Made by a program: the position numbers and the translations under genes. 64,000 bases of DNA from Nitrospirota bacterium (GTDB lineage Bacteria > Nitrospinota_A > UBA7883). The notes under the pieces were generated by a model. That model was not told the origin of the DNA, searched no databases, and saw only the letters and a program-made list of their open reading frames with translations. The stretch lies in contig JAJRZK010000006.1 in NCBI GenBank assembly GCA_024275315.1, positions 1 to 64,000 of the forward strand. The letters are read 5' to 3'. Position 1 is the first letter of the stretch. Every line of letters begins with the position of its first letter. Below are positions 1-64,000 of the stretch, piece after piece.

Positions 1-2541
<2,541 letters not shown>

Positions 2542-2574
2542 ACCGTGGCGTGTGGTCGCTGAAATATACGAAAT

Positions 2575-3945
2575 ATGTCCGCAGATTCCCATTGCCATCT
2601 CAATGACCCGGCGTTTAAGGATGATCGCGACGAAGTGATCGCCAGAGCCAGGGGGGCCGGGGTCTGTCTTATGCTCAACGTTGGGTACGACCTGGCCACC
2701 ACCCGTGTCGCCATCGACCTGGCTCGCGCCAATCCCGACATGTTCGCCTCGGTCGGCGTGCATCCCCACAACGCAAAAGATGTGGACGGCGAAGTTATAG
2801 AGAAAATGCGCTTTGCCGCGGCGGCTCCGGAGGTGGTGGCGATCGGCGAGACCGGTCTCGATTATTACCGTGACAGGTCTCCAAGAGAGGCGCAACAAAA
2901 GGCGTTTCGGGCTCATCTGGCCCTTGCCCGGGAGGTTTGCAAACCGGTGGTGATCCATTGCAGGAACGCCATGGAGGATTGTCTTGAAATCCTGAGAGAC
3001 GAGGGCGTGGAGCAAACCGGCGCAGTGATGCACTGTTTCGCCGGGACACCGGACGACGCGCGCGCGTGCCTGGCGATGAACATGTACATCTCTTTTGCAG
3101 GCAACATCACATATCCAAAGGCCGCCGGATTGAGGGAGTCCTTGAGCGTTGTCCCGGGCCACAGGTTGCTGGTGGAGACCGACTCGCCATATCTTGCGCC
3201 CCGGAAAAAACGGGGCAAGAGAAACGAGCCGTCGCTGATATCCCATGTCATTGGCCAGGCGGCGACAACAAGAGGTGTCACCTACGAGGATATGGAGAGA
3301 ATATCGGTTTCCAATTTCAAGACGCTTTTCAAGGTGGGTGATCCGGGCGCCGGCGAGGTGGCCTACATGATCAGAAACTCGCTATACCTGAACGTCACCA
3401 GGAGTTGCGACAACGAGTGCTATTTCTGCGCCAGATTCCATTCCGACACGGTGCAGGGGCACAACCTGCGTATCGAACGCGACCCGACCACTGAAGAGAT
3501 GATAGAAGCGGTGGGCGACCCGACCAGGTATGACGAGGTGGTGTTTTGCGGATATGGCGAGCCGACACTGCGACTGGACCGGGTCAAAGAGGTGGCCAGG
3601 GCGGTAAAGGCCATGGGCGGGCACACACGGCTTAACACCAACGGTCACGGCTCTGTTATCGCCGGCCGGGACATTACACCGGAGCTTGTGGGCCTTGTTG
3701 ACGAGGTTTCTGTCAGCCTGAACGCTCCCGACGCTGATACGTACAACGCAATATGCAACCCGAAGTCGCCGGGTGCGTATGAGGGGCTGATCGAGTTTAT
3801 CAAAGCTACCAGGCGGCGGGGGCTGAAAGTCACCGCCACTGCCGTGGCCATAGAGGGCAAGGTGGACATTGAAGCTTGCCGGCGACTGGCGGAGAACGAG
3901 CTGGGGGTTTATTTCCGGGTGAGGGATTATAACCTGGTCGGTTAA
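2575..3945 (+). CDS. TatD-family metal-dependent hydrolase fused to a radical-SAM domain
   Basis: A 456-residue two-domain protein. Residues 1-255 are a complete TatD-type TIM-barrel hydrolase: H6 and H8 in SHCH, E92 in IGETG, H128, H153 and D203 in ETDSPY form the expected two-metal centre of a DNase or exonuclease. Residues 265-456 are a short radical-SAM domain with the Cx3Cx2C cluster motif C278-C282-C285 (CDNECYFC), then CGYGEPTLR and NTNGHG, typical of the TatD-associated radical-SAM family. In many genomes the two domains are separate neighbouring genes; here they are one polypeptide with no stop between them. The radical-SAM substrate is unknown. purA ends 33 bases upstream. The 3' end overlaps the convergent methyltransferase pseudogene by 4 bases. 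Confidence 0.88.
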   Translation: MSADSHCHLNDPAFKDDRDEVIARARGAGVCLMLNVGYDLATTRVAIDLARANPDMFASVGVHPHNAKDVDGEVIEKMRFAAAAPEVVAIGETGLDYYRDRSPREAQQKAFRAHLALAREVCKPVVIHCRNAMEDCLEILRDEGVEQTGAVMHCFAGTPDDARACLAMNMYISFAGNITYPKAAGLRESLSVVPGHRLLVETDSPYLAPRKKRGKRNEPSLISHVIGQAATTRGVTYEDMERISVSNFKTLFKVGDPGAGEVAYMIRNSLYLNVTRSCDNECYFCARFHSDTVQGHNLRIERDPTTEEMIEAVGDPTRYDEVVFCGYGEPTLRLDRVKEVARAVKAMGGHTRLNTNGHGSVIAGRDITPELVGLVDEVSVSLNAPDADTYNAICNPKSPGAYEGLIEFIKATRRRGLKVTATAVAIEGKVDIEACRRLAENELGVYFRVRDYNLVG

Positions 3946-4685
3946 TCTATCGGTCGTGTCCCTCCGAACAGGGCCAGCTCGAATATCTTGAAATAGCAGT
4001 CGACATTCTCATAACCGATATCCCTCAACCACGCGCACTGCTTCTCCACAGGCGTAAGGATGTTGGCCTCCTTGTCGGGTCTTTTGTAATAGCGCCTGGT
4101 GGCTATTTCGTCCCTGGACATGGTCGATCTATGGTTCTTGTGGCAGTCGTACAGCGAATCGACAAACATATCATCAAAAATTGTTTCCACCCACTTGCCA
4201 CACGAAGACACATGCTCCAGGTTTAAAAACACACAGCCCGGCTTTAGCGGGCCCAGTATCTACTTATACGGCCCCTTTTTTCTCTCATCGGTCTGGTGGT
4301 GGATGGAGAATCCCGACACCACGGCGTCGAAAGGGCCAAATGGGCGGACGGAATCCGTCCATCGACTGTATTGAAAATCCCCGACCACAAATTCCGGCTG
4401 GCGCACCGTATCTTTAAGCCTGATTTTGGCGGAGTTGATCATGCTTTCCGATAAATCGTAGAACACCCCCTTGGCGTCCGGATATCTTTCCAGGATGGCT
4501 CCGCCAAGTATCCCGCCACCACAGCCGATATCGAAAAACCTCTTAAGATGCGGAGCGGCGGCTTCTATTATTCTCAGCATGGTGTCGATCTGATCGGAAG
4601 CCATCGGGATCGCGCCACGTACATTTTCAAGAAATGTTTTGGCCAGCTCCGGCTCTTTCCACACCCTGTCGTTTTTCGTCGTCAT
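3942..4685 (-). pseudogene. Class I SAM-dependent methyltransferase with in-frame amber stop
   Basis: The frame from ATG 4685 encodes a class I methyltransferase: glycine-rich SAM loop FDIGCGGGILGG (residues about 50-61), an acidic residue in VFYDLSESM, and the GFSIHHQTDERK segment before strand 5. It stops after 141 residues at TAG 4262-4260. The same frame then continues without shift as ILGPLKPG, VFLNLEHV and a further 96 or so residues to 3942. The family normally has a residue such as Glu where the TAG sits, so a single GAG-to-TAG change explains the break. TAG also ends several intact genes in this window, so recoding is unlikely. Either a genuine nonsense mutation or a sequencing error. 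The truncated product lacks its last strands and would probably be inactive. A ubiE/trmB-like small-molecule methylase is the general class; substrate unknown. Confidence 0.75.
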
Positions 4686-4744
4686 CTGGATTTATGGCAA
4701 ACCGAGGTGAGTGTTTATATTAAAACCAGCCGCCGGTTAATCAG

Positions 4745-4769
4745 AACCCGGGCGGGATATCGCCGGGTT
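4745..4769 (-). terminator. Stem-loop between the SPOR gene and the methyltransferase
   Basis: AACCCGGGCG and CGCCGGGTT pair over nine base pairs with one bulged G and a 6-nt loop, just beyond the stop of the SPOR gene on the minus strand. No U-tract follows on either strand, so it may be an RNA 3'-end or processing structure rather than a classical intrinsic terminator. Confidence 0.3.
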
Positions 4770-4792
4770 ACGGTCAGCTAGGTTGAAAATCA

Positions 4793-5836
4793 TCAACGGG
4801 TGATTCCCAGGGTCCTGATGCCGGCATTGTTGAAAGAAGCCATGGCCTGTTCCGCTTCTTTTCTGGTTTTATACTTGCCGATACGGACTTTATACAAGCT
4901 GACCGGCGTTTTTGTGACGGTTATCCTGGATGGAAATCCGGCGGACTTTATGCGTCGGTGGAGTTTTTCCGCGCTCGCCCGTACGCTGAAAGTTCCCGCC
5001 ACCAGGGTCACTCCTGATCCGTTGTCGCGATACTTGACCCTGGTCGTAAATCCTGCCTCGCCCAGGCTGGCGGACATGCCGGACGAATCACGTATGGACT
5101 TGAATTCACCCACATCCACCCTGTAAAGCTCCTGCCGCGCCTTTCCCATGGATATCCACGAATCATATCCCTTTTTCATCAGGCTGTCCCGAAAAGCAAG
5201 CGCCCGTATCGCATCGGTGGTCGCCAGCGTCTGCACGGAAAATGCGCCGGTCCCCGCCGTCTCCGGAGACGGGCTCGACTCTACGGCTCGGACCGATTGC
5301 GCCGCAGATTCGGGTTTTTGCCGTGCGGTGTCGCTTGTGGGCGTGGCCTTGGCTGGCGCCGGTTCCGGCTCGGGACCGGTTTCCCGCTCCACCTGCTCCG
5401 GCTCTTTTTTGTCATCTTCGGGTGTCTGTCCCGCGGCTTGTTCTACCGTAACAGGTGTGGGTTTTGCCGGTTCTTCAATTGTTTTGGCAGGTTCAAGGGG
5501 CTTGTCTTCCATCAGTGCGCCCGGAGCCTTAAAATCTTCGTCTATCTGGTTTTGCTCCTGTAGCTTCGCTATTTGCGTTTCGATATCCTGCGGTTCCTCA
5601 CGGGGTGTTTCCCGCGGTTTTTCTTTTCCGGGTTCGACGGTCGCTGTTATTTCCTCTACATGCGTAGGTTCCGGGTTCTCGGATGTCAACACCAGGGCGA
5701 TGATTATTCCCGCGGCTATCCCGATAAAAATAAGGTTGCGCTTTTTTTTGCTGGCGTGATATTCGTCCGCCAGCTCGGCTTCGAAATCCTCCAGCAACTC
5801 GTTGTCCACTCCGCCGAATTTTTCCTCGTCGCTCAT
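4793..5836 (-). CDS. Membrane-anchored protein with two SPOR domains
   Basis: Probable peptidoglycan-binding envelope or division protein of the DedD/FtsN class. From ATG 5836 (GGAG 9 bases upstream) it has 347 residues: an acidic cytoplasmic N-terminus, a basic KKKR stop and one membrane helix at about 34-51, then a long low-complexity periplasmic linker rich in Pro, Glu, Thr and Lys (about 55-200). Two consecutive SPOR repeats follow (about 205-275 and 278-347), each with the FSVRASAEKLHRRIK- or YKVRIGKYKTRKEAE-like pattern that binds denuded glycan. An in-frame start 24 codons earlier would add a segment with no membrane signal and is less likely. It is divergent from the ROK kinase; a division role is inferred from domain structure only. 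Confidence 0.8.
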   Translation of the reverse strand: MSDEEKFGGVDNELLEDFEAELADEYHASKKKRNLIFIGIAAGIIIALVLTSENPEPTHVEEITATVEPGKEKPRETPREEPQDIETQIAKLQEQNQIDEDFKAPGALMEDKPLEPAKTIEEPAKPTPVTVEQAAGQTPEDDKKEPEQVERETGPEPEPAPAKATPTSDTARQKPESAAQSVRAVESSPSPETAGTGAFSVQTLATTDAIRALAFRDSLMKKGYDSWISMGKARQELYRVDVGEFKSIRDSSGMSASLGEAGFTTRVKYRDNGSGVTLVAGTFSVRASAEKLHRRIKSAGFPSRITVTKTPVSLYKVRIGKYKTRKEAEQAMASFNNAGIRTLGITR

Positions 5837-5928
5837 GCAATTTATCTCCAATCGTGTTAAGCCGTTTGTATCATAACCGGGCTCTATTAACAACATCTGT
5901 TGGGCCATTAGTTGGTATGATATACATC

Positions 5929-6897
5929 ATGAAACCAGGAGGGTATGTAATAGGGGTCGATCTGGGCGGGACATATGTCCGAGCCGCGGCGGTTTTGCCT
6001 GCGGGCAGGATATACGCCAGGGTCAAGCTGGAGTCGGGAGCTTCCCTGGGATACGGCGAGGTTGTAAAAATCATCAGGTCCGCCGTGGAAAATGTCGTTG
6101 TTTCGATGGGTGCGCCCCCTTTGGCCATCGGCTTAGCGTCCGCCGGTGCGATTGATTTTTCCAGGAAACAGGTCGTCAGGTCGCCGAACTTTCCCGATTG
6201 GCGAAATGTTCCCCTGGCGAAAGATGTGGGCGAAGAGTTCGCGGATTGTTCCATAACACTGGAAAACGACGCCAACGCCGCCGCTCTCGGAGAAGGGTGG
6301 CTGGGAGCCGCTAAAGGTTGGTCCGATTTTGTAACGCTGACCCTGGGTACGGGAATAGGTGGAGGTGTTGTCCTGGCCGGTGAGTTGTTGCGCGGCGCCC
6401 GGGGGATGGCTGGCGAAGTGGGGCACATCACCATACACCCCGATGGCAGACCTTGCGGGTGCGGAAGCTCTGGATGCCTGGAGACCACCGCGTCGGCGAC
6501 CGGGGTCAGGCGCACCGCGATAGAGAGAATGGCCGACCCCGGCTCCGTGTGGCTGAAAAAGGCCTGCCGGGGCGACATTGAAAAGATCGACGCCAGGTTG
6601 ATCGCCAGGCTGGGAGAAAAGGGGGACCCGTTTTGTGCTCGTATCCTGAAAGAAGCGGGAAGAGACCTTGGCGCGGCCATGGGAACACTGGCCCTGGTCC
6701 TGGGTGTGTCACGGTTTGTAATAGGCGGCGGGATGGCTCGGGCTTTCGGGTTGATGAAACCTTCGGCGAGAAGAACGGCCCTGAAATCCGCCTATACACT
6801 GACAGGGGCTAAACTTAAAATTGTGAATTCGCGGCTTGGCGATGACGCGGGGATACTCGGCGTGGCGAAAAAAGCCCTGGATTCGATTGATTCATAA
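5929..6897 (+). CDS. ROK-family sugar kinase (glucokinase-like)
   Basis: ATP-dependent hexose kinase, probably for glucose or an amino sugar. The N-terminal phosphate loop GVDLGGTYVRAA fits the ASKHA fold. The central GTGIGGG and LENDANAAALGEGW motifs carry the catalytic Asp. The ROK zinc signature is complete: GEVGHITIHPDG followed by CGCGSSGCLE. Length from ATG 5929 is 322 residues, usual for the family. ATG 5917 is a possible alternative start; a still longer frame to 5854 would overlap the divergent SPOR gene's upstream region and lacks homology. There is no DNA-binding domain, so it is an enzyme rather than a ROK repressor. It is followed after a single base by the permease gene, suggesting co-transcription. 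Confidence 0.85.
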   Translation: MKPGGYVIGVDLGGTYVRAAAVLPAGRIYARVKLESGASLGYGEVVKIIRSAVENVVVSMGAPPLAIGLASAGAIDFSRKQVVRSPNFPDWRNVPLAKDVGEEFADCSITLENDANAAALGEGWLGAAKGWSDFVTLTLGTGIGGGVVLAGELLRGARGMAGEVGHITIHPDGRPCGCGSSGCLETTASATGVRRTAIERMADPGSVWLKKACRGDIEKIDARLIARLGEKGDPFCARILKEAGRDLGAAMGTLALVLGVSRFVIGGGMARAFGLMKPSARRTALKSAYTLTGAKLKIVNSRLGDDAGILGVAKKALDSIDS

Positions 6898-6898
6898 C

Positions 6899-8104
6899 AT
6901 GTTCAGGATCATTGTCCAGGTCGCCTTCAGGGAGCTTCGCGGGTCGTTGAGCAGGTCGCTGTTGACCATGCTGGGTGTGATAATAGGAGTGGCGGCGGTG
7001 GTGGCGATGGTGGCGCTGGGGGAAGGGGCGAAATATGATGTGGCCCGCAACATACAGAACCTGGGCTCCAACCTGCTGATTATCCGTCCCGGCCTGCTGC
7101 AAAAACACCATGTGCGCAGCGCCCCCGCGCAAACGCTGACCATGGACGACGCCCGCCGGATAAGAAAGACCATTCCCCATGTGGTCTCCGCCGCGCCAAG
7201 CATAGCCCAGACGGCCCAGGTAAAATATATGAGTGAAAACGTTATGACGAATATTATCGGGGCCACGCCGGACTACCTGTCCGCCCGAAAGTTTTCGACT
7301 CGTAAGGGCAAGTTTTTCACATTGCACGATGTCGCCTCGGCCAGGCGAGTGGCCGCGCTGGGCAAAACGGTGGCCAAAACGCTTTTCAGGTCCACCAGCC
7401 CTGTCGGAAAATATATCAAGATCAACGGCGTAAACTTTCTGGTGGTGGCGGTCATGGCGGAGAAGGGCCAGGCCGGATGGTGGGACGCGGACGACCAGAT
7501 ACTGATCCCCGTCACCGCGTATCAAAAGCGGATATTCGGCGGCTCCCATGTCAGCAACATATTTGTAGAGGTGGACAGCCGCGGCTTCATGGCGCAGGTC
7601 AAGGCTCGTATCGAAACCCTGTTAAGGCGCACCCACAGGATAAGGAAAGAAGCCGAAGCGGACTTTCATATCCGGTCCCAGGTGGATATTCTAAAATCGA
7701 TGGAATCCATGACCAGGACATTCACATACCTGCTTGGAGGCATCGCCGCCATATCCCTGGTGGTTGGCGGGATAGGCATCATGAACATCATGCTCGTTAC
7801 GGTGACCGAGCGAACCAGGGAGGTGGGGCTCCGAAAGGCGCTGGGCGCCAAGCGGCGGGATATATTAAAGCAGTTTCTTGTGGAGTCCACCATCCTGTCC
7901 GGGATAGGGGGAATTGTGGGTGTGGGTCTGGGCGTGGTGGTGGCGCATGTCATCGGCCAGTTTTCAAAATGGGGAACCCATGTCTCCACCAACTCCATAA
8001 TGGTGGCGTACATAACCGCTTTGGTGGTCGGAGTGTTTTTCGGATGGTATCCGGCGTACAAGGCCGCGCAACTCAACCCGGTGGATGCGTTGAGGCATGA
8101 ATAG
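6899..8104 (+). CDS. MacB/FtsX-type ABC transporter permease
   Basis: A 401-residue inner-membrane protein of the MacB/LolE/FtsX permease family. It has an N-terminal helix (LSRSLLTMLGVIIGVAAVVAMVALGEGA), a large periplasmic MacB-core domain (about 50-270) and three C-terminal helices with the family segment GGIGIMNIMLVTVTERTREVGLRKALGA. The start at 6899 lies one base after the ROK kinase stop. Such permeases need an ATPase partner, and most have a MacA-like adaptor; neither is in this window, so it may use an ATPase encoded elsewhere. The substrate cannot be told (macrolide-like compounds, lipoproteins and peptides are family precedents). Confidence 0.88.
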   Translation: MFRIIVQVAFRELRGSLSRSLLTMLGVIIGVAAVVAMVALGEGAKYDVARNIQNLGSNLLIIRPGLLQKHHVRSAPAQTLTMDDARRIRKTIPHVVSAAPSIAQTAQVKYMSENVMTNIIGATPDYLSARKFSTRKGKFFTLHDVASARRVAALGKTVAKTLFRSTSPVGKYIKINGVNFLVVAVMAEKGQAGWWDADDQILIPVTAYQKRIFGGSHVSNIFVEVDSRGFMAQVKARIETLLRRTHRIRKEAEADFHIRSQVDILKSMESMTRTFTYLLGGIAAISLVVGGIGIMNIMLVTVTERTREVGLRKALGAKRRDILKQFLVESTILSGIGGIVGVGLGVVVAHVIGQFSKWGTHVSTNSIMVAYITALVVGVFFGWYPAYKAAQLNPVDALRHE

Positions 8105-8114
8105 GTTATACAAG

Positions 8115-8870
8115 ATGAATGGTGATCAACCACCGATTGCGACGGTCATCATGGCCGCTGGCAAGGGAACCAGGATGCAATCAGACTTGCCCAAGGTCAT
8201 GCACAACCTTGCCGGGCGGCCCCTGCTTGCCCATGTTATTGAAACGGCCCGCAAGGTAAACCCGTCCAGGATCGTTATAGTCGTTGGCCATGGAAGGGAT
8301 CTGGTGATGGACAGGTTTCGTGGAGAGGGTGTGGAGTTCGCCGTGCAGGAACCGCAACTGGGCACGGGGCACGCCATAGCCCGGACGGAGCCTGTTCTGG
8401 GGGATTTCGCCGGCCTTATAATCACCCTGTCCGGGGACGTGCCGCTGTTGGGAGCCGAAACCTTGAAAAAGATGATCCAGGTTCATCAGGACACCAAAGC
8501 TTCGTTGACCGTTCTCACCTGCGAACCGGACGACCCCGGGGCGTATGGCAGGATCGTGCGGAGGGACGGGCGTATCGTGGCCAACGTGGAAGCCAGGGAC
8601 GCGACAGAAGCGGAGTTGTCGATCAGGGAGATAAACGCGGGTGTATATGTGTTTGACTCCGGTTTTTTGTATCCCGCGCTTAAAAAGGTGGACAACAACA
8701 ACGCGCAGGGGGAGTATTATCTGACAGACCTCATACGCATAGCGGTGGAAAGCGGGCTCACGGTTTCATCCTGCAAGACAGAGGATCCGGTGCAGGCGCA
8801 GGGGGTCAACACCAAGGAGCAACTCGAATCACTGGCGAATGCGTACATGGCCCGTGTTGAAAGTAGATAG
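8115..8870 (+). CDS. Stand-alone GlmU-type N-acetylglucosamine-1-P uridylyltransferase domain
   Basis: Resembles only the N-terminal half of GlmU: about 251 residues, against roughly 455 for the bifunctional enzyme. The nucleotide-binding loop VIMAAGKGTRM (about 11-21) keeps its Arg, and SDLPKVMH keeps the essential Lys. Q-PQLGTGHA, LSGDVPLL (metal-binding Asp), YGRIVR, the E-x-x-D region, INAGVYVF and NNAQGEYYLTD are all GlmU signatures. There is no beta-helix acetyltransferase half; the frame stops after the helix GVNTKEQLE-A. It would make UDP-GlcNAc from UTP and GlcNAc-1-P. ATG 8115 is preferred (AGG 9 bases upstream); ATG 8097 would overlap the permease gene. Candidate acetyltransferase partners are encoded downstream. 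Confidence 0.87.
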   Translation: MNGDQPPIATVIMAAGKGTRMQSDLPKVMHNLAGRPLLAHVIETARKVNPSRIVIVVGHGRDLVMDRFRGEGVEFAVQEPQLGTGHAIARTEPVLGDFAGLIITLSGDVPLLGAETLKKMIQVHQDTKASLTVLTCEPDDPGAYGRIVRRDGRIVANVEARDATEAELSIREINAGVYVFDSGFLYPALKKVDNNNAQGEYYLTDLIRIAVESGLTVSSCKTEDPVQAQGVNTKEQLESLANAYMARVESR

Positions 8871-8899
8871 AGCAACTGGCGTGACGGCGAATGGTGGAT

Positions 8900-8928
8900 T
8901 TGCCTAAAGTCGGCGCTGGGCATATAAT
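8900..8928 (+). promoter_or_regulatory. Sigma-70-type promoter for the amino-sugar operon
   Basis: TTGCCT at 8900-8905 and a perfect TATAAT at 8923-8928 are separated by 17 bases. Transcription would begin near 8935, giving a leader of about 26 bases before the gene at 8961. It separates the uridylyltransferase gene from the following run of genes, so those can be expressed independently of the upstream permease. Confidence 0.7.
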
Positions 8929-8960
8929 CGGGGCTCACGTAAAACACAACAGGTTTTGTT

Positions 8961-10169
8961 ATGAAAGCGATTGTATTGGCAGGAGGCCGCGGCGCGAGCA
9001 TGGCTCCGTTTTCCAGCACCCGCCCGAACCCGATGCTCCCGGTGTGCGGGTCGTACGTGATCGACTATACCCTGGGCATGCTCAAAGCCGCAGGTGTAAA
9101 CCTTGCGAACATGGTTGTAGGCAGCCACGCAGACGTGATAAAGAGCCATCTTTCCCACGGGCACCCTTCCGGCATGGCCATACACATCATCAACCAGGGC
9201 AAGCAGGCCATGATAGGAAAAGCGATATTGAAAGCCAAATCCCGCTTTTCTCCGGGGGAGCATTTTGTGTTGGTATACGCAGACACCCTGACCACCTCCA
9301 ACATTTTCAGCGTGGCCCTGCAATCGTTCGGGCTCCACAACGACCCGGTGGCGTCTATCTGCCATACCGGGTCGGCCGAGAAATACGGCGCGGTCTATCT
9401 TGGCCAGGATATGAAGATCACAAAGATAATAGAAAAACCAAAAAAGAAAGCCGGGCTGGGCAACTATGTCCTCTCCGGGGTATTCGTGTTGCCGGAGCGT
9501 TTTTTCGGCTACCTGGAAAAAGCCAGGGGCGACATGGAGCAGGCGCTTAAGAACCTGATCGACAAGGAGACCCTTCGCGCTTCCATATGGGAAAACGACT
9601 GGCTGGACATGGCCTATCCCTGGGACATTCTCACCGCCAACCGCATGATAATGGACCAGTGGAAAACAGCGGAAATACATCACAGCGTCGAGCTGAGCGA
9701 GACCATAATCAAGGGCCCTGTCAGGATCTGCCAAGGCGCGGAAGTGCGGGCGGGGTCTGTGCTTGAAGGGCCGGCGTTTATCGGGCCGGGGGCCTTTATC
9801 GGGCATAACGTGCTGATTCGTCCATATACGTGCGTGGGCGCCAACAGCGTGATCGGCGTGGGGGCGGAGCTCAAGAACTGCGCCCTGTTTCCCGGCGTTA
9901 ATGTCGGCAGGCTGTCGTTTATAGGCGATTCGGTCGTTGGCGAGAGTGTGGATATCGGCGCCGGAACGATGACTATCAACCGCACCATAGACTCCAAACC
10001 GGTAAAAGTGAAAGTCGGCGGGAAAATCGTCGACACCGGGCTGGAGAAGATAGGGGCGTTTATAGGTGACAAGGCGGTTATCGGGGCTTCGAACACCCTG
10101 GCCGCGGGGGTGAAGATCGATCCTGGTGTGATGATCCCTCATAATTGCTCGGTCCACCACCGATGCTAG
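8961..10169 (+). CDS. Degenerate sugar-1-P nucleotidyltransferase / LbH acyltransferase fusion
   Basis: A 402-residue protein with the architecture of archaeal-type bifunctional GlmU: nucleotidyltransferase (about 1-235) plus left-handed beta-helix (about 240-400). Key residues are changed in both halves. The nucleotide loop reads GGRGASMAPFSSTRPNPML, with Ser13 where the conserved Arg belongs and Asn23 in place of the catalytic Lys of the RPKPM motif. In the helix, the segment that in E. coli GlmU carries His363, Tyr366 and Asn377 reads GRLSFIGDSVVGESVDIGAG, with Arg317, Phe320 and Asp331 instead. The fold-forming residues (D108 in YADTL, hexapeptide repeats, GLEKIGAFIGD) remain. It is an intact, well-conserved frame with its own promoter, so a non-catalytic, scaffold or altered-substrate role is more likely than decay. 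glmS follows 23 bases downstream. Confidence 0.8.
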   Translation: MKAIVLAGGRGASMAPFSSTRPNPMLPVCGSYVIDYTLGMLKAAGVNLANMVVGSHADVIKSHLSHGHPSGMAIHIINQGKQAMIGKAILKAKSRFSPGEHFVLVYADTLTTSNIFSVALQSFGLHNDPVASICHTGSAEKYGAVYLGQDMKITKIIEKPKKKAGLGNYVLSGVFVLPERFFGYLEKARGDMEQALKNLIDKETLRASIWENDWLDMAYPWDILTANRMIMDQWKTAEIHHSVELSETIIKGPVRICQGAEVRAGSVLEGPAFIGPGAFIGHNVLIRPYTCVGANSVIGVGAELKNCALFPGVNVGRLSFIGDSVVGESVDIGAGTMTINRTIDSKPVKVKVGGKIVDTGLEKIGAFIGDKAVIGASNTLAAGVKIDPGVMIPHNCSVHHRC

Positions 10170-10192
10170 AAATATTTTCCTGAAGTAAAATT

Positions 10193-12016
10193 ATGTGCGG
10201 AATAGCTGGCATAGTTGCACTGGAGGATATAAGCGCACGGCTTGTCCAGTCCATACGGAATCTTGAATACAGAGGTTACGACTCGTGCGGGATTGCGATG
10301 CTCAACGGGTCTGGAAAAATAAAGATAAGCAAGAACATCGGCTCTGTCGAGGAAGTCTGCGAGAAGGAAAACTTTGGCAGGCTCAAGGGCTCGGTCGGCA
10401 TCGCGCATACAAGGTGGGCCACCCATGGCGGGGTCACCAAATCCAACGCTCATCCCCACATGTCGTGCGACAACGGCTTTTCCATCGCGCACAACGGGAT
10501 AATATCCAACCATGAAAAGCTCCGGACAAGGCTGAAAAATGCGGGGCACCGGTTTCGCTCCACCACCGATACGGAGGTGATCGTGCATCTTGTGGAGGAC
10601 TGGCACAGGAAGGTCAAATCGGTCGAAAAAGCCTTTGTGGCCGCCATGCGCGAGCTGGACGGGACATACGCCGTCATCCTCGTCACCGGCCACGAGCCGG
10701 ACAGGATATACTGCGCCAGGAACGAAAGCCCCCTCCTTATCGGGCTTGGCGATTATGTCAACTATATCGGGTCCGACCTTAACGCCTTTATCGACCACAC
10801 CAAAAACGCCGTGTTTATGGAGGACAAGGAATACGCCATTGTCACCCATGACAGCTGCATACTAAAACGCATATCCGATGGCGAGACAATGTCCCGCCAG
10901 GTGCAGGAGCTTATGTGGGATTCGGAGATGGCGCAAAAGGGTGGTTTTCCCCATTACATGCTCAAGGAAATCTATGAACAGCCCCAGGTTGTCCATAACG
11001 CCCTGGATATCGACCCTGAGCTGGTGGAGGGTTTTGCGAGGATGGCGCTTGAGAAAAAGACGCTGCACATAACGGGGGTCGGCACCACTTTTTACGTGTC
11101 CCAGATCGGTCAATATTATTTCAGCAGGTACGCCGGCGTTACGCCCATGGTGATATCCTCGGACGAGTTCAGGTTTTTAGCCCAGGTGGACAAGGACACC
11201 GCCATCATAGCGGTTTCCCAGTCCGGGGAGACATACGACACGTTAAACGCTCTTCGTTACGGCAAGAGCCACCATGCGACCACAGGCGCCATAGTGAACG
11301 TGATGGGTTCGTCCATGGCCAGGATGGTGGATCAGATGATCCTCCAGGGGTCCGGGCCGGAGATATGCGTGATCAGTACGAAAGCGGCTCTTTCACAAAT
11401 GATAATTCTGGCCAGGATCGCGATGGCGGCGGGGGTGATGAATGGCCGTATAACCGCGAAACAAGCCAGGGGTTACGAGGCGCAATTGCGGGAGCTGCCC
11501 GCGGCGATAGAGAACGTGTTGAATGAAAAATCGGGTTTTATCCATACAATAGCCCAACAGCAAAGCCATATAAAGCACTGGCTGTTTCTTGGCAGGGGCC
11601 GCTATTATCCTGTCGCCAGGGAATCGGCGCTGAAGATGAAGGAGGTGTCGTATGTTCACGCCGAAGGGATGCCCAGCGGATTTTTGAAACACGGCACGAT
11701 TGCCCTGATTGATGAGAATCTCAATTCCGTGGTGTTCGCCCCGCCGGAGGAGGAGAAGGAGCTGTACAAGCTTACCCTCTCCTCGGCCGAAGAGATCAGG
11801 GCGCGTGACGGATATGTTCTCGGGCTGACATTCAAACAGAAGAAAAAAGAGAAACTGCCCTTCACAGAGCAGATAGTCCTCCCGAAAACCCCACCCTTCA
11901 CCGCTCCGTTCCTGCAAATGGTGGTGGCCCAGCTCCTGTCGTATTTCACCGCCACCACGTTAAAACGCAATATCGACAGACCCAGATCGCTGGCCAAATC
12001 GGTGACGGTGGCCTAG
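10193..12016 (+). CDS. glmS: Glutamine-fructose-6-phosphate aminotransferase
   Basis: Makes glucosamine-6-phosphate from fructose-6-phosphate and glutamine, the entry step to UDP-GlcNAc. The 607 residues match the family. The N-terminal MCGIAGIV exposes the catalytic Cys after Met removal, with [16 protein letters not shown] and NGIISNHE forming the class II glutaminase site. Two SIS domains follow (about 285-420 and 455-595) with SQSGETYDT and [26 protein letters not shown]. The C-terminal tail is [10 protein letters not shown]; the family usually ends in VTVE, so the last residue is atypical although the tail closing the ammonia channel is otherwise conserved. The spacing (6 bases) to the phosphohexomutase gene indicates one transcript. 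No glmS ribozyme is visible upstream. Confidence 0.96.
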   Translation: [607 protein letters not shown]

Positions 12017-12022
12017 GGGAAT

Positions 12023-14068
12023 ATGTTCCTGTTCCAGGGCACCGATGGCGTTCGCCGGCGTGTGAAACTTTCAACCGACCCCGAATTGTCCGGCTTGACG
12101 CCACAACAGGCGTTTATGAGGCATGGCGTGATCACGGAACGATTCATGGAGCTTTACACCTATTGCCATGTTCGCCAGTTGATCGAGTCCGGTTTCATAT
12201 CCGAAGGTGATCGTTTTGTTATCGGGTGGGACCCCCGCGACCCGGACAAGGTGTTCAGCTCCGCGGCGGCGCACGGGTTGGCCAAAGGTGGGGCGAGAGT
12301 GGTCGTGGCCGGCGTGGCGCCGACCCCCGCCGTGGCGCTGTATATGCGATATATAAAAGCCGCCGGGGTGGTCGTGGTTACCGCTTCTCACAATCCGGCT
12401 TCTTACAACGGGATAAAAATATTCACAAGGAGCGGATTGAAGCTTCTCCCCGATGATGATCGGGCGTTGAGCGGCCGGGTCCTTGCCACGGATTACGCGG
12501 AGGTGGAACGGGCCGCGGTCGACGTGTCGATAGAAGACCATCATGATCGTGCGCTGGAAGTGTTTGTAAATTATTCGATCGACCCGTCCAATAGCTGGAT
12601 AGACGATCCGGCGTGGCTTGAGGATATGACCATTGTGGCGGATTGCGCCAACGGGGCGCTTTCGGAAGTGGCGGAGGGTATTCTCCAAAAGGCCGGGTTC
12701 GGCGAAGTGGTCGTGGTGAACGACAGGCTGGACGGATCGGTCAATGTCCGGTCCGGTGTCGCGGAGTTGGAAGGGGTGGATGAAATCGGGCCGGACATGG
12801 TGTCTGACGGCGGCAGGTTCGCGGGGAACATGGCGATGGTTCGTCTGTTTGAAATCGGGAGAAAAAAACGGGATCTTGTGGCGAATGGATCGGCCATGGT
12901 GTGCGCCGCTGTGTTCGATGGCGACGGTGACCGGTTTTATGGTGTCTTTTACAATCCGCTTACGGATTCGGCTTTCGTCCTGACAGGAGACGAGACCGCC
13001 GCGCTCCAGGCGGGGTATATGGCGGAGCGGGGCGAGGGGGATGGACTGTTTCTCAATACGGTTGAAAGCGACCTGGCCGCCGCCATAAAAGCCAGGGAAC
13101 TGGGTTTTGCCACCGAGCTTACCGCTGTCGGTGACAAATGGATTCTGCTGGGTTCGTTTCTCGCCTTGTGGAGGCGGACATTGCCTCCCGATGTGTATAA
13201 CCACATCAGGTCCCTTATTGACAAGGGATCTGTCTCGGCCGATGCGCTGGAAAGGGCGCTGGACGAGGCTGGGGAGGGTCGGGACAAAGTTAGCGCCGCC
13301 GGGGGGCTGGCTCTGGTCGGGGCCGAGGAGAGCGGACACACTATCACCCAAGGGTACCTGGAAATGGCCGATGGCGCGCGGGTCGCGGTTTTTCACGGGA
13401 ACGGTATCAAGAGCTGTCTTAACACTTTCGGGGCGATTTGCGGATCGTGGAGGCGTGGATATCACGCTGACGATGTCGAGCCTGCGCTCGATAGGATCCG
13501 TCATCCGTTCACGGGTGGGTTCAAAAAGACTTTGTATGTCTATTATGTGGATAAATCCCGGTGGCGCAGAGGAACCGCGGTGTGGAATGACGTAAGAGCT
13601 GTTATCTGTGAGAAAATGGCGGAACTGTGGCCCGGAGGTGTTTGCGAGGAGATGGTTCGCGCCGAGGACGCTGATATGCTGTATATGAAAATCATCGAAT
13701 CGGGGTTGCACACCGGCTCTGTGTTTGTGAGGAATTCCGGCACGGAGGACAAAACCGGGGTTACGTTGCGGGGGGATGTGACGGCGGAAACGAAGCTGTT
13801 GGAAATTGGCGGGGCGGTGTTGCGGCGGCTCATAGCGGGGTTGAAGGATCAAAAGGGCGTGATGGGCAGGGCCGAGATGGAACTGCTGACAGCGGCCGGG
13901 CGGGGGGGCGCTCCGCAATCTCCTGTGGGCGGGCTGGATGATCGGGAATATCGTCAACTGCTTGTGGAAACCGCTACAAAACAAGGGTTTTTAACCGATC
14001 CCGATCCTGGCGCTGTGTTGACGGAGCTTGGAAAATGGTATCTTTCGACGGGGGAACCAAAAATATGA
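12023..14068 (+). CDS. Oversized phosphohexomutase (PGM/PMM superfamily)
   Basis: Alpha-D-phosphohexomutase of 681 residues, over 200 more than standard GlmM or ManB. All four active-site elements are visible: phosphoserine loop VTASHNPASYNG (Ser122), metal loop DGDGDR (299-304), sugar-recognition loop GAEESGH (about 435-441) and phosphate-binding loop VRNSGTEDKTG (about 570-580). The extra length lies in insertions between domains (about 165-200 and 390-430) and a C-terminal extension of about 75 residues (LLTAAGRGGAPQ onward), not recognised. Placed after glmS, it is the likely source of GlcN-1-P, although phosphoglucose or phosphomannose activity cannot be excluded. Its stop overlaps the next gene by 4 bases (ATGA). 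Confidence 0.85.
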   Translation: MFLFQGTDGVRRRVKLSTDPELSGLTPQQAFMRHGVITERFMELYTYCHVRQLIESGFISEGDRFVIGWDPRDPDKVFSSAAAHGLAKGGARVVVAGVAPTPAVALYMRYIKAAGVVVVTASHNPASYNGIKIFTRSGLKLLPDDDRALSGRVLATDYAEVERAAVDVSIEDHHDRALEVFVNYSIDPSNSWIDDPAWLEDMTIVADCANGALSEVAEGILQKAGFGEVVVVNDRLDGSVNVRSGVAELEGVDEIGPDMVSDGGRFAGNMAMVRLFEIGRKKRDLVANGSAMVCAAVFDGDGDRFYGVFYNPLTDSAFVLTGDETAALQAGYMAERGEGDGLFLNTVESDLAAAIKARELGFATELTAVGDKWILLGSFLALWRRTLPPDVYNHIRSLIDKGSVSADALERALDEAGEGRDKVSAAGGLALVGAEESGHTITQGYLEMADGARVAVFHGNGIKSCLNTFGAICGSWRRGYHADDVEPALDRIRHPFTGGFKKTLYVYYVDKSRWRRGTAVWNDVRAVICEKMAELWPGGVCEEMVRAEDADMLYMKIIESGLHTGSVFVRNSGTEDKTGVTLRGDVTAETKLLEIGGAVLRRLIAGLKDQKGVMGRAEMELLTAAGRGGAPQSPVGGLDDREYRQLLVETATKQGFLTDPDPGAVLTELGKWYLSTGEPKI

Positions 14069-14883
14069 AATCAGAAGAAATGTTTCTGGCCAACAACCGG
14101 TTCCGGTTTTTGGATTACATCAAGGAAGGGCCGGCGCTTTGGTCTGTCCTGGAGAGGATTCCCGGTATAATAGAGGAATTCCTGGATGGCAAAAAGGGTA
14201 CGGAGCAGGATGTATACGGACACGCTCTTCTGCCCGGCTCGGTCCGGATCCCCCATGGGTCCGGTGAACGCTCCGTTTCGGTCATGCAGACCATGGCCGT
14301 CGAGGAGGATATATATATCAGGCAGGCCAAGGTGTTTATCGGCAGGGGGACGACGCTGGAATATGGGGCGATCATCAAGGGACCTTGCGTTATCGGGGAA
14401 AATTGCGAGATACGGCAGGGGGCGTATCTTCGCGGCTCCGTTATTATCGGGGACGGTTGCGTGGTGGGCCATGTGACCGAGGTGAAGAAATCGATATTCA
14501 TGGACCGCACAAACGCGGGGCATTTCGCCTATGTGGGGGATTCGGTGCTGGGTAGCCGTGTGAACCTTGGCGCGGGCGTGATTCTGGCCAACCTGCAGTT
14601 TCGAACGCCAGGGGAGATAGACTCCGGCGTCATAAGGGAGATTGTCATAAACAGGCGGGGGGACGCGCGTCCCACCGGGCTGGAAAAGCTCGGCTCCGTG
14701 ATCGGGGACTATACGGAGGTCGGGTGCAACACGGTGATGACACCAGGTGTCGTCATCGGGCCAAGGTGCTGGGTCTATCCCAACACCACTGTGCCAAAGG
14801 GGTTTTACGAGCCCGGAAAGTTCATCAGGACAAGGGGTGTTTCATTGTCCGTGGACGCGACGGACTTGCCGCAGGTGGATTGA
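14065..14883 (+). CDS. Stand-alone left-handed beta-helix acetyltransferase (GlmU C-terminal type)
   Basis: A 272-residue protein: a short helical N-terminus (about 1-55), then hexapeptide repeats (about 60-245) of the LbH fold. Unlike the upstream fusion, it keeps the GlmU acetyltransferase triad: AGHFAYVGDSVLGSRVNLGAG holds His153, Tyr156 and Asn167, equivalent by motif to His363, Tyr366 and Asn377 of E. coli GlmU. There is no nucleotidyltransferase domain. It could acetylate GlcN-1-P, supplying the activity missing from the stand-alone uridylyltransferase upstream. The start at 14065 uses an ATGA overlap with the phosphohexomutase stop and a GGGGGA site 9 bases upstream. A different sugar acceptor is the main alternative. 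Confidence 0.82.
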   Translation: MKSEEMFLANNRFRFLDYIKEGPALWSVLERIPGIIEEFLDGKKGTEQDVYGHALLPGSVRIPHGSGERSVSVMQTMAVEEDIYIRQAKVFIGRGTTLEYGAIIKGPCVIGENCEIRQGAYLRGSVIIGDGCVVGHVTEVKKSIFMDRTNAGHFAYVGDSVLGSRVNLGAGVILANLQFRTPGEIDSGVIREIVINRRGDARPTGLEKLGSVIGDYTEVGCNTVMTPGVVIGPRCWVYPNTTVPKGFYEPGKFIRTRGVSLSVDATDLPQVD

Positions 14884-14887
14884 CAAC

Positions 14888-15394
14888 ATGAGAATATTCG
14901 TTATGTTTACACTGTTTCTGATCTTCTCCGCTTCGTTGCTGTCCCCTGTGTCGGCCAAGGACCTTCCGGAGATGGCGCCAGGGTTTACTCTCGAAAAGGC
15001 CGGAGGGGGTGTGGTGACTCTCGAAAAGTACCGGGGTTCGGCTGTGATTGTTAATTTCTGGGCCACATGGTGCAAACCTTGCGTGGAGGAGATGCCGGCC
15101 CTGGAGCGGATACACCGGAACCGCGCCGGTTCCGGCGTTTCGGTTATCGGCGTCAATTACAGGCAAAAGGCCAAACGTGTGGAGAGGTTCATAAAGGAAA
15201 ACTCCATAACGTTTCCCGTGGCGCTGGACAGCAAGGGCAAAACGGCCAAAATCTATGGAGTGAACGCGTTGCCGCACACGGTCCTGGTGGACAAGGACGG
15301 CAAGGTGGTAAAATCCCGCGAGGGCCCGCTGACAGAGTCGACAATCGACGAATGGTTCCAGGCTTTGAAAACGTGCGGCGATTCACCATGCTAG
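14888..15394 (+). CDS. TlpA/ResA-like exported thioredoxin-fold protein
   Basis: A 168-residue periplasmic thiol-disulfide protein of the TlpA/ResA class. A signal peptide (MRIFVMFTLFLIFSASLL, ending near VSA at residue 23) is followed by a redoxin-like domain with the active-site WATWCKPCVEEMP and the cis-Pro segment NALPHTVLVD. Such proteins reduce disulfides in apocytochromes or other envelope proteins. The ATG at 14888 is 4 bases after the acetyltransferase stop; longer in-frame starts would place the signal peptide internally. The mature C-terminus has a Cys pair (TCGDSPC) outside the fold. It is the last gene of the amino-sugar operon, but a functional link is not obvious. Confidence 0.87.
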   Translation: MRIFVMFTLFLIFSASLLSPVSAKDLPEMAPGFTLEKAGGGVVTLEKYRGSAVIVNFWATWCKPCVEEMPALERIHRNRAGSGVSVIGVNYRQKAKRVERFIKENSITFPVALDSKGKTAKIYGVNALPHTVLVDKDGKVVKSREGPLTESTIDEWFQALKTCGDSPC

Positions 15395-15395
15395 A

Positions 15396-15443
15396 GCCTG
15401 GCCGATAAATATCGCCACCTCCCCGGCGATCCGTTCGCCAGGC
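15396..15443. terminator. Possible bidirectional hairpin between convergent genes
   Basis: GCCTGGC at 15396-15402 and GCCAGGC at 15437-15443 can pair around a 34-base loop that itself holds a smaller CGATAAATATCG palindrome. It sits in the 64-base gap between the convergent TlpA-like and trxA genes. The long loop makes it a weak candidate. Confidence 0.25.
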
Positions 15444-15458
15444 CGGTTTTGCCGGGCG

Positions 15459-15785
15459 CTATATGTTCTGGTCGATAACTTCCTGAAGCTCGGACTTGGA
15501 CCGCACACCGACGACCTGTTTTAAAATATCCCCGTTCTTGAAGAACAGCAGTGTCGGGATCGATCTTATTCCGTATTTCGTCGCGGTCTTGTTGTTGTCA
15601 TCGACGTTAAGTTTGCCGATGCTCAATTTTCCCTGGTACTCATTGGCCAGTTCTTCTATGGTGGGAGCTATCATCCGGCACGGGGCGCACCACTCCGCCC
15701 AGAAATCCACGAGGGTCAACATGCCTGAATTAATAACTTTTTCATCAAAATTGTCGTCTGTAAACTCTGCAACATTATTAGCCAT
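15459..15785 (-). CDS. trxA: Thioredoxin
   Basis: Cytosolic disulfide reductase of 108 residues, the standard length. The active site is FWAEWCAPCRMIAP, with Cys33 and Cys36; the usual WCGPC has Ala in place of Gly here, a change known from other thioredoxin relatives that may shift redox potential. The buried Asp (VDFWA), cis-Pro IRSIPTL and the C-terminal helix are normal. An AAGGAG site lies about 10 bases upstream of the ATG. The gene has its own promoter, located at the end of the upstream deoxysugar gene. Confidence 0.95.
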   Translation of the reverse strand: MANNVAEFTDDNFDEKVINSGMLTLVDFWAEWCAPCRMIAPTIEELANEYQGKLSIGKLNVDDNNKTATKYGIRSIPTLLFFKNGDILKQVVGVRSKSELQEVIDQNI

Positions 15786-15838
15786 TACTTCATGTCTCCT
15801 TGATCAAAACTGCAATCTCGCGCAATGCCATCAACTAG

Positions 15839-15867
15839 ATATTAACTGTTAGACCGAAGATAATCAA
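15839..15867 (-). promoter_or_regulatory. Sigma-70-type promoter for trxA
   Basis: On the minus strand TTGATT (15867-15862) and TAATAT (15844-15839) are separated by 17 bases, placing the start of transcription near 15832, about 47 bases before trxA. The -35 box overlaps the stop of the preceding gene. Confidence 0.6.
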
Positions 15868-16826
15868 CCTGTGATTTTTTCCCTGGAAACCACGTTTCTG
15901 AAGTTTTCCAGAAGATCGGACAAAGTCTTGTCCATCGGAATTTGTGGCGTCCAGCGGGTCAACTGAAAAGTTTTCGCTACGTCACCGAAGACGATCGGGT
16001 TTTCGGACGGCCTGGAACGGGCCGGGTCCAGCTCCGATCTGAGGCCGCGCCTGGTGGACAAACCCAGCAGTGTGTCGAGAATCCATTTTATTTTTATCGG
16101 CCTGCCGGAGCAGACATGATAGACGCCGCCTGTCTCTCCTTTGGAGAGTATGAGAGGGTACACCGCCGCGACATCGCGCACGTCGCAAAAGTCCCGCTCT
16201 GCGTCCAGGCTCCCCGTCCGTATGACAGGGTCGCTCAGCCCCGCCTCGATCCGCGCAATCTGGGAGGCGAACGCAGGCGCGACAAAGCGGGTGTCCTGCC
16301 CTGGTCCGGTATGGTTGAAGGGTCTTGCGATCACCACATGCAGGCCGGGGTTGTGGGCGTATTGCCGGGCGATCGCCTCGGCGCAATACTTTGATGTGGA
16401 ATAGGCGTTGACAGGATCCGCGGGCCTGCTCTCGGATATGGGGTTTTCCGCAGGATCGACCCTGCCGTAAACCTCGGAGCTGCTGGCTAGCAGGGTTTTG
16501 CTGTGAGGCGCCAGGCTGGCCAGGGACTCGAGCAGGTTCAATGTTCCGTTCACGTTGGATCTGTAAGCCGATATGCGGTCGTTCACGGCGTCGGGCATAA
16601 AGGACACCGCCGCCAGGTGGTATACCGCGTCAGGCCGGATGTCGGATATCGCGCAATACGTTTGATCGTAATCGTCCAGGGAGACTTTCACCAACCGGCC
16701 CGGAAAATCATCGCCCGGGCGGGAACTGCGATAAGTTCCGAAAATTTCCACGTCTTTTGATCCGGCCAGGGCGCGGGCCAGGATTTTACCTACAAACCCT
16801 CCTGCGCCGGTTATAAGGATTTTCAT
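15864..16826 (-). CDS. NAD(P)-dependent sugar epimerase/reductase, GDP-4-keto-6-deoxy-mannose reductase-like
   Basis: Extended short-chain dehydrogenase of 320 residues acting on a nucleotide sugar. The Rossmann motif GAGGFVGK, the YHLAA segment, catalytic Ser in ASSSEVYG and the Y-x-x-x-K pair in YSTSKYCAE are all present. ARPFNHTGPGQ followed by FVAPAFASQIARIEAG is characteristic of GDP-6-deoxy-lyxo-hexulose reductase (Rmd) and GDP-mannose dehydratase relatives. A role in making GDP-D-rhamnose or a similar deoxyhexose for surface polysaccharide is likely, but no GDP-mannose 4,6-dehydratase gene is in view. It starts 10 bases after the secretin-like gene on the same strand. Confidence 0.8.
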   Translation of the reverse strand: MKILITGAGGFVGKILARALAGSKDVEIFGTYRSSRPGDDFPGRLVKVSLDDYDQTYCAISDIRPDAVYHLAAVSFMPDAVNDRISAYRSNVNGTLNLLESLASLAPHSKTLLASSSEVYGRVDPAENPISESRPADPVNAYSTSKYCAEAIARQYAHNPGLHVVIARPFNHTGPGQDTRFVAPAFASQIARIEAGLSDPVIRTGSLDAERDFCDVRDVAAVYPLILSKGETGGVYHVCSGRPIKIKWILDTLLGLSTRRGLRSELDPARSRPSENPIVFGDVAKTFQLTRWTPQIPMDKTLSDLLENFRNVVSREKITG

Positions 16827-16836
16827 ATGGAGCGCA

Positions 16837-17691
16837 TTACTTCAGGTTTTCTGACCGAACCCTCAGGATCATCACGAAGCTCGATTCGGATTTACGTCCC
16901 GATACGCCACGCATAAAATTCGTGTTGAACGAGTTTTTATCATCGTTCTGGCTTCCTATAACCACCATGCCGGGGTCGCTTATTATGATGGAGGTGGATG
17001 CGTTTTTCACGGAGAAGCTTTTCTTTTCCCGATCATAATAGCTCACCTCCGGCTCCAGCGTGATTTTTATCTTGGAGCCTTTTTTTATGGTTCTCGCCTT
17101 GACGGTAAAGCTGGTTCCGGCGTCCTTGAACGTTACATTTTTGGAAATATAACCATTGTTGTATCCGTATTGCCGGTAATACTCGGTAAAAGGTACCGTC
17201 TTGCCCACGAATATGCGCCCCTTTTTGTCCTCCATAATGAGTAGAGACTGTTTTTTTACGCTGTGAGAGCTTGCCGTGGAGGCGTTTGCGCTGATCTCCA
17301 GGTTTTTGCCGGAGGATGGGCCAGGAAATGTCCCTATCGACCAGCCGTGGCCGCCCGCTTGCCATTTTACGTCTATACCCAGATCTTTGAGCCTGCTTTT
17401 TTCCACGAACTCCACGGTTATGCGGATGTTTTTTGGTTTCCGGTCCAGGCTGGAGATGACCCTGGCCACCTGTTTTAACACTTCGGGCTCGTCGACCACG
17501 ATCAAAGTGTTGCTCGAGGTATTGACAGTGACCTTTCCTTCGGGACCAAGGAGCGATTCCACAACATCTTTAAGTTCGGCGGCGTTGGTGTAATAGATTT
17601 CAAAGATTTTTACGGTGGTCTTTCCGGCGTACGCGGCGCCGGCCGATATCGCCAGCGCCAGTGTGACCAATAGCAGGCAGGATCGTGTCAT
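16837..17691 (-). CDS. Short secretin-like protein (N1 plus partial secretin core)
   Basis: A 284-residue exported protein. Signal peptide MTRSCLLLVTLALAISAG ends near AYA. Residues about 25-85 form a secretin N1/NolW domain (IFEIYYTNAAELKDVVESLL, with the NTLIVVDEPEVL strand). The rest resembles the periplasmic face of a secretin core: VEFVEKSRLKDLGIDVKW, VGKTVPFTEYY, ITLEPEVSYYD and SIIISDPGMVVIGS. It is much shorter than GspD, PilQ or PulD (500-700) and lacks clear N0 and C-terminal S domains. GAGGAG precedes the start. It is divergent from four pseudopilin genes, so a role in a type II secretion or type IV pilus-like machine is plausible; an accessory ring component is an alternative. Confidence 0.75.
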   Translation of the reverse strand: MTRSCLLLVTLALAISAGAAYAGKTTVKIFEIYYTNAAELKDVVESLLGPEGKVTVNTSSNTLIVVDEPEVLKQVARVISSLDRKPKNIRITVEFVEKSRLKDLGIDVKWQAGGHGWSIGTFPGPSSGKNLEISANASTASSHSVKKQSLLIMEDKKGRIFVGKTVPFTEYYRQYGYNNGYISKNVTFKDAGTSFTVKARTIKKGSKIKITLEPEVSYYDREKKSFSVKNASTSIIISDPGMVVIGSQNDDKNSFNTNFMRGVSGRKSESSFVMILRVRSENLK

Positions 17692-17701
17692 GGGACGCTC
17701 C

Positions 17702-18025
17702 TCAGGCCATGGCGTGGCGAAGGTCTATGACGCCGATGGCGGCGACGCATTCGCCCGCGCTGTTTCTGATCGGAGCCGCCGCAATGGGGATCCCCTTGTA
17801 GGCGCCATATTCCGGCCTTTCCCGGACAACCTCATTTGTCTCCAGAACTTTCTCCAGCACCGGTCCCGTGAAATTGTTGTCGATCACCCGGCCTGTTTCT
17901 ATGCGGACACCGGGCCTGTTCTTGCTGCGGATACATACGGGAAACTGGTCTACGATATAGAACAAAGCCATAGCCAGCGGTGTAAGCTCTTCTGCCGTCA
18001 TATCCGGATGAAACAACTCGCTCAT
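17702..18025 (-). CDS. DUF2111-like small sensor domain protein
   Basis: A 107-residue cytosolic protein resembling DUF2111, a PAS-like domain described mainly in methanogens. Distinct segments are LTPLAMALFYIVDQFPVCIRS, GVRIETGRVIDNNFTGPVLE and the C-terminal GIPIAAAPIRNSAGECVAAIGVIDL. The last resembles a small-molecule-binding GAF/PAS core. A perfect AAGGAGGA site ends 9 bases before ATG 18025; the in-frame ATT/ATG codons at 18034 are too close to it. No enzymatic motif is seen, and the ligand is unknown. It lies between a small membrane protein gene and the secretin-like gene on the same strand. Confidence 0.65.
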   Translation of the reverse strand: MSELFHPDMTAEELTPLAMALFYIVDQFPVCIRSKNRPGVRIETGRVIDNNFTGPVLEKVLETNEVVRERPEYGAYKGIPIAAAPIRNSAGECVAAIGVIDLRHAMA

Positions 18026-18090
18026 GGTAATCATTCCTCCTTAGATGGTTTGCACAAGATGTTGTGCAACGTGAAACTGGTTCATCGCTC

Positions 18091-18321
18091 TCACGGCTCG
18101 TTGCTCGCTAGTGGCGCAATATCCACAACACCTGTCAGAAACAGCGCTCCAGCGGCGATGATAATTATCCCCATAAAACGCATCATCAGGATCACCGTGT
18201 CTCCGGCCACGGGTTTCTGCCCGATCAATTTCCAGTTTTTTCGCATGGACGCCGGCATGAGAATCATCAGCGTAAAACCGAAAATAAACAACCCAAGCGC
18301 GAACAGCGAATTCTGGCTCAT
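18091..18321 (-). CDS. Small two-helix membrane protein
   Basis: A 76-residue hydrophobic protein of unknown function. Helix 1 is at about 5-24 (LFALGLFIFGFTLMILMPAS), a short basic loop MRKNWKLIGQKP follows, and helix 2 spans about 43-65 (VILMMRFMGIIIIAAGALFL). The start ATG 18321 is preceded by GGAA 6 bases upstream; a longer in-frame opening to 18630 runs antisense into the pseudopilin gene and has no signal, so it was not used. It is the first gene of the minus-strand run leading to the secretin-like protein. Confidence 0.6.
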   Translation of the reverse strand: MSQNSLFALGLFIFGFTLMILMPASMRKNWKLIGQKPVAGDTVILMMRFMGIIIIAAGALFLTGVVDIAPLASNEP

Positions 18322-18391
18322 AATTTCCAGGAAAGATTGATCTTGTATCACTATAACACAGCCACGCCCGCTTGTGCTCTCCCGGGTCTTG

Positions 18392-18420
18392 TTGGGTAAG
18401 TGGTCTGTTTTTAGTATAAT
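18392..18420 (+). promoter_or_regulatory. Promoter placing transcription start at the pseudopilin ATG
   Basis: TTGGGT at 18392-18397, 17 bases, and a perfect TATAAT at 18415-18420. The ATG of the first pseudopilin starts at 18427, exactly where transcription is expected to begin, and no Shine-Dalgarno sequence intervenes. The message may therefore be leaderless. Confidence 0.6.
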
Positions 18421-18426
18421 TCTCTT

Positions 18427-18861
18427 ATGCGCGGGTTTACCATTCTCGAACTTGTTATAGTCATTTCTATTACGTCCATTATCGCCCTGTCTGCGTATCC
18501 CCTTTTGCAAAGTGATGGCCAGATGAGCCTGGACACCGCCGCCAAAATGGTGAAAACAGATATTCTTTTCACCCAGCGACTGGCCATGAGCCAGGGCCGA
18601 AGCAGGTCCGTCACGTTTGTCTCCGGCCAAAGCTGGTATCTGTACGGCTCCGGCGCGCCCGGTCCGGAGCCACTACGAAGAGACCTTGCGAGGATGGACG
18701 GGTCCCTGGTCGTCGGGTCGGACGTAACCGTCACGTTCAACTCCCTTGGAGAGCCCTCTCCCATGACAACCGACACATCGATAACAATCCTGGGGCGGGG
18801 CGGATCGATATCGGTCACGATCACGCCGTACACAGGAAAAACCTCCGTAGGGAATTTATGA
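18427..18861 (+). CDS. GspH/FimT-type pseudopilin
   Basis: A 144-residue type IV pilin-like protein. The prepilin peptidase site is at the extreme N-terminus: MRG followed by FTILELVIVISITSIIALSA, with Gly(-1), Phe(+1) and Glu(+5). After the helix comes a GspH-like segment with TQRLAMSQGRSRSVTFV and a beta-rich C-terminus ending in GRGGSISVTI, typical of GspH/FimT minor pseudopilins. It is first of four overlapping pilin-like genes. There is no ribosome-binding site, and the promoter -10 box lies 6 bases before the ATG. Assembly ATPase, platform protein and peptidase genes are not in the window. Confidence 0.88.
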   Translation: MRGFTILELVIVISITSIIALSAYPLLQSDGQMSLDTAAKMVKTDILFTQRLAMSQGRSRSVTFVSGQSWYLYGSGAPGPEPLRRDLARMDGSLVVGSDVTVTFNSLGEPSPMTTDTSITILGRGGSISVTITPYTGKTSVGNL

Positions 18862-19304
18862 TACGTCGAGCCCGTGGTTTTACGCTGATCGAGCTGGTTG
18901 TGACCATTGTTATCCTGGCTGTCGCCTGGGTGTTCACGGCGCCTGTCCTGGTTTCCGTGATGGGCCTGGGAGCGCAGGGTGGGGTGGCCTTGTCACAGAT
19001 GGCTGTCACCGCCCAGGGCCAGGCAGAGCTGTTTATCCGGGAGCTTTCCGCCATCGACAAGGGAGCGTGGAACTCCACGGTCTCCTCGCTCGCTTCGGCG
19101 TCTCCATATCGCCATACGCCCGATCCGCAACTGGACGGCAAATCGTATACCGTTTTCCGTTTTATCGACTGCGTACAGCAGGATTTGGCCACCCCAGACC
19201 CGGGATGCGCGGCAGGATACGCCAAATCAACGGTAACCGTCAGCGATCCGCGAAACGGGGCGAACCTGTCCATCACTTTCATAAAAACAAGGGCGGGCTC
19301 GTAA
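18858..19304 (+). CDS. Pseudopilin (type IV pilin-like minor subunit)
   Basis: A 148-residue pilin-like protein with the leader MIRRARG and then FTLIELVVTIVILAVAWVF, with Gly(-1), Phe(+1) and Glu(+5). Four Cys residues are absent from the helix, but CVQQD and PGC in the C-terminal half could form one disulfide (CVQQDLATPDPGC). The order suggests a GspI/MshB-like minor pilin, but sequence alone does not assign it. Its ATG overlaps the previous stop as ATGA, so translation is probably coupled. Confidence 0.82.
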   Translation: MIRRARGFTLIELVVTIVILAVAWVFTAPVLVSVMGLGAQGGVALSQMAVTAQGQAELFIRELSAIDKGAWNSTVSSLASASPYRHTPDPQLDGKSYTVFRFIDCVQQDLATPDPGCAAGYAKSTVTVSDPRNGANLSITFIKTRAGS

Positions 19305-19307
19305 ACC

Positions 19308-19904
19308 ATGACCACCATGCGCAGGCCGCCGGTCCGTGGCGCCGGAGCGTTTACACTGATCGAGTTGATAACAGTTATCATTGTAATGGGTGTGATCGGG
19401 ACGGGGGCGATAGGTGTGATATCCGGTCTGGCTGGTATTTACGTCGAATCGGTCAGGGATTCCGGGTTGAACGCTGAGACATGGGTGGCGGCGCAACGAA
19501 TAGGTGCGGAGCTTCGAGACGCGGCCCCTTTGGCGGGAGGAAACCCCGAAGCGGTCACTTTGCCTGCGCGGGGCGCCAGCGGGTCCACGCTTTCATTCAC
19601 ACGTCCTTCGGCTGGTCAATGCCCCGTATGTGTGGACAAATCTGTGTCGGTGACGTTTTATTTCACACCCGCCGATGGCAAGCTGTGGCGAAGCACCGCG
19701 GCCGCGCCGAACAAACCGCTGGCGGACAAGGTGACAGCTTTTACGGTCACCGCCAGCGACGATCCGGTTTCGCTCCGGTTTTATACCATTACCTTGACAA
19801 GAACCGTAGACACCACCGGCGACAAATCCGCCAGCGCTACCATGAGCGTGGTTGTATATCCCGGCGCCACCCTTAATCCTGCCAGGGTGCAGGTTATAAT
19901 GTGA
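19308..19904 (+). CDS. Pseudopilin with Ala at the prepilin cleavage site (GspJ-like)
   Basis: A 198-residue pilin-like protein. The leader MTTMRRPPVRGAGA is followed by FTLIELITVIIVMGVIGTGA; Glu(+5) is present, but the residue at -1 is Ala where prepilin peptidase normally finds Gly. Ala(-1) is tolerated in some systems but slows processing. The rest is beta-rich, with PVCVDKSVSVTFYFTPADGKLWR resembling the GspJ/PilW class. It starts 3 bases after the previous gene; ATG 19317 is an alternative start. The next gene overlaps or closely follows. Confidence 0.8.
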   Translation: MTTMRRPPVRGAGAFTLIELITVIIVMGVIGTGAIGVISGLAGIYVESVRDSGLNAETWVAAQRIGAELRDAAPLAGGNPEAVTLPARGASGSTLSFTRPSAGQCPVCVDKSVSVTFYFTPADGKLWRSTAAAPNKPLADKVTAFTVTASDDPVSLRFYTITLTRTVDTTGDKSASATMSVVVYPGATLNPARVQVIM

Positions 19905-19912
19905 GGCGACAA

Positions 19913-21331
19913 ATGTCACACGGCCGTCGTGGCGCCCTGGCAAGGGAGATGGGAGCGACTGTGATCATGGCGCTTGCGCTGGTTGCGGCCGGAGCCGCGC
20001 TGGGGTTGGCGGCGCTTGGTCTGGTGGGAGCGAGCCAGGTGGCGTCGGTCAGGGTGGGGGAAGGATATAGCGTCTATTACGCCGCCGTGTCCGGCCTCGA
20101 ATGGGTGGCCCAGACAGCCGACGGTTTCACCACTTCGGACAAGAGCAGATGGTTGTCTGTCGACAATTCAACGGTCGTCATCGGTGATACCGGATTTAAA
20201 ATATCGATAACCTACTCCGATCCTGACAACAGCCCCTTTACGGCCGATACGGCAATCGTGGTTTCGACCGGTTTTGCCGGTGATCCGGCCTTTTCTTCCT
20301 CCATACGGGTGTTGACGACCATGATCAATGTCCCTGCCCCGGGGCGGACCGCCGTTTTTTCCGACCATTACGACCAGTTGGACGCTTCTTTTTTCGATGG
20401 CTCATACCAGTTCGGCCAGGCGGCGGGGTATCACGGCGACATGACACCCTACCGCAGTGCGAACCAGGGCGCGGGAGGGGATAACGACGGACTTTTCACA
20501 TTGTCCCATGAACAGGGCGGCTCCGCCAGCCTCCTGAAAATGGGCGGCTCTGGCGAGGTGCGTTATTTTATCGCTCCGGAATCGTGCCTTAAATGGCGCA
20601 CTTCGCCTTTTGGCGATCCATGTTCATATCCGGAGTGCGCCAACTCCGCCGATTGCCAGGCTCGCCAGGGGATGGATCTGGCTCAGGATATGGACGGATA
20701 CCATAACTATTTCATAAAAGTCCGGGCAAAGCTCGTGTCGGGCGCCGGATTTGGGGTCTATTTCCGGGCGACGTACCCAAATCAAAACGACCCTAGCACG
20801 ATAGATTTCGGAGGGCTTACCGGCTATGTTTTCCAGTACGATTCCGGCATGGGATACATAGCCCCCTGCGACCTTTCCACGGCGATACTGGGCAGTGACG
20901 GATCCGGCGTGATGTTTACGAGAAAAATTAGCGGCGGAACGGAGATTTGCCCGGCCGAGTGCGGGATTTTCAGCGCCGTCAACCCGCCGCCACCCTCCGA
21001 TTCATATCCCTTCTTTTGTCCGGAAAACAGGACCGGTCGACCCTACCTTGACGGCTGGAGATGGACCAACGCCGACTGGGCTGGTAACTGGAGGACCATA
21101 TACATATATGTCTACAGGAATGTGGCCGATATTTATGTGGACAGGGAACAGGCTGGCGGTCCCGGTATCGAAAGCGTGGGCAGTGTGCGTCTTAACGGCG
21201 TCGGCTCCGAGCTGAAAACCGGGGGTGTGGGGTTGAGGGTGTGGGACAATTCGCAAGCTTTCATCGACTATATCCGGGTCTACCCCAATGACGACAACAA
21301 AACCCCCGCCACGTTCACAGGAGACCCGTGA
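19913..21331 (+). CDS. PilX/GspK-like pilin protein with a lectin-like C-terminal domain
   Basis: About 472 residues. The N-terminus (MSHGRRGALAREMGATVIMALALVAAG) is a pilin-type helix lacking the Phe-Thr-Leu-Ile-Glu box, as in PilX/GspK relatives, followed by the conserved GYSVYYAAVSGLEW segment at about 55. From about 145 a large beta-sandwich begins, similar to LamG/DUF1080 carbohydrate-binding folds: FFDGSYQFG, FIKVRAKLVSGAGFGVYFRA, IYIYVYRNVADIYVD and GGVGLRVWDNSQAFIDYIRVYP. Several Cys residues (CLKWR, CSYPECANSADC, CPAEC) suggest disulfides. ATG 19913 has GAGG 6 bases upstream; GTG 19901 would overlap the previous stop as GTGA and is the alternative. It could be a tip adhesin of the pilus encoded here. 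Confidence 0.72.
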   Translation: MSHGRRGALAREMGATVIMALALVAAGAALGLAALGLVGASQVASVRVGEGYSVYYAAVSGLEWVAQTADGFTTSDKSRWLSVDNSTVVIGDTGFKISITYSDPDNSPFTADTAIVVSTGFAGDPAFSSSIRVLTTMINVPAPGRTAVFSDHYDQLDASFFDGSYQFGQAAGYHGDMTPYRSANQGAGGDNDGLFTLSHEQGGSASLLKMGGSGEVRYFIAPESCLKWRTSPFGDPCSYPECANSADCQARQGMDLAQDMDGYHNYFIKVRAKLVSGAGFGVYFRATYPNQNDPSTIDFGGLTGYVFQYDSGMGYIAPCDLSTAILGSDGSGVMFTRKISGGTEICPAECGIFSAVNPPPPSDSYPFFCPENRTGRPYLDGWRWTNADWAGNWRTIYIYVYRNVADIYVDREQAGGPGIESVGSVRLNGVGSELKTGGVGLRVWDNSQAFIDYIRVYPNDDNKTPATFTGDP

Positions 21332-21429
21332 CACTCGCCGACGGAGGGTGTGCGCGTTGACACATTCCATGATGGGGGCGATATTATGAGTGTATAGAAT
21401 AGTGAAAAATAACAAAGGGAAAAGTGAGC

Positions 21430-21663
21430 ATGTCCACACAAAAAGATGATAGATGGCGGGAGATGCTTGTCCGGCCCTGGGACATGTCGCAAGAGCGCGG
21501 CGAAATGGCCGGGAAAAGTTCGCTGGTAAAAATAAGCAGGCGGCCGATGATTTTTTGTAAAAGGGCGCACATGGCCGGTTACGACATGACCAATATCATC
21601 AGAAAATCGAGACGGTCCCTTCCCCGTTTTTTGCCCAGACACGGCAAGCTCAGAGTCCGGTAA
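21430..21663 (+). CDS. Doubtful small hypothetical protein
   Basis: A 77-residue basic frame (MSTQKDDRWREMLVRPWD at the start, ending in KLRVR) in the 460-base gap between the pilin and exbB genes. An AAGGGAAAAG stretch precedes it, but there is no membrane helix, signal or recognised motif. Many Arg and Met residues are compatible with chance. Included because nothing else explains this gap. Confidence 0.2.
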   Translation: MSTQKDDRWREMLVRPWDMSQERGEMAGKSSLVKISRRPMIFCKRAHMAGYDMTNIIRKSRRSLPRFLPRHGKLRVR

Positions 21664-21703
21664 TCTGCGGATATACTGTCCGGCCGCAACAAAATGGTGG
21701 CTG

Positions 21704-21730
21704 GCCGATCGGGCCTGCTCCCTGATCGGC
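21704..21730. repeat. Hairpin upstream of exbB
   Basis: GCCGATCGGG (21704-21713) and CCC-T-GATCGGC (21720-21730) form a ten-pair stem with one bulged T. There is no T-run on either side. It sits about 20 bases before the putative exbB promoter (TTGTCA 21751-21756, TGATAT 21774-21779, spacer 17) and could be an operator or an RNA end structure. Confidence 0.35.
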
Positions 21731-21790
21731 GCTGGGCGGACGCTTAAAACTTGTCACGTATGGCGTCTGGTTATGATATAAACAATCGCC

Positions 21791-22561
21791 ATGAGACGAG
21801 AAACATGGCTCCGTTCGGGAGTTTATTTCATTACCGCTGTTTTTGTTTTTGTGTCATTGTCCCCGTCCATGGCGTGGGCTTCCGGAGGATGGTTTTCCGA
21901 TTTGTGGATCGTCTCCGTTTTCTCGAAAGGGGGGATAGTCATGTGGCCCATACTGGGATGTTCCATTCTGTCTGTCGCCATCAGCCTGGAGCGGGGGATC
22001 AGTCTGCGTCATGACAACATCATTAACCATGATTTTCTCGAAGATGTCGGCAAACTGTCGTCCAAGGGCGAGTTCGACCTGGCGCTGAGGGCGTGCGCCA
22101 CCCACGATGTGCCGATGGCCAGGATCGTGGAGGCGGGGCTTAAACGGAGCAGGTTCGGCGTCCTGGAGATAGAGAGGGCGATAGAGGCGGCCGGGTCCCA
22201 TGAGGCCATGCTGCTCCAGGCGAACCTCAGGGGGTTGGGTGTGCTGGCCAACCTGACACCGATGCTGGGGTTGTTGGGGACGGTGATGGGGATGATAAAA
22301 GCTTTTAACGTCATCTCGGAATCGGGCACGGGCAACCCCGGCCTGGTGGCTTCCGGCATCGCCGAGGCGCTGATAACCACCGCGGCGGGGCTCATCGTAG
22401 GCATACCCACGCTGGCTATGTACCACTTTTTCAGGAGCCGGGTGGACAGGTTTACATACGAGATGGAGGAGGCCAGCCTGCAGTTTGTCGAGGATGTGCA
22501 ATACGCTGTGGGCGATTCTAAGGGACGAGGTCCCGGGCCAGGCGCAACCGATGAAGTTTAA
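21791..22561 (+). CDS. MotA/TolQ/ExbB-family proton channel protein
   Basis: A 256-residue inner-membrane protein that with an ExbD/TolR partner converts proton motive force into movement of a periplasmic partner. An N-terminal hydrophobic segment resembling a signal (VYFITAVFVFVSLSPSMAWA) precedes helix 1 (VMWPILGCSILSVAISLERG). The long cytoplasmic loop contains the ERAIEAAGSHEAM heptads. Helices 2 and 3 carry the family signature NLTPMLGLLGTVMGMIKAF and IAEALITTAAGLIVGIPTLA. The next gene, an ExbD, overlaps it by 11 bases. No TonB gene is visible, so a TolQ-like, TonB-linked or dedicated role for the third gene is undecided. Confidence 0.9.
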   Translation: MRRETWLRSGVYFITAVFVFVSLSPSMAWASGGWFSDLWIVSVFSKGGIVMWPILGCSILSVAISLERGISLRHDNIINHDFLEDVGKLSSKGEFDLALRACATHDVPMARIVEAGLKRSRFGVLEIERAIEAAGSHEAMLLQANLRGLGVLANLTPMLGLLGTVMGMIKAFNVISESGTGNPGLVASGIAEALITTAAGLIVGIPTLAMYHFFRSRVDRFTYEMEEASLQFVEDVQYAVGDSKGRGPGPGATDEV

Positions 22562-22949
22562 ACGACAGGACGAAGAAGATTTTTCCCTCCAGCTTACCGC
22601 GCTTATCGACGTGGTGTTTCTGCTGTTGATTTTTTTCATGGTGTCCACCGCGTTTATCGATTTTACCAGGAGGATGGATATAGAGGTGCCGGAAGTCAAA
22701 GCCGGATCTGGTGTCCAGAGAGAGCGGGTTTATGAAATCGAGATGGCTCTCGACAGTAAAGTGTATTTAAACGGGGTTGAGGTCGATCTTGATTCGCTGG
22801 CTGACAGGTTGAGGGAAAAAAACCCGGAGATAGTGAAAAGATCAGCGATAATCCGGGCCGACAGGAAGCTCGACTATGGCTCCGTGGCCCAGGTGATCGG
22901 CTTATGCAAAAACGCGGATATTCTGGATATCGCCGTAGCCGTGCAATAA
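22551..22949 (+). CDS. ExbD/TolR-family biopolymer transport protein
   Basis: A 132-residue protein with one membrane helix (about 15-38, LTALIDVVFLLLIFFMVST) containing the essential Asp in ALIDVVFLLL, followed by a periplasmic domain (FTRRMDIEVPEV, IRADRKLDYGSVAQVIGLCKNADI). This is the standard ExbD form. The start at ATG 22551 overlaps the 3' end of the ExbB gene; a longer frame from 22485 is antisense-free but adds no recognisable sequence. It forms the proton-driven stator with the preceding protein. The unknown exported protein overlaps its last 46 bases. Confidence 0.9.
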   Translation: MKFKRQDEEDFSLQLTALIDVVFLLLIFFMVSTAFIDFTRRMDIEVPEVKAGSGVQRERVYEIEMALDSKVYLNGVEVDLDSLADRLREKNPEIVKRSAIIRADRKLDYGSVAQVIGLCKNADILDIAVAVQ

Positions 22950-23698
22950 CGGCCTGGGCGGCCGTGGCGATGGTTTGCCTGTTTTCGCACTCCGGTTTTG
23001 CAGGCAAGCCCCCCGGGGCCGCTACGGGCTCCAGTGACGAAACGGATACCCCCGTTGATTTCGACCCGAAATCCATTGGGGCGGATGAGAAAATCATTGC
23101 CGGGACGCCAGGCAAAACCCCGTTGATGATCCGTGACGTGGAGATAGAGGCGCCTTTGGAGCTGGTGAGCTATTTCGTGTCCAGGTTTCACCTGGCCTAC
23201 CGCATCATGGATGAAAACTCCATCGCCCCTTTCGCGCTGAACAGGGAGGACGATGGCTCCGGATGGGAAATGACAGGGGCGGGAAAGGAATATACGTTCA
23301 GCCAGGTTGGCGGTTCCGGCGGGCCTTCGGCCCTGAAATTCTCTTTTTATTATAAACCGCCCGTTGGAATCGGGGTGAAAATGACCGGCTCGGGGGTGGT
23401 CGTGTTTCGCTTGAGAAAAGGGGAGCCGCAACCCATGACGCTGGTTGATTACGACATATATTTTGTCACGGGGTCGACGCCTGTCGACAGGCTGACCAAA
23501 AAGGCGCCTTTTATCCAGACATCAATTATCGGCGATGACATCAACTCCGTGCTCCGATCATTTATCGAGCTGTGCGAGGGTGTGTATGAAGACCCGGAGA
23601 CCGTGGCCGATGAGATGGAGATGTCGGATGAAATTTTCACCGAGGCGGAAGTGCGTGACTTAAGGGACAGTTTCATATCCGGGAATCACTCTCGCTAA
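22904..23698 (+). CDS. Exported protein of unknown function linked to ExbBD
   Basis: A 264-residue protein with a good signal peptide: basic MQKRGYSGYRRSR, then ITAWAAVAMVCLFSHSGFAG. The mature part starts with a disordered stretch rich in Gly, Ala, Thr and Asp, followed by a beta-rich central domain (LELVSYFVSRFHLAYRIMD, GGPSALKFSFYYKPPVGIGVK, LVDYDIYFVTGSTPVD). The acidic tail includes EVRDLRDSFISG. I do not recognise the family. It overlaps exbD by 46 bases in another frame, so the three genes almost certainly form one unit, and it may be the periplasmic client of the proton-driven stator. ATG 22970 is a shorter alternative start that would lose the basic N-region. Confidence 0.6.
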   Translation: MQKRGYSGYRRSRAITAWAAVAMVCLFSHSGFAGKPPGAATGSSDETDTPVDFDPKSIGADEKIIAGTPGKTPLMIRDVEIEAPLELVSYFVSRFHLAYRIMDENSIAPFALNREDDGSGWEMTGAGKEYTFSQVGGSGGPSALKFSFYYKPPVGIGVKMTGSGVVVFRLRKGEPQPMTLVDYDIYFVTGSTPVDRLTKKAPFIQTSIIGDDINSVLRSFIELCEGVYEDPETVADEMEMSDEIFTEAEVRDLRDSFISGNHSR

Positions 23699-23957
23699 CA
23701 TTGGACCGGTTGCGTATGGCCGGACAATAATGTCTTATAATTCAGACATAGCTGTCCACCATGGGGCCGGAACCTTTTGAAATATCAGACCGTTCAAATT
23801 CGCCCGATTTATGCACTATAAACAGTCAAAGATACGACCCGGAAAATGAGCAGAGTCTATGTTTGTTGTTTGGCGATGCTTTACAGGGTGTTTATTTATA
23901 AAAAGACTTGGTTCCGTATCGCACGAGCGATATGGGCGACAGATGGAGACGTGAAAA

Positions 23958-24101
23958 ATGGAAATGTTATTTGCAATCGGATTTGTGGTATGGCTTACAG
24001 CGCTGATCATGGCGACTCCTGCAGGACCCAGGAGCGATTTTATGTCTACGCAGGCTGATGTGAAGTTCCTTGATACCTCCAGCGTCAGGAAAGCCGCGTA
24101 G
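23958..24101 (+). CDS. 47-residue single-helix membrane peptide
   Basis: MEMLFAIGFVVWLTALIMA is a membrane helix, followed by a soluble tail (TPAGPRSDFMSTQADVKFLD and TSSVRKAA). GGAG at 23945-23948 lies 9 bases before the ATG and a terminator-like hairpin begins 6 bases after the stop, so this is a well-delimited gene despite its size. The region from 23699 to here holds no other gene. Function unknown; small membrane peptides often modulate a larger membrane complex. A weak -10 (TATAAT 23736-23741) lies about 220 bases upstream. Confidence 0.55.
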   Translation: MEMLFAIGFVVWLTALIMATPAGPRSDFMSTQADVKFLDTSSVRKAA

Positions 24102-24106
24102 CGTAC

Positions 24107-24136
24107 GGGCAGGCGTCAGCCTGCCGACGGCTTTTT
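24107..24136 (+). terminator. Intrinsic terminator after the 47-residue peptide gene
   Basis: GGCAGGC (24108-24114), loop GTCA, GCCTGCC (24119-24125), then GACGGCTTTTTG. The seven-pair GC-rich stem is followed by a five-T run after a short gap. Confidence 0.6.
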
Positions 24137-24143
24137 GCCTGCC

Positions 24144-24185
24144 GGGCGTAAAGGAGACGCGCCGCGCCTCCCTTACGCCCGTTTT
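24144..24185 (+). terminator. Second stem-loop with T-run
   Basis: GGGCGTAAAGGAG (24144-24156) pairs with CTCCCTTACGCCC (24168-24180) with one mismatch, an 11-base GC-rich loop, then GTTTT. This is a strong back-up terminator immediately downstream of the first hairpin, in the convergent gap before the DUF302 gene. Confidence 0.6.
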
Positions 24186-24241
24186 ACCATGATGGCCATG
24201 AGACTTTTGTGGTGGGGCGGCGGATATCGGTAAAGGGCCGG

Positions 24242-24634
24242 TTACAAGGCGTCCAGAGCCCGTGTAAGTTTGCTTTTGACCTCAACCGCCAGTTCGCCGA
24301 TTTGTGGGTTGTCCACGAACGAAGTGATAATATCGGGGTCCATTATCTCCACATGAACAGCGCCTTGCTTATCGGCTCTTACAACCACGTTGCAGGGCAA
24401 CAGCGCCCCGATGGAAGGGTCGGCCTCCAGAGCTCTGTGAGCGAAAGGAGGGTTGCAGGCGCCCAGAATCCTGTACGGAGGCATGTCCAGGTCCATTTTT
24501 TTCTTCAACGTGGCCGCCACGTCTATTTCCGACAATATTCCGAAGCCTTCCACTTTGAGAGTCTCTGTAATTTTTCCCACCGCCTCGTCAAAACCAAGAT
24601 CGACCACCTTTCCAAAACTGTATTTACCGCTCAT
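24242..24634 (-). CDS. DUF302-family protein
   Basis: A 130-residue soluble protein of the DUF302 family, a small alpha/beta domain often found near sulfur, copper or redox genes. Family segments are GFDEAVGKITETLKVEGFGILSEIDV, YRILGACNPPFAHRALEADPSIGALLPCNVVV and the C-terminal amphipathic helix. The Cys pair ALLPCN and GACNPP matches conserved positions. GGAGG lies 7 bases before ATG 24634; the in-frame TTG 24640 is too near it. It follows the ribonucleotide reductase gene on the same strand after 115 bases. The exact biochemical role is unknown. Confidence 0.85.
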   Translation of the reverse strand: MSGKYSFGKVVDLGFDEAVGKITETLKVEGFGILSEIDVAATLKKKMDLDMPPYRILGACNPPFAHRALEADPSIGALLPCNVVVRADKQGAVHVEIMDPDIITSFVDNPQIGELAVEVKSKLTRALDAL

Positions 24635-24749
24635 TATCAAGCCTCCATGTAAGTGTTATAACAAGGTTGTCCCGAAACCCGAGCCGCGTCGCTTCGGGAC
24701 AAGGACGTTTTGTGCCAGGATTCCCGTATGACCGGCCAACAATAACCCG

Positions 24750-27176
24750 TCAACACTTGGAATAGCCGCACGCATGGCATAACATGCAGCCGTCAGCCCG
24801 TTGAAGCGCCCCGCCGCAGTCCGGGCACGCTCCCCCCGGGGAAATGTTGTTTTCCTCTATAAACGTGGCCATTACCGGAGACTTTGGCTTCTCCTTTTTC
24901 GACCCGTTGTCCGAAGACGCTTCGGCTTCGATAAGCGATCCGCCGATCGAAGCAAGCCCCATGCGGGAGAGCTTGTCCAAAGCCTTGCTGATGGCGTCCG
25001 CGCATGATGATATACGCACCCCCTTTTCCCACGCCGGCTGGTGGCATGATATACCCATGAGCTGGCTACGTATCTGTTCCAGATCGATGCCGGCCCTTAA
25101 CGCCAGCGACACCAGCCTGCCTATCGATTCCGTCTGGCTGGCGGCGCATCCTCCGGCTTTGCCTATCTGGGTGAACAGCTCGAACGGTTTTCCTGTTTCG
25201 TCATGGTTTATGGTGACGTACAGGGAGCCGCATCCGGTGTTGATCCTCTGGGTGGAGCCAAAAATCATGTCCGGCCTCGGGCGCGGGACAAGCTTTTTGC
25301 TGGCGGGGTCCTGCGTTTCGGTTTCTTCTTTTTTCGGTTTTGCGTGGGTGGACCCTGTGGACAGGACTTGCTCGTCCCTCGATCCGTCGCGGTAAATGGT
25401 AACCCCCTTGCACCCGAAGTTGTAAGCCATCAGGTAGGCGTTGTACACATCCTTCTCGGTCGCCTCGCTAGGGAAGTTTATGGTTTTGGATACGGCGTTG
25501 TCGGTGTGCTTCTGGAACGCCGCCTGGGTCTTGATATGCCATTCGGGGGTGACGCCGTGGGCCGTTACGAAGATCTTCTTGATCTCGTCGGATATCTCGT
25601 CGATGTCATTGATATGTCCCTGGTAGGCCACCTTTTCCATAAGCTCTTTCGAATAGAACCCCTGATTACGGGCCAGGTTTTCGAAAAGAGGATGGATTTC
25701 TATGAGCTTGTCGTTATCCATGACATTGCGCACAAAAGACAAGGCGAAAAGAGGCTCCACTCCCGAAGAGCATCCCGCGATGATGCTTATGGTGCCGGTG
25801 GGGGCGATGGTGACCGTTGTGGCGTTGCGCAACGGTTCCGCTCCTGGCTTGTCATAGATGGATCCATAAAAATTCGGGAAAGGACCCCTGGTTTTCGCAA
25901 GCTCGGCGGAAGCCTTTTTCGATTCTATGTTTATAAAATCCATCACCTCCGAAGCCAGGGATATGGCCGCTTCGGAATTATACGGCACGCCGAGCTTGAT
26001 GATAAAATCGGCCCACCCCATGACGCCCATTCCAATCTTGCGGTTGCCCTTGGTCACCTTTTCGATCATCTCGAGCGGGTACTTGTTCATGTCTATCACG
26101 TTGTCGAGAAAACGGACCGAAGTGTGGACGACGGACCTTAGCCGCTCCCACTTGATCTGGCCTTCGTCCGAAACCATCTGTGAAAGGTTGATAGAGCCCA
26201 GGTTGCAGGATTCGTATGGAAGCAGGGGCTGTTCGCCGCATGGGTTGGTGGACTCTATTTCCCCGACGTGCGGCGTGGGGTTGGCGTCGTTTATTTTGTC
26301 GATGAATATGACGCCGGGATCGCCGTTTTTCCAGGCCGACGACACTATCCGGTCGAACACTTCCCTGGCGTCGAGCGATCCGGTGGCCTGGTTGTTGTAC
26401 GGATTGATCAGGTCATAGTCGTCGCCGTTTTTAACGGCCTCCATAAAGTTGTCTGTTATGGCGACGGAAATGTTGAAATTGTTCAGCCCCTTGTCGTTGC
26501 GTTTGCAATCGATAAACTCCAGGATGTCGGGGTGATCCACCCTCAAAATCCCCATGTTCGCCCCCCGGCGCGTTCCTCCCTGCTTTATCGCCTCTGTTGC
26601 GGAGTCGAACACGCGCATGAAGGATATGGGACCCGAGGAGACACCGTTGGTGGAACGGACCATGGAGTTTGACGGTCGCAGTTTGGAAAAGGAAAACCCG
26701 GTGCCGCCGCCCGACTTGTGGATCATGGCGGTGTCATGAATGGCTGAAAAAATCGACTCCATGGAGTCTTCTACGGGGAGGACAAAACAGGCCGAAAGCT
26801 GTTGGAGCCCCCGTCCGGCGTTCATCAGGGTGGGGGAATTGGGCATGAACTCCAGGTTGGTCATCATGGTGTAAAACGCCTCTTCGGATAGGGCCGCCTC
26901 CTCCGCGGCTCCGTACCGCAACTCCGCCTGAGCGATGTTCTTGGCCACGCGCCGGAACATGTCTGAAGGGGTTTCTATCACGGCGCCACTCTCGTCTTTT
27001 ACAAGGTACCTGCGCTCCAGCACCCGCAGTGCGTTTTCCGAAAGAAGACAGTCTGCGTCAGACTCCATCCCAAAATCGGCCAGCGCTTCTATACACTTGC
27101 CTCCCATTATTTTTTCTTCATTGTTTTTGTCGTAGCTGTGATTGAATTCATGCTCAAGATTGCTGTTCGGATTCAC
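24750..27176 (-). CDS. nrdJ: Adenosylcobalamin-dependent (class II) ribonucleoside reductase
   Basis: Makes deoxyribonucleotides using B12 radical chemistry, so it works with or without oxygen. The 808 residues include FMPNSPTLMNAGRGLQQLSACFV (first active-site Cys), HKSGGGTGFSFSKLRP, RRGANMGIL, and ESTNPCGEQPLLPYESCNLGSINLS, which holds the catalytic Cys and Glu. Two C-terminal elements follow: TSCPD-type zinc segments and a final CPDCGG...CMLCHACGYSKC redox tail. No NrdB-like radical subunit gene is nearby, as expected for class II. ATG 27176 follows a GGGG-rich stretch; ATG 27107 is an alternative. The promoter about 290 bases upstream carries an NrdR operator in its spacer. Confidence 0.95.
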   Translation of the reverse strand: MNPNSNLEHEFNHSYDKNNEEKIMGGKCIEALADFGMESDADCLLSENALRVLERRYLVKDESGAVIETPSDMFRRVAKNIAQAELRYGAAEEAALSEEAFYTMMTNLEFMPNSPTLMNAGRGLQQLSACFVLPVEDSMESIFSAIHDTAMIHKSGGGTGFSFSKLRPSNSMVRSTNGVSSGPISFMRVFDSATEAIKQGGTRRGANMGILRVDHPDILEFIDCKRNDKGLNNFNISVAITDNFMEAVKNGDDYDLINPYNNQATGSLDAREVFDRIVSSAWKNGDPGVIFIDKINDANPTPHVGEIESTNPCGEQPLLPYESCNLGSINLSQMVSDEGQIKWERLRSVVHTSVRFLDNVIDMNKYPLEMIEKVTKGNRKIGMGVMGWADFIIKLGVPYNSEAAISLASEVMDFINIESKKASAELAKTRGPFPNFYGSIYDKPGAEPLRNATTVTIAPTGTISIIAGCSSGVEPLFALSFVRNVMDNDKLIEIHPLFENLARNQGFYSKELMEKVAYQGHINDIDEISDEIKKIFVTAHGVTPEWHIKTQAAFQKHTDNAVSKTINFPSEATEKDVYNAYLMAYNFGCKGVTIYRDGSRDEQVLSTGSTHAKPKKEETETQDPASKKLVPRPRPDMIFGSTQRINTGCGSLYVTINHDETGKPFELFTQIGKAGGCAASQTESIGRLVSLALRAGIDLEQIRSQLMGISCHQPAWEKGVRISSCADAISKALDKLSRMGLASIGGSLIEAEASSDNGSKKEKPKSPVMATFIEENNISPGGACPDCGGALQRADGCMLCHACGYSKC

Positions 27177-27329
27177 GTTTTATCCCCTTTTTCCCCTCAC
27201 AAAAAAATCGAAATAACAAATCGGTGAACTTCCCACCCCAAAACCGGCATAGAGACATATAGATACAATGAAGATTATCGACCCATGCCTGATTGCTCCA
27301 ACTCTGCTGGTTATGTATGATTAAACGTC

Positions 27330-27345
27330 AAACTATTGATAGTGA
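27330..27345 (-). promoter_or_regulatory. Second NrdR-like box in the nrdJ leader
   Basis: The 12-base palindrome-like core ACTATTGATAGT at 27332-27343, within CAAACTATTGATAGTGAA, resembles the NrdR consensus ACACTATATATAGTGT. It lies about 137 bases downstream of the promoter box, farther than the roughly 31-base spacing usual for paired boxes, so it is tentative. Confidence 0.35.
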
Positions 27346-27458
27346 AATATGATAGTTGCAAATCATTTATTTTCAGCAAACAAGAGTTTTTCGCTGTAAT
27401 ATTATGTGTTGAAATAGTCGAATATCCATCATCTATACAGGATGTTGTGTAAATGGCA

Positions 27459-27487
27459 ATAATACACCACTATATATAGTGTGTCAA
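27459..27487 (-). promoter_or_regulatory. nrdJ promoter with NrdR box in the spacer
   Basis: On the minus strand TTGACA (27487-27482), exactly 17 bases, and TATTAT (27464-27459) form a near-consensus promoter. The spacer contains the perfect 14-base palindrome CACTATATATAGTG; with flanks it matches 15 of 16 positions of the NrdR box ACACTATATATAGTGT. NrdR bound here would block polymerase, so repression by dATP/ATP-loaded NrdR is the likely control. Transcription would start near 27452, giving a leader of about 275 bases. No B12 box or cobalamin-riboswitch pattern was seen in that leader. Confidence 0.8.
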
Positions 27488-27669
27488 GTGCTTTTCTCAA
27501 GAGTCCGGGCAACGGTTTTCAACACTTTGTCCACATTCCTCGATCTTATTTTGTCCTTATTAATATAGGCGATAAACACATTTTCAATAGAACCCGGATA
27601 TGTGTCTTTGTAATATTTTCGCCACGGAAAAATTGGTTTCCAGCGTGAATATTCAGGAGCTTCGGGTTT
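27484..27669 (-). pseudogene. Possible gene remnant without a start codon
   Basis: A 61-codon open stretch with protein-like composition (WKPIFPWRKYYKDTYPGS, then IENVFIAYINKDKIRSRN and VDKVLKTVARTLEKST) lies between the FadL terminator and the nrdJ promoter. It has no ATG; a GTG would give only about 31 residues with no ribosome site. Its TGA stop overlaps the -35 box of nrdJ. It may be the 3' end of a decayed gene or chance; no family was recognised. Confidence 0.2.
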
Positions 27670-27691
27670 TCATTCTGGCGTGTCACGCAAG

Positions 27692-27720
27692 AAAAAGGGG
27701 GGCGGCCGGAGGCGCCCCCC
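27692..27720 (-). terminator. Intrinsic terminator of the FadL-type gene
   Basis: On the minus strand GGGGGGCG (27720-27713), a short loop, CGCCCCCC (27704-27697) and then TTTTTC. Strong eight-pair GC stem with a U-tract, 24 bases after the stop codon. Confidence 0.85.
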
Positions 27721-27743
27721 TCTTCGACAAAGGCTTTACACCG

Positions 27744-29081
27744 CTACTGTTTCGCAAATTTATAGCTGATGGCGATCAGCAGGCTTTGCTCTTCGAGAGT
27801 GATAGTTGTGTTCGAATCGGAACCCATCATATCGTTCTTGCCGTCGATCTCCTTTTTGAGCGTCTTCATGTAGGCCAGCCCGACTCCCCACCGACTGCCA
27901 AGGGCCAAATCCACCCCCAGGCCCAGGTGGTCCTCCACGATCGCCGGAAAGACTATGTTGTTGAAGACGTCCTCCTCGCCGATAGGCGAATCTCCATGGT
28001 TATACCCAGCGCGCAGGGTGGTCATCGAGCTTACCTTGTACTCCACCCCCACTGCGTAGACCATTACGTCGCTCCATCCGAAATTAAGGGGCATGGAGCC
28101 GGCCGTGTCCACCGGAGCCCCTGTGACCATGTCTACCATGGTAAAATCGCCTGATAAATCTATCTGGTCATGGGTGGCGCTGAAGTTTATCCATTTGATA
28201 TCGGCGGTGATTTTGAACTTTTCGTTCGGGGTGACTGCGATGCCGAAGCTGAGTTGTTGCGGGAAGTTCATCCCCATCGAATAAGTTCCATCGGAGTTTG
28301 TGTAGAGTTTTCCCGTACCATCCGGAAAGACGATATCACCTGCGGAAAGACGATACTCCATGTCCGCGAAGCTTTGCTCGGATATGTAGGTCGCCCCGAT
28401 CTGGATTACATCGTTTACCTTGAATATGGCTCCTATGGTCGCGCCGAACCCCATAGCCCCCACGGCCCTGGACAGGTCCGCTCCGATATAGTTGGCGCTG
28501 TTGGGGTCGCTGAACTTCTGTTTGAAGGCCATCTGCTGGTAATCTATGTTGATAGAAGCGCCGACATAAAGCTTGTCGCTGAATTTCTTGGCCAGTGTGG
28601 GCGCAAGTTTCCAGAACTGGTATTGGCTGTACAGGTTCGCTTTCCATGGCGTGAAATCACCGAACGCGGCGTTTATCGGGACCGAGTTTATGGTGTTGTA
28701 ATCCACGCCCATTCCGGATGTTAGGAACATTCCTCCACCGAAATAAAGATCATTCCCGATCTCACCGGTCCAGCCAACCGCCGGAGCCAGGTACAGGGGC
28801 GATCCGCCCTCGTCAGCCTCACCGCCCGCCCCGGTGAAATCTGAGGATCGGGTGGGCATGAAAAGGTCGAAGTTAAAATCGGCTCTGTCGCCGATAAGCG
28901 CCATACCGGCGGGGTTTGTGATGGCGGTGGTCGTGTCCTCCGGTGCGGCGGTCACCGCGCCTCCCATACTTTTGCCATAGGCCCCAAGCCCCATCATTTG
29001 ATGACCATTGGTAGCCTGGGCCTGGTTTGCCGCCCCGAACGAGGCCACCAGAAACGCCATTATTACAGTCAGTTTTTTCAT
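27744..29081 (-). CDS. OmpP1/FadL/TodX-family outer-membrane channel
   Basis: A 445-residue beta-barrel for uptake of long-chain fatty acids, hydrocarbons or other hydrophobic compounds. From ATG 29081 (GGAGG upstream) it has a signal peptide MKKLTVIMAFLVASFGAANQAQA. The mature protein begins with TNGHQMMGLGAYGKSMGGAVTA, the N-terminal hatch signature of the family, with AITNPAGMALIG shortly after. Alternating amphipathic strands run to the terminal FAKQ. It has its own terminator and is monocistronic. The substrate is unknown. The next upstream gene, a NifU-like protein, is divergent. Confidence 0.9.
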   Translation of the reverse strand: MKKLTVIMAFLVASFGAANQAQATNGHQMMGLGAYGKSMGGAVTAAPEDTTTAITNPAGMALIGDRADFNFDLFMPTRSSDFTGAGGEADEGGSPLYLAPAVGWTGEIGNDLYFGGGMFLTSGMGVDYNTINSVPINAAFGDFTPWKANLYSQYQFWKLAPTLAKKFSDKLYVGASINIDYQQMAFKQKFSDPNSANYIGADLSRAVGAMGFGATIGAIFKVNDVIQIGATYISEQSFADMEYRLSAGDIVFPDGTGKLYTNSDGTYSMGMNFPQQLSFGIAVTPNEKFKITADIKWINFSATHDQIDLSGDFTMVDMVTGAPVDTAGSMPLNFGWSDVMVYAVGVEYKVSSMTTLRAGYNHGDSPIGEEDVFNNIVFPAIVEDHLGLGVDLALGSRWGVGLAYMKTLKKEIDGKNDMMGSDSNTTITLEEQSLLIAISYKFAKQ

Positions 29082-29419
29082 GATGCCCTCCTCCGGATGT
29101 GTCTTCAAAGGCAAGCCCGGCGCCCACGCCGCCTGGCCAGCAGACTGGATTTACGTATTGAGCTGGTAGCGCACGTTTTTCAATACGAACATCTTCTGCT
29201 TCCCCTTAGATTCGGAATTGCGAGATTGGATTCATAAAAGGGCAAGTTAATACTTGACTGTTTTAGTATGACTTTTGTCCTGTTATGATGTAATCTTGGA
29301 TTATACGATTTTAAGCGTCTGATTTAGACGCAGGCCAAGTGCCGGTTTTGCACAGGTTGTTTGGCTGGCGAAGGTGGCTTCGGGCGGAAACAAATAGCAA
29401 TAAGAAGTGGAGAAAACAG

Positions 29420-29656
29420 ATGGCAGAAGTAGATAAAAGCTTGATTGAAACAGCTCTGGACGAAATACGGCCGGCTCTCGCCGCAGATGGCGGCAATGTA
29501 GAATTTATAGACGCGAATGATGAAGGTGTTGTCCTGGTAAGATTGCAGGGCGCCTGTTCCGGGTGTGCGTCTGCGTCTGTGACCCTGAAAATGGGGATAG
29601 AAAAGACGTTAAAAGAAAAGGTCCCGGGTGTCACCGCCGTTCAGGCGATAATGTAG
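29420..29656 (+). CDS. NifU C-terminal-domain protein (Fe-S carrier)
   Basis: A 78-residue protein corresponding to the NifU C-terminal domain alone. It holds the cluster-binding Cx2C motif in GACSGCASASVTLKMGIEKTL and the DEIRPALAADGGNVEF segment. Such proteins carry a 4Fe-4S or 2Fe-2S cluster to apoproteins. GGAG sits 7 bases before ATG 29420; an upstream in-frame ATG at 29339 gives a nonconserved basic tail. The Mrp gene follows after 10 bases, and the pair is a common Fe-S assembly unit, here serving enzymes such as AprB, Qmo and radical-SAM proteins. Confidence 0.92.
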   Translation: MAEVDKSLIETALDEIRPALAADGGNVEFIDANDEGVVLVRLQGACSGCASASVTLKMGIEKTLKEKVPGVTAVQAIM

Positions 29657-29666
29657 GTATAACGAT

Positions 29667-30752
29667 ATGGCCGACAGGGAACAGATCATAGAAGCGCTGA
29701 AACAGGTTATGTATCCGGGGTTTGATAGGGACATCATCACCCTTGGAGCGGTCGACGACATCCGTACAGGGCCGGACTCTATCACGATAACTCTCAAAAA
29801 GATCTCCGCGGACGAGGCCACTGTAGCCGGTCTTTCCGAGGAGATTCTCCTGCATGTCGGCAAGGTGGCCGCGGACAGAAAGGTAAACGTTGTCCATGGT
29901 GACGGAAAAGGCGGGCATGACCATGGTAACGGCGGCGATAACAACAATAGTAAAACCCCCTTCCAGCGCAAGACCCTGCCCGGTGTGAAACATATCGTCC
30001 CTGTCACTTCCGGCAAGGGTGGTGTGGGCAAATCGACTGTAGCGGTCAACCTCGCCCATACGGTGTCGGAGCTGGGGTCGAAAGTCGGCATTCTTGACCT
30101 GGACATTTTCGGCCCGTCGGTTCACAAGATGCTGGGGACGAACGAGCGTCTTGCGGTCGTGGACGACATGATATTGCCGGTGGAGAAGTACGGGTTGAAG
30201 CTGATCTCCATAGGCATGGCCGTAGACGACGCCGAGGCGATGATTCTGCGGGGTCCGATGGTGATGAAGGTGATAGACCAGCTTATAAACCAGGTCAACT
30301 GGGGCGAGCTGGACTACCTGTTCGTCGATCTGCCCCCCGGCACGGGAGACGTTCCCCTTTCGCTGACACAGCAACTGGCCATAGATGGCGCTGTGGTGGT
30401 GACAACACCGCAGGATGTGGCCCTTATCGATGTGCGGCGGTCTGTCTCGATGTATAAGCAGACCCAGACCAGGATCCTGGGGATAGTGGAGAACATGAGC
30501 TATTACGTGTGTGGCAAGTGCGGAGAAATAGCCCACCTGTTTGGAGAAGGCGGAGGAGCCGCCGAAGCCGAGTCGCTGGGTGTGCCCCTGCTCGGATCCA
30601 TTCCCCTGGTAAAGTCCATCTGCACCGGGGCGGACAATGGCTCGCCTGTTTTCAACCGCGAGACCAACCCCGAGCTTGCGAAAGTGTTCGAAAGCCTGGC
30701 CGAGCGCGTCAAGGAAGAGGTGGCGAAGGTCCCGGCGCCCCTGACAGGGTAG
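29667..30752 (+). CDS. mrp: Mrp/NBP35-type Fe-S cluster carrier ATPase
   Basis: A 361-residue cytosolic ATPase that delivers Fe-S clusters. An N-terminal MIP18/DUF59 domain (about 1-80) is followed by a Gly- and Asn-rich linker with His residues (GHDHGNGGDNNN). The ParA-like ATPase has the deviant Walker A SGKGGVGKST at 115-124, then DLPPGTGD, and the bridging-cluster pair C282-x-x-C285 (YYVCGKCGE). The downstream part contains the usual GSIPL and ICTGADNGSPVF. It follows the NifU-like gene and ends about 130 bases before the tRNA-Leu gene. Confidence 0.93.
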   Translation: MADREQIIEALKQVMYPGFDRDIITLGAVDDIRTGPDSITITLKKISADEATVAGLSEEILLHVGKVAADRKVNVVHGDGKGGHDHGNGGDNNNSKTPFQRKTLPGVKHIVPVTSGKGGVGKSTVAVNLAHTVSELGSKVGILDLDIFGPSVHKMLGTNERLAVVDDMILPVEKYGLKLISIGMAVDDAEAMILRGPMVMKVIDQLINQVNWGELDYLFVDLPPGTGDVPLSLTQQLAIDGAVVVTTPQDVALIDVRRSVSMYKQTQTRILGIVENMSYYVCGKCGEIAHLFGEGGGAAEAESLGVPLLGSIPLVKSICTGADNGSPVFNRETNPELAKVFESLAERVKEEVAKVPAPLTG

Positions 30753-30812
30753 CCTTCTTACGCTTGGCACAGGGTGACGGCCCGTCTTGGCAAATTGTGA
30801 AAGAAATTTTCG

Positions 30813-30840
30813 TGGACTAAATTCTCGTTATCCTTATAAT
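30813..30840 (+). promoter_or_regulatory. Promoter for tRNA-Leu
   Basis: A perfect TATAAT at 30835-30840 with a weak -35 (TGGACT, 30813-30818, 16-base spacer). Transcription would begin about 40 bases before the tRNA. Confidence 0.5.
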
Positions 30841-30885
30841 GTGAGTTCATTTCGGCGAATACCCTCATGCCGAAACGTTGAATGG

Positions 30886-30970
30886 GCCCTGGTGGTGGAA
30901 CTGGTAGACACGCCATCTTGAGGGGGTGGTCGGGAGACCCGTTCCGGTTCGAGTCCGGACCAGGGCACCA
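30886..30970 (+). tRNA. tRNA-Leu(GAG)
   Basis: An 85-nt class II tRNA. The acceptor stem GCCCTGG pairs with CCAGGGC, the discriminator is A and CCA is encoded. The D-arm contains TGGTGGAACTGGTAGACAC, typical of tRNA-Leu. The anticodon stem CCATC/GGTGG encloses the loop TTGAGGG with anticodon GAG (reads CUC and CUU). A long variable arm and TTCGAGTCC T-loop follow. Confidence 0.95.
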
Positions 30971-30993
30971 AATATCACGTTATCCATGTAAGA

Positions 30994-31078
30994 ACCCGGG
31001 CGGGCGCTATTGCGTTTTTACAATTCCGTTTTCCGTTACGGAGCCCCCAACAGGGCCGGATAATGCGACCGCCCGGGT
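30994..31078. repeat. Perfect 10-base inverted repeat downstream of the tRNA
   Basis: ACCCGGGCGG at 30994-31003 and CCGCCCGGGT at 31069-31078 are exact inverted copies 65 bases apart. The enclosed stretch has T-runs (GCGTTTTTACAATTCCGTTTTCC) and could end the tRNA transcript or form a structured RNA. It lies in a 347-base gene-free gap. Confidence 0.5.
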
Positions 31079-31145
31079 GGAAAAGCAACCGGGAAAAAGA
31101 CCTATAGATCCGATGCGCGCAACCGCTGCCGCTTTTATGACCAAA

Positions 31146-31205
31146 CTACATGCTTTAATGACCGGGCACATGCTCTTGCGCCAGGCTACATGCTTTAATG
31201 GCCAA
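31146..31205. repeat. Three imperfect 20-base tandem repeats
   Basis: CTACATGCTTTAATG occurs at 31146-31160 and again at 31186-31200, exactly 40 bases apart. The unit between them, starting CACATGCTCTTGCGCCAGG, is a diverged third copy, giving a 20-base period. The following GATACAGGTCGCC may be a fourth, more decayed unit. No gene is present here. Confidence 0.6.
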
Positions 31206-31317
31206 GATACAGGTCGCCGCTTTCGTGCTCAAACAAAATATCTGTCCGCGCGGGGATATTGTCAAGTTATAGACTGGCAACCCCGCGCGGACCCGGCTAT
31301 AAAAGCGCGTTTATGGA

Positions 31318-32529
31318 TTAAAACAGATACATTGCGTAGAGCTTGACCCGGTTGTCCGTACCGTCATCGAGCCCTTTGTACTCGGTTGTCCACGACAGGT
31401 ATTCCATGCCTATGTAGACCGGATCGACCACCTTGAACTTGTCCGCGAAGTAATAGATCGTGTTCTTGTCCCGGCCTTCGTTGTCTATATCCTCATAATC
31501 GGGATCGTCGAAAGAATACCCCAGTGCGACGGAATTTCTGTCCGATGTTTTTATCCCCAGTTCGATCCAGCCACCTTTTGCGTCGATCTCCTTTCCGGTG
31601 GTGGCGTTTACCCCCTGGAATATGCCCCCTCTCACGTCGTCCACGTTGCTTCCGAACCAGAGTTCACCCTGCATGGTGATCGCCTCGGTGAACAGGGGAA
31701 TAAACGCGTCTACCCCGTATGCGATGGAATCCCATTTGTTTTGTCCGGCGATTGCGGTGTCGCTCTCCTCCCATGCCCGATGGCCCCACACGCCGATCTC
31801 GATCCGTTGTTCGCCGACGAACGAGGGGATGCGATAGGCGATCCGGCCCTGCACAGTCGGTTTACCCGAGTTTTCGCCGTTTGTGACGCCACGGTCATCG
31901 TAGTTCTCCCCTGCGATAGCGCCGGTAAGCCCCAGGGCGGCCTGGATGTAAAGCCGGCCTGAGCCGGCCGCGGGGTGATAGTCGAAACGGAGCTGTGGCC
32001 TCCTGTCGCCCAGGTTGCCCGCGCCCCACATCACCATGTCGTAGTTGACCGATGGATAGAGCGGGGAGATAAGGTCTGATGTCTGGCCGGCGAGGAAGGT
32101 GTAGTTGTCTCCGCCAAGCTTCATGTACGCGTGACGCATGCGGAACATGTTGCGTGAATCGGATGACGGCCACGCGTAGAAATCGACCTCTATCCTTCCA
32201 TCAATTTTCAGCGCCGATCCTGTGTCAGGCGCGTTGAACAGTATGCCGAACCGGGACAGGCGCGGTGTCATCGTAAACGAGGAATTGTCCTTTCTGACGC
32301 CGGAGAAGGCGTCTTCGGATCGTATGTATCCGATGATCTGGTTGTCGTTCGGCTCCGAGTCGTCGTAAATGGCGTCGAGCCGGATAAATCCGTATAGTTT
32401 GAAAGTAGATCCCTTTTTCGTCACCAGCGCCGCGCCGTCCTGGCTTGATGCGGTGGCGTTTTTATGGGTGAAAACCGTGATCAACATTATCAGAATAGCT
32501 GTAATGAACGGCCATGACCGTTTGGACAT
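31318..32529 (-). CDS. DcaP-like outer-membrane porin
   Basis: A 403-residue beta-barrel protein. ATG 32529 (GGAGAA 7 bases upstream) gives a signal peptide MSKRSWPFITAILIMLITVF, cleaved after about residue 27. A short linker leads to STFKLYGFIRLDAIYDDSE, the first strand typical of DcaP-like trimeric porins; RLSRFGILFNAP and the MFRMRHAYMKLGG-NYTFLAGQTSDLISPLYPS segments also fit. The last residue is Phe (KLYAMYLF), the usual barrel signal. Uptake of dicarboxylates or other small anions is a family guess only. It stands alone, with the transglutaminase gene 203 bases upstream. Confidence 0.83.
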   Translation of the reverse strand: MSKRSWPFITAILIMLITVFTHKNATASSQDGAALVTKKGSTFKLYGFIRLDAIYDDSEPNDNQIIGYIRSEDAFSGVRKDNSSFTMTPRLSRFGILFNAPDTGSALKIDGRIEVDFYAWPSSDSRNMFRMRHAYMKLGGDNYTFLAGQTSDLISPLYPSVNYDMVMWGAGNLGDRRPQLRFDYHPAAGSGRLYIQAALGLTGAIAGENYDDRGVTNGENSGKPTVQGRIAYRIPSFVGEQRIEIGVWGHRAWEESDTAIAGQNKWDSIAYGVDAFIPLFTEAITMQGELWFGSNVDDVRGGIFQGVNATTGKEIDAKGGWIELGIKTSDRNSVALGYSFDDPDYEDIDNEGRDKNTIYYFADKFKVVDPVYIGMEYLSWTTEYKGLDDGTDNRVKLYAMYLF

Positions 32530-32732
32530 AATAGTTCTCCATTTGCTTTTTGGTGTTGGTTTTGTCGTATCGGGAGCCAACTGTTCCATTTCTGGTGATT
32601 TGCGTAGATTGGCGGAATTTCGGAATACCGGTGTTTTGTGAAACCCGCCGGAACCGGACACAGCAATGGCTACATCCAGCTCCCGCTATTTACCACTGAG
32701 AGTTTCGTTGACTTTCGACGATGTCGGGCCGT

Positions 32733-33746
32733 CTACAGGTTTGAAAAGGCCGTAAGCCGCTCGAAACCTTTGAAAGGCTTTCCGTCGATCTCTATGTATG
32801 GATCCGGGCCGAAATAGTTTAGCTTTTCACCTGCCTGTCGCGGAAACTTGATATCCCGTCCTTCGCTGAACTTGAAGCGGTTTTCGCATATCGAGCCCCA
32901 GTAGTATTCTCTCTTGTCCGGATTTTTCCTGGCTTCGGAAATGTCCACGGGAACCCAACCGAGCCCTGCGGCGTAAAACTTCGCCCAGCAGTGGTACCCC
33001 CCCGCCTTGAGTTGTTTGCGATCTTTACCAGGTGTGAGAGGATATCCCATTTCAAACTTGACGGGGATATTCTGGACCCTCATCATCGATGCGAAAAGGG
33101 AATGAAAATCGGTGCAGTTACCCGCCCCCTCCCCGGAGCCGTTTATCATCACGCAGGCTCTGTTCACATCCCCTTTTCCAAAGCCCGGTATCTGCTTGTT
33201 ATAGTTCATATGGCCGACTATCCAGTCGTAAATGGCTCTTGCTTTTTCTATGGCTCCTTTTTTGCCCGCTGTGGCCTCGGCGGAATATTTTCTGACCTTG
33301 TCGTTTATGACGGCGTAATGGCTTGGCTCGAGAAACAGCCTGAACTGCCCGCTGTCATGCACGTAAAAATCATTTTCGGGATCCACTTTTCTGGTCAGGC
33401 TTTCGACCCGGTCCACGGTATATACCACATTTATGGAAAAGGGCTTTTTGGGGTTGTCCGTGGTGATGAAGAGGGCGCTGTTGCCATATTTGGGCTCATG
33501 CTCGACAGTGACAGGGTAGGGGCTGTCGATTTTCACGTCAAGAATGCTCTGGTCCTCGTCGCTGGGCGGGTATGGTATCCACATGTTCAGCCTGGACGCG
33601 CCGGAGGGTATATCCCTGACTTTTACGACATATGTGAAATTGAAAGTCCTGTGATTCGGGGTTGCGGCTTCCAGAGTTCCGGAAAAACAGAGTGTAAGGA
33701 AGGAAAGTGTGACAAAACCAATAAAGCGATTGTGGGCGATATTCAT
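32733..33746 (-). CDS. Exported transglutaminase-like protein
   Basis: A 337-residue protein with a signal peptide (MNIAHNRFIGFVTLSFLTLC, ending near LEA). A beta-rich N-terminal domain (about 30-120) precedes a transglutaminase/papain-like core. The catalytic triad is visible: Cys211 in GAGNCTDFHSLFASMMR, His252 in GGYHCWAKFY and Asp268 in WVPVDIS. Enzymes of this class in bacteria act as proteases or amidases in the envelope. The C-terminus DPYIEIDGKPFKG resembles other members. The ATG is preceded by GGAGGAGA-like sequence (AGAGGAGAC). Its promoter lies about 190 bases upstream. Confidence 0.86.
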   Translation of the reverse strand: MNIAHNRFIGFVTLSFLTLCFSGTLEAATPNHRTFNFTYVVKVRDIPSGASRLNMWIPYPPSDEDQSILDVKIDSPYPVTVEHEPKYGNSALFITTDNPKKPFSINVVYTVDRVESLTRKVDPENDFYVHDSGQFRLFLEPSHYAVINDKVRKYSAEATAGKKGAIEKARAIYDWIVGHMNYNKQIPGFGKGDVNRACVMINGSGEGAGNCTDFHSLFASMMRVQNIPVKFEMGYPLTPGKDRKQLKAGGYHCWAKFYAAGLGWVPVDISEARKNPDKREYYWGSICENRFKFSEGRDIKFPRQAGEKLNYFGPDPYIEIDGKPFKGFERLTAFSNL

Positions 33747-33874
33747 AGGAAGTCTCCTCTAGATTCTTTTCTGTGTTACATCAGGCGCACCTCCCGCCCG
33801 ATACGCGAGCCGAGCCCGGGGCGCTTGATGCGGGGAATTTTCAGGGCATGGTTACACCACGCCGCTCGAACGCC

Positions 33875-33889
33875 TCAGAGCTTGTGCAT
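33875..33889 (-). other. Four-codon leader reading frame (MHKL)
   Basis: On the minus strand a strong AAGGAGG (33904-33898) lies 8 bases before ATG CAC AAG CTC TGA. It is between the promoter and the transglutaminase gene. It may be a regulatory leader peptide or a leftover ribosome site. Confidence 0.3.
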
Positions 33890-33935
33890 GATGTTGACCT
33901 CCTTTTTACGAATCCGACAAAGACTGTTGCGGCCT

Positions 33936-33964
33936 ATTATAGCGCCATTTTTTGTCATTTGTAA
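33936..33964 (-). promoter_or_regulatory. Promoter of the transglutaminase gene
   Basis: TTACAA (33964-33959), 17 bases and a perfect TATAAT (33941-33936) on the minus strand. Transcription would start near 33929, giving a leader of about 180 bases. Confidence 0.65.
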
Positions 33965-34078
33965 CCCTGGTATTACACTAATCTGAAAAAAATAGGCGAC
34001 CGGCTGAATATCGACAAATTATCAATGACTTCGAACTTGCCGGCTGGGTCTCCCCGTCTGTCATTTCAGCCGGGACCA

Positions 34079-34558
34079 TTATTTCAGCATGGTTTCGGCT
34101 TGCCGTATACGCTCGGCTTCATAGTCCACCACGAGGTTTTCATATTCGCCATCCATAAGAGGGCTGGAAATGGCGAAGTCGGCGGAGGACCTGTTGCAGG
34201 CCAGCACGATGTTATAAACCGTGGCGATCCGCTGGAGAGCGTGGATGTCCGGCTCGTGAGGGTGTGACATAAGCGGGTCCCACAGGAAGATGACGACATC
34301 GATTTTGTTGTCGGCGATCCTGGCGCCTATTTGCTGGTCCCCTCCCAGCGGGCCGCTTTTAAACAGACAGATCTCAAGCCCCAACTCGCGGGCGATGATG
34401 GTCCCAGTTGTGCCGGTGGCGAAAAGCTCGTGGCGGGCGAGCGACTCCTTGTTGAACTTCACCCATTCGAGCATGTCCTTCTTACGTGAATCATGCGCCA
34501 CAAGCGCGATCCGCTTTTTCTTCGGAAAACGCACTCTTTTATGTGTCGAGTAGCTCAT
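34079..34558 (-). CDS. mgsA: Methylglyoxal synthase
   Basis: Converts dihydroxyacetone phosphate to methylglyoxal and phosphate, a bypass that relieves phosphate limitation in lower glycolysis. The 159 residues match the family. Signatures are ALVAHDSRKKDML, the phosphate loop ATGTTG, and SGPLGGDQQIGARI with the catalytic Asp74 (equivalent to Asp71 of E. coli). The WDPLMSHPHEPDIHAL loop supplies Asp104 and the active-site His. It starts 7 bases after aclA on the same strand, so it is probably the last gene of the ATP-citrate lyase operon, which is an unusual partnership. Confidence 0.95.
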   Translation of the reverse strand: MSYSTHKRVRFPKKKRIALVAHDSRKKDMLEWVKFNKESLARHELFATGTTGTIIARELGLEICLFKSGPLGGDQQIGARIADNKIDVVIFLWDPLMSHPHEPDIHALQRIATVYNIVLACNRSSADFAISSPLMDGEYENLVVDYEAERIRQAETMLK

Positions 34559-34565
34559 GATTCCA

Positions 34566-36395
34566 TTATTTCCGCGGTGGAGCCTCTCTCCTGCGATGTA
34601 CGGCGAAATTCACCAGGTAGTTGAACAACCGGATCAACTTTCCACCTTCACGTTTCTGATCGGCCCAGTGGCCTATCATTCCGATAGTTCTGGCCAGCAC
34701 GAAAAACCCGTTTAGAGTTTCGTTCGGGAACCCGAGATCGGTTAGAATGCACGCTATGCATCCGTCCACGTTCAGGATAAGGTTACCCTTTTTGCTCGTG
34801 GTGACTTTTTCAACTTCCAGGGCGTAATCGAGATGAGGTGTCCTCAATCCCAGCTCACGCACGCATTTTTTCAGTTCCAACACCCGCCTGTCCGGATTTT
34901 TCACCGACTTGACACGATGCCCGATACCCGGCACCGGGCCGTGGTTCTTTTTCATGTAAGCCAGGAACCCGGTAATATCGTTCGGGTAGTTCAATAATCC
35001 GTAATTGAAAAACTTGCCCGCGTCGGTCACCGCGCCCCCGAACCTGGGACCGATCATTATCAGCCCGGCGGCCACCGATTGGCTCATGCCGATACCCGCG
35101 CACGCCGCCATGATGGTAGCCAACGCCCCCGACACACACGGGCCATGGTCGGCTGTGAGCATCAGGATACGTCGTATAACCTCCGCTTCCTTGTCGTTTA
35201 TCAGCCGTTTGTTCCACAACAGCCCCAGGATGTGGGGAATGTCGTATCCCTTTTCGATAAGGTCGGACGCCGGATAACCGCAATAAAGCGGCTCTTCGCC
35301 CCGGTCGTCGGTGATGGTGGTCTTTAGCAGGGGCTGGACCATGATGTCGCCGGACCCCAGGACCTCCTCCACCTTTCTGGGTAAATCCGGCAGTTGCGAC
35401 GCTGGTATGTCCTCCACCACGCTGGCCTGACCAGTGGCTTTCAGGTCTTCATAAACCTGTTTAATGGTGTTGCCAAGATCGCCGAAGGTCGGCGGCACGA
35501 TCACACCGGCTTTCTTCAGGATATCGCTTTTTGACCTGGCCGAACCTTCGCCATGTTGCCCCTCCTTGGCGCCGGCGTGGCCGAATTTCATCCCCTTGGG
35601 CAACGATTCCTGACAAAAACCGGAAACCACGGCTACCAGCTTGATCCGGCGCGGCTTGGCGGCGTACCATTCCGCGGCTTTCTCCTCGAGATCACCACCC
35701 ATTTCGCCTACTATGATCACCGATTTGGTTTGGGGGTCCTTCTCGAACAACTCAAGGTAAGTCACGAAATCCGTACACGGATATGCGTCCCCCCCGATGC
35801 CGATAGTCGTGGTGATACCGTCGGCGAACTGGGAAACGAGCCACATGATCTCGTTGGACAATCCGCCGGACTTGGTCAACACGCCGAACGACCCCTGCCT
35901 GTAAAGCTTGGACAGCTTCAGGTTGTTATACTCCCCTCCGACAACCCCCAGCCTGCATTCGCCAGCGGATATGATGCCAATGGCCGATGGGCCGTTTAAC
36001 AGTTTGTTCACCTTTTTTGAATGTTTGATAAGCAGTTTGGCGTCTTTTTCAGGGACACCTTCCGTTATCATCGACACGAACTTGATTTTGTCGTTGTCCA
36101 GCGCCTCCATGCAGCCCGTATAGGCCCTGTTTGCGCCTATATACACAAGGCAGGTGTTGGTTTCGGGATGGTTTTCCGTGGCGTCGGCCAGGGTTTTGTA
36201 TATGGGAATAGACAGAAATTGCGACCCGAAAGGTATTTCCGACGATTTACCGGCGTCAGGGGGATAAACAAACGAGGTGACGTTATAATCCCTGTTGCAA
36301 AGGTAACAGAACTCCGCCATTCTCTTTGCGGCGTTCACACCGGCCACGCCGCCCATTATCACTACTTTCGTATCTTTTGTTGCGACAATACTCAT
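34566..36395 (-). CDS. aclA: ATP-citrate lyase, large (citrate-synthase-like) subunit
   Basis: Cleaves citrate with ATP and CoA to acetyl-CoA and oxaloacetate, the diagnostic step of the reductive TCA cycle. The 609 residues closely match the length of Chlorobium AclA. The N-terminal CoA-binding Rossmann region (VVIMGGVAG, GPSAIGIISAGECRLG) leads to the phosphohistidine site FGHAGAKEG with His273, as in the succinyl-CoA-synthetase superfamily. The C-terminal part is citrate-synthase-like, with GPCVSGALATIMAACAG and PGIGHRVKSVKNPDRR supplying the citryl-CoA lyase residues. It starts 4 bases after aclB. Both subunits are needed for activity. Confidence 0.95.
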   Translation of the reverse strand: MSIVATKDTKVVIMGGVAGVNAAKRMAEFCYLCNRDYNVTSFVYPPDAGKSSEIPFGSQFLSIPIYKTLADATENHPETNTCLVYIGANRAYTGCMEALDNDKIKFVSMITEGVPEKDAKLLIKHSKKVNKLLNGPSAIGIISAGECRLGVVGGEYNNLKLSKLYRQGSFGVLTKSGGLSNEIMWLVSQFADGITTTIGIGGDAYPCTDFVTYLELFEKDPQTKSVIIVGEMGGDLEEKAAEWYAAKPRRIKLVAVVSGFCQESLPKGMKFGHAGAKEGQHGEGSARSKSDILKKAGVIVPPTFGDLGNTIKQVYEDLKATGQASVVEDIPASQLPDLPRKVEEVLGSGDIMVQPLLKTTITDDRGEEPLYCGYPASDLIEKGYDIPHILGLLWNKRLINDKEAEVIRRILMLTADHGPCVSGALATIMAACAGIGMSQSVAAGLIMIGPRFGGAVTDAGKFFNYGLLNYPNDITGFLAYMKKNHGPVPGIGHRVKSVKNPDRRVLELKKCVRELGLRTPHLDYALEVEKVTTSKKGNLILNVDGCIACILTDLGFPNETLNGFFVLARTIGMIGHWADQKREGGKLIRLFNYLVNFAVHRRREAPPRK

Positions 36396-36399
36396 TATC

Positions 36400-37602
36400 C
36401 TAGCCCTCCCCCTTTAACGCGAATTTTACGATATCGGTCAGGGGTGTGTACCGGTCGTAAACGTGTATATCGAACCCCTCGTCGCCGAGTTTACGCATGG
36501 ACTCCAGCCCGATAGCCTCGTTGGGCCCGCCACGGCGCACCCAGATCTTTACGCCGTCGAGCTTGCCTTCCTGCTTGGCCTTGCGAAAACCGGCTATGAT
36601 GCCTGCGAACGTCGCCTTGACATCGGTGAAGTTGGCGATCGCCCCGCCTACTATTATGTGTTTGATTCCGGGAAGCGAGCACACCTTGTCCGTCAACGCC
36701 TCAACAGCCCAGGCCGGCGGGTCGCCGGAATACTCCGAGTAATTGGCGAGAGTGCCGCCCAGAGCCACCACAGCGTCGGAATAAAAGACAGAAGCCCCGC
36801 CGCCGGCGGGGAGCATGGCCACTTCGCCGCCCGGTATCTCTATGAGCTTGACAGAACCCTTGACGCGGCTGTCTATCTCCATGATCTGTTTCTCGTCTTC
36901 CGTGTAGGCCCGGCCAAACTCGGGGGCGAACGAAAAGTTCCAGTCCGGATGACGGAACCTCGCGTCCCCGTCGAGCATGATAACAGCGTCCAGCGCGCAC
37001 AGCTTGCCATCGATCGGGCTTATTATCAGGGGATTTATCTCCATGTACTGGCCGTCCTCGTTGTCATAGCATTCATACAGGCGGCTGGCGAACTTGCGCA
37101 TTTTATCTACCAGTTCACCGTCAAACCCCGCCTCCCTGGCGCACGATTCGAGCTGTTCATCTGTCGGTTTTTCACCAATTTCCACATGTGTGCGGGAGAT
37201 TTTTTCCCAGTTATCCTCCACCTCGACCCCGCCGAACTTCGCCATGAGCACTTCCGCTCCCTCCCGGTCCGATTTGACCGCCAGGTAATACTCGTCTTCA
37301 TGGACCAGCATTTCGGCTATGATGACTTGTGAGATGACCAACCCCTGCACCTCCACGCCAAGGATTTCCTTGGCGGTCGCGATCGCCTGGTCTATATCCA
37401 GATCGATTTTTACAAGCCCCAGTTTGAACCTGGAACCGATAGCTTCATGCGCTTTTACAACCATTTTGCATTCGCGCATCCATTGGTTGGACTGAACCAG
37501 AGACTCTATCTGATCAGAAGTGGAAATAACAACATGACGAGGAGTCCTGATGCCCCACTTATTAAACAATTCCATACCGGGTCCTTCAAGCACTTTGGCC
37601 AT
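36400..37602 (-). CDS. aclB: ATP-citrate lyase, small (ATP-grasp) subunit
   Basis: Supplies the ATP-grasp half that phosphorylates the catalytic His of AclA and activates citrate. The 400 residues match the Chlorobium small subunit. Features include FNKWGIRTPRHVVIS at the start, the ATP-grasp segments MVVKAHEAIGSRFKLGLVK and EMLVHEDEYYLAVKSDREG, MEINPLIISPIDGKLCALDAVIMLD (Mg- and nucleotide-binding), and GGGASVFYSDAVVALGG. A strong GGAGGAGAG precedes the ATG. It is the first gene of the aclB-aclA-mgsA run, divergent from rho across 390 bases. Confidence 0.95.
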   Translation of the reverse strand: MAKVLEGPGMELFNKWGIRTPRHVVISTSDQIESLVQSNQWMRECKMVVKAHEAIGSRFKLGLVKIDLDIDQAIATAKEILGVEVQGLVISQVIIAEMLVHEDEYYLAVKSDREGAEVLMAKFGGVEVEDNWEKISRTHVEIGEKPTDEQLESCAREAGFDGELVDKMRKFASRLYECYDNEDGQYMEINPLIISPIDGKLCALDAVIMLDGDARFRHPDWNFSFAPEFGRAYTEDEKQIMEIDSRVKGSVKLIEIPGGEVAMLPAGGGASVFYSDAVVALGGTLANYSEYSGDPPAWAVEALTDKVCSLPGIKHIIVGGAIANFTDVKATFAGIIAGFRKAKQEGKLDGVKIWVRRGGPNEAIGLESMRKLGDEGFDIHVYDRYTPLTDIVKFALKGEG

Positions 37603-37658
37603 GGACTCTCCTCCAAAAGGCTGAAAATATAGTTATCACAAACTAACAGGAAATAGAG

Positions 37659-37687
37659 AAAATAGCCGAACACGAAGGAAAAGTCAA
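37659..37687 (-). promoter_or_regulatory. Promoter of aclBA
   Basis: On the minus strand TTGACT (37687-37682), 17 bases and TATTTT (37664-37659), about 57 bases upstream of aclB. Confidence 0.5.
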
Positions 37688-37714
37688 ACAGTCAATAAAA
37701 CTTTTCAAATATTG

Positions 37715-37743
37715 TTGACAGACCCGCAAAAGGGATGTAGATT
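37715..37743 (+). promoter_or_regulatory. Promoter of rho
   Basis: Perfect TTGACA (37715-37720), 17 bases and TAGATT (37738-37743). The resulting leader before rho is about 243 bases and holds no gene. A small CGCCG-GTTG-CGGCG hairpin with TTTT at 37911-37928 could act as an attenuator; rho leaders are autoregulated in other bacteria. Confidence 0.6.
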
Positions 37744-37992
37744 ACACGAATCAAAGGTTGATGTGCGGCCTTTGAGGCTACTTGCCATCATTACAGTGCG
37801 CGGCCCGCCTGAACGGATGCGGTCGGGGTTGTATTAACGGTCGTCAAACAAAGCTGGTAACAATCGTCAATCCATTACGAGTGAGTCTATAGTTTCAATC
37901 CCCTGTTTTCCGCCGGTTGCGGCGTTTTCCATCTTTTAACCGATAATCTATTGTTTTCAACAACCATATATAACTGTTTTTAACTATCTGTC

Positions 37993-39312
37993 ATGGCCCC
38001 TAAAAATTCTTCTGTAAACACCAATGTCAACAACAGCTCCTCCACCGCGGAGATGGAACTGCCGCTAGACATCAGTTCGCTCACAAACAAAACCATCAAC
38101 GAATTGACCGAAATCGCCAGCCAGTACAAGATCGAAGGTATCAGGGGGTTGCGCAAGCAAGAGCTGATGTTCAAGATCCTCGAAGCCCAGACAGTGATGG
38201 AGGGGCTGATTTTCGGCGGAGGTGTGCTGGAGATTCTTCCCGACGGGTTCGGGTTTTTAAGGTCCCCCTCGTTCAACTACCTTCCGGGACCGGACGACAT
38301 ATATGTCTCACCCTCCCAGATCAGGAAATTTGACCTGCACACGGGAGACACCATATCCGGCCAGATACGGCCCCCAAAAGAGAACGAGCGCTATTTTGCC
38401 CTGCTAAAGGTCGAATCGATCAACTTTGAAAGTCCCGAGACCCAGAGAGACAAAATACTTTTCGACAACCTCACCCCCCTCTATCCCGATCAGCCGTTCA
38501 GGCTCGAATCCACCCAGGGCAACATATCCGGAAGAGTTATGGACCTGGTATGCCCCATAGGAAAAGGCCAGCGGGCGCTCATAGTGTCCCCGCCCAGGGC
38601 CGGCAAAACCATGCTGATGCAATCCATAGCCAACTCTATAACCAAAAACCATTCCGAAGCGTACCTGATCGTATTGCTCATAGACGAAAGGCCGGAGGAG
38701 GTCACGGACATGGAGCGGTCCGTAGATGGCGAGGTTATCTCCTCCACGTTCGACGAGCCCGCCAGCAGGCACGTGCAGGTGGCCGAGATGGTTATAGAAA
38801 AAGCGAAACGTCTCGTGGAACACAAACGCGACGTGGTAATACTTCTCGACTCGATCACCAGGCTCGCCCGGGCGTACAACACCATCGTGCCTCCCTCCGG
38901 CAAGGTTCTGTCGGGCGGTGTGGACTCCAACGCCCTGCAACGGCCCAAAAGGTTTTTCGGCGCCGCCCGAAACCTCGAAGAGGGCGGGTCGCTTACCATC
39001 ATCGCCACGGCTCTTGTCGACACCGGATCCAGGATGGACGATGTCATATTCGAAGAGTTCAAGGGGACTGGCAACATGGAAGTGCATCTGGACAGGCGCC
39101 TTGCGGACCGCAGGGTGTTCCCGGCGATAGATATCACCCGCACCGGCACCAGGAAAGAGGAGATGTTGCTCGACGCGGCCGACCTGAAACGCATCTGGAT
39201 TCTCCGCAAGGTGCTCCAGCCCATGGATCCGATAGAGGCGATGGAGCTTCTGACAGAGAAGATGAAAGGCACCAAGAGCAACAAAAAGTTTCTGGAGTCG
39301 ATGAACGCTTAA
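37993..39312 (+). CDS. rho: Transcription termination factor Rho
   Basis: Hexameric RNA helicase that ends transcription at rho-dependent sites. The 439 residues comprise a short Ser/Asn-rich N-terminus, a Rho-N domain (about 30-70, [29 protein letters not shown]), an RNA-binding cold-shock-like domain ([30 protein letters not shown]) and the RecA-like ATPase. The P-loop SPPRAGKT is at 199-206, [13 protein letters not shown] is the Walker B region, and the [23 protein letters not shown] loops follow. It heads the rho-rpmE-prfA-prmC-murA cluster. Confidence 0.97.
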
Positions 39313-39337
39313 CACGAAGGGAAAATTCGGGTATAAT
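39309..39337 (+). promoter_or_regulatory. Promoter of rpmE
   Basis: TTAACA (39309-39314), which overlaps the rho stop codon, 17 bases and a perfect TATAAT (39332-39337). It allows rpmE and the release-factor genes to be transcribed apart from rho. Confidence 0.7.
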
Positions 39338-39383
39338 CCCCGATTGCAACTTTTCCTGAAAATTAGCGGAACAAAGTAGAAAA

Positions 39384-39611
39384 ATGAAAAAAGACATACA
39401 TCCTGAATACACCGAATGCGAAATCACATGCGCTTGCGGGGCCAAGGTTGTCACCAGGGGCGTAATGCCGTTGATGCACCTTGACATATGCTCCGCCTGC
39501 CATCCTTTCTTCACCGGCAAGCAAAAGCTTATAGACACCGCAGGCCGCATAGAGAAATTCCGCCGCAGATACAAATCCAGGGACACGGGCGCAAACACCC
39601 AGGCAGGGTGA
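39384..39611 (+). CDS. rpmE: Ribosomal protein bL31
   Basis: A 75-residue large-subunit protein of the zinc-binding (C+) form. The Cys residues in ITCACGAK and [14 protein letters not shown] make up the zinc site. The remaining family sequence, [16 protein letters not shown] and the C-terminal [15 protein letters not shown], is typical. As the zinc-dependent version, it may be replaced by a zinc-free paralogue under starvation; none is seen here. Confidence 0.96.
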
Positions 39612-39648
39612 GCGTCCCGTTTTTTTTGACTATTAAGCCCGCCTGAGG

Positions 39649-40734
39649 ATGTTTTCCACCCTTGACACCATAGAAAAACGGTTCGACGAAATCACGCGGC
39701 GAATGGCCGATCCGGATGTCGTTTCCGACAGGGCCGTGTTTGAAAAGCTGGCCAAGGAAATGGCCGACCTGCGGCCGCTGGTCACAGGGTACCAGGAATA
39801 TAAAAAAATCAAAAAATCCCTCGACGAAGCCTGCGAGGTTCTTTCCGAGGAATCCGATCCCGACCTTTTAGAGCTTGCCCGGGAAGAAAAAGAGACGCTC
39901 GAGCCGGAGCTGGAGCGCATGGTAAAACAGATCAGGGTTATGATTCTGCCCAAAGACCCGAACGCCGGCAGGAACATCATACTGGAAATCCGGGCTGGAA
40001 CCGGCGGCGAGGAGGCGGGCCTTTTTGCCGCCGATCTTTTCCGCATGTACTCGAGATACGCCGAAAGAAACGGCTGGAAGGTGGAGGTCATGTCTTCCAG
40101 CGAAACCGGCAAAGGGGGATACAAAGAGATAATCGCGATGATATCCGGCAAAAATGTGTTTTCCCGCCTGAAATATGAACGGGGTGTGCACAGGGTGCAG
40201 AGAGTCCCGGAAACGGAGGCTTCCGGCAGAATACACACGTCGGCGTGCACCGTCGCCGTCCTTCCGGAGGCCAGGGAGTCGGAGGTTCAAATCGATCAGA
40301 ACGACATCAAAATAGACGTGTACAGGTCATCTGGCCATGGAGGCCAGTCCGTGAACACCACCGACTCCGCCGTGAGAATGACGCATATCCCCACAGGGAT
40401 CGTGGTGACCATGCAGGACGAGAAGTCGCAACTGAAGAACAAGGCCAAGGCCATGAAGGTGCTGGCGGCCCGTCTCCAGGATCTGAAAATGAAGGAAGAA
40501 GCCGCCAAGCGCGCCTCTGAACGGAAAAGCCAGGTGGGCACCGGTGACAGGAGCGAAAGAATACGCACATACAACTTTTCCCAGGGCAGGGTGACGGATC
40601 ACCGGATAAACCTGACCCTCTACAAGCTCGAGTCGGCCCTTGACGGCGACATAGACGAGATAATAGACGCGCTGATATTCGCCTCGCAGGAAGATGCGAT
40701 AAAAAACGAAAGCCGCGACACGGCGGAGGTGTAG
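39649..40734 (+). CDS. prfA: Peptide chain release factor 1
   Basis: Recognises UAA and UAG stop codons and triggers peptide release. The 361 residues match RF1. The codon-recognition PxT motif is present as Pro-Glu-Thr (187-189) in RVPETEASGRIHTSA. The catalytic GGQ is at 231-233 (SSGHGGQSVNTTDSAVR). The N-terminal coiled-coil helix domain and C-terminal RTYNFSQGRVTDHRINL are standard. The TAG stop of this gene and several others indicates that amber is a normal stop in this genome. Confidence 0.97.
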   Translation: MFSTLDTIEKRFDEITRRMADPDVVSDRAVFEKLAKEMADLRPLVTGYQEYKKIKKSLDEACEVLSEESDPDLLELAREEKETLEPELERMVKQIRVMILPKDPNAGRNIILEIRAGTGGEEAGLFAADLFRMYSRYAERNGWKVEVMSSSETGKGGYKEIIAMISGKNVFSRLKYERGVHRVQRVPETEASGRIHTSACTVAVLPEARESEVQIDQNDIKIDVYRSSGHGGQSVNTTDSAVRMTHIPTGIVVTMQDEKSQLKNKAKAMKVLAARLQDLKMKEEAAKRASERKSQVGTGDRSERIRTYNFSQGRVTDHRINLTLYKLESALDGDIDEIIDALIFASQEDAIKNESRDTAEV

Positions 40735-40736
40735 GG

Positions 40737-41591
40737 GTGACCCGGACTTACGGCGAGGTCATACAGCGGGCCGCCTTGCGTTTTTCAAGCGCCGACATAC
40801 GCTCCCCCCGGCTCGACGCGGAGCTTCTGATGGTCCACGCCGCGAAAACCGACAGGGCCGGGATAATAGCCCGCCTGGGAGAAAACGTCCCGGAGGATGT
40901 TCTGCCCGTGTTCGAGCGGCTGGCCGACAGGCGCGCCGCGAGGGAGCCTTTTGCGTACATAACCGGTTCCCGGGAATTCTATTCGCTTGAATTCTTTGTC
41001 GACTCTTCTGTGTTGATCCCAAGGCCGGAGACTGAGGGCATAATCGACGCCGCCCTTTGCGTGTATGACGATTCCACACGGCTGAACGTTCTCGATGTGG
41101 GAACCGGCTCCGGGGCCATCGCCGTAACACTGGCCAAACTAAGGCCGCTTTGGTCCGTAACCGGCGTCGATATCAGCGCGATGGCGCTGGATGTCGCGCG
41201 AAGAAACGCGGGTTTGCACAATGTGGGTGACAGGGTAAAGTTTGTGGAGTCGGACCTGTTCGGCTCGTTGACAGGCTCCACATACGACCTGATAGTGTCC
41301 AACCCCCCATACCTGCGCAAAGGCTCCGGCCAGATTGATGAGGAGGTGTCCCTGTTCGAGCCGGAGGAGGCGCTGTACGGGGGTGATGATGGCCTGTGCG
41401 TGGTAAGCTCCATAATAGATCAAAGCCGGGATTTTCTTAATAGCCGCGGCCGGTTGATCATGGAAATAGGAGCCGACCAGGCGTCGTCGGCGAGGAGTCT
41501 TGTCGACAAAAGTGAAACTCTCCGTCTCGAGAAAGTTTCCGCCGATTTGCAGGGAATCGATCGAATAATCACGGCGATCAAAACGGTCTAG
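40737..41591 (+). CDS. prmC: Release-factor glutamine methyltransferase
   Basis: Methylates the Gln of the GGQ motif in release factors. The 284 residues contain a helical N-terminal domain (GEVIQRAALRFSSADIRSPRLDAELL), IPRPETEG, SAM loop LDVGTGSGAIAV (119-130) and the catalytic NPPY at 189-192. It starts with GTG at 40737, two bases after the prfA stop, which fixes the start and indicates translational coupling. The neighbour prfA encodes its substrate. Confidence 0.96.
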   Translation: MTRTYGEVIQRAALRFSSADIRSPRLDAELLMVHAAKTDRAGIIARLGENVPEDVLPVFERLADRRAAREPFAYITGSREFYSLEFFVDSSVLIPRPETEGIIDAALCVYDDSTRLNVLDVGTGSGAIAVTLAKLRPLWSVTGVDISAMALDVARRNAGLHNVGDRVKFVESDLFGSLTGSTYDLIVSNPPYLRKGSGQIDEEVSLFEPEEALYGGDDGLCVVSSIIDQSRDFLNSRGRLIMEIGADQASSARSLVDKSETLRLEKVSADLQGIDRIITAIKTV

Positions 41592-42854
41592 ATGGACAAA
41601 GTCGTAATTCATGGAGGCAACCGGCTTGCCGGGCAGATAAAAATATCCGGCGCAAAAAACGCCGCGCTACCCATCTTTGCCGCGACACTCCTGGCTCCGG
41701 GGGTTTTTGAGATCAGCGATGTGCCGGATCTCAAGGATATCCGCACCATTTCAAAGCTACTCGAGGAGTTCGGAGCCAAGGTCGGCAAGGTGGGCTCGTC
41801 GTCGTATCGCATCGACAGCGAAAACGTGAACCACCACGAAGCGTCGTATGACCTGGTAAAGACCATGCGCGCCTCGTGTCTCGCCCTGGGGCCGTTGCTG
41901 GCGAGGCTTGGCAGGGCGAAGGTTAGCCTTCCCGGAGGTTGCGCCATCGGCGAAAGGCCCATAGACCAGCATCTGAAGGGATTGCAGGCGCTGGGGGCTG
42001 ATGTCAGGCTGGAGCATGGCTATGTGGATCTGCGTGTCAATGGCAGGCTGACGGGGAGCCGGGTGACTCTGGATATAGTGACTGTGACCGGCGTTATGAA
42101 TATCATGATGGCGGCGACCTTGGCCGAGGGCCGAACGGTGATAGAAAACGCCGCCGGCGAGCCGGAAGTGGTGGCATTGGCTGATATGCTCAATTCCATG
42201 GGAGCCGAAATCAATGGGGCCGGATCATCCGTAATTACAATTGACGGGGTTGAGGAGCTGCGCTCCACCTCGGTCCGCATAATACCCGACAGGATCGAGG
42301 CGGGCACGTTCATGGTGGCGTCCGCCATCACCGGGGGGGATGTGAAGGTCATCGGGGTTGTCCCGGAGCATGGAGCCACCCTTTTGGAAAAACTGCGGGA
42401 TTGCGGGTGCCGGGTCACGGAATCGGAAAACTCCATCCGTGTCGAAGGGCCGGACAACATAGCCCCGGTCAACGTCACCACTTCCCCGTTTCCCGGTTTC
42501 CCGACGGATATGCAGGCCCAGTTCATGGCCCTTATGACTCTGGCAGGCGGAGCCTCGGTAATCACGGAGACGATTTTCGAGAACCGCTTCATGCACATAG
42601 GCGAGCTTCGCAGGATGGGCGCCGATATAAAAGTGTCTGGCAATACCGCGGTTGTGCGCGGAGTGGCGGGCTTGTCCGGGGCCGAGCTGATGGCGACCGA
42701 CTTGAGAGCCTCCGCTTCGCTGATCCTGGCGGGGCTTGCGGCCAACGGGCGGACCAGTGTTTCCAGGGTTTACCATCTCGATCGCGGATACGAGCATATA
42801 GAATCCAAGCTCGCCGCGATCGGGGCTGATATAAGACGCGAGCGAGCCACCTGA
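41592..42854 (+). CDS. murA: UDP-N-acetylglucosamine 1-carboxyvinyltransferase
   Basis: Transfers enolpyruvate from PEP to UDP-GlcNAc, the first committed step of peptidoglycan synthesis. The 420 residues include ISGAKNAALPI at the N-terminus (Lys-Asn pair), the catalytic loop SLPGGCAIGERPIDQHLKGL with Cys117, and ATLAEGRTVIENAAGEPEV. The active-site Cys makes it the fosfomycin-sensitive form. The ATG directly follows the prmC stop codon. It draws on the UDP-GlcNAc that the amino-sugar genes at 8-15 kb would make. Confidence 0.97.
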   Translation: MDKVVIHGGNRLAGQIKISGAKNAALPIFAATLLAPGVFEISDVPDLKDIRTISKLLEEFGAKVGKVGSSSYRIDSENVNHHEASYDLVKTMRASCLALGPLLARLGRAKVSLPGGCAIGERPIDQHLKGLQALGADVRLEHGYVDLRVNGRLTGSRVTLDIVTVTGVMNIMMAATLAEGRTVIENAAGEPEVVALADMLNSMGAEINGAGSSVITIDGVEELRSTSVRIIPDRIEAGTFMVASAITGGDVKVIGVVPEHGATLLEKLRDCGCRVTESENSIRVEGPDNIAPVNVTTSPFPGFPTDMQAQFMALMTLAGGASVITETIFENRFMHIGELRRMGADIKVSGNTAVVRGVAGLSGAELMATDLRASASLILAGLAANGRTSVSRVYHLDRGYEHIESKLAAIGADIRRERAT

Positions 42855-43161
42855 TTTTTTCCATTCCCGGCCTTTGTTTATGGCGTCGCCCAATGTGCGG
42901 GTAGTCATATTCTGTCATCCTGATGTGTGGATCCGCTGGTGTTTTCATCTTGGGAAGCTCTTTATCTCCGGCGCAAGAAGCGTATAAATAGAAAAAAAAC
43001 GTACCGAAGTAAAAAAAGTCTTTAGTAAAAAAAGGGGCCTGACGATAAGTAGCTAAATTCGGATAGTAAACATATTCGATTGCCGGGCCAAGCATTTTGG
43101 CTACTGAATAAACAACGCCTTTGCAAGGATGCTGGGGCAGGATTTCAAGGAGGATTGATAA
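42855..43161. other. Gene-free interval before fliC
   Basis: No convincing gene in 307 bases. It contains A-rich stretches and GACGATAA at 43041-43048, which differs by one base from the sigma-28 -10 box GCCGATAA, but the -35 match (TTTA/TAAA nearby) is poor. The interval ends in a strong AAGGAGG ribosome site for fliC. Confidence 0.4.
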
Positions 43162-44034
43162 ATGGCTCTCAGAGTATACAACAACCTTTTTTCTGTCACG
43201 GCGCAACGCCACCTCGGGAACAACAACAGTTCACTAGGTGTGTCGCTCGAGCGCCTGTCTTCAGGTCTTCGCGTAAACAGGGGCGCCGACGACGCGGCTG
43301 GCCTGGCCATCTCCGAAGGTTTGAGGGCGGACATCAGGTCGTTGAACCAGGCCCTCAGGAACGCCAACGACGGCATCGCGATGATAAACACCGCGGAAGG
43401 CGCCCTGGCAGAGCAGGCTTCCATCCTGGTCAGGATGAGAGAGCTGGCCGCCCAGGCCGCCACCGGCACCGTCGGATCCACTGAACGCGCCACGATCAAC
43501 CGTGAGTTTAACGCGCTCAGGGACGAAATAGACCGGATTTCGCAGGTAGCGGAGTTTAACGGCCAGAAACTGGTGAACGGTTCGCTCTCCAGCAGTCTCG
43601 CCGTGTTGCAAAACATCAACGCGCAGTCGGTGACGATCCAGATCGGCATGCAGGCCACCACCAACGACCGGATCAGCCTCAACACGGCGGTCGACCTGAC
43701 GGCTATCGACTCCACAGGTCTTAACATCACCGACATATCGGTTACGCATGTGCAGTCCGCTCTCGATACGCTAAACAGGATCGATTCGGCTCTTTCGAAA
43801 GTTACGGCCGGCCGCGGCAAGCTGGGCGCGGTGCAGAACCGCCTTGTGCACACGATCAACAACCTGGCGGTCAGCTCTGAGAACCTGCAGGCGGCGGAGT
43901 CGCAGATCAGGGACGCCGATTATTCGATGGAGATATCCCAGTTCACCAGGAACCAGATACTGGTGCAGGCTTCCACCGCTATTCTGGCCCAGGCCAACCT
44001 GGTGCCCCAGACGGTGTTGCAGTTGTTGGGTTAG
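43162..44034 (+). CDS. fliC: Flagellin
   Basis: Filament subunit of 290 residues, near the minimum for a flagellin: the conserved D0/D1 N-terminal helices (about 1-150) and C-terminal helices (about 215-290), with only a short middle section and no large variable D2/D3 domain. Signatures are LERLSSGLRVNRGADDAAGLAISEGLRADIR, the mid segment ITDISVTHVQSAL and the C-terminal LQAAESQIRDADYSMEISQFTRNQILVQAST with final LLG. AAGGAGG lies 8 bases before the ATG. An intrinsic terminator follows. Confidence 0.96.
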   Translation: MALRVYNNLFSVTAQRHLGNNNSSLGVSLERLSSGLRVNRGADDAAGLAISEGLRADIRSLNQALRNANDGIAMINTAEGALAEQASILVRMRELAAQAATGTVGSTERATINREFNALRDEIDRISQVAEFNGQKLVNGSLSSSLAVLQNINAQSVTIQIGMQATTNDRISLNTAVDLTAIDSTGLNITDISVTHVQSALDTLNRIDSALSKVTAGRGKLGAVQNRLVHTINNLAVSSENLQAAESQIRDADYSMEISQFTRNQILVQASTAILAQANLVPQTVLQLLG

Positions 44035-44063
44035 GAAAATAAGTCCATGGAGGACTTTTAAGA

Positions 44064-44097
44064 GGGTGAGGAGCGCAAGCCCCTCACCCTTGTTTTT
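44064..44097 (+). terminator. Intrinsic terminator of fliC
   Basis: GGGTGAGG (44064-44071), a 10-base loop, CCTCACCC (44082-44089), then TTGTTTTTG. Perfect eight-pair stem with U-tract. Confidence 0.9.
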
Positions 44098-44237
44098 GTC
44101 CCCGTTTGACCATGGAGTTGGATAGCGGGCGGGCCTTTTTTCGCCTGATTGTTCAATAAAAGCGGTCCCAAATGCGGCAAATTACATGATGTCAATTAAA
44201 ACAGCGTGTTGTATGCCGCCTCTTAATGAAAAACCGC

Positions 44238-44265
44238 TAAAGGAAAGTTTTCGCCCGACCGATAA
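44238..44265 (+). promoter_or_regulatory. Sigma-28 (FliA) promoter of fliD
   Basis: TAAA (44238-44241), 16 bases and ACCGATAA (44258-44265), close to the flagellar sigma consensus TAAA-N15-GCCGATAA. It lies 51 bases before fliD, as expected for a late flagellar gene. Confidence 0.7.
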
Positions 44266-44316
44266 AGTAGACAAATCAAGCGGACATGCTTTATCTAACA
44301 TAAGGAAAACGGGCAA

Positions 44317-45903
44317 ATGGGACTTTCAGTAGATGGGTTGGTATCGGGACTGGACACGACATCCATAGTCAGCCAGCTTATCGCGCTGGAGCGGCGTCCC
44401 ATTACTCTGCTTGAAAACCGGCAAGCCGGGCTGGTGAGCCAGAAGGAGGCCTGGCAGGGTGCGAACACCAAACTGCTGGCGCTTGAAACCGCATCCAAAA
44501 AGCTCAATACCGCGGCCAAGTTCAACTCGTTCACAGCCAAGTTTCAAAACAACAGCTCCACCGGCTGCTCCGTTCTTTCCGTAACATCCGGCTCAAACGC
44601 CACCACAGGAACTTATGACATCACCGTTAGCCAGTTGTCCAAAGCCGAGAAATGGGCCTCTACCGACAGCGTCAGCGACAACACCGCGGCTCTAGGAACC
44701 TCCGGCACGATAACCATCGGATCGACGAACATTTCGGTGGTTTCCACGGACAGCCTGAACGACATAAAAGACAGCATCAACTCCAGCGCCGCCTCGGCGA
44801 CTGCGACAGTGTTCAACGCGGGAACGTCAGCCAGTCCGGACTACAAGCTGGTGATCACCGGTGATTCGACCGGCGCGGATAACGCATTTAGCGTCACAGA
44901 GGATATATCTCTTACCTTCTCCAACACCCAGAACGCCCAGAACTCCATGTTAACCGTGGACGGCGTCAGTATCCAGAAAGACACCAACTCCATCAACGAC
45001 GTGATCGGGGACACCACCATAAACCTTGAAACCATCGGTTCGGGGACTATAACCTTCAGCACCGACTATACCGCCATAATAGACAAGGTGAAGGAATTCG
45101 CCAGCGCGTACAATGAGGTAACCAACTATATAACAGAACAGTTTACCTATAACCAGGAGCTTGACCAAAAAGGAGTGTTGTTTGGCAACGCGTCGCTCCA
45201 GGTGATACAGAACCAGCTTCGGTCCATAGTAAACAGCTCTGTCCCGGGAATAGACGCCACAGACTCCAACAACCTGGCCTACCTGTCCCAGGTGGGGATC
45301 AAGACCGACGACACGAACCAGCTGGTTGTCGATGAGGCTGTGCTGACGGACGCGTTAAAGGACAACTTCAGCAAAGTCCGCGATTTGTTTGTGCCGGGAG
45401 GCAGCGGGACATACACCATGGTAGCGGCGTCCGGTAATACCGAGGGAGGAACCTATAACACCCGCGTGTCTGGCGGAGTGTTGCAACTCCAGCTCCAGGG
45501 CGGTGACGGGTCATGGATAAGCACAACCCAGAATTCGGGCTATGCGTATGGTCAGACCGGCACAACTCTTGAGGGGCTTTTGCTTCAAACAGGGACGTTG
45601 ATTGAGGGTGAAACGGGTTCGGTCAGGATATCTATCGGCATCGCAGAAAACGTAGCCACGAAAACGGCGAGCTACACGGAGTTTTCCACCGATGGAATGA
45701 TTTTCAACCAGAACAAGAGCATAGAAGACCGGGACAAGGAGATCCAGAAGCAGATAGACGATCTGGAAAATCGATTGGCTAAAAAAGAAGAGGATATCAA
45801 GGCGAAATTCGTCAACCTGGAAATCTTAATGGCCAAGCTGACTTCGGAACAGGGATATCTGGACCAGCAGTTATCCAACCTGTCGAAGGGATGGAAGTCG
45901 TAG
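44317..45903 (+). CDS. fliD: Flagellar filament cap protein
   Basis: Caps the growing filament and helps fold flagellin. The 528 residues have the FliD N-terminal domain (GLSVDGLVSGLDTTSIVSQLIALERRPI with the following helix) and a C-terminal helical domain (GTTLEGLLLQTGTLI, DGMIFNQNKSIEDRDKEIQKQIDDLENRLAKKEE, coiled coil, then NLEILMAKLTSEQGYLDQQLSNL). The middle is rich in Ser, Thr and Asn and variable, as usual. It is driven by a sigma-28-type promoter and followed by fliS. Confidence 0.95.
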   Translation: MGLSVDGLVSGLDTTSIVSQLIALERRPITLLENRQAGLVSQKEAWQGANTKLLALETASKKLNTAAKFNSFTAKFQNNSSTGCSVLSVTSGSNATTGTYDITVSQLSKAEKWASTDSVSDNTAALGTSGTITIGSTNISVVSTDSLNDIKDSINSSAASATATVFNAGTSASPDYKLVITGDSTGADNAFSVTEDISLTFSNTQNAQNSMLTVDGVSIQKDTNSINDVIGDTTINLETIGSGTITFSTDYTAIIDKVKEFASAYNEVTNYITEQFTYNQELDQKGVLFGNASLQVIQNQLRSIVNSSVPGIDATDSNNLAYLSQVGIKTDDTNQLVVDEAVLTDALKDNFSKVRDLFVPGGSGTYTMVAASGNTEGGTYNTRVSGGVLQLQLQGGDGSWISTTQNSGYAYGQTGTTLEGLLLQTGTLIEGETGSVRISIGIAENVATKTASYTEFSTDGMIFNQNKSIEDRDKEIQKQIDDLENRLAKKEEDIKAKFVNLEILMAKLTSEQGYLDQQLSNLSKGWKS

Positions 45904-45936
45904 AAAAGGCAAAACTGTAAAATAGGAGAAAACGGA

Positions 45937-46374
45937 ATGTATGGTAACGGTTACGCCAACACTTATAATTCGAATCAAGTGTCGACTGCGAGCAAGACAA
46001 AGCTGATTTTACTCATGTACGATGGGGCGATCCGGTTTATCAAGGAGGCGATATCCAAAACCAGGAGCAAGGACATCGCCGGTTATGGATTGAAGATAAG
46101 CAAAGCGCAGAGAATAGTTGTCGAGCTGGAGAACTCTCTTGACAAGCGCCAGGGAGGCCAGGTGGCGGTGAATTTGCAAAAAACATATTCGCAGGTGAGC
46201 AACCTTCTGACCGCGGCCAATATTTCCGGTGACGAGGCCCCGCTTAGCGCCGCCGCGAATATCCTGACATCACTCAGGGAGGCGTGGGAGCAGGTGATCA
46301 ATGGTCCGGAATCGGCGCAAACTTCTTCTAGCCAAGCTCCTGCGGTGTCGAACAAGCTGACCATAAACGCATGA
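45937..46374 (+). CDS. fliS: Flagellin-specific chaperone
   Basis: Cytosolic chaperone that binds the C-terminus of flagellin before export. The 145 residues form a four-helix protein: YANTYNSNQVSTASKTKLILLMYDGAIRFIKEA is the classic N-terminal signature. The ending (QTSSSQAPAVSNKLTINA) is an unstructured tail. It lies 33 bases after fliD with GGAG upstream of the ATG, completing the fliC-fliD-fliS set. Confidence 0.94.
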   Translation: MYGNGYANTYNSNQVSTASKTKLILLMYDGAIRFIKEAISKTRSKDIAGYGLKISKAQRIVVELENSLDKRQGGQVAVNLQKTYSQVSNLLTAANISGDEAPLSAAANILTSLREAWEQVINGPESAQTSSSQAPAVSNKLTINA

Positions 46375-46402
46375 CTGTCCAATAACCCGTTTTCTTTTTT
46401 TC

Positions 46403-46437
46403 GGGGTGGGCCTTATAAAGGGTCCACCCCTTTTTTT
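46403..46437 (+). terminator. Intrinsic terminator after fliS
   Basis: GGGGTGGGCC and GGTCCACCCC form a stem (one G-T position) with a CTTATAAAG loop, followed by TTTTTTT (46431-46437). Confidence 0.9.
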
Positions 46438-46479
46438 GTTTTAATTTCCTCTTTGGCGCAGGTTCGATATACTGCCCCG

Positions 46480-48465
46480 ATGCAGATAAAATTCAGGCTG
46501 GTTTCCGATTTTTCTCCCGCGGGCGACCAGCCGGAAGCCATATCAAGCCTGGTGCAAGGTCTGCGCGATGGCCTGACCGACCAGGTGTTGTTGGGTGTCA
46601 CCGGGTCCGGAAAAACGTTTACCATGGCGAGCGTAATCGAAAAGGTTCAGCGGCCAACCCTCGTCATCGCCCACAATAAAACCCTGGCGGCGCAATTGTA
46701 TACGGAGTTTAAGACGTTTTTTCCGGACAACGCCGTGGAATATTTCGTCTCCTATTACGACTATTACCAACCGGAGGCGTATCTGCCGAAAACTTCCACC
46801 TACATAGAAAAGGATGCGTCGATAAACGACGAGATAGACAAGATGCGCCATAGCGCCACCAGGTCTTTGCTGGAGCGGGAGGATGTTGTGATTGTGGCCT
46901 CGGTTTCGTGCATATACGGCCTTGGGTCGCCGGAGGCGTATTATGGCATGAAAATCTCCGTCAAACAGGGGGAGATACTCGACAGGGACAAGTTCCTGGA
47001 AACCCTGGTCGGCATCCAGTACGAGCGGAACAATGTCGATTTTCGCCGGGGAACGTTCCGTGTCAATGGGGATGTGGTGGAAATACTGCCGATATATGAA
47101 ACCGACACGGCGATACGGATAGAGTTTTTCGGGGACGAGATAGACACGATATCGATAGTCGATCCGCTGACAGGCAGGGTTATCAACCGGATATTGTCGG
47201 TAAACATCTATCCTGGCTCGCATTATGTCACGCCTGATGACGTGATGAAAAAGGCGCTGGTGGAAATTCAGAGCGAGATGGAAATCGCGGAGGATTCGTT
47301 TCTGGCGAATAACAAGCTTATCGAGGCGCAAAGAATCCGGGAACGCACCCTGGCTGATATTGAAATGATAAAAGCCATCGGCTACTGTAACGGTATCGAA
47401 AACTATTCACGCTACCTTTCCGGCCGTGAATCCGGCTCGCCGCCTCCAACGTTGCTGGAGTATTTCCCGGACAACGCTCTGTTTATCATCGACGAAAGCC
47501 ATCAGACCATACCCCAGATAGGGGCGATGATAAAAGGAGACAGATCCAGAAAAAAATCGCTGGTGAACTATGGGTTCCGGCTTCCGTCGGCGTATGACAA
47601 CCGCCCCCTGTCTTTTGAAGAGTTCGAGGCGCTTACAGGGCAGGTTATATATGTTTCCGCGACGCCGGGTGCGTATGAATACAACAAAACAGGGGGGCAG
47701 GTGGTGGAGCAGGTGGTTCGGCCAACCGGCCTTGTCGATCCGAGGATAATCGTGCGTCCGGTGCGCAACCAGGTGGACGACCTGCTCGACGAGATCAACG
47801 ACCATGTCGCCAAAAACCAGCGTGTGCTGGTTGGGGCGCTTACCAAACGTCAGGCGGAGGATCTGACCGACTATTACCAGGGGCTGGATGTGCGGGCCAG
47901 GTATCTGCATTCGGACATAAAAACGCTGGAAAGAATGGCTATCATAAATGACCTGCGGTCGGGCGTTTTCGATGTTCTTGTCGGGATCAACCTGTTGCGG
48001 GAGGGGCTCGACCTGCCGGAGGTGGGGCTGGTGGCCATACTAAACGCGGATATGGAGGGGTTTCTCCGGTCCGAAACGTCGCTGATCCAGACCGCGGGCA
48101 GGGCGGCCCGCAATATCGAGGGAAAAGTCATCCTGTACGCCGACAGGATCACCGGATCCATGCGGCGGGCGATAGACGAAACCAACCGAAGGAGGAAGTT
48201 GCAGGAAAGCTATAACGCGAAAAATAAAATTGTCCCGAGAAGCACCGTGCGTAAAATCGACACTGCGCTGATGTTTGTCTCTGGAGGCGCGGCGTCGGAG
48301 AAGCTCGAAAAACTGGATATCGAAAACCTTGCGCTGGACCACATCGAAAGAGTGATCGCAGAACATGAATCCGCCATGAAAAAAGCGGCGGCGGAGCTCG
48401 ACTTCGAATCCGCCGCGCGATATCGTGACGAAATAACCAGGCTCAAAAAACTTGCCCTACTGTAA
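46480..48465 (+). CDS. uvrB: Excinuclease ABC subunit B
   Basis: DNA-damage-verifying helicase of nucleotide excision repair. The 661 residues begin [17 protein letters not shown]. Walker A is [10 protein letters not shown], and the beta-hairpin that inserts into DNA is [35 protein letters not shown] and [37 protein letters not shown] follow. A C-terminal UVR domain ([44 protein letters not shown]) contacts UvrC. ATG 46480 gives the conserved start; an in-frame TTG at 46453 would add nine nonconserved residues. Confidence 0.97.
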
Positions 48466-48486
48466 CGCGCGAAAGGCCGGGTTTCC

Positions 48487-49068
48487 CTAGCCGCACAAAA
48501 TTTCTTTCAGCTTTTCTATCGCTCTGGCGCGGTGGCTGATCCTGTTTTTTATCGAAAGCGGAAGCTGGGCCATGGTCTTGCCGTATTCGGGAATGTAAAA
48601 TATCGGGTCGTACCCGAACCCGTCGTCTCCCTCCTGCCGGTCGTGGATCACTCCTGTACATGTCCCTTCCACGGTGCGCTCTTGTTTTGTGTCGGGATCG
48701 TACATGGCGATGGAGCAACGATACCGGCAACCACGGTTATTGTCGCCCTTGAGTTTTTCGAGTATATCGGCGTTGACTTCGCTGTAGGGCCGGTCTCCGG
48801 CGTGCCTGGCGGAGTACACGCCCAGCTCGCCGGGCATGGCGTCGATCTCTATCCCGGAGTCTTCGGCGACTACCGGTTTGCCGATATGTATGGCGATGGC
48901 CTTGGCTTTGAGCATGGCGTTGTCGGCGTATGTCTCTCCTGTTTCTTCCACTTCCGGGGCGTCGGGAATGGATTCAAGCCCGGTAAAGACTATACCGGCG
49001 CTTTTAAACGCGTGGTTGAATTCACGTAACTTGCCAATATTACGACTGGCCAATATCAATTCTTTCAT
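48487..49068 (-). CDS. rdgB: XTP/dITP diphosphatase (RdgB/HAM1)
   Basis: Hydrolyses ITP, dITP and XTP to monophosphates to keep deaminated purines out of nucleic acids. The 193 residues show the family start LILASRNIGKLREF, EETGETYADNAMLKA, VVAEDSGIEIDAMPGELGVYSARHAG (metal-binding Asp) and GYDPIFYIPEYGKTMAQL. The last segment KNRISHRARAIEKL is characteristic. It converges with uvrB. The 115 bases before the sat stop on the same strand hold an AT-rich CTTCTTTTT/AAAAAGAAG hairpin (49121-49148). Confidence 0.94.
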   Translation of the reverse strand: MKELILASRNIGKLREFNHAFKSAGIVFTGLESIPDAPEVEETGETYADNAMLKAKAIAIHIGKPVVAEDSGIEIDAMPGELGVYSARHAGDRPYSEVNADILEKLKGDNNRGCRYRCSIAMYDPDTKQERTVEGTCTGVIHDRQEGDDGFGYDPIFYIPEYGKTMAQLPLSIKNRISHRARAIEKLKEILCG

Positions 49069-49183
49069 AACTTGTCATTATACTCCTGTTCTGGAATACA
49101 GATTTCTTCCTTTCTTTTTGCTTCTTTTTATTTTCAAAGAAAAAGAAGAAGTTTGTGGTCTCCAACAGGGGTATGGCGCCAGG

Positions 49184-50371
49184 TTATGGCAGGGACTGGT
49201 AGTAGTCCATTAGGATTTTCGCCACTTCCGGACGCGCGAACTCCACCGGCAACGACTCCCCGCGCTTCAACATATCCCGCACCTTCGTACCCGACAGGAG
49301 CACGAAATCATCCTTGTCATGATCCGGCGCGTCCCTCATCATGACCACTTTGTTCAGCTTTTTGGACCACGCCGTATGATCCGCCCGGAATATTTCGATC
49401 TGGAGAGCGTCGTCAGGGACGCTGGTGTCGAAAATGGTTTGCGCGTCGAACGGGCCGTAATAATCCCCCACCCCAGCGTGGTCCCGGCCGATGATAAAAT
49501 GTGTGCAACCGGCGTTTTGCCGGAACACGGCATGCAACACGGCCTCACGCGGACCGGCGTACAGCATGTCGAACCCGTACCCGGTGATCAACACGCTGTT
49601 CGGAGGGAAATATATCTGCGCCATTTTCCGGATCGAGGCGTCCCGCACAGGGGCGGGGATGTCACCCGGTTTAAGTTTGCCCAGCAACATATGGATGAGG
49701 ATACCATCGGCCCCTGCCGCCTCCTGCGCCATGCGGCACAGCTCCTCGTGAGCCCGATGCATCGGGTTGCGGGTCTGGAACCCGACGACCTTTTGCCAGC
49801 CAAGTTCTTTGATTTCGTTTCGTATCTGTACCGCCGTGCGGAACGTGTCCGGAAAATCGGAGCTGAAATAGCTGAAGTTAAGCGTCCGCACAGGCCCGGA
49901 CACCAGGTATCGCCCCTGTGACAAAAACGCCGCCACACCCGGGTGGTTTTTGTCAGTGGCGCCATACACCATCTCCGTGATCCCGAGCAGTTGATCCTCC
50001 CCAACCTCCTCTACAGCCGTCACTTCCTGCACCGCCAGCACAGGAGCGCCGTCGACGTTGGGATCGCGCAGGGCGATTGTTCTTTCGTTTTTGATGGCCG
50101 ACACATCGTCGGTCATGTTAAGCACCGGTGTCGGCCAGAACAGACCATCGGAAGTGCGCATGTTTTCCGCCACGGACTGCGCGTCCGCCAGAGTCATATA
50201 GCCTGTCAGAGGGTTGAAATAACCACCCCCCAACATAACGGCGTTAGCCGCCGTGGCGGAGCTTACGGTTATGGAGACAAGCCCGTTCGCCTCCGCCGCG
50301 AGCGCGTCACGCTCCTTGGCGTCATGAACAAAAAGGGGAGCGAGTTTTTCAGAGCCGTACGGTTTTATCAT
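49184..50371 (-). CDS. sat: Sulfate adenylyltransferase (dissimilatory type)
   Basis: Interconverts sulfate plus ATP with APS plus pyrophosphate. In sulfate reducers it activates sulfate; in sulfur oxidisers it makes ATP from APS. The 395 residues from ATG 50371 (AAGGA upstream) show QTRNPMHRAHE, the HxxH-like nucleotide site, and GRDHAGVGDYYGPFDAQTIFD. KGEL-like ends are absent, and there is no APS-kinase domain, so it is the simple homomeric Sat. Its start overlaps the qmoC 3' end by 23 bases. It is the last gene of the apr-qmo-sat operon. Confidence 0.97.
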   Translation of the reverse strand: MIKPYGSEKLAPLFVHDAKERDALAAEANGLVSITVSSATAANAVMLGGGYFNPLTGYMTLADAQSVAENMRTSDGLFWPTPVLNMTDDVSAIKNERTIALRDPNVDGAPVLAVQEVTAVEEVGEDQLLGITEMVYGATDKNHPGVAAFLSQGRYLVSGPVRTLNFSYFSSDFPDTFRTAVQIRNEIKELGWQKVVGFQTRNPMHRAHEELCRMAQEAAGADGILIHMLLGKLKPGDIPAPVRDASIRKMAQIYFPPNSVLITGYGFDMLYAGPREAVLHAVFRQNAGCTHFIIGRDHAGVGDYYGPFDAQTIFDTSVPDDALQIEIFRADHTAWSKKLNKVVMMRDAPDHDKDDFVLLSGTKVRDMLKRGESLPVEFARPEVAKILMDYYQSLP

Positions 50372-51533
50372 CGATTCGTTCCTTTGCCCTATCAACGGAG
50401 TTTGCGTACATCATCGCCACGAAGCGGTATATCATGTGGGCGAACTTGCTGAACGGCGCGTAGGCGAGCAGGGTGAAAACCAGCACTAGGTGGACATAGT
50501 AGGTCCAGAACGCCACGGCGGCCACATCCGCCAGACGGAACAGCTCCGACAATATCCCCGTCAGTATGGTCCCGTACAGGATGAATATGAAATGGCTGTC
50601 ATAATACCCTGTGCCATCTGTTTTTTCGCCAGATCCGCCATACCTCCTGGCGACGATCAGCGTAACCCCCGTCACCGCCGCCAGAGCGCCCAGATTGCCC
50701 AGTATCTTCACCGGATGCAAAAGCAAAAGCGGGGTGGTGGCCACCTCGGCTATCGCAAGCTTGTTGATCCAGTACATGACCGCCACCAGGGACGTGGTGG
50801 CCGTCAGTGCCAGAAAACCGTACATCGTCATCAGGTGCGATAAAAACCGGGGCGCGTTGGTTACGCATTTGCCAAGCTTTTCATGTTTCAATATGCCAAG
50901 CGCGGTTACAGCCGCCGCCTTTCCCAGGCCGGAGGAGATCCGCGCCCCTCCGGGCGATCCTTTCGCAATAGCCGTCCAGAACTTTTTTATTCCCAGCATG
51001 GCCGACACCGCGGCGAACAGAACCGCCGGCACGAAAACCATGTCTATCGCGTGCACAGGCGCCATGTTGGAAAACACGATCGGATTCGCCGACATGAACC
51101 CGGGTTTGGACGCAAAAAAGATCATGGCCGTTATCAGTATCGCCGGAACCAGGAACAACACCGGCAGATACGAAGGAGACGACAACATCCTGCCCATCGC
51201 CTCCACTCCGGCGTATTTCGAAAAGCTGATGTTGCGCACCGCCGCCAAGACATCGGCCGGCTTGGCCCCGCAGGGGCAATGCGCCGTGCAGTCACCGCAA
51301 CCGTGGCATATCCATATATCCGCGTTGGCCAGCAGCTTGTCCTTCAGACCCCACTGCGCCCACACCATTTCTTTTCGTGGGAAAGGGACGTTGTCGGGCG
51401 ATATCTCGCACACCACAGAGCAGTTTCCGCACTGGAAACATTTTTTCAACGTATGTCCGCCGTTTTCCATGATCCTCCGAACGAACGCCATGTCCGGCTC
51501 GATCACATCCGGTGATTCCACTTTGTCCGTCAT
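50349..51533 (-). CDS. qmoC: Quinone-interacting oxidoreductase subunit QmoC
   Basis: Membrane subunit linking Qmo to the quinone pool. The 394 residues have an N-terminal ferredoxin-like domain with two 4Fe-4S motifs (CFQCGNCSVVCEISP and CHGCGDCTAHCPCGA), then about six membrane helices of cytochrome-b/HdrE type (PVLFLVPAILITAMIFFA, VHAIDMVFVPAVLFAAVSAM, LTATTSLVAVMYWINKL, VHLVLVFTLLAYAPFSKFAHMIYRF). The fused HdrC-HdrE layout is diagnostic of QmoC. It starts 21 bases after qmoB. Direction of electron flow depends on organism. Confidence 0.95.
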   Translation of the reverse strand: MTDKVESPDVIEPDMAFVRRIMENGGHTLKKCFQCGNCSVVCEISPDNVPFPRKEMVWAQWGLKDKLLANADIWICHGCGDCTAHCPCGAKPADVLAAVRNISFSKYAGVEAMGRMLSSPSYLPVLFLVPAILITAMIFFASKPGFMSANPIVFSNMAPVHAIDMVFVPAVLFAAVSAMLGIKKFWTAIAKGSPGGARISSGLGKAAAVTALGILKHEKLGKCVTNAPRFLSHLMTMYGFLALTATTSLVAVMYWINKLAIAEVATTPLLLLHPVKILGNLGALAAVTGVTLIVARRYGGSGEKTDGTGYYDSHFIFILYGTILTGILSELFRLADVAAVAFWTYYVHLVLVFTLLAYAPFSKFAHMIYRFVAMMYANSVDRAKERIDDKTVRL

Positions 51534-51554
51534 GGTGATATCGCCTTTACCATG

Positions 51555-53759
51555 TTAAAAACCTTTGTACGGGTTGGGCTCCAGCGCTTCGAGCCCCTGC
51601 ATGAAACCGTCGATAATTTCCGGTATCCTGCGATATTCGTTGATCGCCAGGCTCTCCACCACGACCCTGTCCGATTCGAGCATAAGCCGGTCCAGGGTTT
51701 CCTGCACTTTGCTGGCCCGAATTTCCGCCAGCTCGCTTCCCTTTATGTTGTGACACTGGTAATCGTCCCCGTGTTTGCAACCGATCATGATGATGCCGTC
51801 CCACCCGAAAGACAAGGCGTCCGCCACCCATTGCAGGTTGATCGACCCCATGCACCGAAGCTGTATGAACCGGACCGAGGAGCTGTATCTGATCCGGTTG
51901 ATCCCGGCCATGTCCAGCGCGGGCATGGCGTCGTTTTCACAAATAAACGCAAGGGCCCGCAGTTTGCCGGAGTCTTCATCCGGCATTTCCACCGACTTTA
52001 TCATCGACCCGATCATGGGTATGGAATAGTCGGCAAAATTGATGATCTGGACTGGACACGCCCCCATGCACGTGGCGCATCGGCGGCACCTGGTGGGGAA
52101 GGGGATGGGGTAGGCTTTCTCGTCTTCGTTGATGGCGCCGAACGGGCATTCCACCGTGCACCGCTTGCACTGGGTGCACCGATCCAAAGCGAATTGCGGA
52201 TAGCTTTTGTCTCCCGCCCGGGGGCTTACGGCTTCCCCTCTTTCCACCATGGTCACGCACTGGATCGCTTTTAGCGCCGCTCCGGCCGCGTCGTTTCTGG
52301 CTGTCGCCGTGTCCTGGGGATGGCGGACGGCTCCTGCTGTGTATATGCCTGTGCGCCTGGTCTCGTATGGAAAACAGATAAAGTGGGAATCGGGGAATCC
52401 ATAGCCGAGATCCGGCAACTCCGGTCCCTGGCGATAGTCAAGTTTCAGTGTAGGGGCTTTGCCGACCTGCTCCCTGTCCCAGTCCTGCATCTGGTCGACA
52501 GGTTTGTCTATAGTTACAGATTCATCGAAAGTGGCCGGGACCATTCCGGTGGCCAACACTACGACATCCGCCTTTATCACCACCTGCCGGCCAAGCAGGC
52601 TATCTTCCACGCAAACCTCCAGCTCATCGCCAGAAAGTCGCACTCCGGTAACCTCGCCCTTGGTAAGGAAAATCCCCGGGTCCTCTTGGACGTTCTTGTA
52701 AAACAGCTCCGTCTTTCCCGTTGTGCGGATATCCTTGTATATGATCGTAGCCGTCGCGTCCTGGTCCATTTCCCGCACATAGGCGGCCTGTTTAAGCGAC
52801 GTGGCGCAACAGACGGATGAGCAGTAGGGGAGATGGTTTTCGTCCCGGGACCCGGCGCACTGGACGAACACGATCCGTTGCGCCGGCGTGACGTTGTCAT
52901 GTAGCGCCAGCTTTCCCGACGCCGCCATTTTTTCAAACTCCACCGAGCTTATCACGTTGGGTAGTCCGGCTCCGAGATGGGATAGCTTGCCGACATCATA
53001 TGGCTTGAACCCGGTGGCGAGAACGATTGCGCCCACCCGAAGCTTGGAGCCGGTTCCGTTGCGCAGGGTCACGTCGAACATGCCGGGACCGCCGGAGACA
53101 GATTCTATAGTGGTGTTCAGGTGGACGGTAATATCCGGATCGTCCTTGACGGCTTTTACATGTTCCGCGATATCGCTCGGCTCCGGGGTTTTGTGGGGAG
53201 CCTTTTGCGGGAATATCCGGGGCAGGTTGTTCACGAACCCTCCCAGCCTGTTTTCCTTTTCCACCAGGACCACCTTGTGCCCGGCCATGGCCGCGTTTTT
53301 GGCCGCGGAAAGCCCGGCGATCCCGCCGCCGACCACCATGATGTCGCTACTGGTCGATTCTATCTTGTATGGCTCCGGCAGGCTTATTTCCCCGATTTTC
53401 GCAAGGCCCATGCGTATATAGTCCTCCGCCAGTTCCTGTGTCTCCCCGTCCCCGGGTTCATGGCTCCAGGCCACCCGCTCGCGCAGGTCGATCCGGTCTA
53501 CCATTACATCCCCGCCGAAATCGAAAATGTCGTAATTGACACGAGCGGAGCACGCGGCTATCGAAACGGTGTTAACACCTTCTTCGGATATGTCCTTTTT
53601 GACGAGGTCAGCGCCATCAGGCCCGCACAGGAACGGGTGGGTTTTTACAATGGGGGAGTTTGGCGCTGACGCGGCGACCTTTTCGAGCGACGCGACATCC
53701 ACGCATTCCCCGATAGAGCAACCAGAGCATATATAGACGCCGGTTTTTTTATCACTCAT
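51555..53759 (-). CDS. qmoB: Quinone-interacting oxidoreductase subunit QmoB
   Basis: HdrA-like flavoprotein with a C-terminal MvhD-like part, about 734 residues. The N-terminus carries Cys (YICSGCSIGECVD). The FAD loop is VVGGGIAGLSAAKNAAMAGHKVVLVEKENRLGG, with QCAGSRDENHLPYCSSVCC further on. Two 4Fe-4S motifs, CTQCKRCTVECPFGA and CRRCATCMGACPVQI, follow. The final MvhD-like domain has IQLRCMGSINLQWV and GCKHGDDYQCHNIKGSEL. GAGG lies 8 bases before ATG 53759; GTG 53768 is less likely. It is 5 bases after the qmoA stop. Confidence 0.95.
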   Translation of the reverse strand: MSDKKTGVYICSGCSIGECVDVASLEKVAASAPNSPIVKTHPFLCGPDGADLVKKDISEEGVNTVSIAACSARVNYDIFDFGGDVMVDRIDLRERVAWSHEPGDGETQELAEDYIRMGLAKIGEISLPEPYKIESTSSDIMVVGGGIAGLSAAKNAAMAGHKVVLVEKENRLGGFVNNLPRIFPQKAPHKTPEPSDIAEHVKAVKDDPDITVHLNTTIESVSGGPGMFDVTLRNGTGSKLRVGAIVLATGFKPYDVGKLSHLGAGLPNVISSVEFEKMAASGKLALHDNVTPAQRIVFVQCAGSRDENHLPYCSSVCCATSLKQAAYVREMDQDATATIIYKDIRTTGKTELFYKNVQEDPGIFLTKGEVTGVRLSGDELEVCVEDSLLGRQVVIKADVVVLATGMVPATFDESVTIDKPVDQMQDWDREQVGKAPTLKLDYRQGPELPDLGYGFPDSHFICFPYETRRTGIYTAGAVRHPQDTATARNDAAGAALKAIQCVTMVERGEAVSPRAGDKSYPQFALDRCTQCKRCTVECPFGAINEDEKAYPIPFPTRCRRCATCMGACPVQIINFADYSIPMIGSMIKSVEMPDEDSGKLRALAFICENDAMPALDMAGINRIRYSSSVRFIQLRCMGSINLQWVADALSFGWDGIIMIGCKHGDDYQCHNIKGSELAEIRASKVQETLDRLMLESDRVVVESLAINEYRRIPEIIDGFMQGLEALEPNPYKGF

Positions 53760-53764
53760 GGTTT

Positions 53765-55012
53765 TCACCTCGTAGCCGCCGCCTGAATGGCCTTGAGCGC
53801 CGCGCCGGTGGCGCTTTGGATGGAGGTGGTAACGTCAAACGGGCCAGCGGCCACACCGGCCGGTATGACACCGGGTGCGGACTGATTGTTTTGCGCGATG
53901 AAACCTTCGCCGTCGACGCTGGCCATGGGAACATCGCACGATTTCGCCGTCGGCTCCATGCCGGTCGCCAGCACCACCAGGTCGCACGACACCCGCATCT
54001 TGCCACCGCCCAGAATATCCTCCGCGGTCACTATGGCCGCTCCGCCTTCGCCCGGGTCTATCCTGCCGACTTTACCTTTTACCAGGTGGATATTGGGGTC
54101 CGCTTTTACTTTATTGTAAAAGGACTCGTATTTGCCTGGAGCCCGAAGGTCTATGTAGAATATGTACACCTCGCTGTCCGGATACTGGTCGCGCACATAC
54201 CTGGCCTGTTTGAGAGAGGCCAGGCAGCATATCGACGAGCAGTAGGGCAGGTGGTTCTCGTCTCTCGACCCTGCGCATTGGACGAACGCCACTGTACGCA
54301 CCGGTTCGCCGTTGTCACGGCGCGTGATTCCGCCGGAGGTGGGACCGTTCACCGCCGCCAACCGTTCCATCTCCACGTTGCTTATAACGTTGTCTATTTT
54401 CCCATAGCCAAGGTTGGCTATCTTCGACGCGTCATAAGGTTTCCAGCCGGTGGCGTAGACCACCGACCCTGCTTCAACCGTCGTTTCCGAATCTTCCATG
54501 TCCAGCTCTATCGCGTCGTATTTGCACACTTTCACGCATTCCCCGCACGATGACCCCTCGCACACGTCCATGTCTATGACATGTCTTGCGGGCATGGCCA
54601 TCTGGTGTGGCAGATATATCGCCCCGGTCTGGCTCATTCCGTAGTTGAACCGGTCGGGACGGGAGACGGGGCACACCTTGACGCAATCGTCGCAGGCGAC
54701 GCACTTCTGGTTTACGTACCGCGGGTCGGTTTTGATCACAGCCACAAAATCACCCGGTTTCCCGCTGATGGACACAACCTGCGACGATGTGAAAAACCTT
54801 ATGTTGGGATTGGCCCGGATACGGCGGAAATTGATCTCCAGGCCGCAGTAGGGAGGGCATAGCTTCGGGAAATATTTGTTCATCCGCGCCACACGCCCGC
54901 CCAGCCACGGTTCTCGCTCCACCAGATAAACCTGTCTGCCGCATTCGGCGGCTTCGATGGCGGCGGTCATGCCGCCGATGCCGCCGCCGATTACAAGGAT
55001 TGAATCGTTCAT
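53765..55012 (-). CDS. qmoA: Quinone-interacting oxidoreductase subunit QmoA
   Basis: HdrA-like FAD protein of 415 residues that, with QmoB and QmoC, passes electrons between AprBA and quinones. The start MNDSILVIGGGIGGMTAAIEAAE is the FAD loop, and ATG 55012 has AAGGA 9 bases upstream; a longer frame to 55105 is antisense-free but lacks homology. Cys-rich segments include KLCPPYCGLEINFRRIRAN, a 4Fe-4S motif in CVACDDCVKVCPV, and CEGSSCGECVKVC. The QCAGSRDENHLPYCSSICC motif recurs in QmoB, consistent with duplication. Confidence 0.94.
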   Translation of the reverse strand: MNDSILVIGGGIGGMTAAIEAAECGRQVYLVEREPWLGGRVARMNKYFPKLCPPYCGLEINFRRIRANPNIRFFTSSQVVSISGKPGDFVAVIKTDPRYVNQKCVACDDCVKVCPVSRPDRFNYGMSQTGAIYLPHQMAMPARHVIDMDVCEGSSCGECVKVCKYDAIELDMEDSETTVEAGSVVYATGWKPYDASKIANLGYGKIDNVISNVEMERLAAVNGPTSGGITRRDNGEPVRTVAFVQCAGSRDENHLPYCSSICCLASLKQARYVRDQYPDSEVYIFYIDLRAPGKYESFYNKVKADPNIHLVKGKVGRIDPGEGGAAIVTAEDILGGGKMRVSCDLVVLATGMEPTAKSCDVPMASVDGEGFIAQNNQSAPGVIPAGVAAGPFDVTTSIQSATGAALKAIQAAATR

Positions 55013-55053
55013 TCCCGATTTCCTTACCACTCCTGGCTTCTGCACAGGCCCGG

Positions 55054-56979
55054 CTAAACGTTTTTCGGGACGATATCCTTGTGGGGAATCTTTTTCATCT
55101 CCCAATCATCGGTCTTCGGGTTATATTTGGAATTGACGAAACATTTCCAGTTTTCCTCGTCCAGATGGGGATGGTCGGACCTGTAATAAAAACCCGGATA
55201 ACGGGTTTCCTTGCGGAAATAGACATGGCGCAGGTGTATCTCCGCCATCCATATGCGGTGATAGTTTTCCCATGCCCGAAGAAGCTCGTGCAGGTCCTTG
55301 GCCGCCATTTTTTCCGCGTCTTCTTTTAGCATCGTAAGCAGGTGCAACCCCTGGTCCATCATTTTCTCCGAAGTGACGTACCAGGTGGACGTGCCGGCGA
55401 CATACTCGTCCATAAGCTTGTTGAGCCGGAACATCATCATCTTCGGACGGATGTAGTTCGGGTTGATCATCGGGTCTGTGGAATAATCCTTGTGGTCGAG
55501 GTAATTCTTGAAAGGCTTGTATATCTCCGCCCCGAGCTCTTCTGCGGACAGGTGCAGTGACGGCGAGAAATCCTGGTTGTCCCGCAGGAATTTCACCATC
55601 GATTTCGCCGCGATGCGCCCCTCGGTAAAGGAGCCGGAGGAGAACTTGTGGCCCGACGCCCCAACCCCGTCTCCTGCGGTGAACAGTCCCTTGACTGTGG
55701 TCATCCTGTTGTAACCCCATTGCCACTCGTCCGGGGCGATGTCTTCCGGGCCCGACACCCAGGCCCCGCACGCCCCGGCGTGGGAACCGAGGAAATAGGG
55801 TTCCGTGGGCAACAGCTCCGACGCGGTCTCTTCCGGGCGGATGTTCATTCCGGCCCACATGTTCGCCTGGCCGATGGTCATGTCCAGGAAATCCTCCCAC
55901 GCTTCGGCTTCGAGCTGTTTTTTCTCTTTCGGGGTTTTGCCTTCGAACAGCTTTGCCATGGCGGTGGGTGTGTCCATCAATATGGGGCCCTTGCCCTCCT
56001 TGAGCTCTTTTAGCATCTGGTGGTTGCGGAGGCAGGTGGCCGGCACATGAGCGAGCCCGTATGGCGGATACTCCTCCAGTTGCGCCTTGTTTTTGGCGGC
56101 GTAATCCACGCCTTCAGCGTTCACGGCCTTGGATTTGAACAGCAGGAACCAGGCTCCGACAGGTCCGTATCCGTCCTTGAACCTCGCCGGCACGAACCGG
56201 TTTTCCATGGTGGTCATCTCCGCCCCCACCTGGGACATCATGGAGTAGGTGCTACCGGCGTTCCATACGGCGTACCAGGTGCGGCCCATCCCCTCGCCGG
56301 TGGATCGTGGCCTGAAGATGTTCACGGCGCCACCGGCCACGCAGAGGACCACCTTTGCGCGGAACACGTAAATCTTGTTTTCCCGGACGGAGAACCCGAC
56401 CGCTCCGGCGATGCGGTTTTCGTTTTTCTCATCGAGCAACAGCTTGACGATAAAACAACGCTCTATTATGTTGTCCACGCCAAGGGCGTTCTTGGCGGCT
56501 TCGGCTACGATGGTCTTGTACGACTCGCCGTTTATCATGATCTGCCATTTGCCGGATCGAACCGGCTTGCCCCCTTCACGAAGCGATTTGCCCTCGTCGC
56601 CGGGCTGTTTCCAGATAGGCAGGCCCCATTCCTCGAAATGCTTCACAGAGTCGTCCACGTGCCGGCCCACGTCGAACACCAGGTCGTCGCGGGTGATGCC
56701 CATTAGGTCGTTTGCGACCATGCGCACATAGTCCTCCGGAGTGTTGTCGCCCAGGTACGTGTTTATCGCAGAAAGGCCCTGGGCCACGGCTCCGGACCGG
56801 TCCAGCGCGGCCTTGTCCACCAGCGTGACCTTGTACTTGTCCCCGGCCCATCGGCCCACCTCGAACGCCGCGCCGCACGCGGCCATTCCGCCGCCTATGA
56901 TGAGGATGTCTGTTTCATGCTCTTCAATTACCGGATTGTTCGCAAAGTCAGCGTGAAAATTATCGCTCGGTGTAACCAT
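55054..56979 (-). CDS. aprA: Adenylylsulfate reductase, alpha subunit
   Basis: Flavoprotein that interconverts APS and sulfite plus AMP. The 641 residues match the family. The FAD site TDILIIGGGMAACGAAFEVGRWAG is near the N-terminus, followed by DKAALDRSGAVAQGLSAINTYLG. The substrate region includes EEWGLPIWKQPGDEGKSLREGGKPVRSGKWQIMINGESYK and PYFLGSHAGACGAWVSGPED, and the C-terminus IHLRHVYFRKETRYPGFYYRSD is conserved. aprB lies 22 bases upstream. The sulfite-reducing and sulfur-oxidising lineages differ in details that need a tree to assign. Confidence 0.97.
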   Translation of the reverse strand: MVTPSDNFHADFANNPVIEEHETDILIIGGGMAACGAAFEVGRWAGDKYKVTLVDKAALDRSGAVAQGLSAINTYLGDNTPEDYVRMVANDLMGITRDDLVFDVGRHVDDSVKHFEEWGLPIWKQPGDEGKSLREGGKPVRSGKWQIMINGESYKTIVAEAAKNALGVDNIIERCFIVKLLLDEKNENRIAGAVGFSVRENKIYVFRAKVVLCVAGGAVNIFRPRSTGEGMGRTWYAVWNAGSTYSMMSQVGAEMTTMENRFVPARFKDGYGPVGAWFLLFKSKAVNAEGVDYAAKNKAQLEEYPPYGLAHVPATCLRNHQMLKELKEGKGPILMDTPTAMAKLFEGKTPKEKKQLEAEAWEDFLDMTIGQANMWAGMNIRPEETASELLPTEPYFLGSHAGACGAWVSGPEDIAPDEWQWGYNRMTTVKGLFTAGDGVGASGHKFSSGSFTEGRIAAKSMVKFLRDNQDFSPSLHLSAEELGAEIYKPFKNYLDHKDYSTDPMINPNYIRPKMMMFRLNKLMDEYVAGTSTWYVTSEKMMDQGLHLLTMLKEDAEKMAAKDLHELLRAWENYHRIWMAEIHLRHVYFRKETRYPGFYYRSDHPHLDEENWKCFVNSKYNPKTDDWEMKKIPHKDIVPKNV

Positions 56980-57001
56980 TTTGCATGGCTCCTTTCCTGT
57001 T

Positions 57002-57433
57002 TTATGAAATTGTTGGAAGCTTCTGACCCAGCTCGGTGAAAAAGTTCGGGCTGTCCATATCTGCGTCGGTCGGCTCTGGTTCGCCTTTGTAAATTTTGAT
57101 GGATCCTTCAGGAACTGTCCTGGTGGGGAACTTGAAACGTTTCAGCTTTCCATCCCGGAACTTTATGGTCCACATGATGGAATCAGAAGAGCGCATCGGG
57201 ATCGACGTGCCGCCTAGGGGAACGAAATCGGCGTATGGTCTCGCCTCGATGGCCTGCTGGGGGCATATTTTCACGCATGAGTAACATTCCCAGCATTGTT
57301 CCGGTTCCTGGTTCATGGCTTTCATCCGGTCCTTGTCCAGGTACATCAGGTCGTTCGGGCAGATATACATGCAGGCTGTCTTGTCCTGCCCTTTGCATCC
57401 GTCGCATTTTTCCTGTATTACGAATGTTGGCAT
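57002..57433 (-). CDS. aprB: Adenylylsulfate reductase, beta subunit
   Basis: Iron-sulfur subunit that feeds electrons to AprA. The 143 residues begin with MPTFVIQEKCDGCKGQDKTACMYICPNDLMYLD, a ferredoxin-like domain, and a second cluster motif CWECYSCVKICPQQAI. A C-terminal beta-rich tail (PTRTVPEGSIKIYKGEPEPT) wraps AprA. GGAGA lies 8 bases before the ATG. It is the first gene of the aprB-aprA-qmoA-qmoB-qmoC-sat operon. Confidence 0.97.
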   Translation of the reverse strand: MPTFVIQEKCDGCKGQDKTACMYICPNDLMYLDKDRMKAMNQEPEQCWECYSCVKICPQQAIEARPYADFVPLGGTSIPMRSSDSIMWTIKFRDGKLKRFKFPTRTVPEGSIKIYKGEPEPTDADMDSPNFFTELGQKLPTIS

Positions 57434-57521
57434 CGGTCTGTCTCCATATATTTAAAAAAGTTGAAGTTTCACCTTAAACGGCAGGAATGGGCCAATGTCG
57501 GCGGCCGGGTTTGTGATTGCC

Positions 57522-57549
57522 ATAATGTCGCTTTATGCCCCAGTTTCAA
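57522..57549 (-). promoter_or_regulatory. Likely promoter of the apr-qmo-sat operon
   Basis: On the minus strand TTGAAA (57549-57544), 16 bases and CATTAT (57527-57522), about 89 bases upstream of aprB. A LysR-type site lies just upstream of the -35 box. Confidence 0.5.
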
Positions 57550-57557
57550 GCGTGTCT

Positions 57558-57573
57558 GTCTATAATATAAGAC
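57558..57573. promoter_or_regulatory. Candidate LysR operator between aprB and the LysR gene
   Basis: GTCT-ATAATATA-AGAC is a 16-base imperfect palindrome with GTCT/AGAC ends and T-N11-A geometry. Its centre is about 50 bases upstream of the expected apr transcription start, a usual position for LysR activation. The regulator's own gene starts 76 bases away in the opposite direction. Confidence 0.45.
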
Positions 57574-57648
57574 CTTGAAAAAGATTATGCCTCTCTTTCG
57601 GGAGAAAATATAATAGATAGTTGTGATAGGTAGGATAGATAAAAGTAT

Positions 57649-58569
57649 ATGCTTGACCAGGTTACGATTCACCAGTTAGAGCTGTTCCTGGTGGCCGCCA
57701 AACTGGGTAATTTTTCCCGCGCAGCAGAGCGGATGACGATAAGCCAGCCCGCTTTTTCCGCCCAGATAATCAAACTCGAAAAAATCCTCGGCGCCCCTCT
57801 TTTTGAAAGGGTGGGCAGGAGGATCGAGTTGACCGAGGCGGGCAGGGTGTTCCAGGGTTATTCCGAATCCATCATCTCATCGCTCAGGGAGGGCAAACAG
57901 GCGGTGGACGACATGAGAGAACACGTGGTCGGGACGCTAAGGATAGGCGCGTCGACCACCATAGCCAATTATATAATGCCGGATTACCTTCGCGCATACA
58001 GAAAATCATACCCCGCCTGCAGGGTGCATATGATGGTCAGCAACACCGACCAGGTGGAACAGGCGCTGTTGCGAAGCGAGATTGACATGGGGCTGGTGGA
58101 GGGGCCTGTCGCCCATTCCCGCCAGATATCCACCTATCTGTTCCGGCGGGACGAGCTGGTGGTGGTGTTTTCAGGCGCCCACCATTGGAAAAAACGGAGG
58201 AAGATAAGCATCAGCGATCTGCAAAACGAGCCGTTGATCATACGGGAGAGGGGATCGGGAACCCGCAATGTGTTCATGGAAATAATGTCCGAAGCCAATA
58301 CGCCCCTGAACATAGCCATGGAGCTTGGAAACACCGAGGCCATCAAGCGGTCCGTGGAGACCGGCGTCGGCGTGTCTGTCATAAGCAAGTCCGCCGTTGA
58401 ACGCGAGCTGAAGGAAAAAACGCTGTTCATGGCGCGCATAGACGGCTATCCCATAGAGCGGATACTCTCTCTGATCATAGTGAAAAACAAGCATATCTCC
58501 AATCCGCTGAAGGCTTTTATAAACCTGATTGACCCTATGGACGACAGCGTGATCGCCGGCCTGTCGTAA
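57649..58569 (+). CDS. LysR-family transcriptional regulator
   Basis: A 306-residue DNA-binding protein. The winged helix at about 1-65 (IHQLELFLVAAKLGNFSRAAERMTISQPAFSAQIIKLEKILGAPLFERVGRRIELTEAGR) is followed by a PBP2-like effector domain (GTLRIGASTTIANYIMPDYLRAYRKSYPACRVHMMV onward). It resembles CbbR/CysB relatives, which respond to redox or metabolic effectors. Divergent from aprB over 215 bases, it is the obvious candidate regulator of the apr-qmo-sat operon, but the target is inferred from position. Confidence 0.92.
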   Translation: MLDQVTIHQLELFLVAAKLGNFSRAAERMTISQPAFSAQIIKLEKILGAPLFERVGRRIELTEAGRVFQGYSESIISSLREGKQAVDDMREHVVGTLRIGASTTIANYIMPDYLRAYRKSYPACRVHMMVSNTDQVEQALLRSEIDMGLVEGPVAHSRQISTYLFRRDELVVVFSGAHHWKKRRKISISDLQNEPLIIRERGSGTRNVFMEIMSEANTPLNIAMELGNTEAIKRSVETGVGVSVISKSAVERELKEKTLFMARIDGYPIERILSLIIVKNKHISNPLKAFINLIDPMDDSVIAGLS

Positions 58570-58699
58570 CCTGTGGTATGGATTATCCCTGGGAAATTGG
58601 GGTACAATAACGTCAGCTACCCCGATTGATCCGTATGCGGTGAAAATGGCTCGATCGCTCCGCCACGTGTCCCCGGGAATCATTACCATGAGGGTGGCG

Positions 58700-58761
58700 G
58701 TGAATGTATGGTTTCGACCCGCAGGTCGCAGGGAGTAAACCGGCTCAATCTGGATAGCCGG
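58700..58761 (+). ncRNA. Possible structured leader upstream of a small membrane peptide gene
   Basis: Two short perfect hairpins lie in succession: CGACC-CGCA-GGTCG (58715-58728) and CCGGCT-N10-AGCCGG (58740-58761). They fill most of the 30 to 90 bases before ATG 58791. Covariation is unknown; this could be a regulatory RNA or only chance in GC-rich sequence. Confidence 0.25.
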
Positions 58762-58790
58762 ATATTTATTTTATTTTCAGGAGAGTGTTC

Positions 58791-58886
58791 ATGGAATACG
58801 TATCCATCGCCATCGGTATCACGGGGTTTATTGTCTGCGTCTTCTTCCTGATAAAAAACTACAGCGCAAGATTCCCCAAACAGTAA
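58791..58886 (+). CDS. 31-residue membrane peptide
   Basis: MEYVSIAIGITGFIVCVFFL continues as IKNYSARFPKQ: one membrane helix with a basic C-terminal tail. AGGAGAG lies about 6 bases before the ATG, a strong site. It is in the gap between the LysR gene and the convergent histidine kinase. Function unknown; no neighbouring partner is evident. Confidence 0.5.
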   Translation: MEYVSIAIGITGFIVCVFFLIKNYSARFPKQ

Positions 58887-58955
58887 TATCGGCCGCAGTG
58901 GAACTGAGGGCAAAAAGGCTGGCCGCGCCGGGTGGCGCCAAGGCCAGGGTTCCGC

Positions 58956-60521
58956 TCATTGGATGGGGTCTGTATCCTCCATGTCCGAATTCACAGGGTC
59001 GTAGGGCAGGTAGACGGTAAACACGGAGCCTTTTTCCTTTTCGCTTTCAACACTGATCCATCCCTTGTGAAGCTCCACAAGCTCCTTGGCCAGGTTCAGA
59101 CCGAGACCGGTGCCGGCGTATCTTCGCGAGTCAGCGCCGTCGGCCTGCCTGAACCGGTCGAAAATCACGGATTGCTGTTTGTCGTCTATGCCGATCCCCG
59201 TGTCGGTCACCTTGACCAGGACACCGGGGTATGCGCGGGATTTTTCTATTATCGTACGCACGCTACCTTCTTCCGTAAATTTTATGGCGTTCGACAGCAG
59301 GTTGATCAATATCTGCAAGACTTTCCGCTCGTCCATGGGAAACTCTTTGATATCGTCAGGAAACTCATAGCTGATCTGCAGACCCTTTTTCTTTGCCAGC
59401 GACGATACATACGTCACCGCCTCCACCACGATTTCCCGTATATCGTTCATCTCGACCTTGAGTTCCATATGCCCGGATTCTATTTTGGCGAGGTCCAGCA
59501 GTTCGTTTATCAGCTCCAGCAGATGCTTTGAGCTTGCCTCCACCCTGCCGAGCATGTCCCTGGCCTCCATGGACCACTCCTTGTCCGAGGCGAGCAGTTC
59601 CCAGTCTTCGATGATCTGTTCCGAATAATTGATGATGGCGTTAAGTGGTGTGCGAAGCTCATGGGACATCGAAGCGACGAATTCGGATTTTAGCCTGTTG
59701 GCTTCCTGAAGTTCGGTGTTGAGCTTTTTCAGTTCGTCGGTCGTCTTTTCCAACGCGGCGCTTTTTGACTTGAGCGAAGCTGTCATCTTGTTGAAAGCTA
59801 CCGCAAGATCCCCTATCTCGTCCCTTGCCGACATTTCAGCCTTGACATCCAGGTTTCCCCTGGCCAGCTCGTCGGTGGCTTCCACGAGCCTCGCCAGGGG
59901 TGTGGTTATAGTGCGTATGAAAATAGGAACGGTGACTAGGGATATTATCAGCAGCAAGAACAGGATAAACGATGTTTCGTTCGCCAGACGGGAGGCGGCC
60001 GCGGTCGATTGGTTCAGGAGCGTGGAAAACTCCATATAGCTCCTGCTGAATATTCCTTCCACACGTTCCCGCAGGTCTGGGATTGTGTTCTTGACCCGCT
60101 CGGCGTAGATCAGCATCTCCTTGCTGAAGGTTTCGTCCCTGATGAATATTGTCGCCGCCGCACGGGCGCTGGCGTAGTAAGAGTCAAACAAAAGCTGTGT
60201 CTTGTGATATTCCTCAATCCTCGACGGGTCCAGGACGCTGAGCATGTTTAAGGTCTTGCTGAACACCTCGGCCCGTTCGTCGGCTTCCGTCACCGATTCG
60301 GGTTCATGAAGTTGCGCGGCGTCGTTAAGGAGCTGTTCGATATCCCTCAAGGCTTGCCGGAGCCTGTCGGCCTGTCTCATCATCTCTATCTTGGAGGAAT
60401 CGAGGTATTCGCCGATTTTCCCGGAAGTCTGATATGACAATACCCAGGTGGTGACGAAAAACACCAGTATCGAGGAGAGAAAACCGAGCAGTTTTAGCTT
60501 TATAGATACATTTTTTATCAT
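58956..60521 (-). CDS. Membrane sensor histidine kinase (HAMP, HisKA, HATPase)
   Basis: A 521-residue sensor kinase. Membrane helices are at about 10-29 and 184-203, enclosing a helical periplasmic sensor domain. HAMP follows (about 204-256, TTPLARLVEATDELARGNLDV), then a coiled coil (250-282), then HisKA with phospho-acceptor His287 in MSHELRTPLNAIINYSEQI. The HATPase domain has NLLSNAIKFTEEG, DTGIGI, FDRFRQAD and GTGLGL. No response regulator is encoded next to it, so it is an orphan. It is transcribed with the PBP-like and porin genes, suggesting that the PBP protein presents a ligand to it. Confidence 0.9.
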   Translation of the reverse strand: MIKNVSIKLKLLGFLSSILVFFVTTWVLSYQTSGKIGEYLDSSKIEMMRQADRLRQALRDIEQLLNDAAQLHEPESVTEADERAEVFSKTLNMLSVLDPSRIEEYHKTQLLFDSYYASARAAATIFIRDETFSKEMLIYAERVKNTIPDLRERVEGIFSRSYMEFSTLLNQSTAAASRLANETSFILFLLLIISLVTVPIFIRTITTPLARLVEATDELARGNLDVKAEMSARDEIGDLAVAFNKMTASLKSKSAALEKTTDELKKLNTELQEANRLKSEFVASMSHELRTPLNAIINYSEQIIEDWELLASDKEWSMEARDMLGRVEASSKHLLELINELLDLAKIESGHMELKVEMNDIREIVVEAVTYVSSLAKKKGLQISYEFPDDIKEFPMDERKVLQILINLLSNAIKFTEEGSVRTIIEKSRAYPGVLVKVTDTGIGIDDKQQSVIFDRFRQADGADSRRYAGTGLGLNLAKELVELHKGWISVESEKEKGSVFTVYLPYDPVNSDMEDTDPIQ

Positions 60522-60636
60522 TATCGAGGCGTCACTGCGATGTTACGGAACCAGATGTTCCGGAGCTATTTACACTACCGTTAACGAATTCTCGGCCATA
60601 TCCGCAAGACGCCGTCCGGGCGATGGTATGGCAGGC

Positions 60637-61116
60637 CTATTTCGTATCGTCGAATATCTTGAGAACTTTTACCTTGCTGTTAACCTTGTCCACGGGCAGA
60701 TATCCTATCCTGTTCTTTTTGCCGGAGACGAAGTTTATCACCTCTTTTGCGTCGCTAAACCTTGTTGGCGGATGGCCTTTGCCGGAGAAGATCATCTTGA
60801 TCCAGTAGTTCTTGAGGATCATGAGGTCTTTATGAAGGTAACGCTGGCTGAATATCGCTCTGGATGTCTTCTGCTCGTCCAGCCCGTGTTCTACGAGGTC
60901 GCATGTGTCGTTGGCCTGGCCCCAGGACCAGAAGTTGCGTTTGCCGAGGAATATTTTGGCCAGTTCCGCCCTGGAAAGCTCCTTCAGCGGATTGTCCTTG
61001 TGGACCACCACAGCTATTTGAGATTTTTCATAGACGTTGCCAAAAGTGACAGACAACGCTTCCTGGGTGGTCGTGGCGAGCAAAGCCAGTGCGATAATGG
61101 TGTGTAAGTAACGCAT
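60637..61116 (-). CDS. Small exported phosphate-binding-like (PBP) protein
   Basis: A 159-residue exported protein of the PstS-like PBP superfamily. Signal peptide MRYLHTIIALALLATTTQEA precedes the mature part, where IAVVVHKDNPLKELSRAELAKIFLGKRNFWSWG is a conserved signature, followed by SRAIFSQRYLHKDLMILKNYWIKMIFSGKGHPP and KNRIGYLPVDKV. It represents only one lobe or a compact version of a full binding protein (about 300 residues). There is no ABC permease nearby, so it is probably a ligand sensor partner rather than a transporter subunit. It starts 3 bases after the porin gene. Confidence 0.82.
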   Translation of the reverse strand: MRYLHTIIALALLATTTQEALSVTFGNVYEKSQIAVVVHKDNPLKELSRAELAKIFLGKRNFWSWGQANDTCDLVEHGLDEQKTSRAIFSQRYLHKDLMILKNYWIKMIFSGKGHPPTRFSDAKEVINFVSGKKNRIGYLPVDKVNSKVKVLKIFDDTK

Positions 61117-61119
61117 CGA

Positions 61120-62250
61120 TTAGAACAACAATGTTAAGGCGGAGCGAAACTCGCCATATTCCAGGGGTTCGCCGGTTACGATATCCCTGTTGTTAGAGCC
61201 CCGTTTGTGCTCGTTCCACTCGATTTTATAAAACAGGTAGTCAGTGACTTTTACGTTGACACCCGCCAGGTAGATGGTCCAATCCTCGTCGTTGCCTTCC
61301 TCGTGCGGGTTAAGGGTCTGGTATCGCAGGTATGGGGTATACCGGCCGAATCGCCATGAAGTTTGCACATACCAGGATGTCTCCGTCTGCGTGCCGAGAA
61401 CAGAGCGTCCATATTCACCGCGCAGGTTCCCTTCGCGCCAGTTGAAGTCCGCGTGAAAAACCGTGGTCCAGTGGGTTTCGGAGAGCTTGTCGCGGCTGGT
61501 GGCCTTGTCACCGTAATAAGCGGAAATCCCCACCTGGTACGCCTCGTCGTGATCGGTTAGCTGCAACCTGCACCCCACAGCCTTGTTCTGGTTGTCGTCG
61601 TGCTCGTTTTCGTTGATGGTCACCCTCGATTCGCCGTTTCCGATGTAAACGATATAATCGATGTCGGTGTGCGAAATACCAGTGGGGACCCCGCCCAGCG
61701 CCGTCATGCCGGTTATCCATTTTGGTATCAAGGCAAATCCGCCCTTGGTCCCGGATCTGTAGAAAAGCTCCGGCGGATACACGGACAGGTATGCGGGGGT
61801 GGAGTCGTGGATTTCGTTGTATATCCCCCACGGCGACAGCATCTTCCCCCAGCGGAATTTCAGTCCGTTACGCTTCACGTATTCCACGAAAGCGTATTCG
61901 AGCACCATCGCCGCGTCTCCCGCGCCGGGGTATATGCCGTGTTCGAACTCCAGATGCGCTTTGGCCGCTATTTCCGATGTGACGGTGGCTTCCATGAGGA
62001 TATTGAAATGGTGCTGGTCAAACGCGCCGTTTTTCATGTTGGCGTCATCTTCGCCGCTACCGTCGTACTTGTTGCCGGTGGTCTGTTTATACTCCAGGTC
62101 TATGTATCCATAAAAAAGTAGCTTGTCCATGCTGGCGCCACATGCATTTTCGGGGACGACCATGGAAAACAGCAACGCCGAGACTATGGAAAACAAGAGC
62201 GGACTCGCCCATTGTCTGGATTCTCCCGTTACACGGTCACATGCACGCAT
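61120..62250 (-). CDS. Outer-membrane porin-like beta-barrel
   Basis: A 376-residue beta-barrel. Signal peptide: a basic N-terminus, then SPLLFSIVSALLFSMVV and cleavage near CGA. The first strand LLFYGYIDLEYKQTTGN and later TDIDYIVYIGNG, VGISAYYGDKAT and VLGTQTETSWYVQTSWRFGRYTPYLRYQTL are alternating strands typical of phosphate-selective or related porins. The final residue is Phe (ALTLLF). It is first in the operon with the PBP-like protein and sensor kinase. The ligand is unknown; uptake of an anion sensed by this operon is inferred. Confidence 0.78.
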   Translation of the reverse strand: MRACDRVTGESRQWASPLLFSIVSALLFSMVVPENACGASMDKLLFYGYIDLEYKQTTGNKYDGSGEDDANMKNGAFDQHHFNILMEATVTSEIAAKAHLEFEHGIYPGAGDAAMVLEYAFVEYVKRNGLKFRWGKMLSPWGIYNEIHDSTPAYLSVYPPELFYRSGTKGGFALIPKWITGMTALGGVPTGISHTDIDYIVYIGNGESRVTINENEHDDNQNKAVGCRLQLTDHDEAYQVGISAYYGDKATSRDKLSETHWTTVFHADFNWREGNLRGEYGRSVLGTQTETSWYVQTSWRFGRYTPYLRYQTLNPHEEGNDEDWTIYLAGVNVKVTDYLFYKIEWNEHKRGSNNRDIVTGEPLEYGEFRSALTLLF

Positions 62251-62456
62251 CTTGGACCCCGTTTTCTTTCATGCAAGTTGCGGCGGGCGAACGACTTGTC
62301 CGATTGTAAAACTGACTGCACAAAACATCTCTCCCATTTTTATTGAACCCGGTCATCACCCGTGGTTTAAACGACGCCGTACCGGTCAATTCCTTCGTTT
62401 GACACATTGACACCATGCAATTTACCACAAGCCGGTGGTCGGCTACATCGATATAA

Positions 62457-63272
62457 TTACCCGAACCATACATCAAGGATCATCATTACCGTAAACCCGC
62501 ACATAAGACCCATCGTGGCCTGGTCTGCGTTGCCTCCGTGCTGCGACTCGGGGATCACTTCCTCTGCGACAACGAATATCATCGCCCCGGCGGCGAACGC
62601 GAGGGCATAGGGCAGGATCGGTTGCGCGATTATGACGAACGCCGCTCCCGCCACAGCCGCCACCGGCTCCACCACCGCCGATAGCTGTCCAAACCAGAAG
62701 CTTCTCGGGGCGGACAGGCCCTCCCGCCTCAACGGTATGGAAACAGCCGTCCCCTCCGGGAAGTTCTGAATGCCGATACCCACGGCCAGCGCCACCGCTC
62801 CCGCCAGGGAGGCTTCGGAAAACCCGGCGGACACCGCGCCAAAAGCGACACCGATGGCCAGCCCCTCCGGTATGTTGTGGAGGGTTATGGCCAGCGCCAG
62901 CAGTGTGGTCCTCCGCCACGATGTCGGGACGCCTTCTACCTTGTCCATCGGCAGGCCCAGGTGGAGGTGGGGGAGCAATTTGTCTATTATCCGCAAAAAC
63001 ACGCCACCAGCCATAAACCCCACCGCCGCCGGAAGCCATTCCGGCACGTTTAACCTCTTAGACATTTCGATCGCGGGGGCCAGAAGAGACCAGTAGCTCG
63101 CCGCGATCATCACACCCCCGGCGAACCCGAGCATTATATCCAGCGTCTTGCGGTCAATATCCTTTCGAAGAAAGACCATCGCCGCGCCCATGGCGGTCAT
63201 AAACCATGTCAACAATCCCGCGACGAGCGCCTGGAGCAAAGGGTTTAGATGCGCGAAATTATCAAAGATCAT
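62457..63272 (-). CDS. ZIP-family metal transporter
   Basis: A 271-residue inner-membrane protein of the ZIP family, importing zinc or other divalent metals. There are about eight membrane segments. The metal site of helix 4 is LHNIPEGLAIGVA (HNIPEG at 132-137), with its companion in helix 5, QNFPEG (169-174). A short His motif LPHLHLGLP in the cytoplasmic loop is typical. It lies between the porin and the ferritin-like gene on the same strand, a possible metal-homeostasis group. Confidence 0.93.
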   Translation of the reverse strand: MIFDNFAHLNPLLQALVAGLLTWFMTAMGAAMVFLRKDIDRKTLDIMLGFAGGVMIAASYWSLLAPAIEMSKRLNVPEWLPAAVGFMAGGVFLRIIDKLLPHLHLGLPMDKVEGVPTSWRRTTLLALAITLHNIPEGLAIGVAFGAVSAGFSEASLAGAVALAVGIGIQNFPEGTAVSIPLRREGLSAPRSFWFGQLSAVVEPVAAVAGAAFVIIAQPILPYALAFAAGAMIFVVAEEVIPESQHGGNADQATMGLMCGFTVMMILDVWFG

Positions 63273-63305
63273 GCCGTCCGTTTAACTTTATGCAAGAGGC
63301 GCAGG

Positions 63306-63728
63306 TTAATCCTCTGTGACGGTCTTTATGTCCCGTTCGTGTTCCTCTTCCTGGATCAGAATATCCTCCAGCACCCGCCGAAGGCCATATTCCTTGAGCG
63401 CTTCGGCCTCTCCTATCCTGCTCTTATAGCTTTTTATGGCCTGTCTCTCCCCTTTCAGATCCTGCTTCAGCATCTGCAGGCTAACGCGGGACGTTTCCAC
63501 TTTCTCTACTTTGGCGGTCGGCGTTCCGCCAAGGTAGTCCACCTGTTCGGAGAGCATGATGGCGTGTTGCAGTTCTTCGGAGGCGTGAACCAGAAGTTCT
63601 TTCTGGATCGATTCGTATTTCGCCCCCGTGATAACCGCCGCGTGTTGCACATACTGGACGGCGGCGGCGTATTCCCATTCGATATCCTTGTTAAGGTTTT
63701 TCAAAAGCTGTTTTTTCGTGATTTTCAT
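63306..63728 (-). CDS. Ferritin-like di-iron protein
   Basis: A 140-residue four-helix protein of the ferritin-like/bacterioferritin-related class. Metal ligands are visible: Glu in DIEWEYAAAVQYVQH, ExxH in HASEELQHAIMLSEQV, and a second pair in EEEHERDI (ILIQEEEHERDIKTV) with GERQAIKSYK. ATG 63728 is preceded by AGGAG; a longer frame to 63755 lacks homology. It could store iron, detoxify peroxide or be a redox sensor; the exact subfamily is not certain. It starts 33 bases upstream of the ZIP gene. Confidence 0.82.
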   Translation of the reverse strand: MKITKKQLLKNLNKDIEWEYAAAVQYVQHAAVITGAKYESIQKELLVHASEELQHAIMLSEQVDYLGGTPTAKVEKVETSRVSLQMLKQDLKGERQAIKSYKSRIGEAEALKEYGLRRVLEDILIQEEEHERDIKTVTED

Positions 63729-64000
63729 TTTTGGATCTCCTGGAAATGGCTGCATGGGCGGCCAGTGCCGTTTCGGTTAAAATCATGCTGTGTTGCGTCC
63801 TTCGCTAGTCTCCGAACGTCCGGTTTGTTCGTCAATCTTCCGATCCGACCCCGACGCCATTATAACTATAACTTGCCTATCGCGCGGCGCAAAACAAAAA
63901 ACATCACGCAAATGGTTGCGCCAAACCGGTCTTTGGAGTGTACAATAGGGGCGTTTTTTGTTATCAAACCCGGATCGCTTGTTCGGTCCAATAATTGACG
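63729..64000. other. Gene-free right edge
   Basis: No gene is supported in the last 272 bases. A GTACAATA stretch near 63940 could be a promoter element reading rightwards out of the window. Confidence 0.35.

Follow-up and report, generated by a model that had tools for sequence, protein, structure and literature searches.

What supplies UDP-GlcNAc when the two activities of GlmU lie in separate proteins, and why would a two-domain relative stripped of its catalytic residues be kept between them? The question is posed by a gene cluster of a Nitrospirota bacterium (GTDB Nitrospinota_A; UBA7883; assembly GCA_024275315.1, contig JAJRZK010000006.1), within the 64,000-nucleotide stretch analysed here (positions 1–64,000, forward strand; the window). 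Peptidoglycan and lipopolysaccharide cannot be made without UDP-GlcNAc, and bacteria differ in how they control its supply at GlmS. The genome carrying the window is 100% complete, and statements about it as a whole are based on model searches. The cluster holds five genes:

8115..8870 (open reading frame open from 8097), + strand: P0001, monofunctional GlmU uridylyltransferase, the amino half of bacterial GlmU (TIGR01173; residues)
8961..10169, + strand: P0002, pseudo-GlmU, an archaeal-type nucleotidyltransferase–LbH protein with both catalytic sets replaced (TIGR03992; structure match; residues; dN/dS)
10193..12016, + strand: glmS, glutamine-fructose-6-phosphate transaminase (residues against E. 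coli GlmS)
12023..14068, + strand: long phosphohexomutase, sole GlmM candidate in the genome (PGM_PMM domains I–III)
14065..14883, + strand: P0003, candidate monofunctional LbH glucosamine-1-phosphate acetyltransferase (LbH region of TIGR03992, 149.5 bits; residues)

As the first-pass annotation had stated, glmS and a phosphohexomutase belong to the same cluster, between P0002 and P0003. Compared with E. coli GlmS, the glmS product has the catalytic Cys and the isomerase residues. The phosphohexomutase falls 121–125 bits below the cut-offs of GlmM models and shows the motifs TASHNP, DGDGDR and RNSGTE; a second PGM/PMM gene, C44, is the only other one in the genome and looks like a mutase of the ManB/PgmG type.

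The catalytic halves of GlmU lie in separate proteins

P0001 matches positions 1–241 of the 452-position TIGR01173 model and no more. Its reading frame spans 8097–8870, with an equally plausible in-frame ATG at 8115. Alignment bore out the earlier description of a uridylyltransferase half with its Arg and Lys intact: P0001 keeps both loop residues together with the equivalents of Gln76, Asp105, Asn169 and Asn227. Among its relatives, Arg18, Lys25 and Asp105 are each present in 57/57 and Asn227 in 56/57, and dN/dS is 0.20–0.24. In one relative (G055) the P0001 homologue has 349 amino acids and still carries remnants of LbH coils, consistent with an origin of P0001 by truncation of bacterial GlmU.

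P0003 consists of an LbH domain only, and here too the alignment agreed with the first reading: His153, Tyr156 and Asn167 are invariant (alignment of 14 sequences). The His/Tyr/Asn set is kept in all 20 P0003-type relatives, the Arg/Lys/Asn sugar-phosphate residues are conserved, and dN/dS is 0.11–0.13. Outside the window's phylum, 14 of 15 P0002-carrying genomes have a separate P0003-type protein; the fifteenth has instead a second protein of archaeal type, in which His and Tyr are retained. Judged by its residues, P0003 is a candidate glucosamine-1-phosphate acetyltransferase.

We searched the genome with GlmU models for a full-length enzyme and found none, and a hidden GlmU was rejected. 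The best match was P0001 (266.5–267.7 bits), below the TIGR01173 cut-off of 366.85; P0002 and P0003 scored 89.5 and 63.6 bits. Of the 37 genomes verified to carry P0002, none encodes a full-length GlmU; across all 289 genomes, 112 do. A split GlmU accompanied by a degenerate two-domain relative is a real feature. Relatives show the same pattern, catalytic residues being kept in two of the proteins and lost in the third, which puts it far beyond chance.

P0002 is an archaeal-type homologue, not the old enzyme

The first-pass annotation held that the bifunctional enzyme had been replaced by two separate enzymes and that the degenerate protein was the old one. The first part stands, with the catalytic halves in separate proteins and no complete GlmU; the second does not. 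P0002 matches TIGR03992 (archaeal-type GlmU) along its full length with 291.6 bits, close to the cut-off of 292.1 that several orthologues exceed, a match that speaks to homology only. In a tree of LbH domains, the P0002 and P0003 groups form two separate clades (97 and 100% SH-aLRT). Because the GlmU families differ and the LbH clades are separate, P0002 gave rise to neither P0001 nor P0003, and it was rejected as an ancestor of either. On sequence grounds, the old bacterial GlmU is P0001, truncated, and P0002 is a separate archaeal-type lineage.

P0002 has lost both catalytic sets and is strongly conserved

P0002 comprises 402 amino acids, with nucleotidyltransferase and LbH domains. Alignments with ST0452 and with E. 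coli GlmU upheld the reported loss of both catalytic sets: P0002 has Ser13, Asn23, Arg317, Phe320 and Asp331 where archaeal-type GlmU has Arg13, Lys23, His308, Tyr311 and Asn322. Asp331 is the weakest sign of catalytic loss, since the same Asp occurs in L241, an archaeal-type homologue in which the other residues are kept. A search with P0002 alone found no relatives, and a search with an alignment gave 80 loci. In the P0002-type set, the loop Arg13 is present in 0/82 and His308 in 0/82 (Arg in 78), Phe replaces Tyr311 in 79/82, and Lys23 is kept in 33/82. Loss of Arg13 did not track with an adjacent P0001-type gene in the loci examined, being seen with or without that neighbour.

P0002-type proteins form a graded series, in which one (L249) keeps both Arg13 and Lys23, most others lack the Arg, and the window's group lacks both.

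Loss of both catalytic sets is what would be seen in a functionless, decaying relic. Selection contradicts that reading, which we consider scarcely credible and rejected: dN/dS of the P0002 type is 0.055–0.07, similar to glmS (0.05–0.08) and below the P0001 and P0003 types, reading frames are intact in about 90 loci, and new residues are fixed at old catalytic sites in 78–79 of 82 proteins. The retained sites also point to a ligand pocket. Tyr97, Asp99 and Trp206 are each present in 82/82 and Asp208 in 81/82, covering the metal-binding Asp and pocket aromatics, and the sugar-phosphate residues Arg278, Lys296 and Lys354 are kept in at least 95%. With its catalytic residues gone and its fold and ligand pocket kept, P0002 resembles the non-catalytic paralogue GMPPA. 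We regard it as a conserved pseudo-GlmU, and infer its lack of activity from the residues. A problem for annotation is that some P0002-type proteins exceed the curated cut-off and would receive the name of a bifunctional enzyme.

The near-invariant metal-binding Asp and pocket aromatics could also belong to an enzyme that is active on a different substrate or by a different mechanism, such as a nucleotidylyltransferase acting on some other sugar phosphate, with other residues in place of the loop Arg. As expected of a redirected site, 26 positions reach 95% conservation or more in the P0002 type yet are unlike ST0452 (including Thr80 to Ile, Asn157 to Leu, His308 to Arg and Tyr311 to Phe), and a P0001-type enzyme is missing from some P0002-carrying genomes. 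However, some ten residues, among them Asn, His, Gly, Lys, Ser and Asp, stand in place of the loop Arg, which looks more like lost constraint than the rise of a new catalytic residue, and P0002-type genes travel with the GlcNAc pathway and not with another sugar pathway. We consider an active P0002 unlikely, if a genuine contender.

Linkage to glmS suggests a role in its control

In 84 of the 88 loci with room for the test, glmS lies directly downstream of the P0002-type gene (median gap 11 bases); in the other four it does not. A P0001-type gene is adjacent upstream in 49/84 loci. The scaffold, regulatory or altered-substrate role first suggested for P0002 is narrowed by this pattern, the tight linkage being to glmS and not to the two catalytic partners. 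The operon of a sister clade also holds a GlmS paralogue in which Ser replaces the catalytic Cys.

LbH proteins of the P0002 and P0003 kind form trimers that share active sites between subunits. P0002 might therefore be a structural partner, either in mixed LbH trimers with P0003 or as a scaffold for P0001, P0003 and GlmS. Such trimers would bring together the Arg278, Lys296 and Lys354 of P0002 and the catalytic His of P0003, and the two genes share an operon here and in many relatives. In Nitrospina-like genomes, however, the P0003-type gene is unlinked from the P0002-type gene (L070 versus L071) while the glmS linkage is retained, and we find a structural role for P0002 improbable.

No GlmR/YvcK homologue was found in the window's genome, and no known RNA element scored above gathering thresholds near the cluster (5000–16000). 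GlmR and known RNA control were accordingly rejected as regulators of GlmS, and another regulator is not in evidence.

The explanation that we favour, at what we judge an even balance of belief and doubt, is that two monofunctional enzymes make UDP-GlcNAc while P0002 acts as a non-catalytic, ligand-sensing controller of GlmS. P0003 would acetylate glucosamine-1-phosphate, and P0001 would then couple the product to UTP, giving UDP-GlcNAc. P0002 is probably a non-catalytic archaeal-type paralogue in which the fold, the metal-binding Asp and the sugar-phosphate residues have survived but those for chemistry have not; its ligand is most likely UDP-GlcNAc or one of the pathway's sugar phosphates. 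P0002 most likely controls GlmS, the pathway's first enzyme and its constant genetic neighbour; we infer both the contact and the direction of control. Gene adjacency alone would look the same under GlmS regulation and simple operon membership. Counting against this explanation, 6 of the 15 P0002-carrying genomes outside the phylum have no good P0001-type match, so in some lineages a P0002-type protein or another nucleotidyltransferase may still supply UDP-GlcNAc. It also counts against it that one P0002-type protein (L249) has Arg13 and Lys23, that Lys23 persists in 33/82 and that four loci have a different gene order at glmS.

More tentatively, with doubt somewhat outweighing confidence, we propose that P0002-type proteins are a widespread GlmU-derived pseudoenzyme family, fixed beside glmS in many mostly uncultured lineages, and a feedback sensor, undescribed so far, by which the cell-wall amino sugar flux is set, joined in one clade by a second likely pseudoenzyme, the Cys-to-Ser GlmS paralogue. 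The open-licence literature searched held no description of a split GlmU or pseudo-GlmU, which is weak evidence of novelty. If the proposal is true, a pseudo-GlmU beside glmS would add a control principle for UDP-GlcNAc supply. The locus also offers a concrete test case of a bifunctional enzyme dismantled and a homologue repurposed, in which intermediate stages survive.

Comparison with known systems

The two-domain fold of P0002 is that of ST0452 and other archaeal-type GlmU (TIGR03992), with 5z0a as best structure match (TM 0.84 at 28–29% identity, full-length alignment). P0002 differs in its replaced loop Arg/Lys and LbH His/Tyr/Asn, its glmS linkage across lineages and its separate clade. 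P0001 corresponds to the amino half of the bacterial enzyme GlmU and has every residue that was checked; unlike that enzyme, it has no LbH half, and the acetyltransferase lies in P0003, with an LbH domain that resembles the archaeal-type model most. NT-only GlmU and TIGR03991-type pairs in other phyla likewise divide the GlmU activities between proteins, but without a pseudo-GlmU and with a TIGR03991-like protein of about 400 amino acids as the acetyltransferase partner.

GMPPA and the plant ADP-glucose pyrophosphorylase large subunit are paralogues of nucleotide-sugar pyrophosphorylases with a non-catalytic or modulatory role, and P0002 also matches the GMPPA/GMPPB complex in fold. GMPPA binds GDP-mannose and inhibits GMPPB (PMC11228364). 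In contrast to these paralogues, the likely target of P0002 is a different enzyme, GlmS, both of its domains are degenerate rather than one, and a heteromer is only hypothetical. For the proposed role, an analogy is GlmR/YvcK, an unrelated family absent from the window's genome: the stimulation of GlmS by GlmR ceases once GlmR has bound UDP-GlcNAc (PMC7525490), a UDP-GlcNAc-responsive control of the kind that P0002 would exert.

Architecture of the glmS cluster

All genes of the cluster lie on the + strand, in the order ROK kinase, ABC permease, P0001, P0002, glmS, long phosphohexomutase and P0003:

8097/8115-8870, +: P0001, matching TIGR01173 positions 1-241 (267.7 bits), the amino half of bacterial GlmU only
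8961-10169, +: P0002, matching TIGR03992 (archaeal-type GlmU) over its full length (291.6 bits vs a cut-off of 292.1)
10193-12016, +: glmS
12023-14068, +: long phosphohexomutase
14065-14883, +: P0003, matching only the LbH (acetyltransferase) part of TIGR03992 (149.5 bits)

The closest solved relative of P0002 is ST0452, and its AlphaFold model (mean pLDDT 87.3, pTM 0.86) superposed on ST0452 (5z0a) with a TM-score of 0.84. The window's genome is 2.9 Mb in size and 100% complete; nothing in it passed the GlmU cut-off, the top match being P0001 itself. Since the one further phosphohexomutase in the genome resembles the ManB/PgmG type, the 12023 gene is the sole GlmM candidate; it scored low as GlmM (125 bits), yet carries the TASHNP, DGDGDR and RNSGTE motifs. 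At 681 aa, its product is much longer than an ordinary, about 450-aa GlmM. Elsewhere in the window, the translated ORF at 2575-3945 reads as a fusion of a TatD-type nuclease with a radical-SAM domain.

Catalytic residues in relatives

Arg/Lys and His are catalytic residues in GlmU, and the residue pattern across the three protein types is systematic. Arg18 and Lys25 were retained in 57/57 P0001-type proteins, and His, Tyr and Asn in 20/20 P0003-type proteins. Among 82 P0002-type proteins (ST0452 numbering), none had Arg13 and 33 retained Lys23; position 308 was never His (Arg in 78, Gly in 3, Ser in 1), 79 of the proteins carried Phe at position 311, and 60 carried Asp at position 322. Retained were Asp99, Tyr97 and Trp206 (each 82/82), Asp208 (81/82) and, in the LbH domain, Arg278, Lys296 and Lys354 (each at least 95%). 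Archaeal-type homologues from other bacteria (L238-L240) retained the loop Arg/Lys and His/Tyr/Asn and had no adjoining glmS.

Linkage to glmS and selection

We found 91 loci with a P0002-type gene, of which 88 had downstream room to be scored. In 84 of these, glmS followed immediately (median gap 11 bases). A P0001-type gene lay immediately upstream in 49 of 84 loci. Among close relatives, dN/dS was 0.055-0.07 for P0002-type genes and 0.047-0.083 for glmS, against 0.20-0.24 for P0001-type and 0.11-0.13 for P0003-type genes; P0002, lacking the catalytic residues, is therefore more constrained than P0001 and P0003, which have theirs intact.

Distribution

Loci matched by the P0002-relative alignment were overwhelmingly from Nitrospinota metagenome genomes, the others from Nitrospina, Tectomicrobia, SAR324, Binatia, Cloacimonetes and Coatesbacteria. 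These matches suggest that the window, too, comes from the Nitrospinota. A P0002-type protein was verified in 37 genomes, mostly of the window's phylum; with relatedness ignored in these counts, full-length GlmU above cut-off occurred in 0/37 carriers, vs 112/289 genomes searched. Outside the phylum, 14 of 15 carriers had a P0003-type protein; the fifteenth carried, besides its P0002-type protein, another archaeal-type one in which His and Tyr are present. Nine of the 15 matched the GlmU model at E < 1e-30 (eight clear P0001-type); the other six gave no match at that threshold. In one Nitrospina-like genome (G176, locus L235, 97% complete), pseudo-GlmU was present and no recognisable GlmU uridylyltransferase was found, which may reflect an assembly gap or another enzyme.

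Other divisions of GlmU also occur. Loci of other bacteria (L193-L197, L204, L206-L208) pair an amino-half GlmU of ~250 aa with a TIGR03991-like protein of ~400 aa. At L205:450-2327 (G057), the uridylyltransferase half is fused, within one ~625-aa frame, behind an apparent receiver domain of the response-regulator kind and an apparent HD-type domain; G202:C165 has a similar long frame.

Evolutionary history

The first-pass annotation saw P0002 as the old bifunctional enzyme, kept after replacement by two others. Instead, two GlmU lineages meet in the cluster. P0001 is a truncated bacterial GlmU; a 349-aa homologue in G055 has residual LbH coils. In an LbH-domain tree (three catalytic columns removed; quick method, SH-aLRT support only), P0002-type (97%), P0003-type (100%) and TIGR03991-type (100%) proteins formed separate clades. 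Because His308 is missing in every P0002-lineage member examined, the acetyltransferase set was likely lost first: the L249 protein retains both Arg13 and Lys23, most others lack Arg13, and the window's group additionally lacks Lys23.

A putatively degenerate GlmS paralogue

A sister family and one Tectomicrobia genome encode an additional GlmS paralogue (31-36% identity to the window's GlmS), a putative second degenerate gene by replacement of Cys1 with Ser, near the pseudo-GlmU cluster:

L123:7161-8975
L128:7169-8986, and relatives
L251:3-2066

In the sister family it sits between the P0001- and P0002-type genes; the window's own cluster lacks it. All 14 copies (nine genomes) had Met-Ser-Gly at the catalytic Cys site; main GlmS had Cys in 97/100, the site being unreadable in three. 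The paralogue still scored above the GlmS model threshold, and its dN/dS of 0.06-0.07 shows strong selection.

A possible role for P0002

On the best reading, P0002 would be a non-catalytic sensor of GlmS; we infer its ligand binding, its contact with GlmS and the direction of control alike. Rival readings make P0002 an altered-substrate enzyme or a structural partner. A homologue search found no GlmR in the window's genome, and no known RNA element was found near glmS. In known systems, GlmR stimulates GlmS except when UDP-GlcNAc is bound (PMC7525490), and GMPPA, a non-catalytic paralogue, binds GDP-mannose and inhibits GMPPB (PMC11228364).
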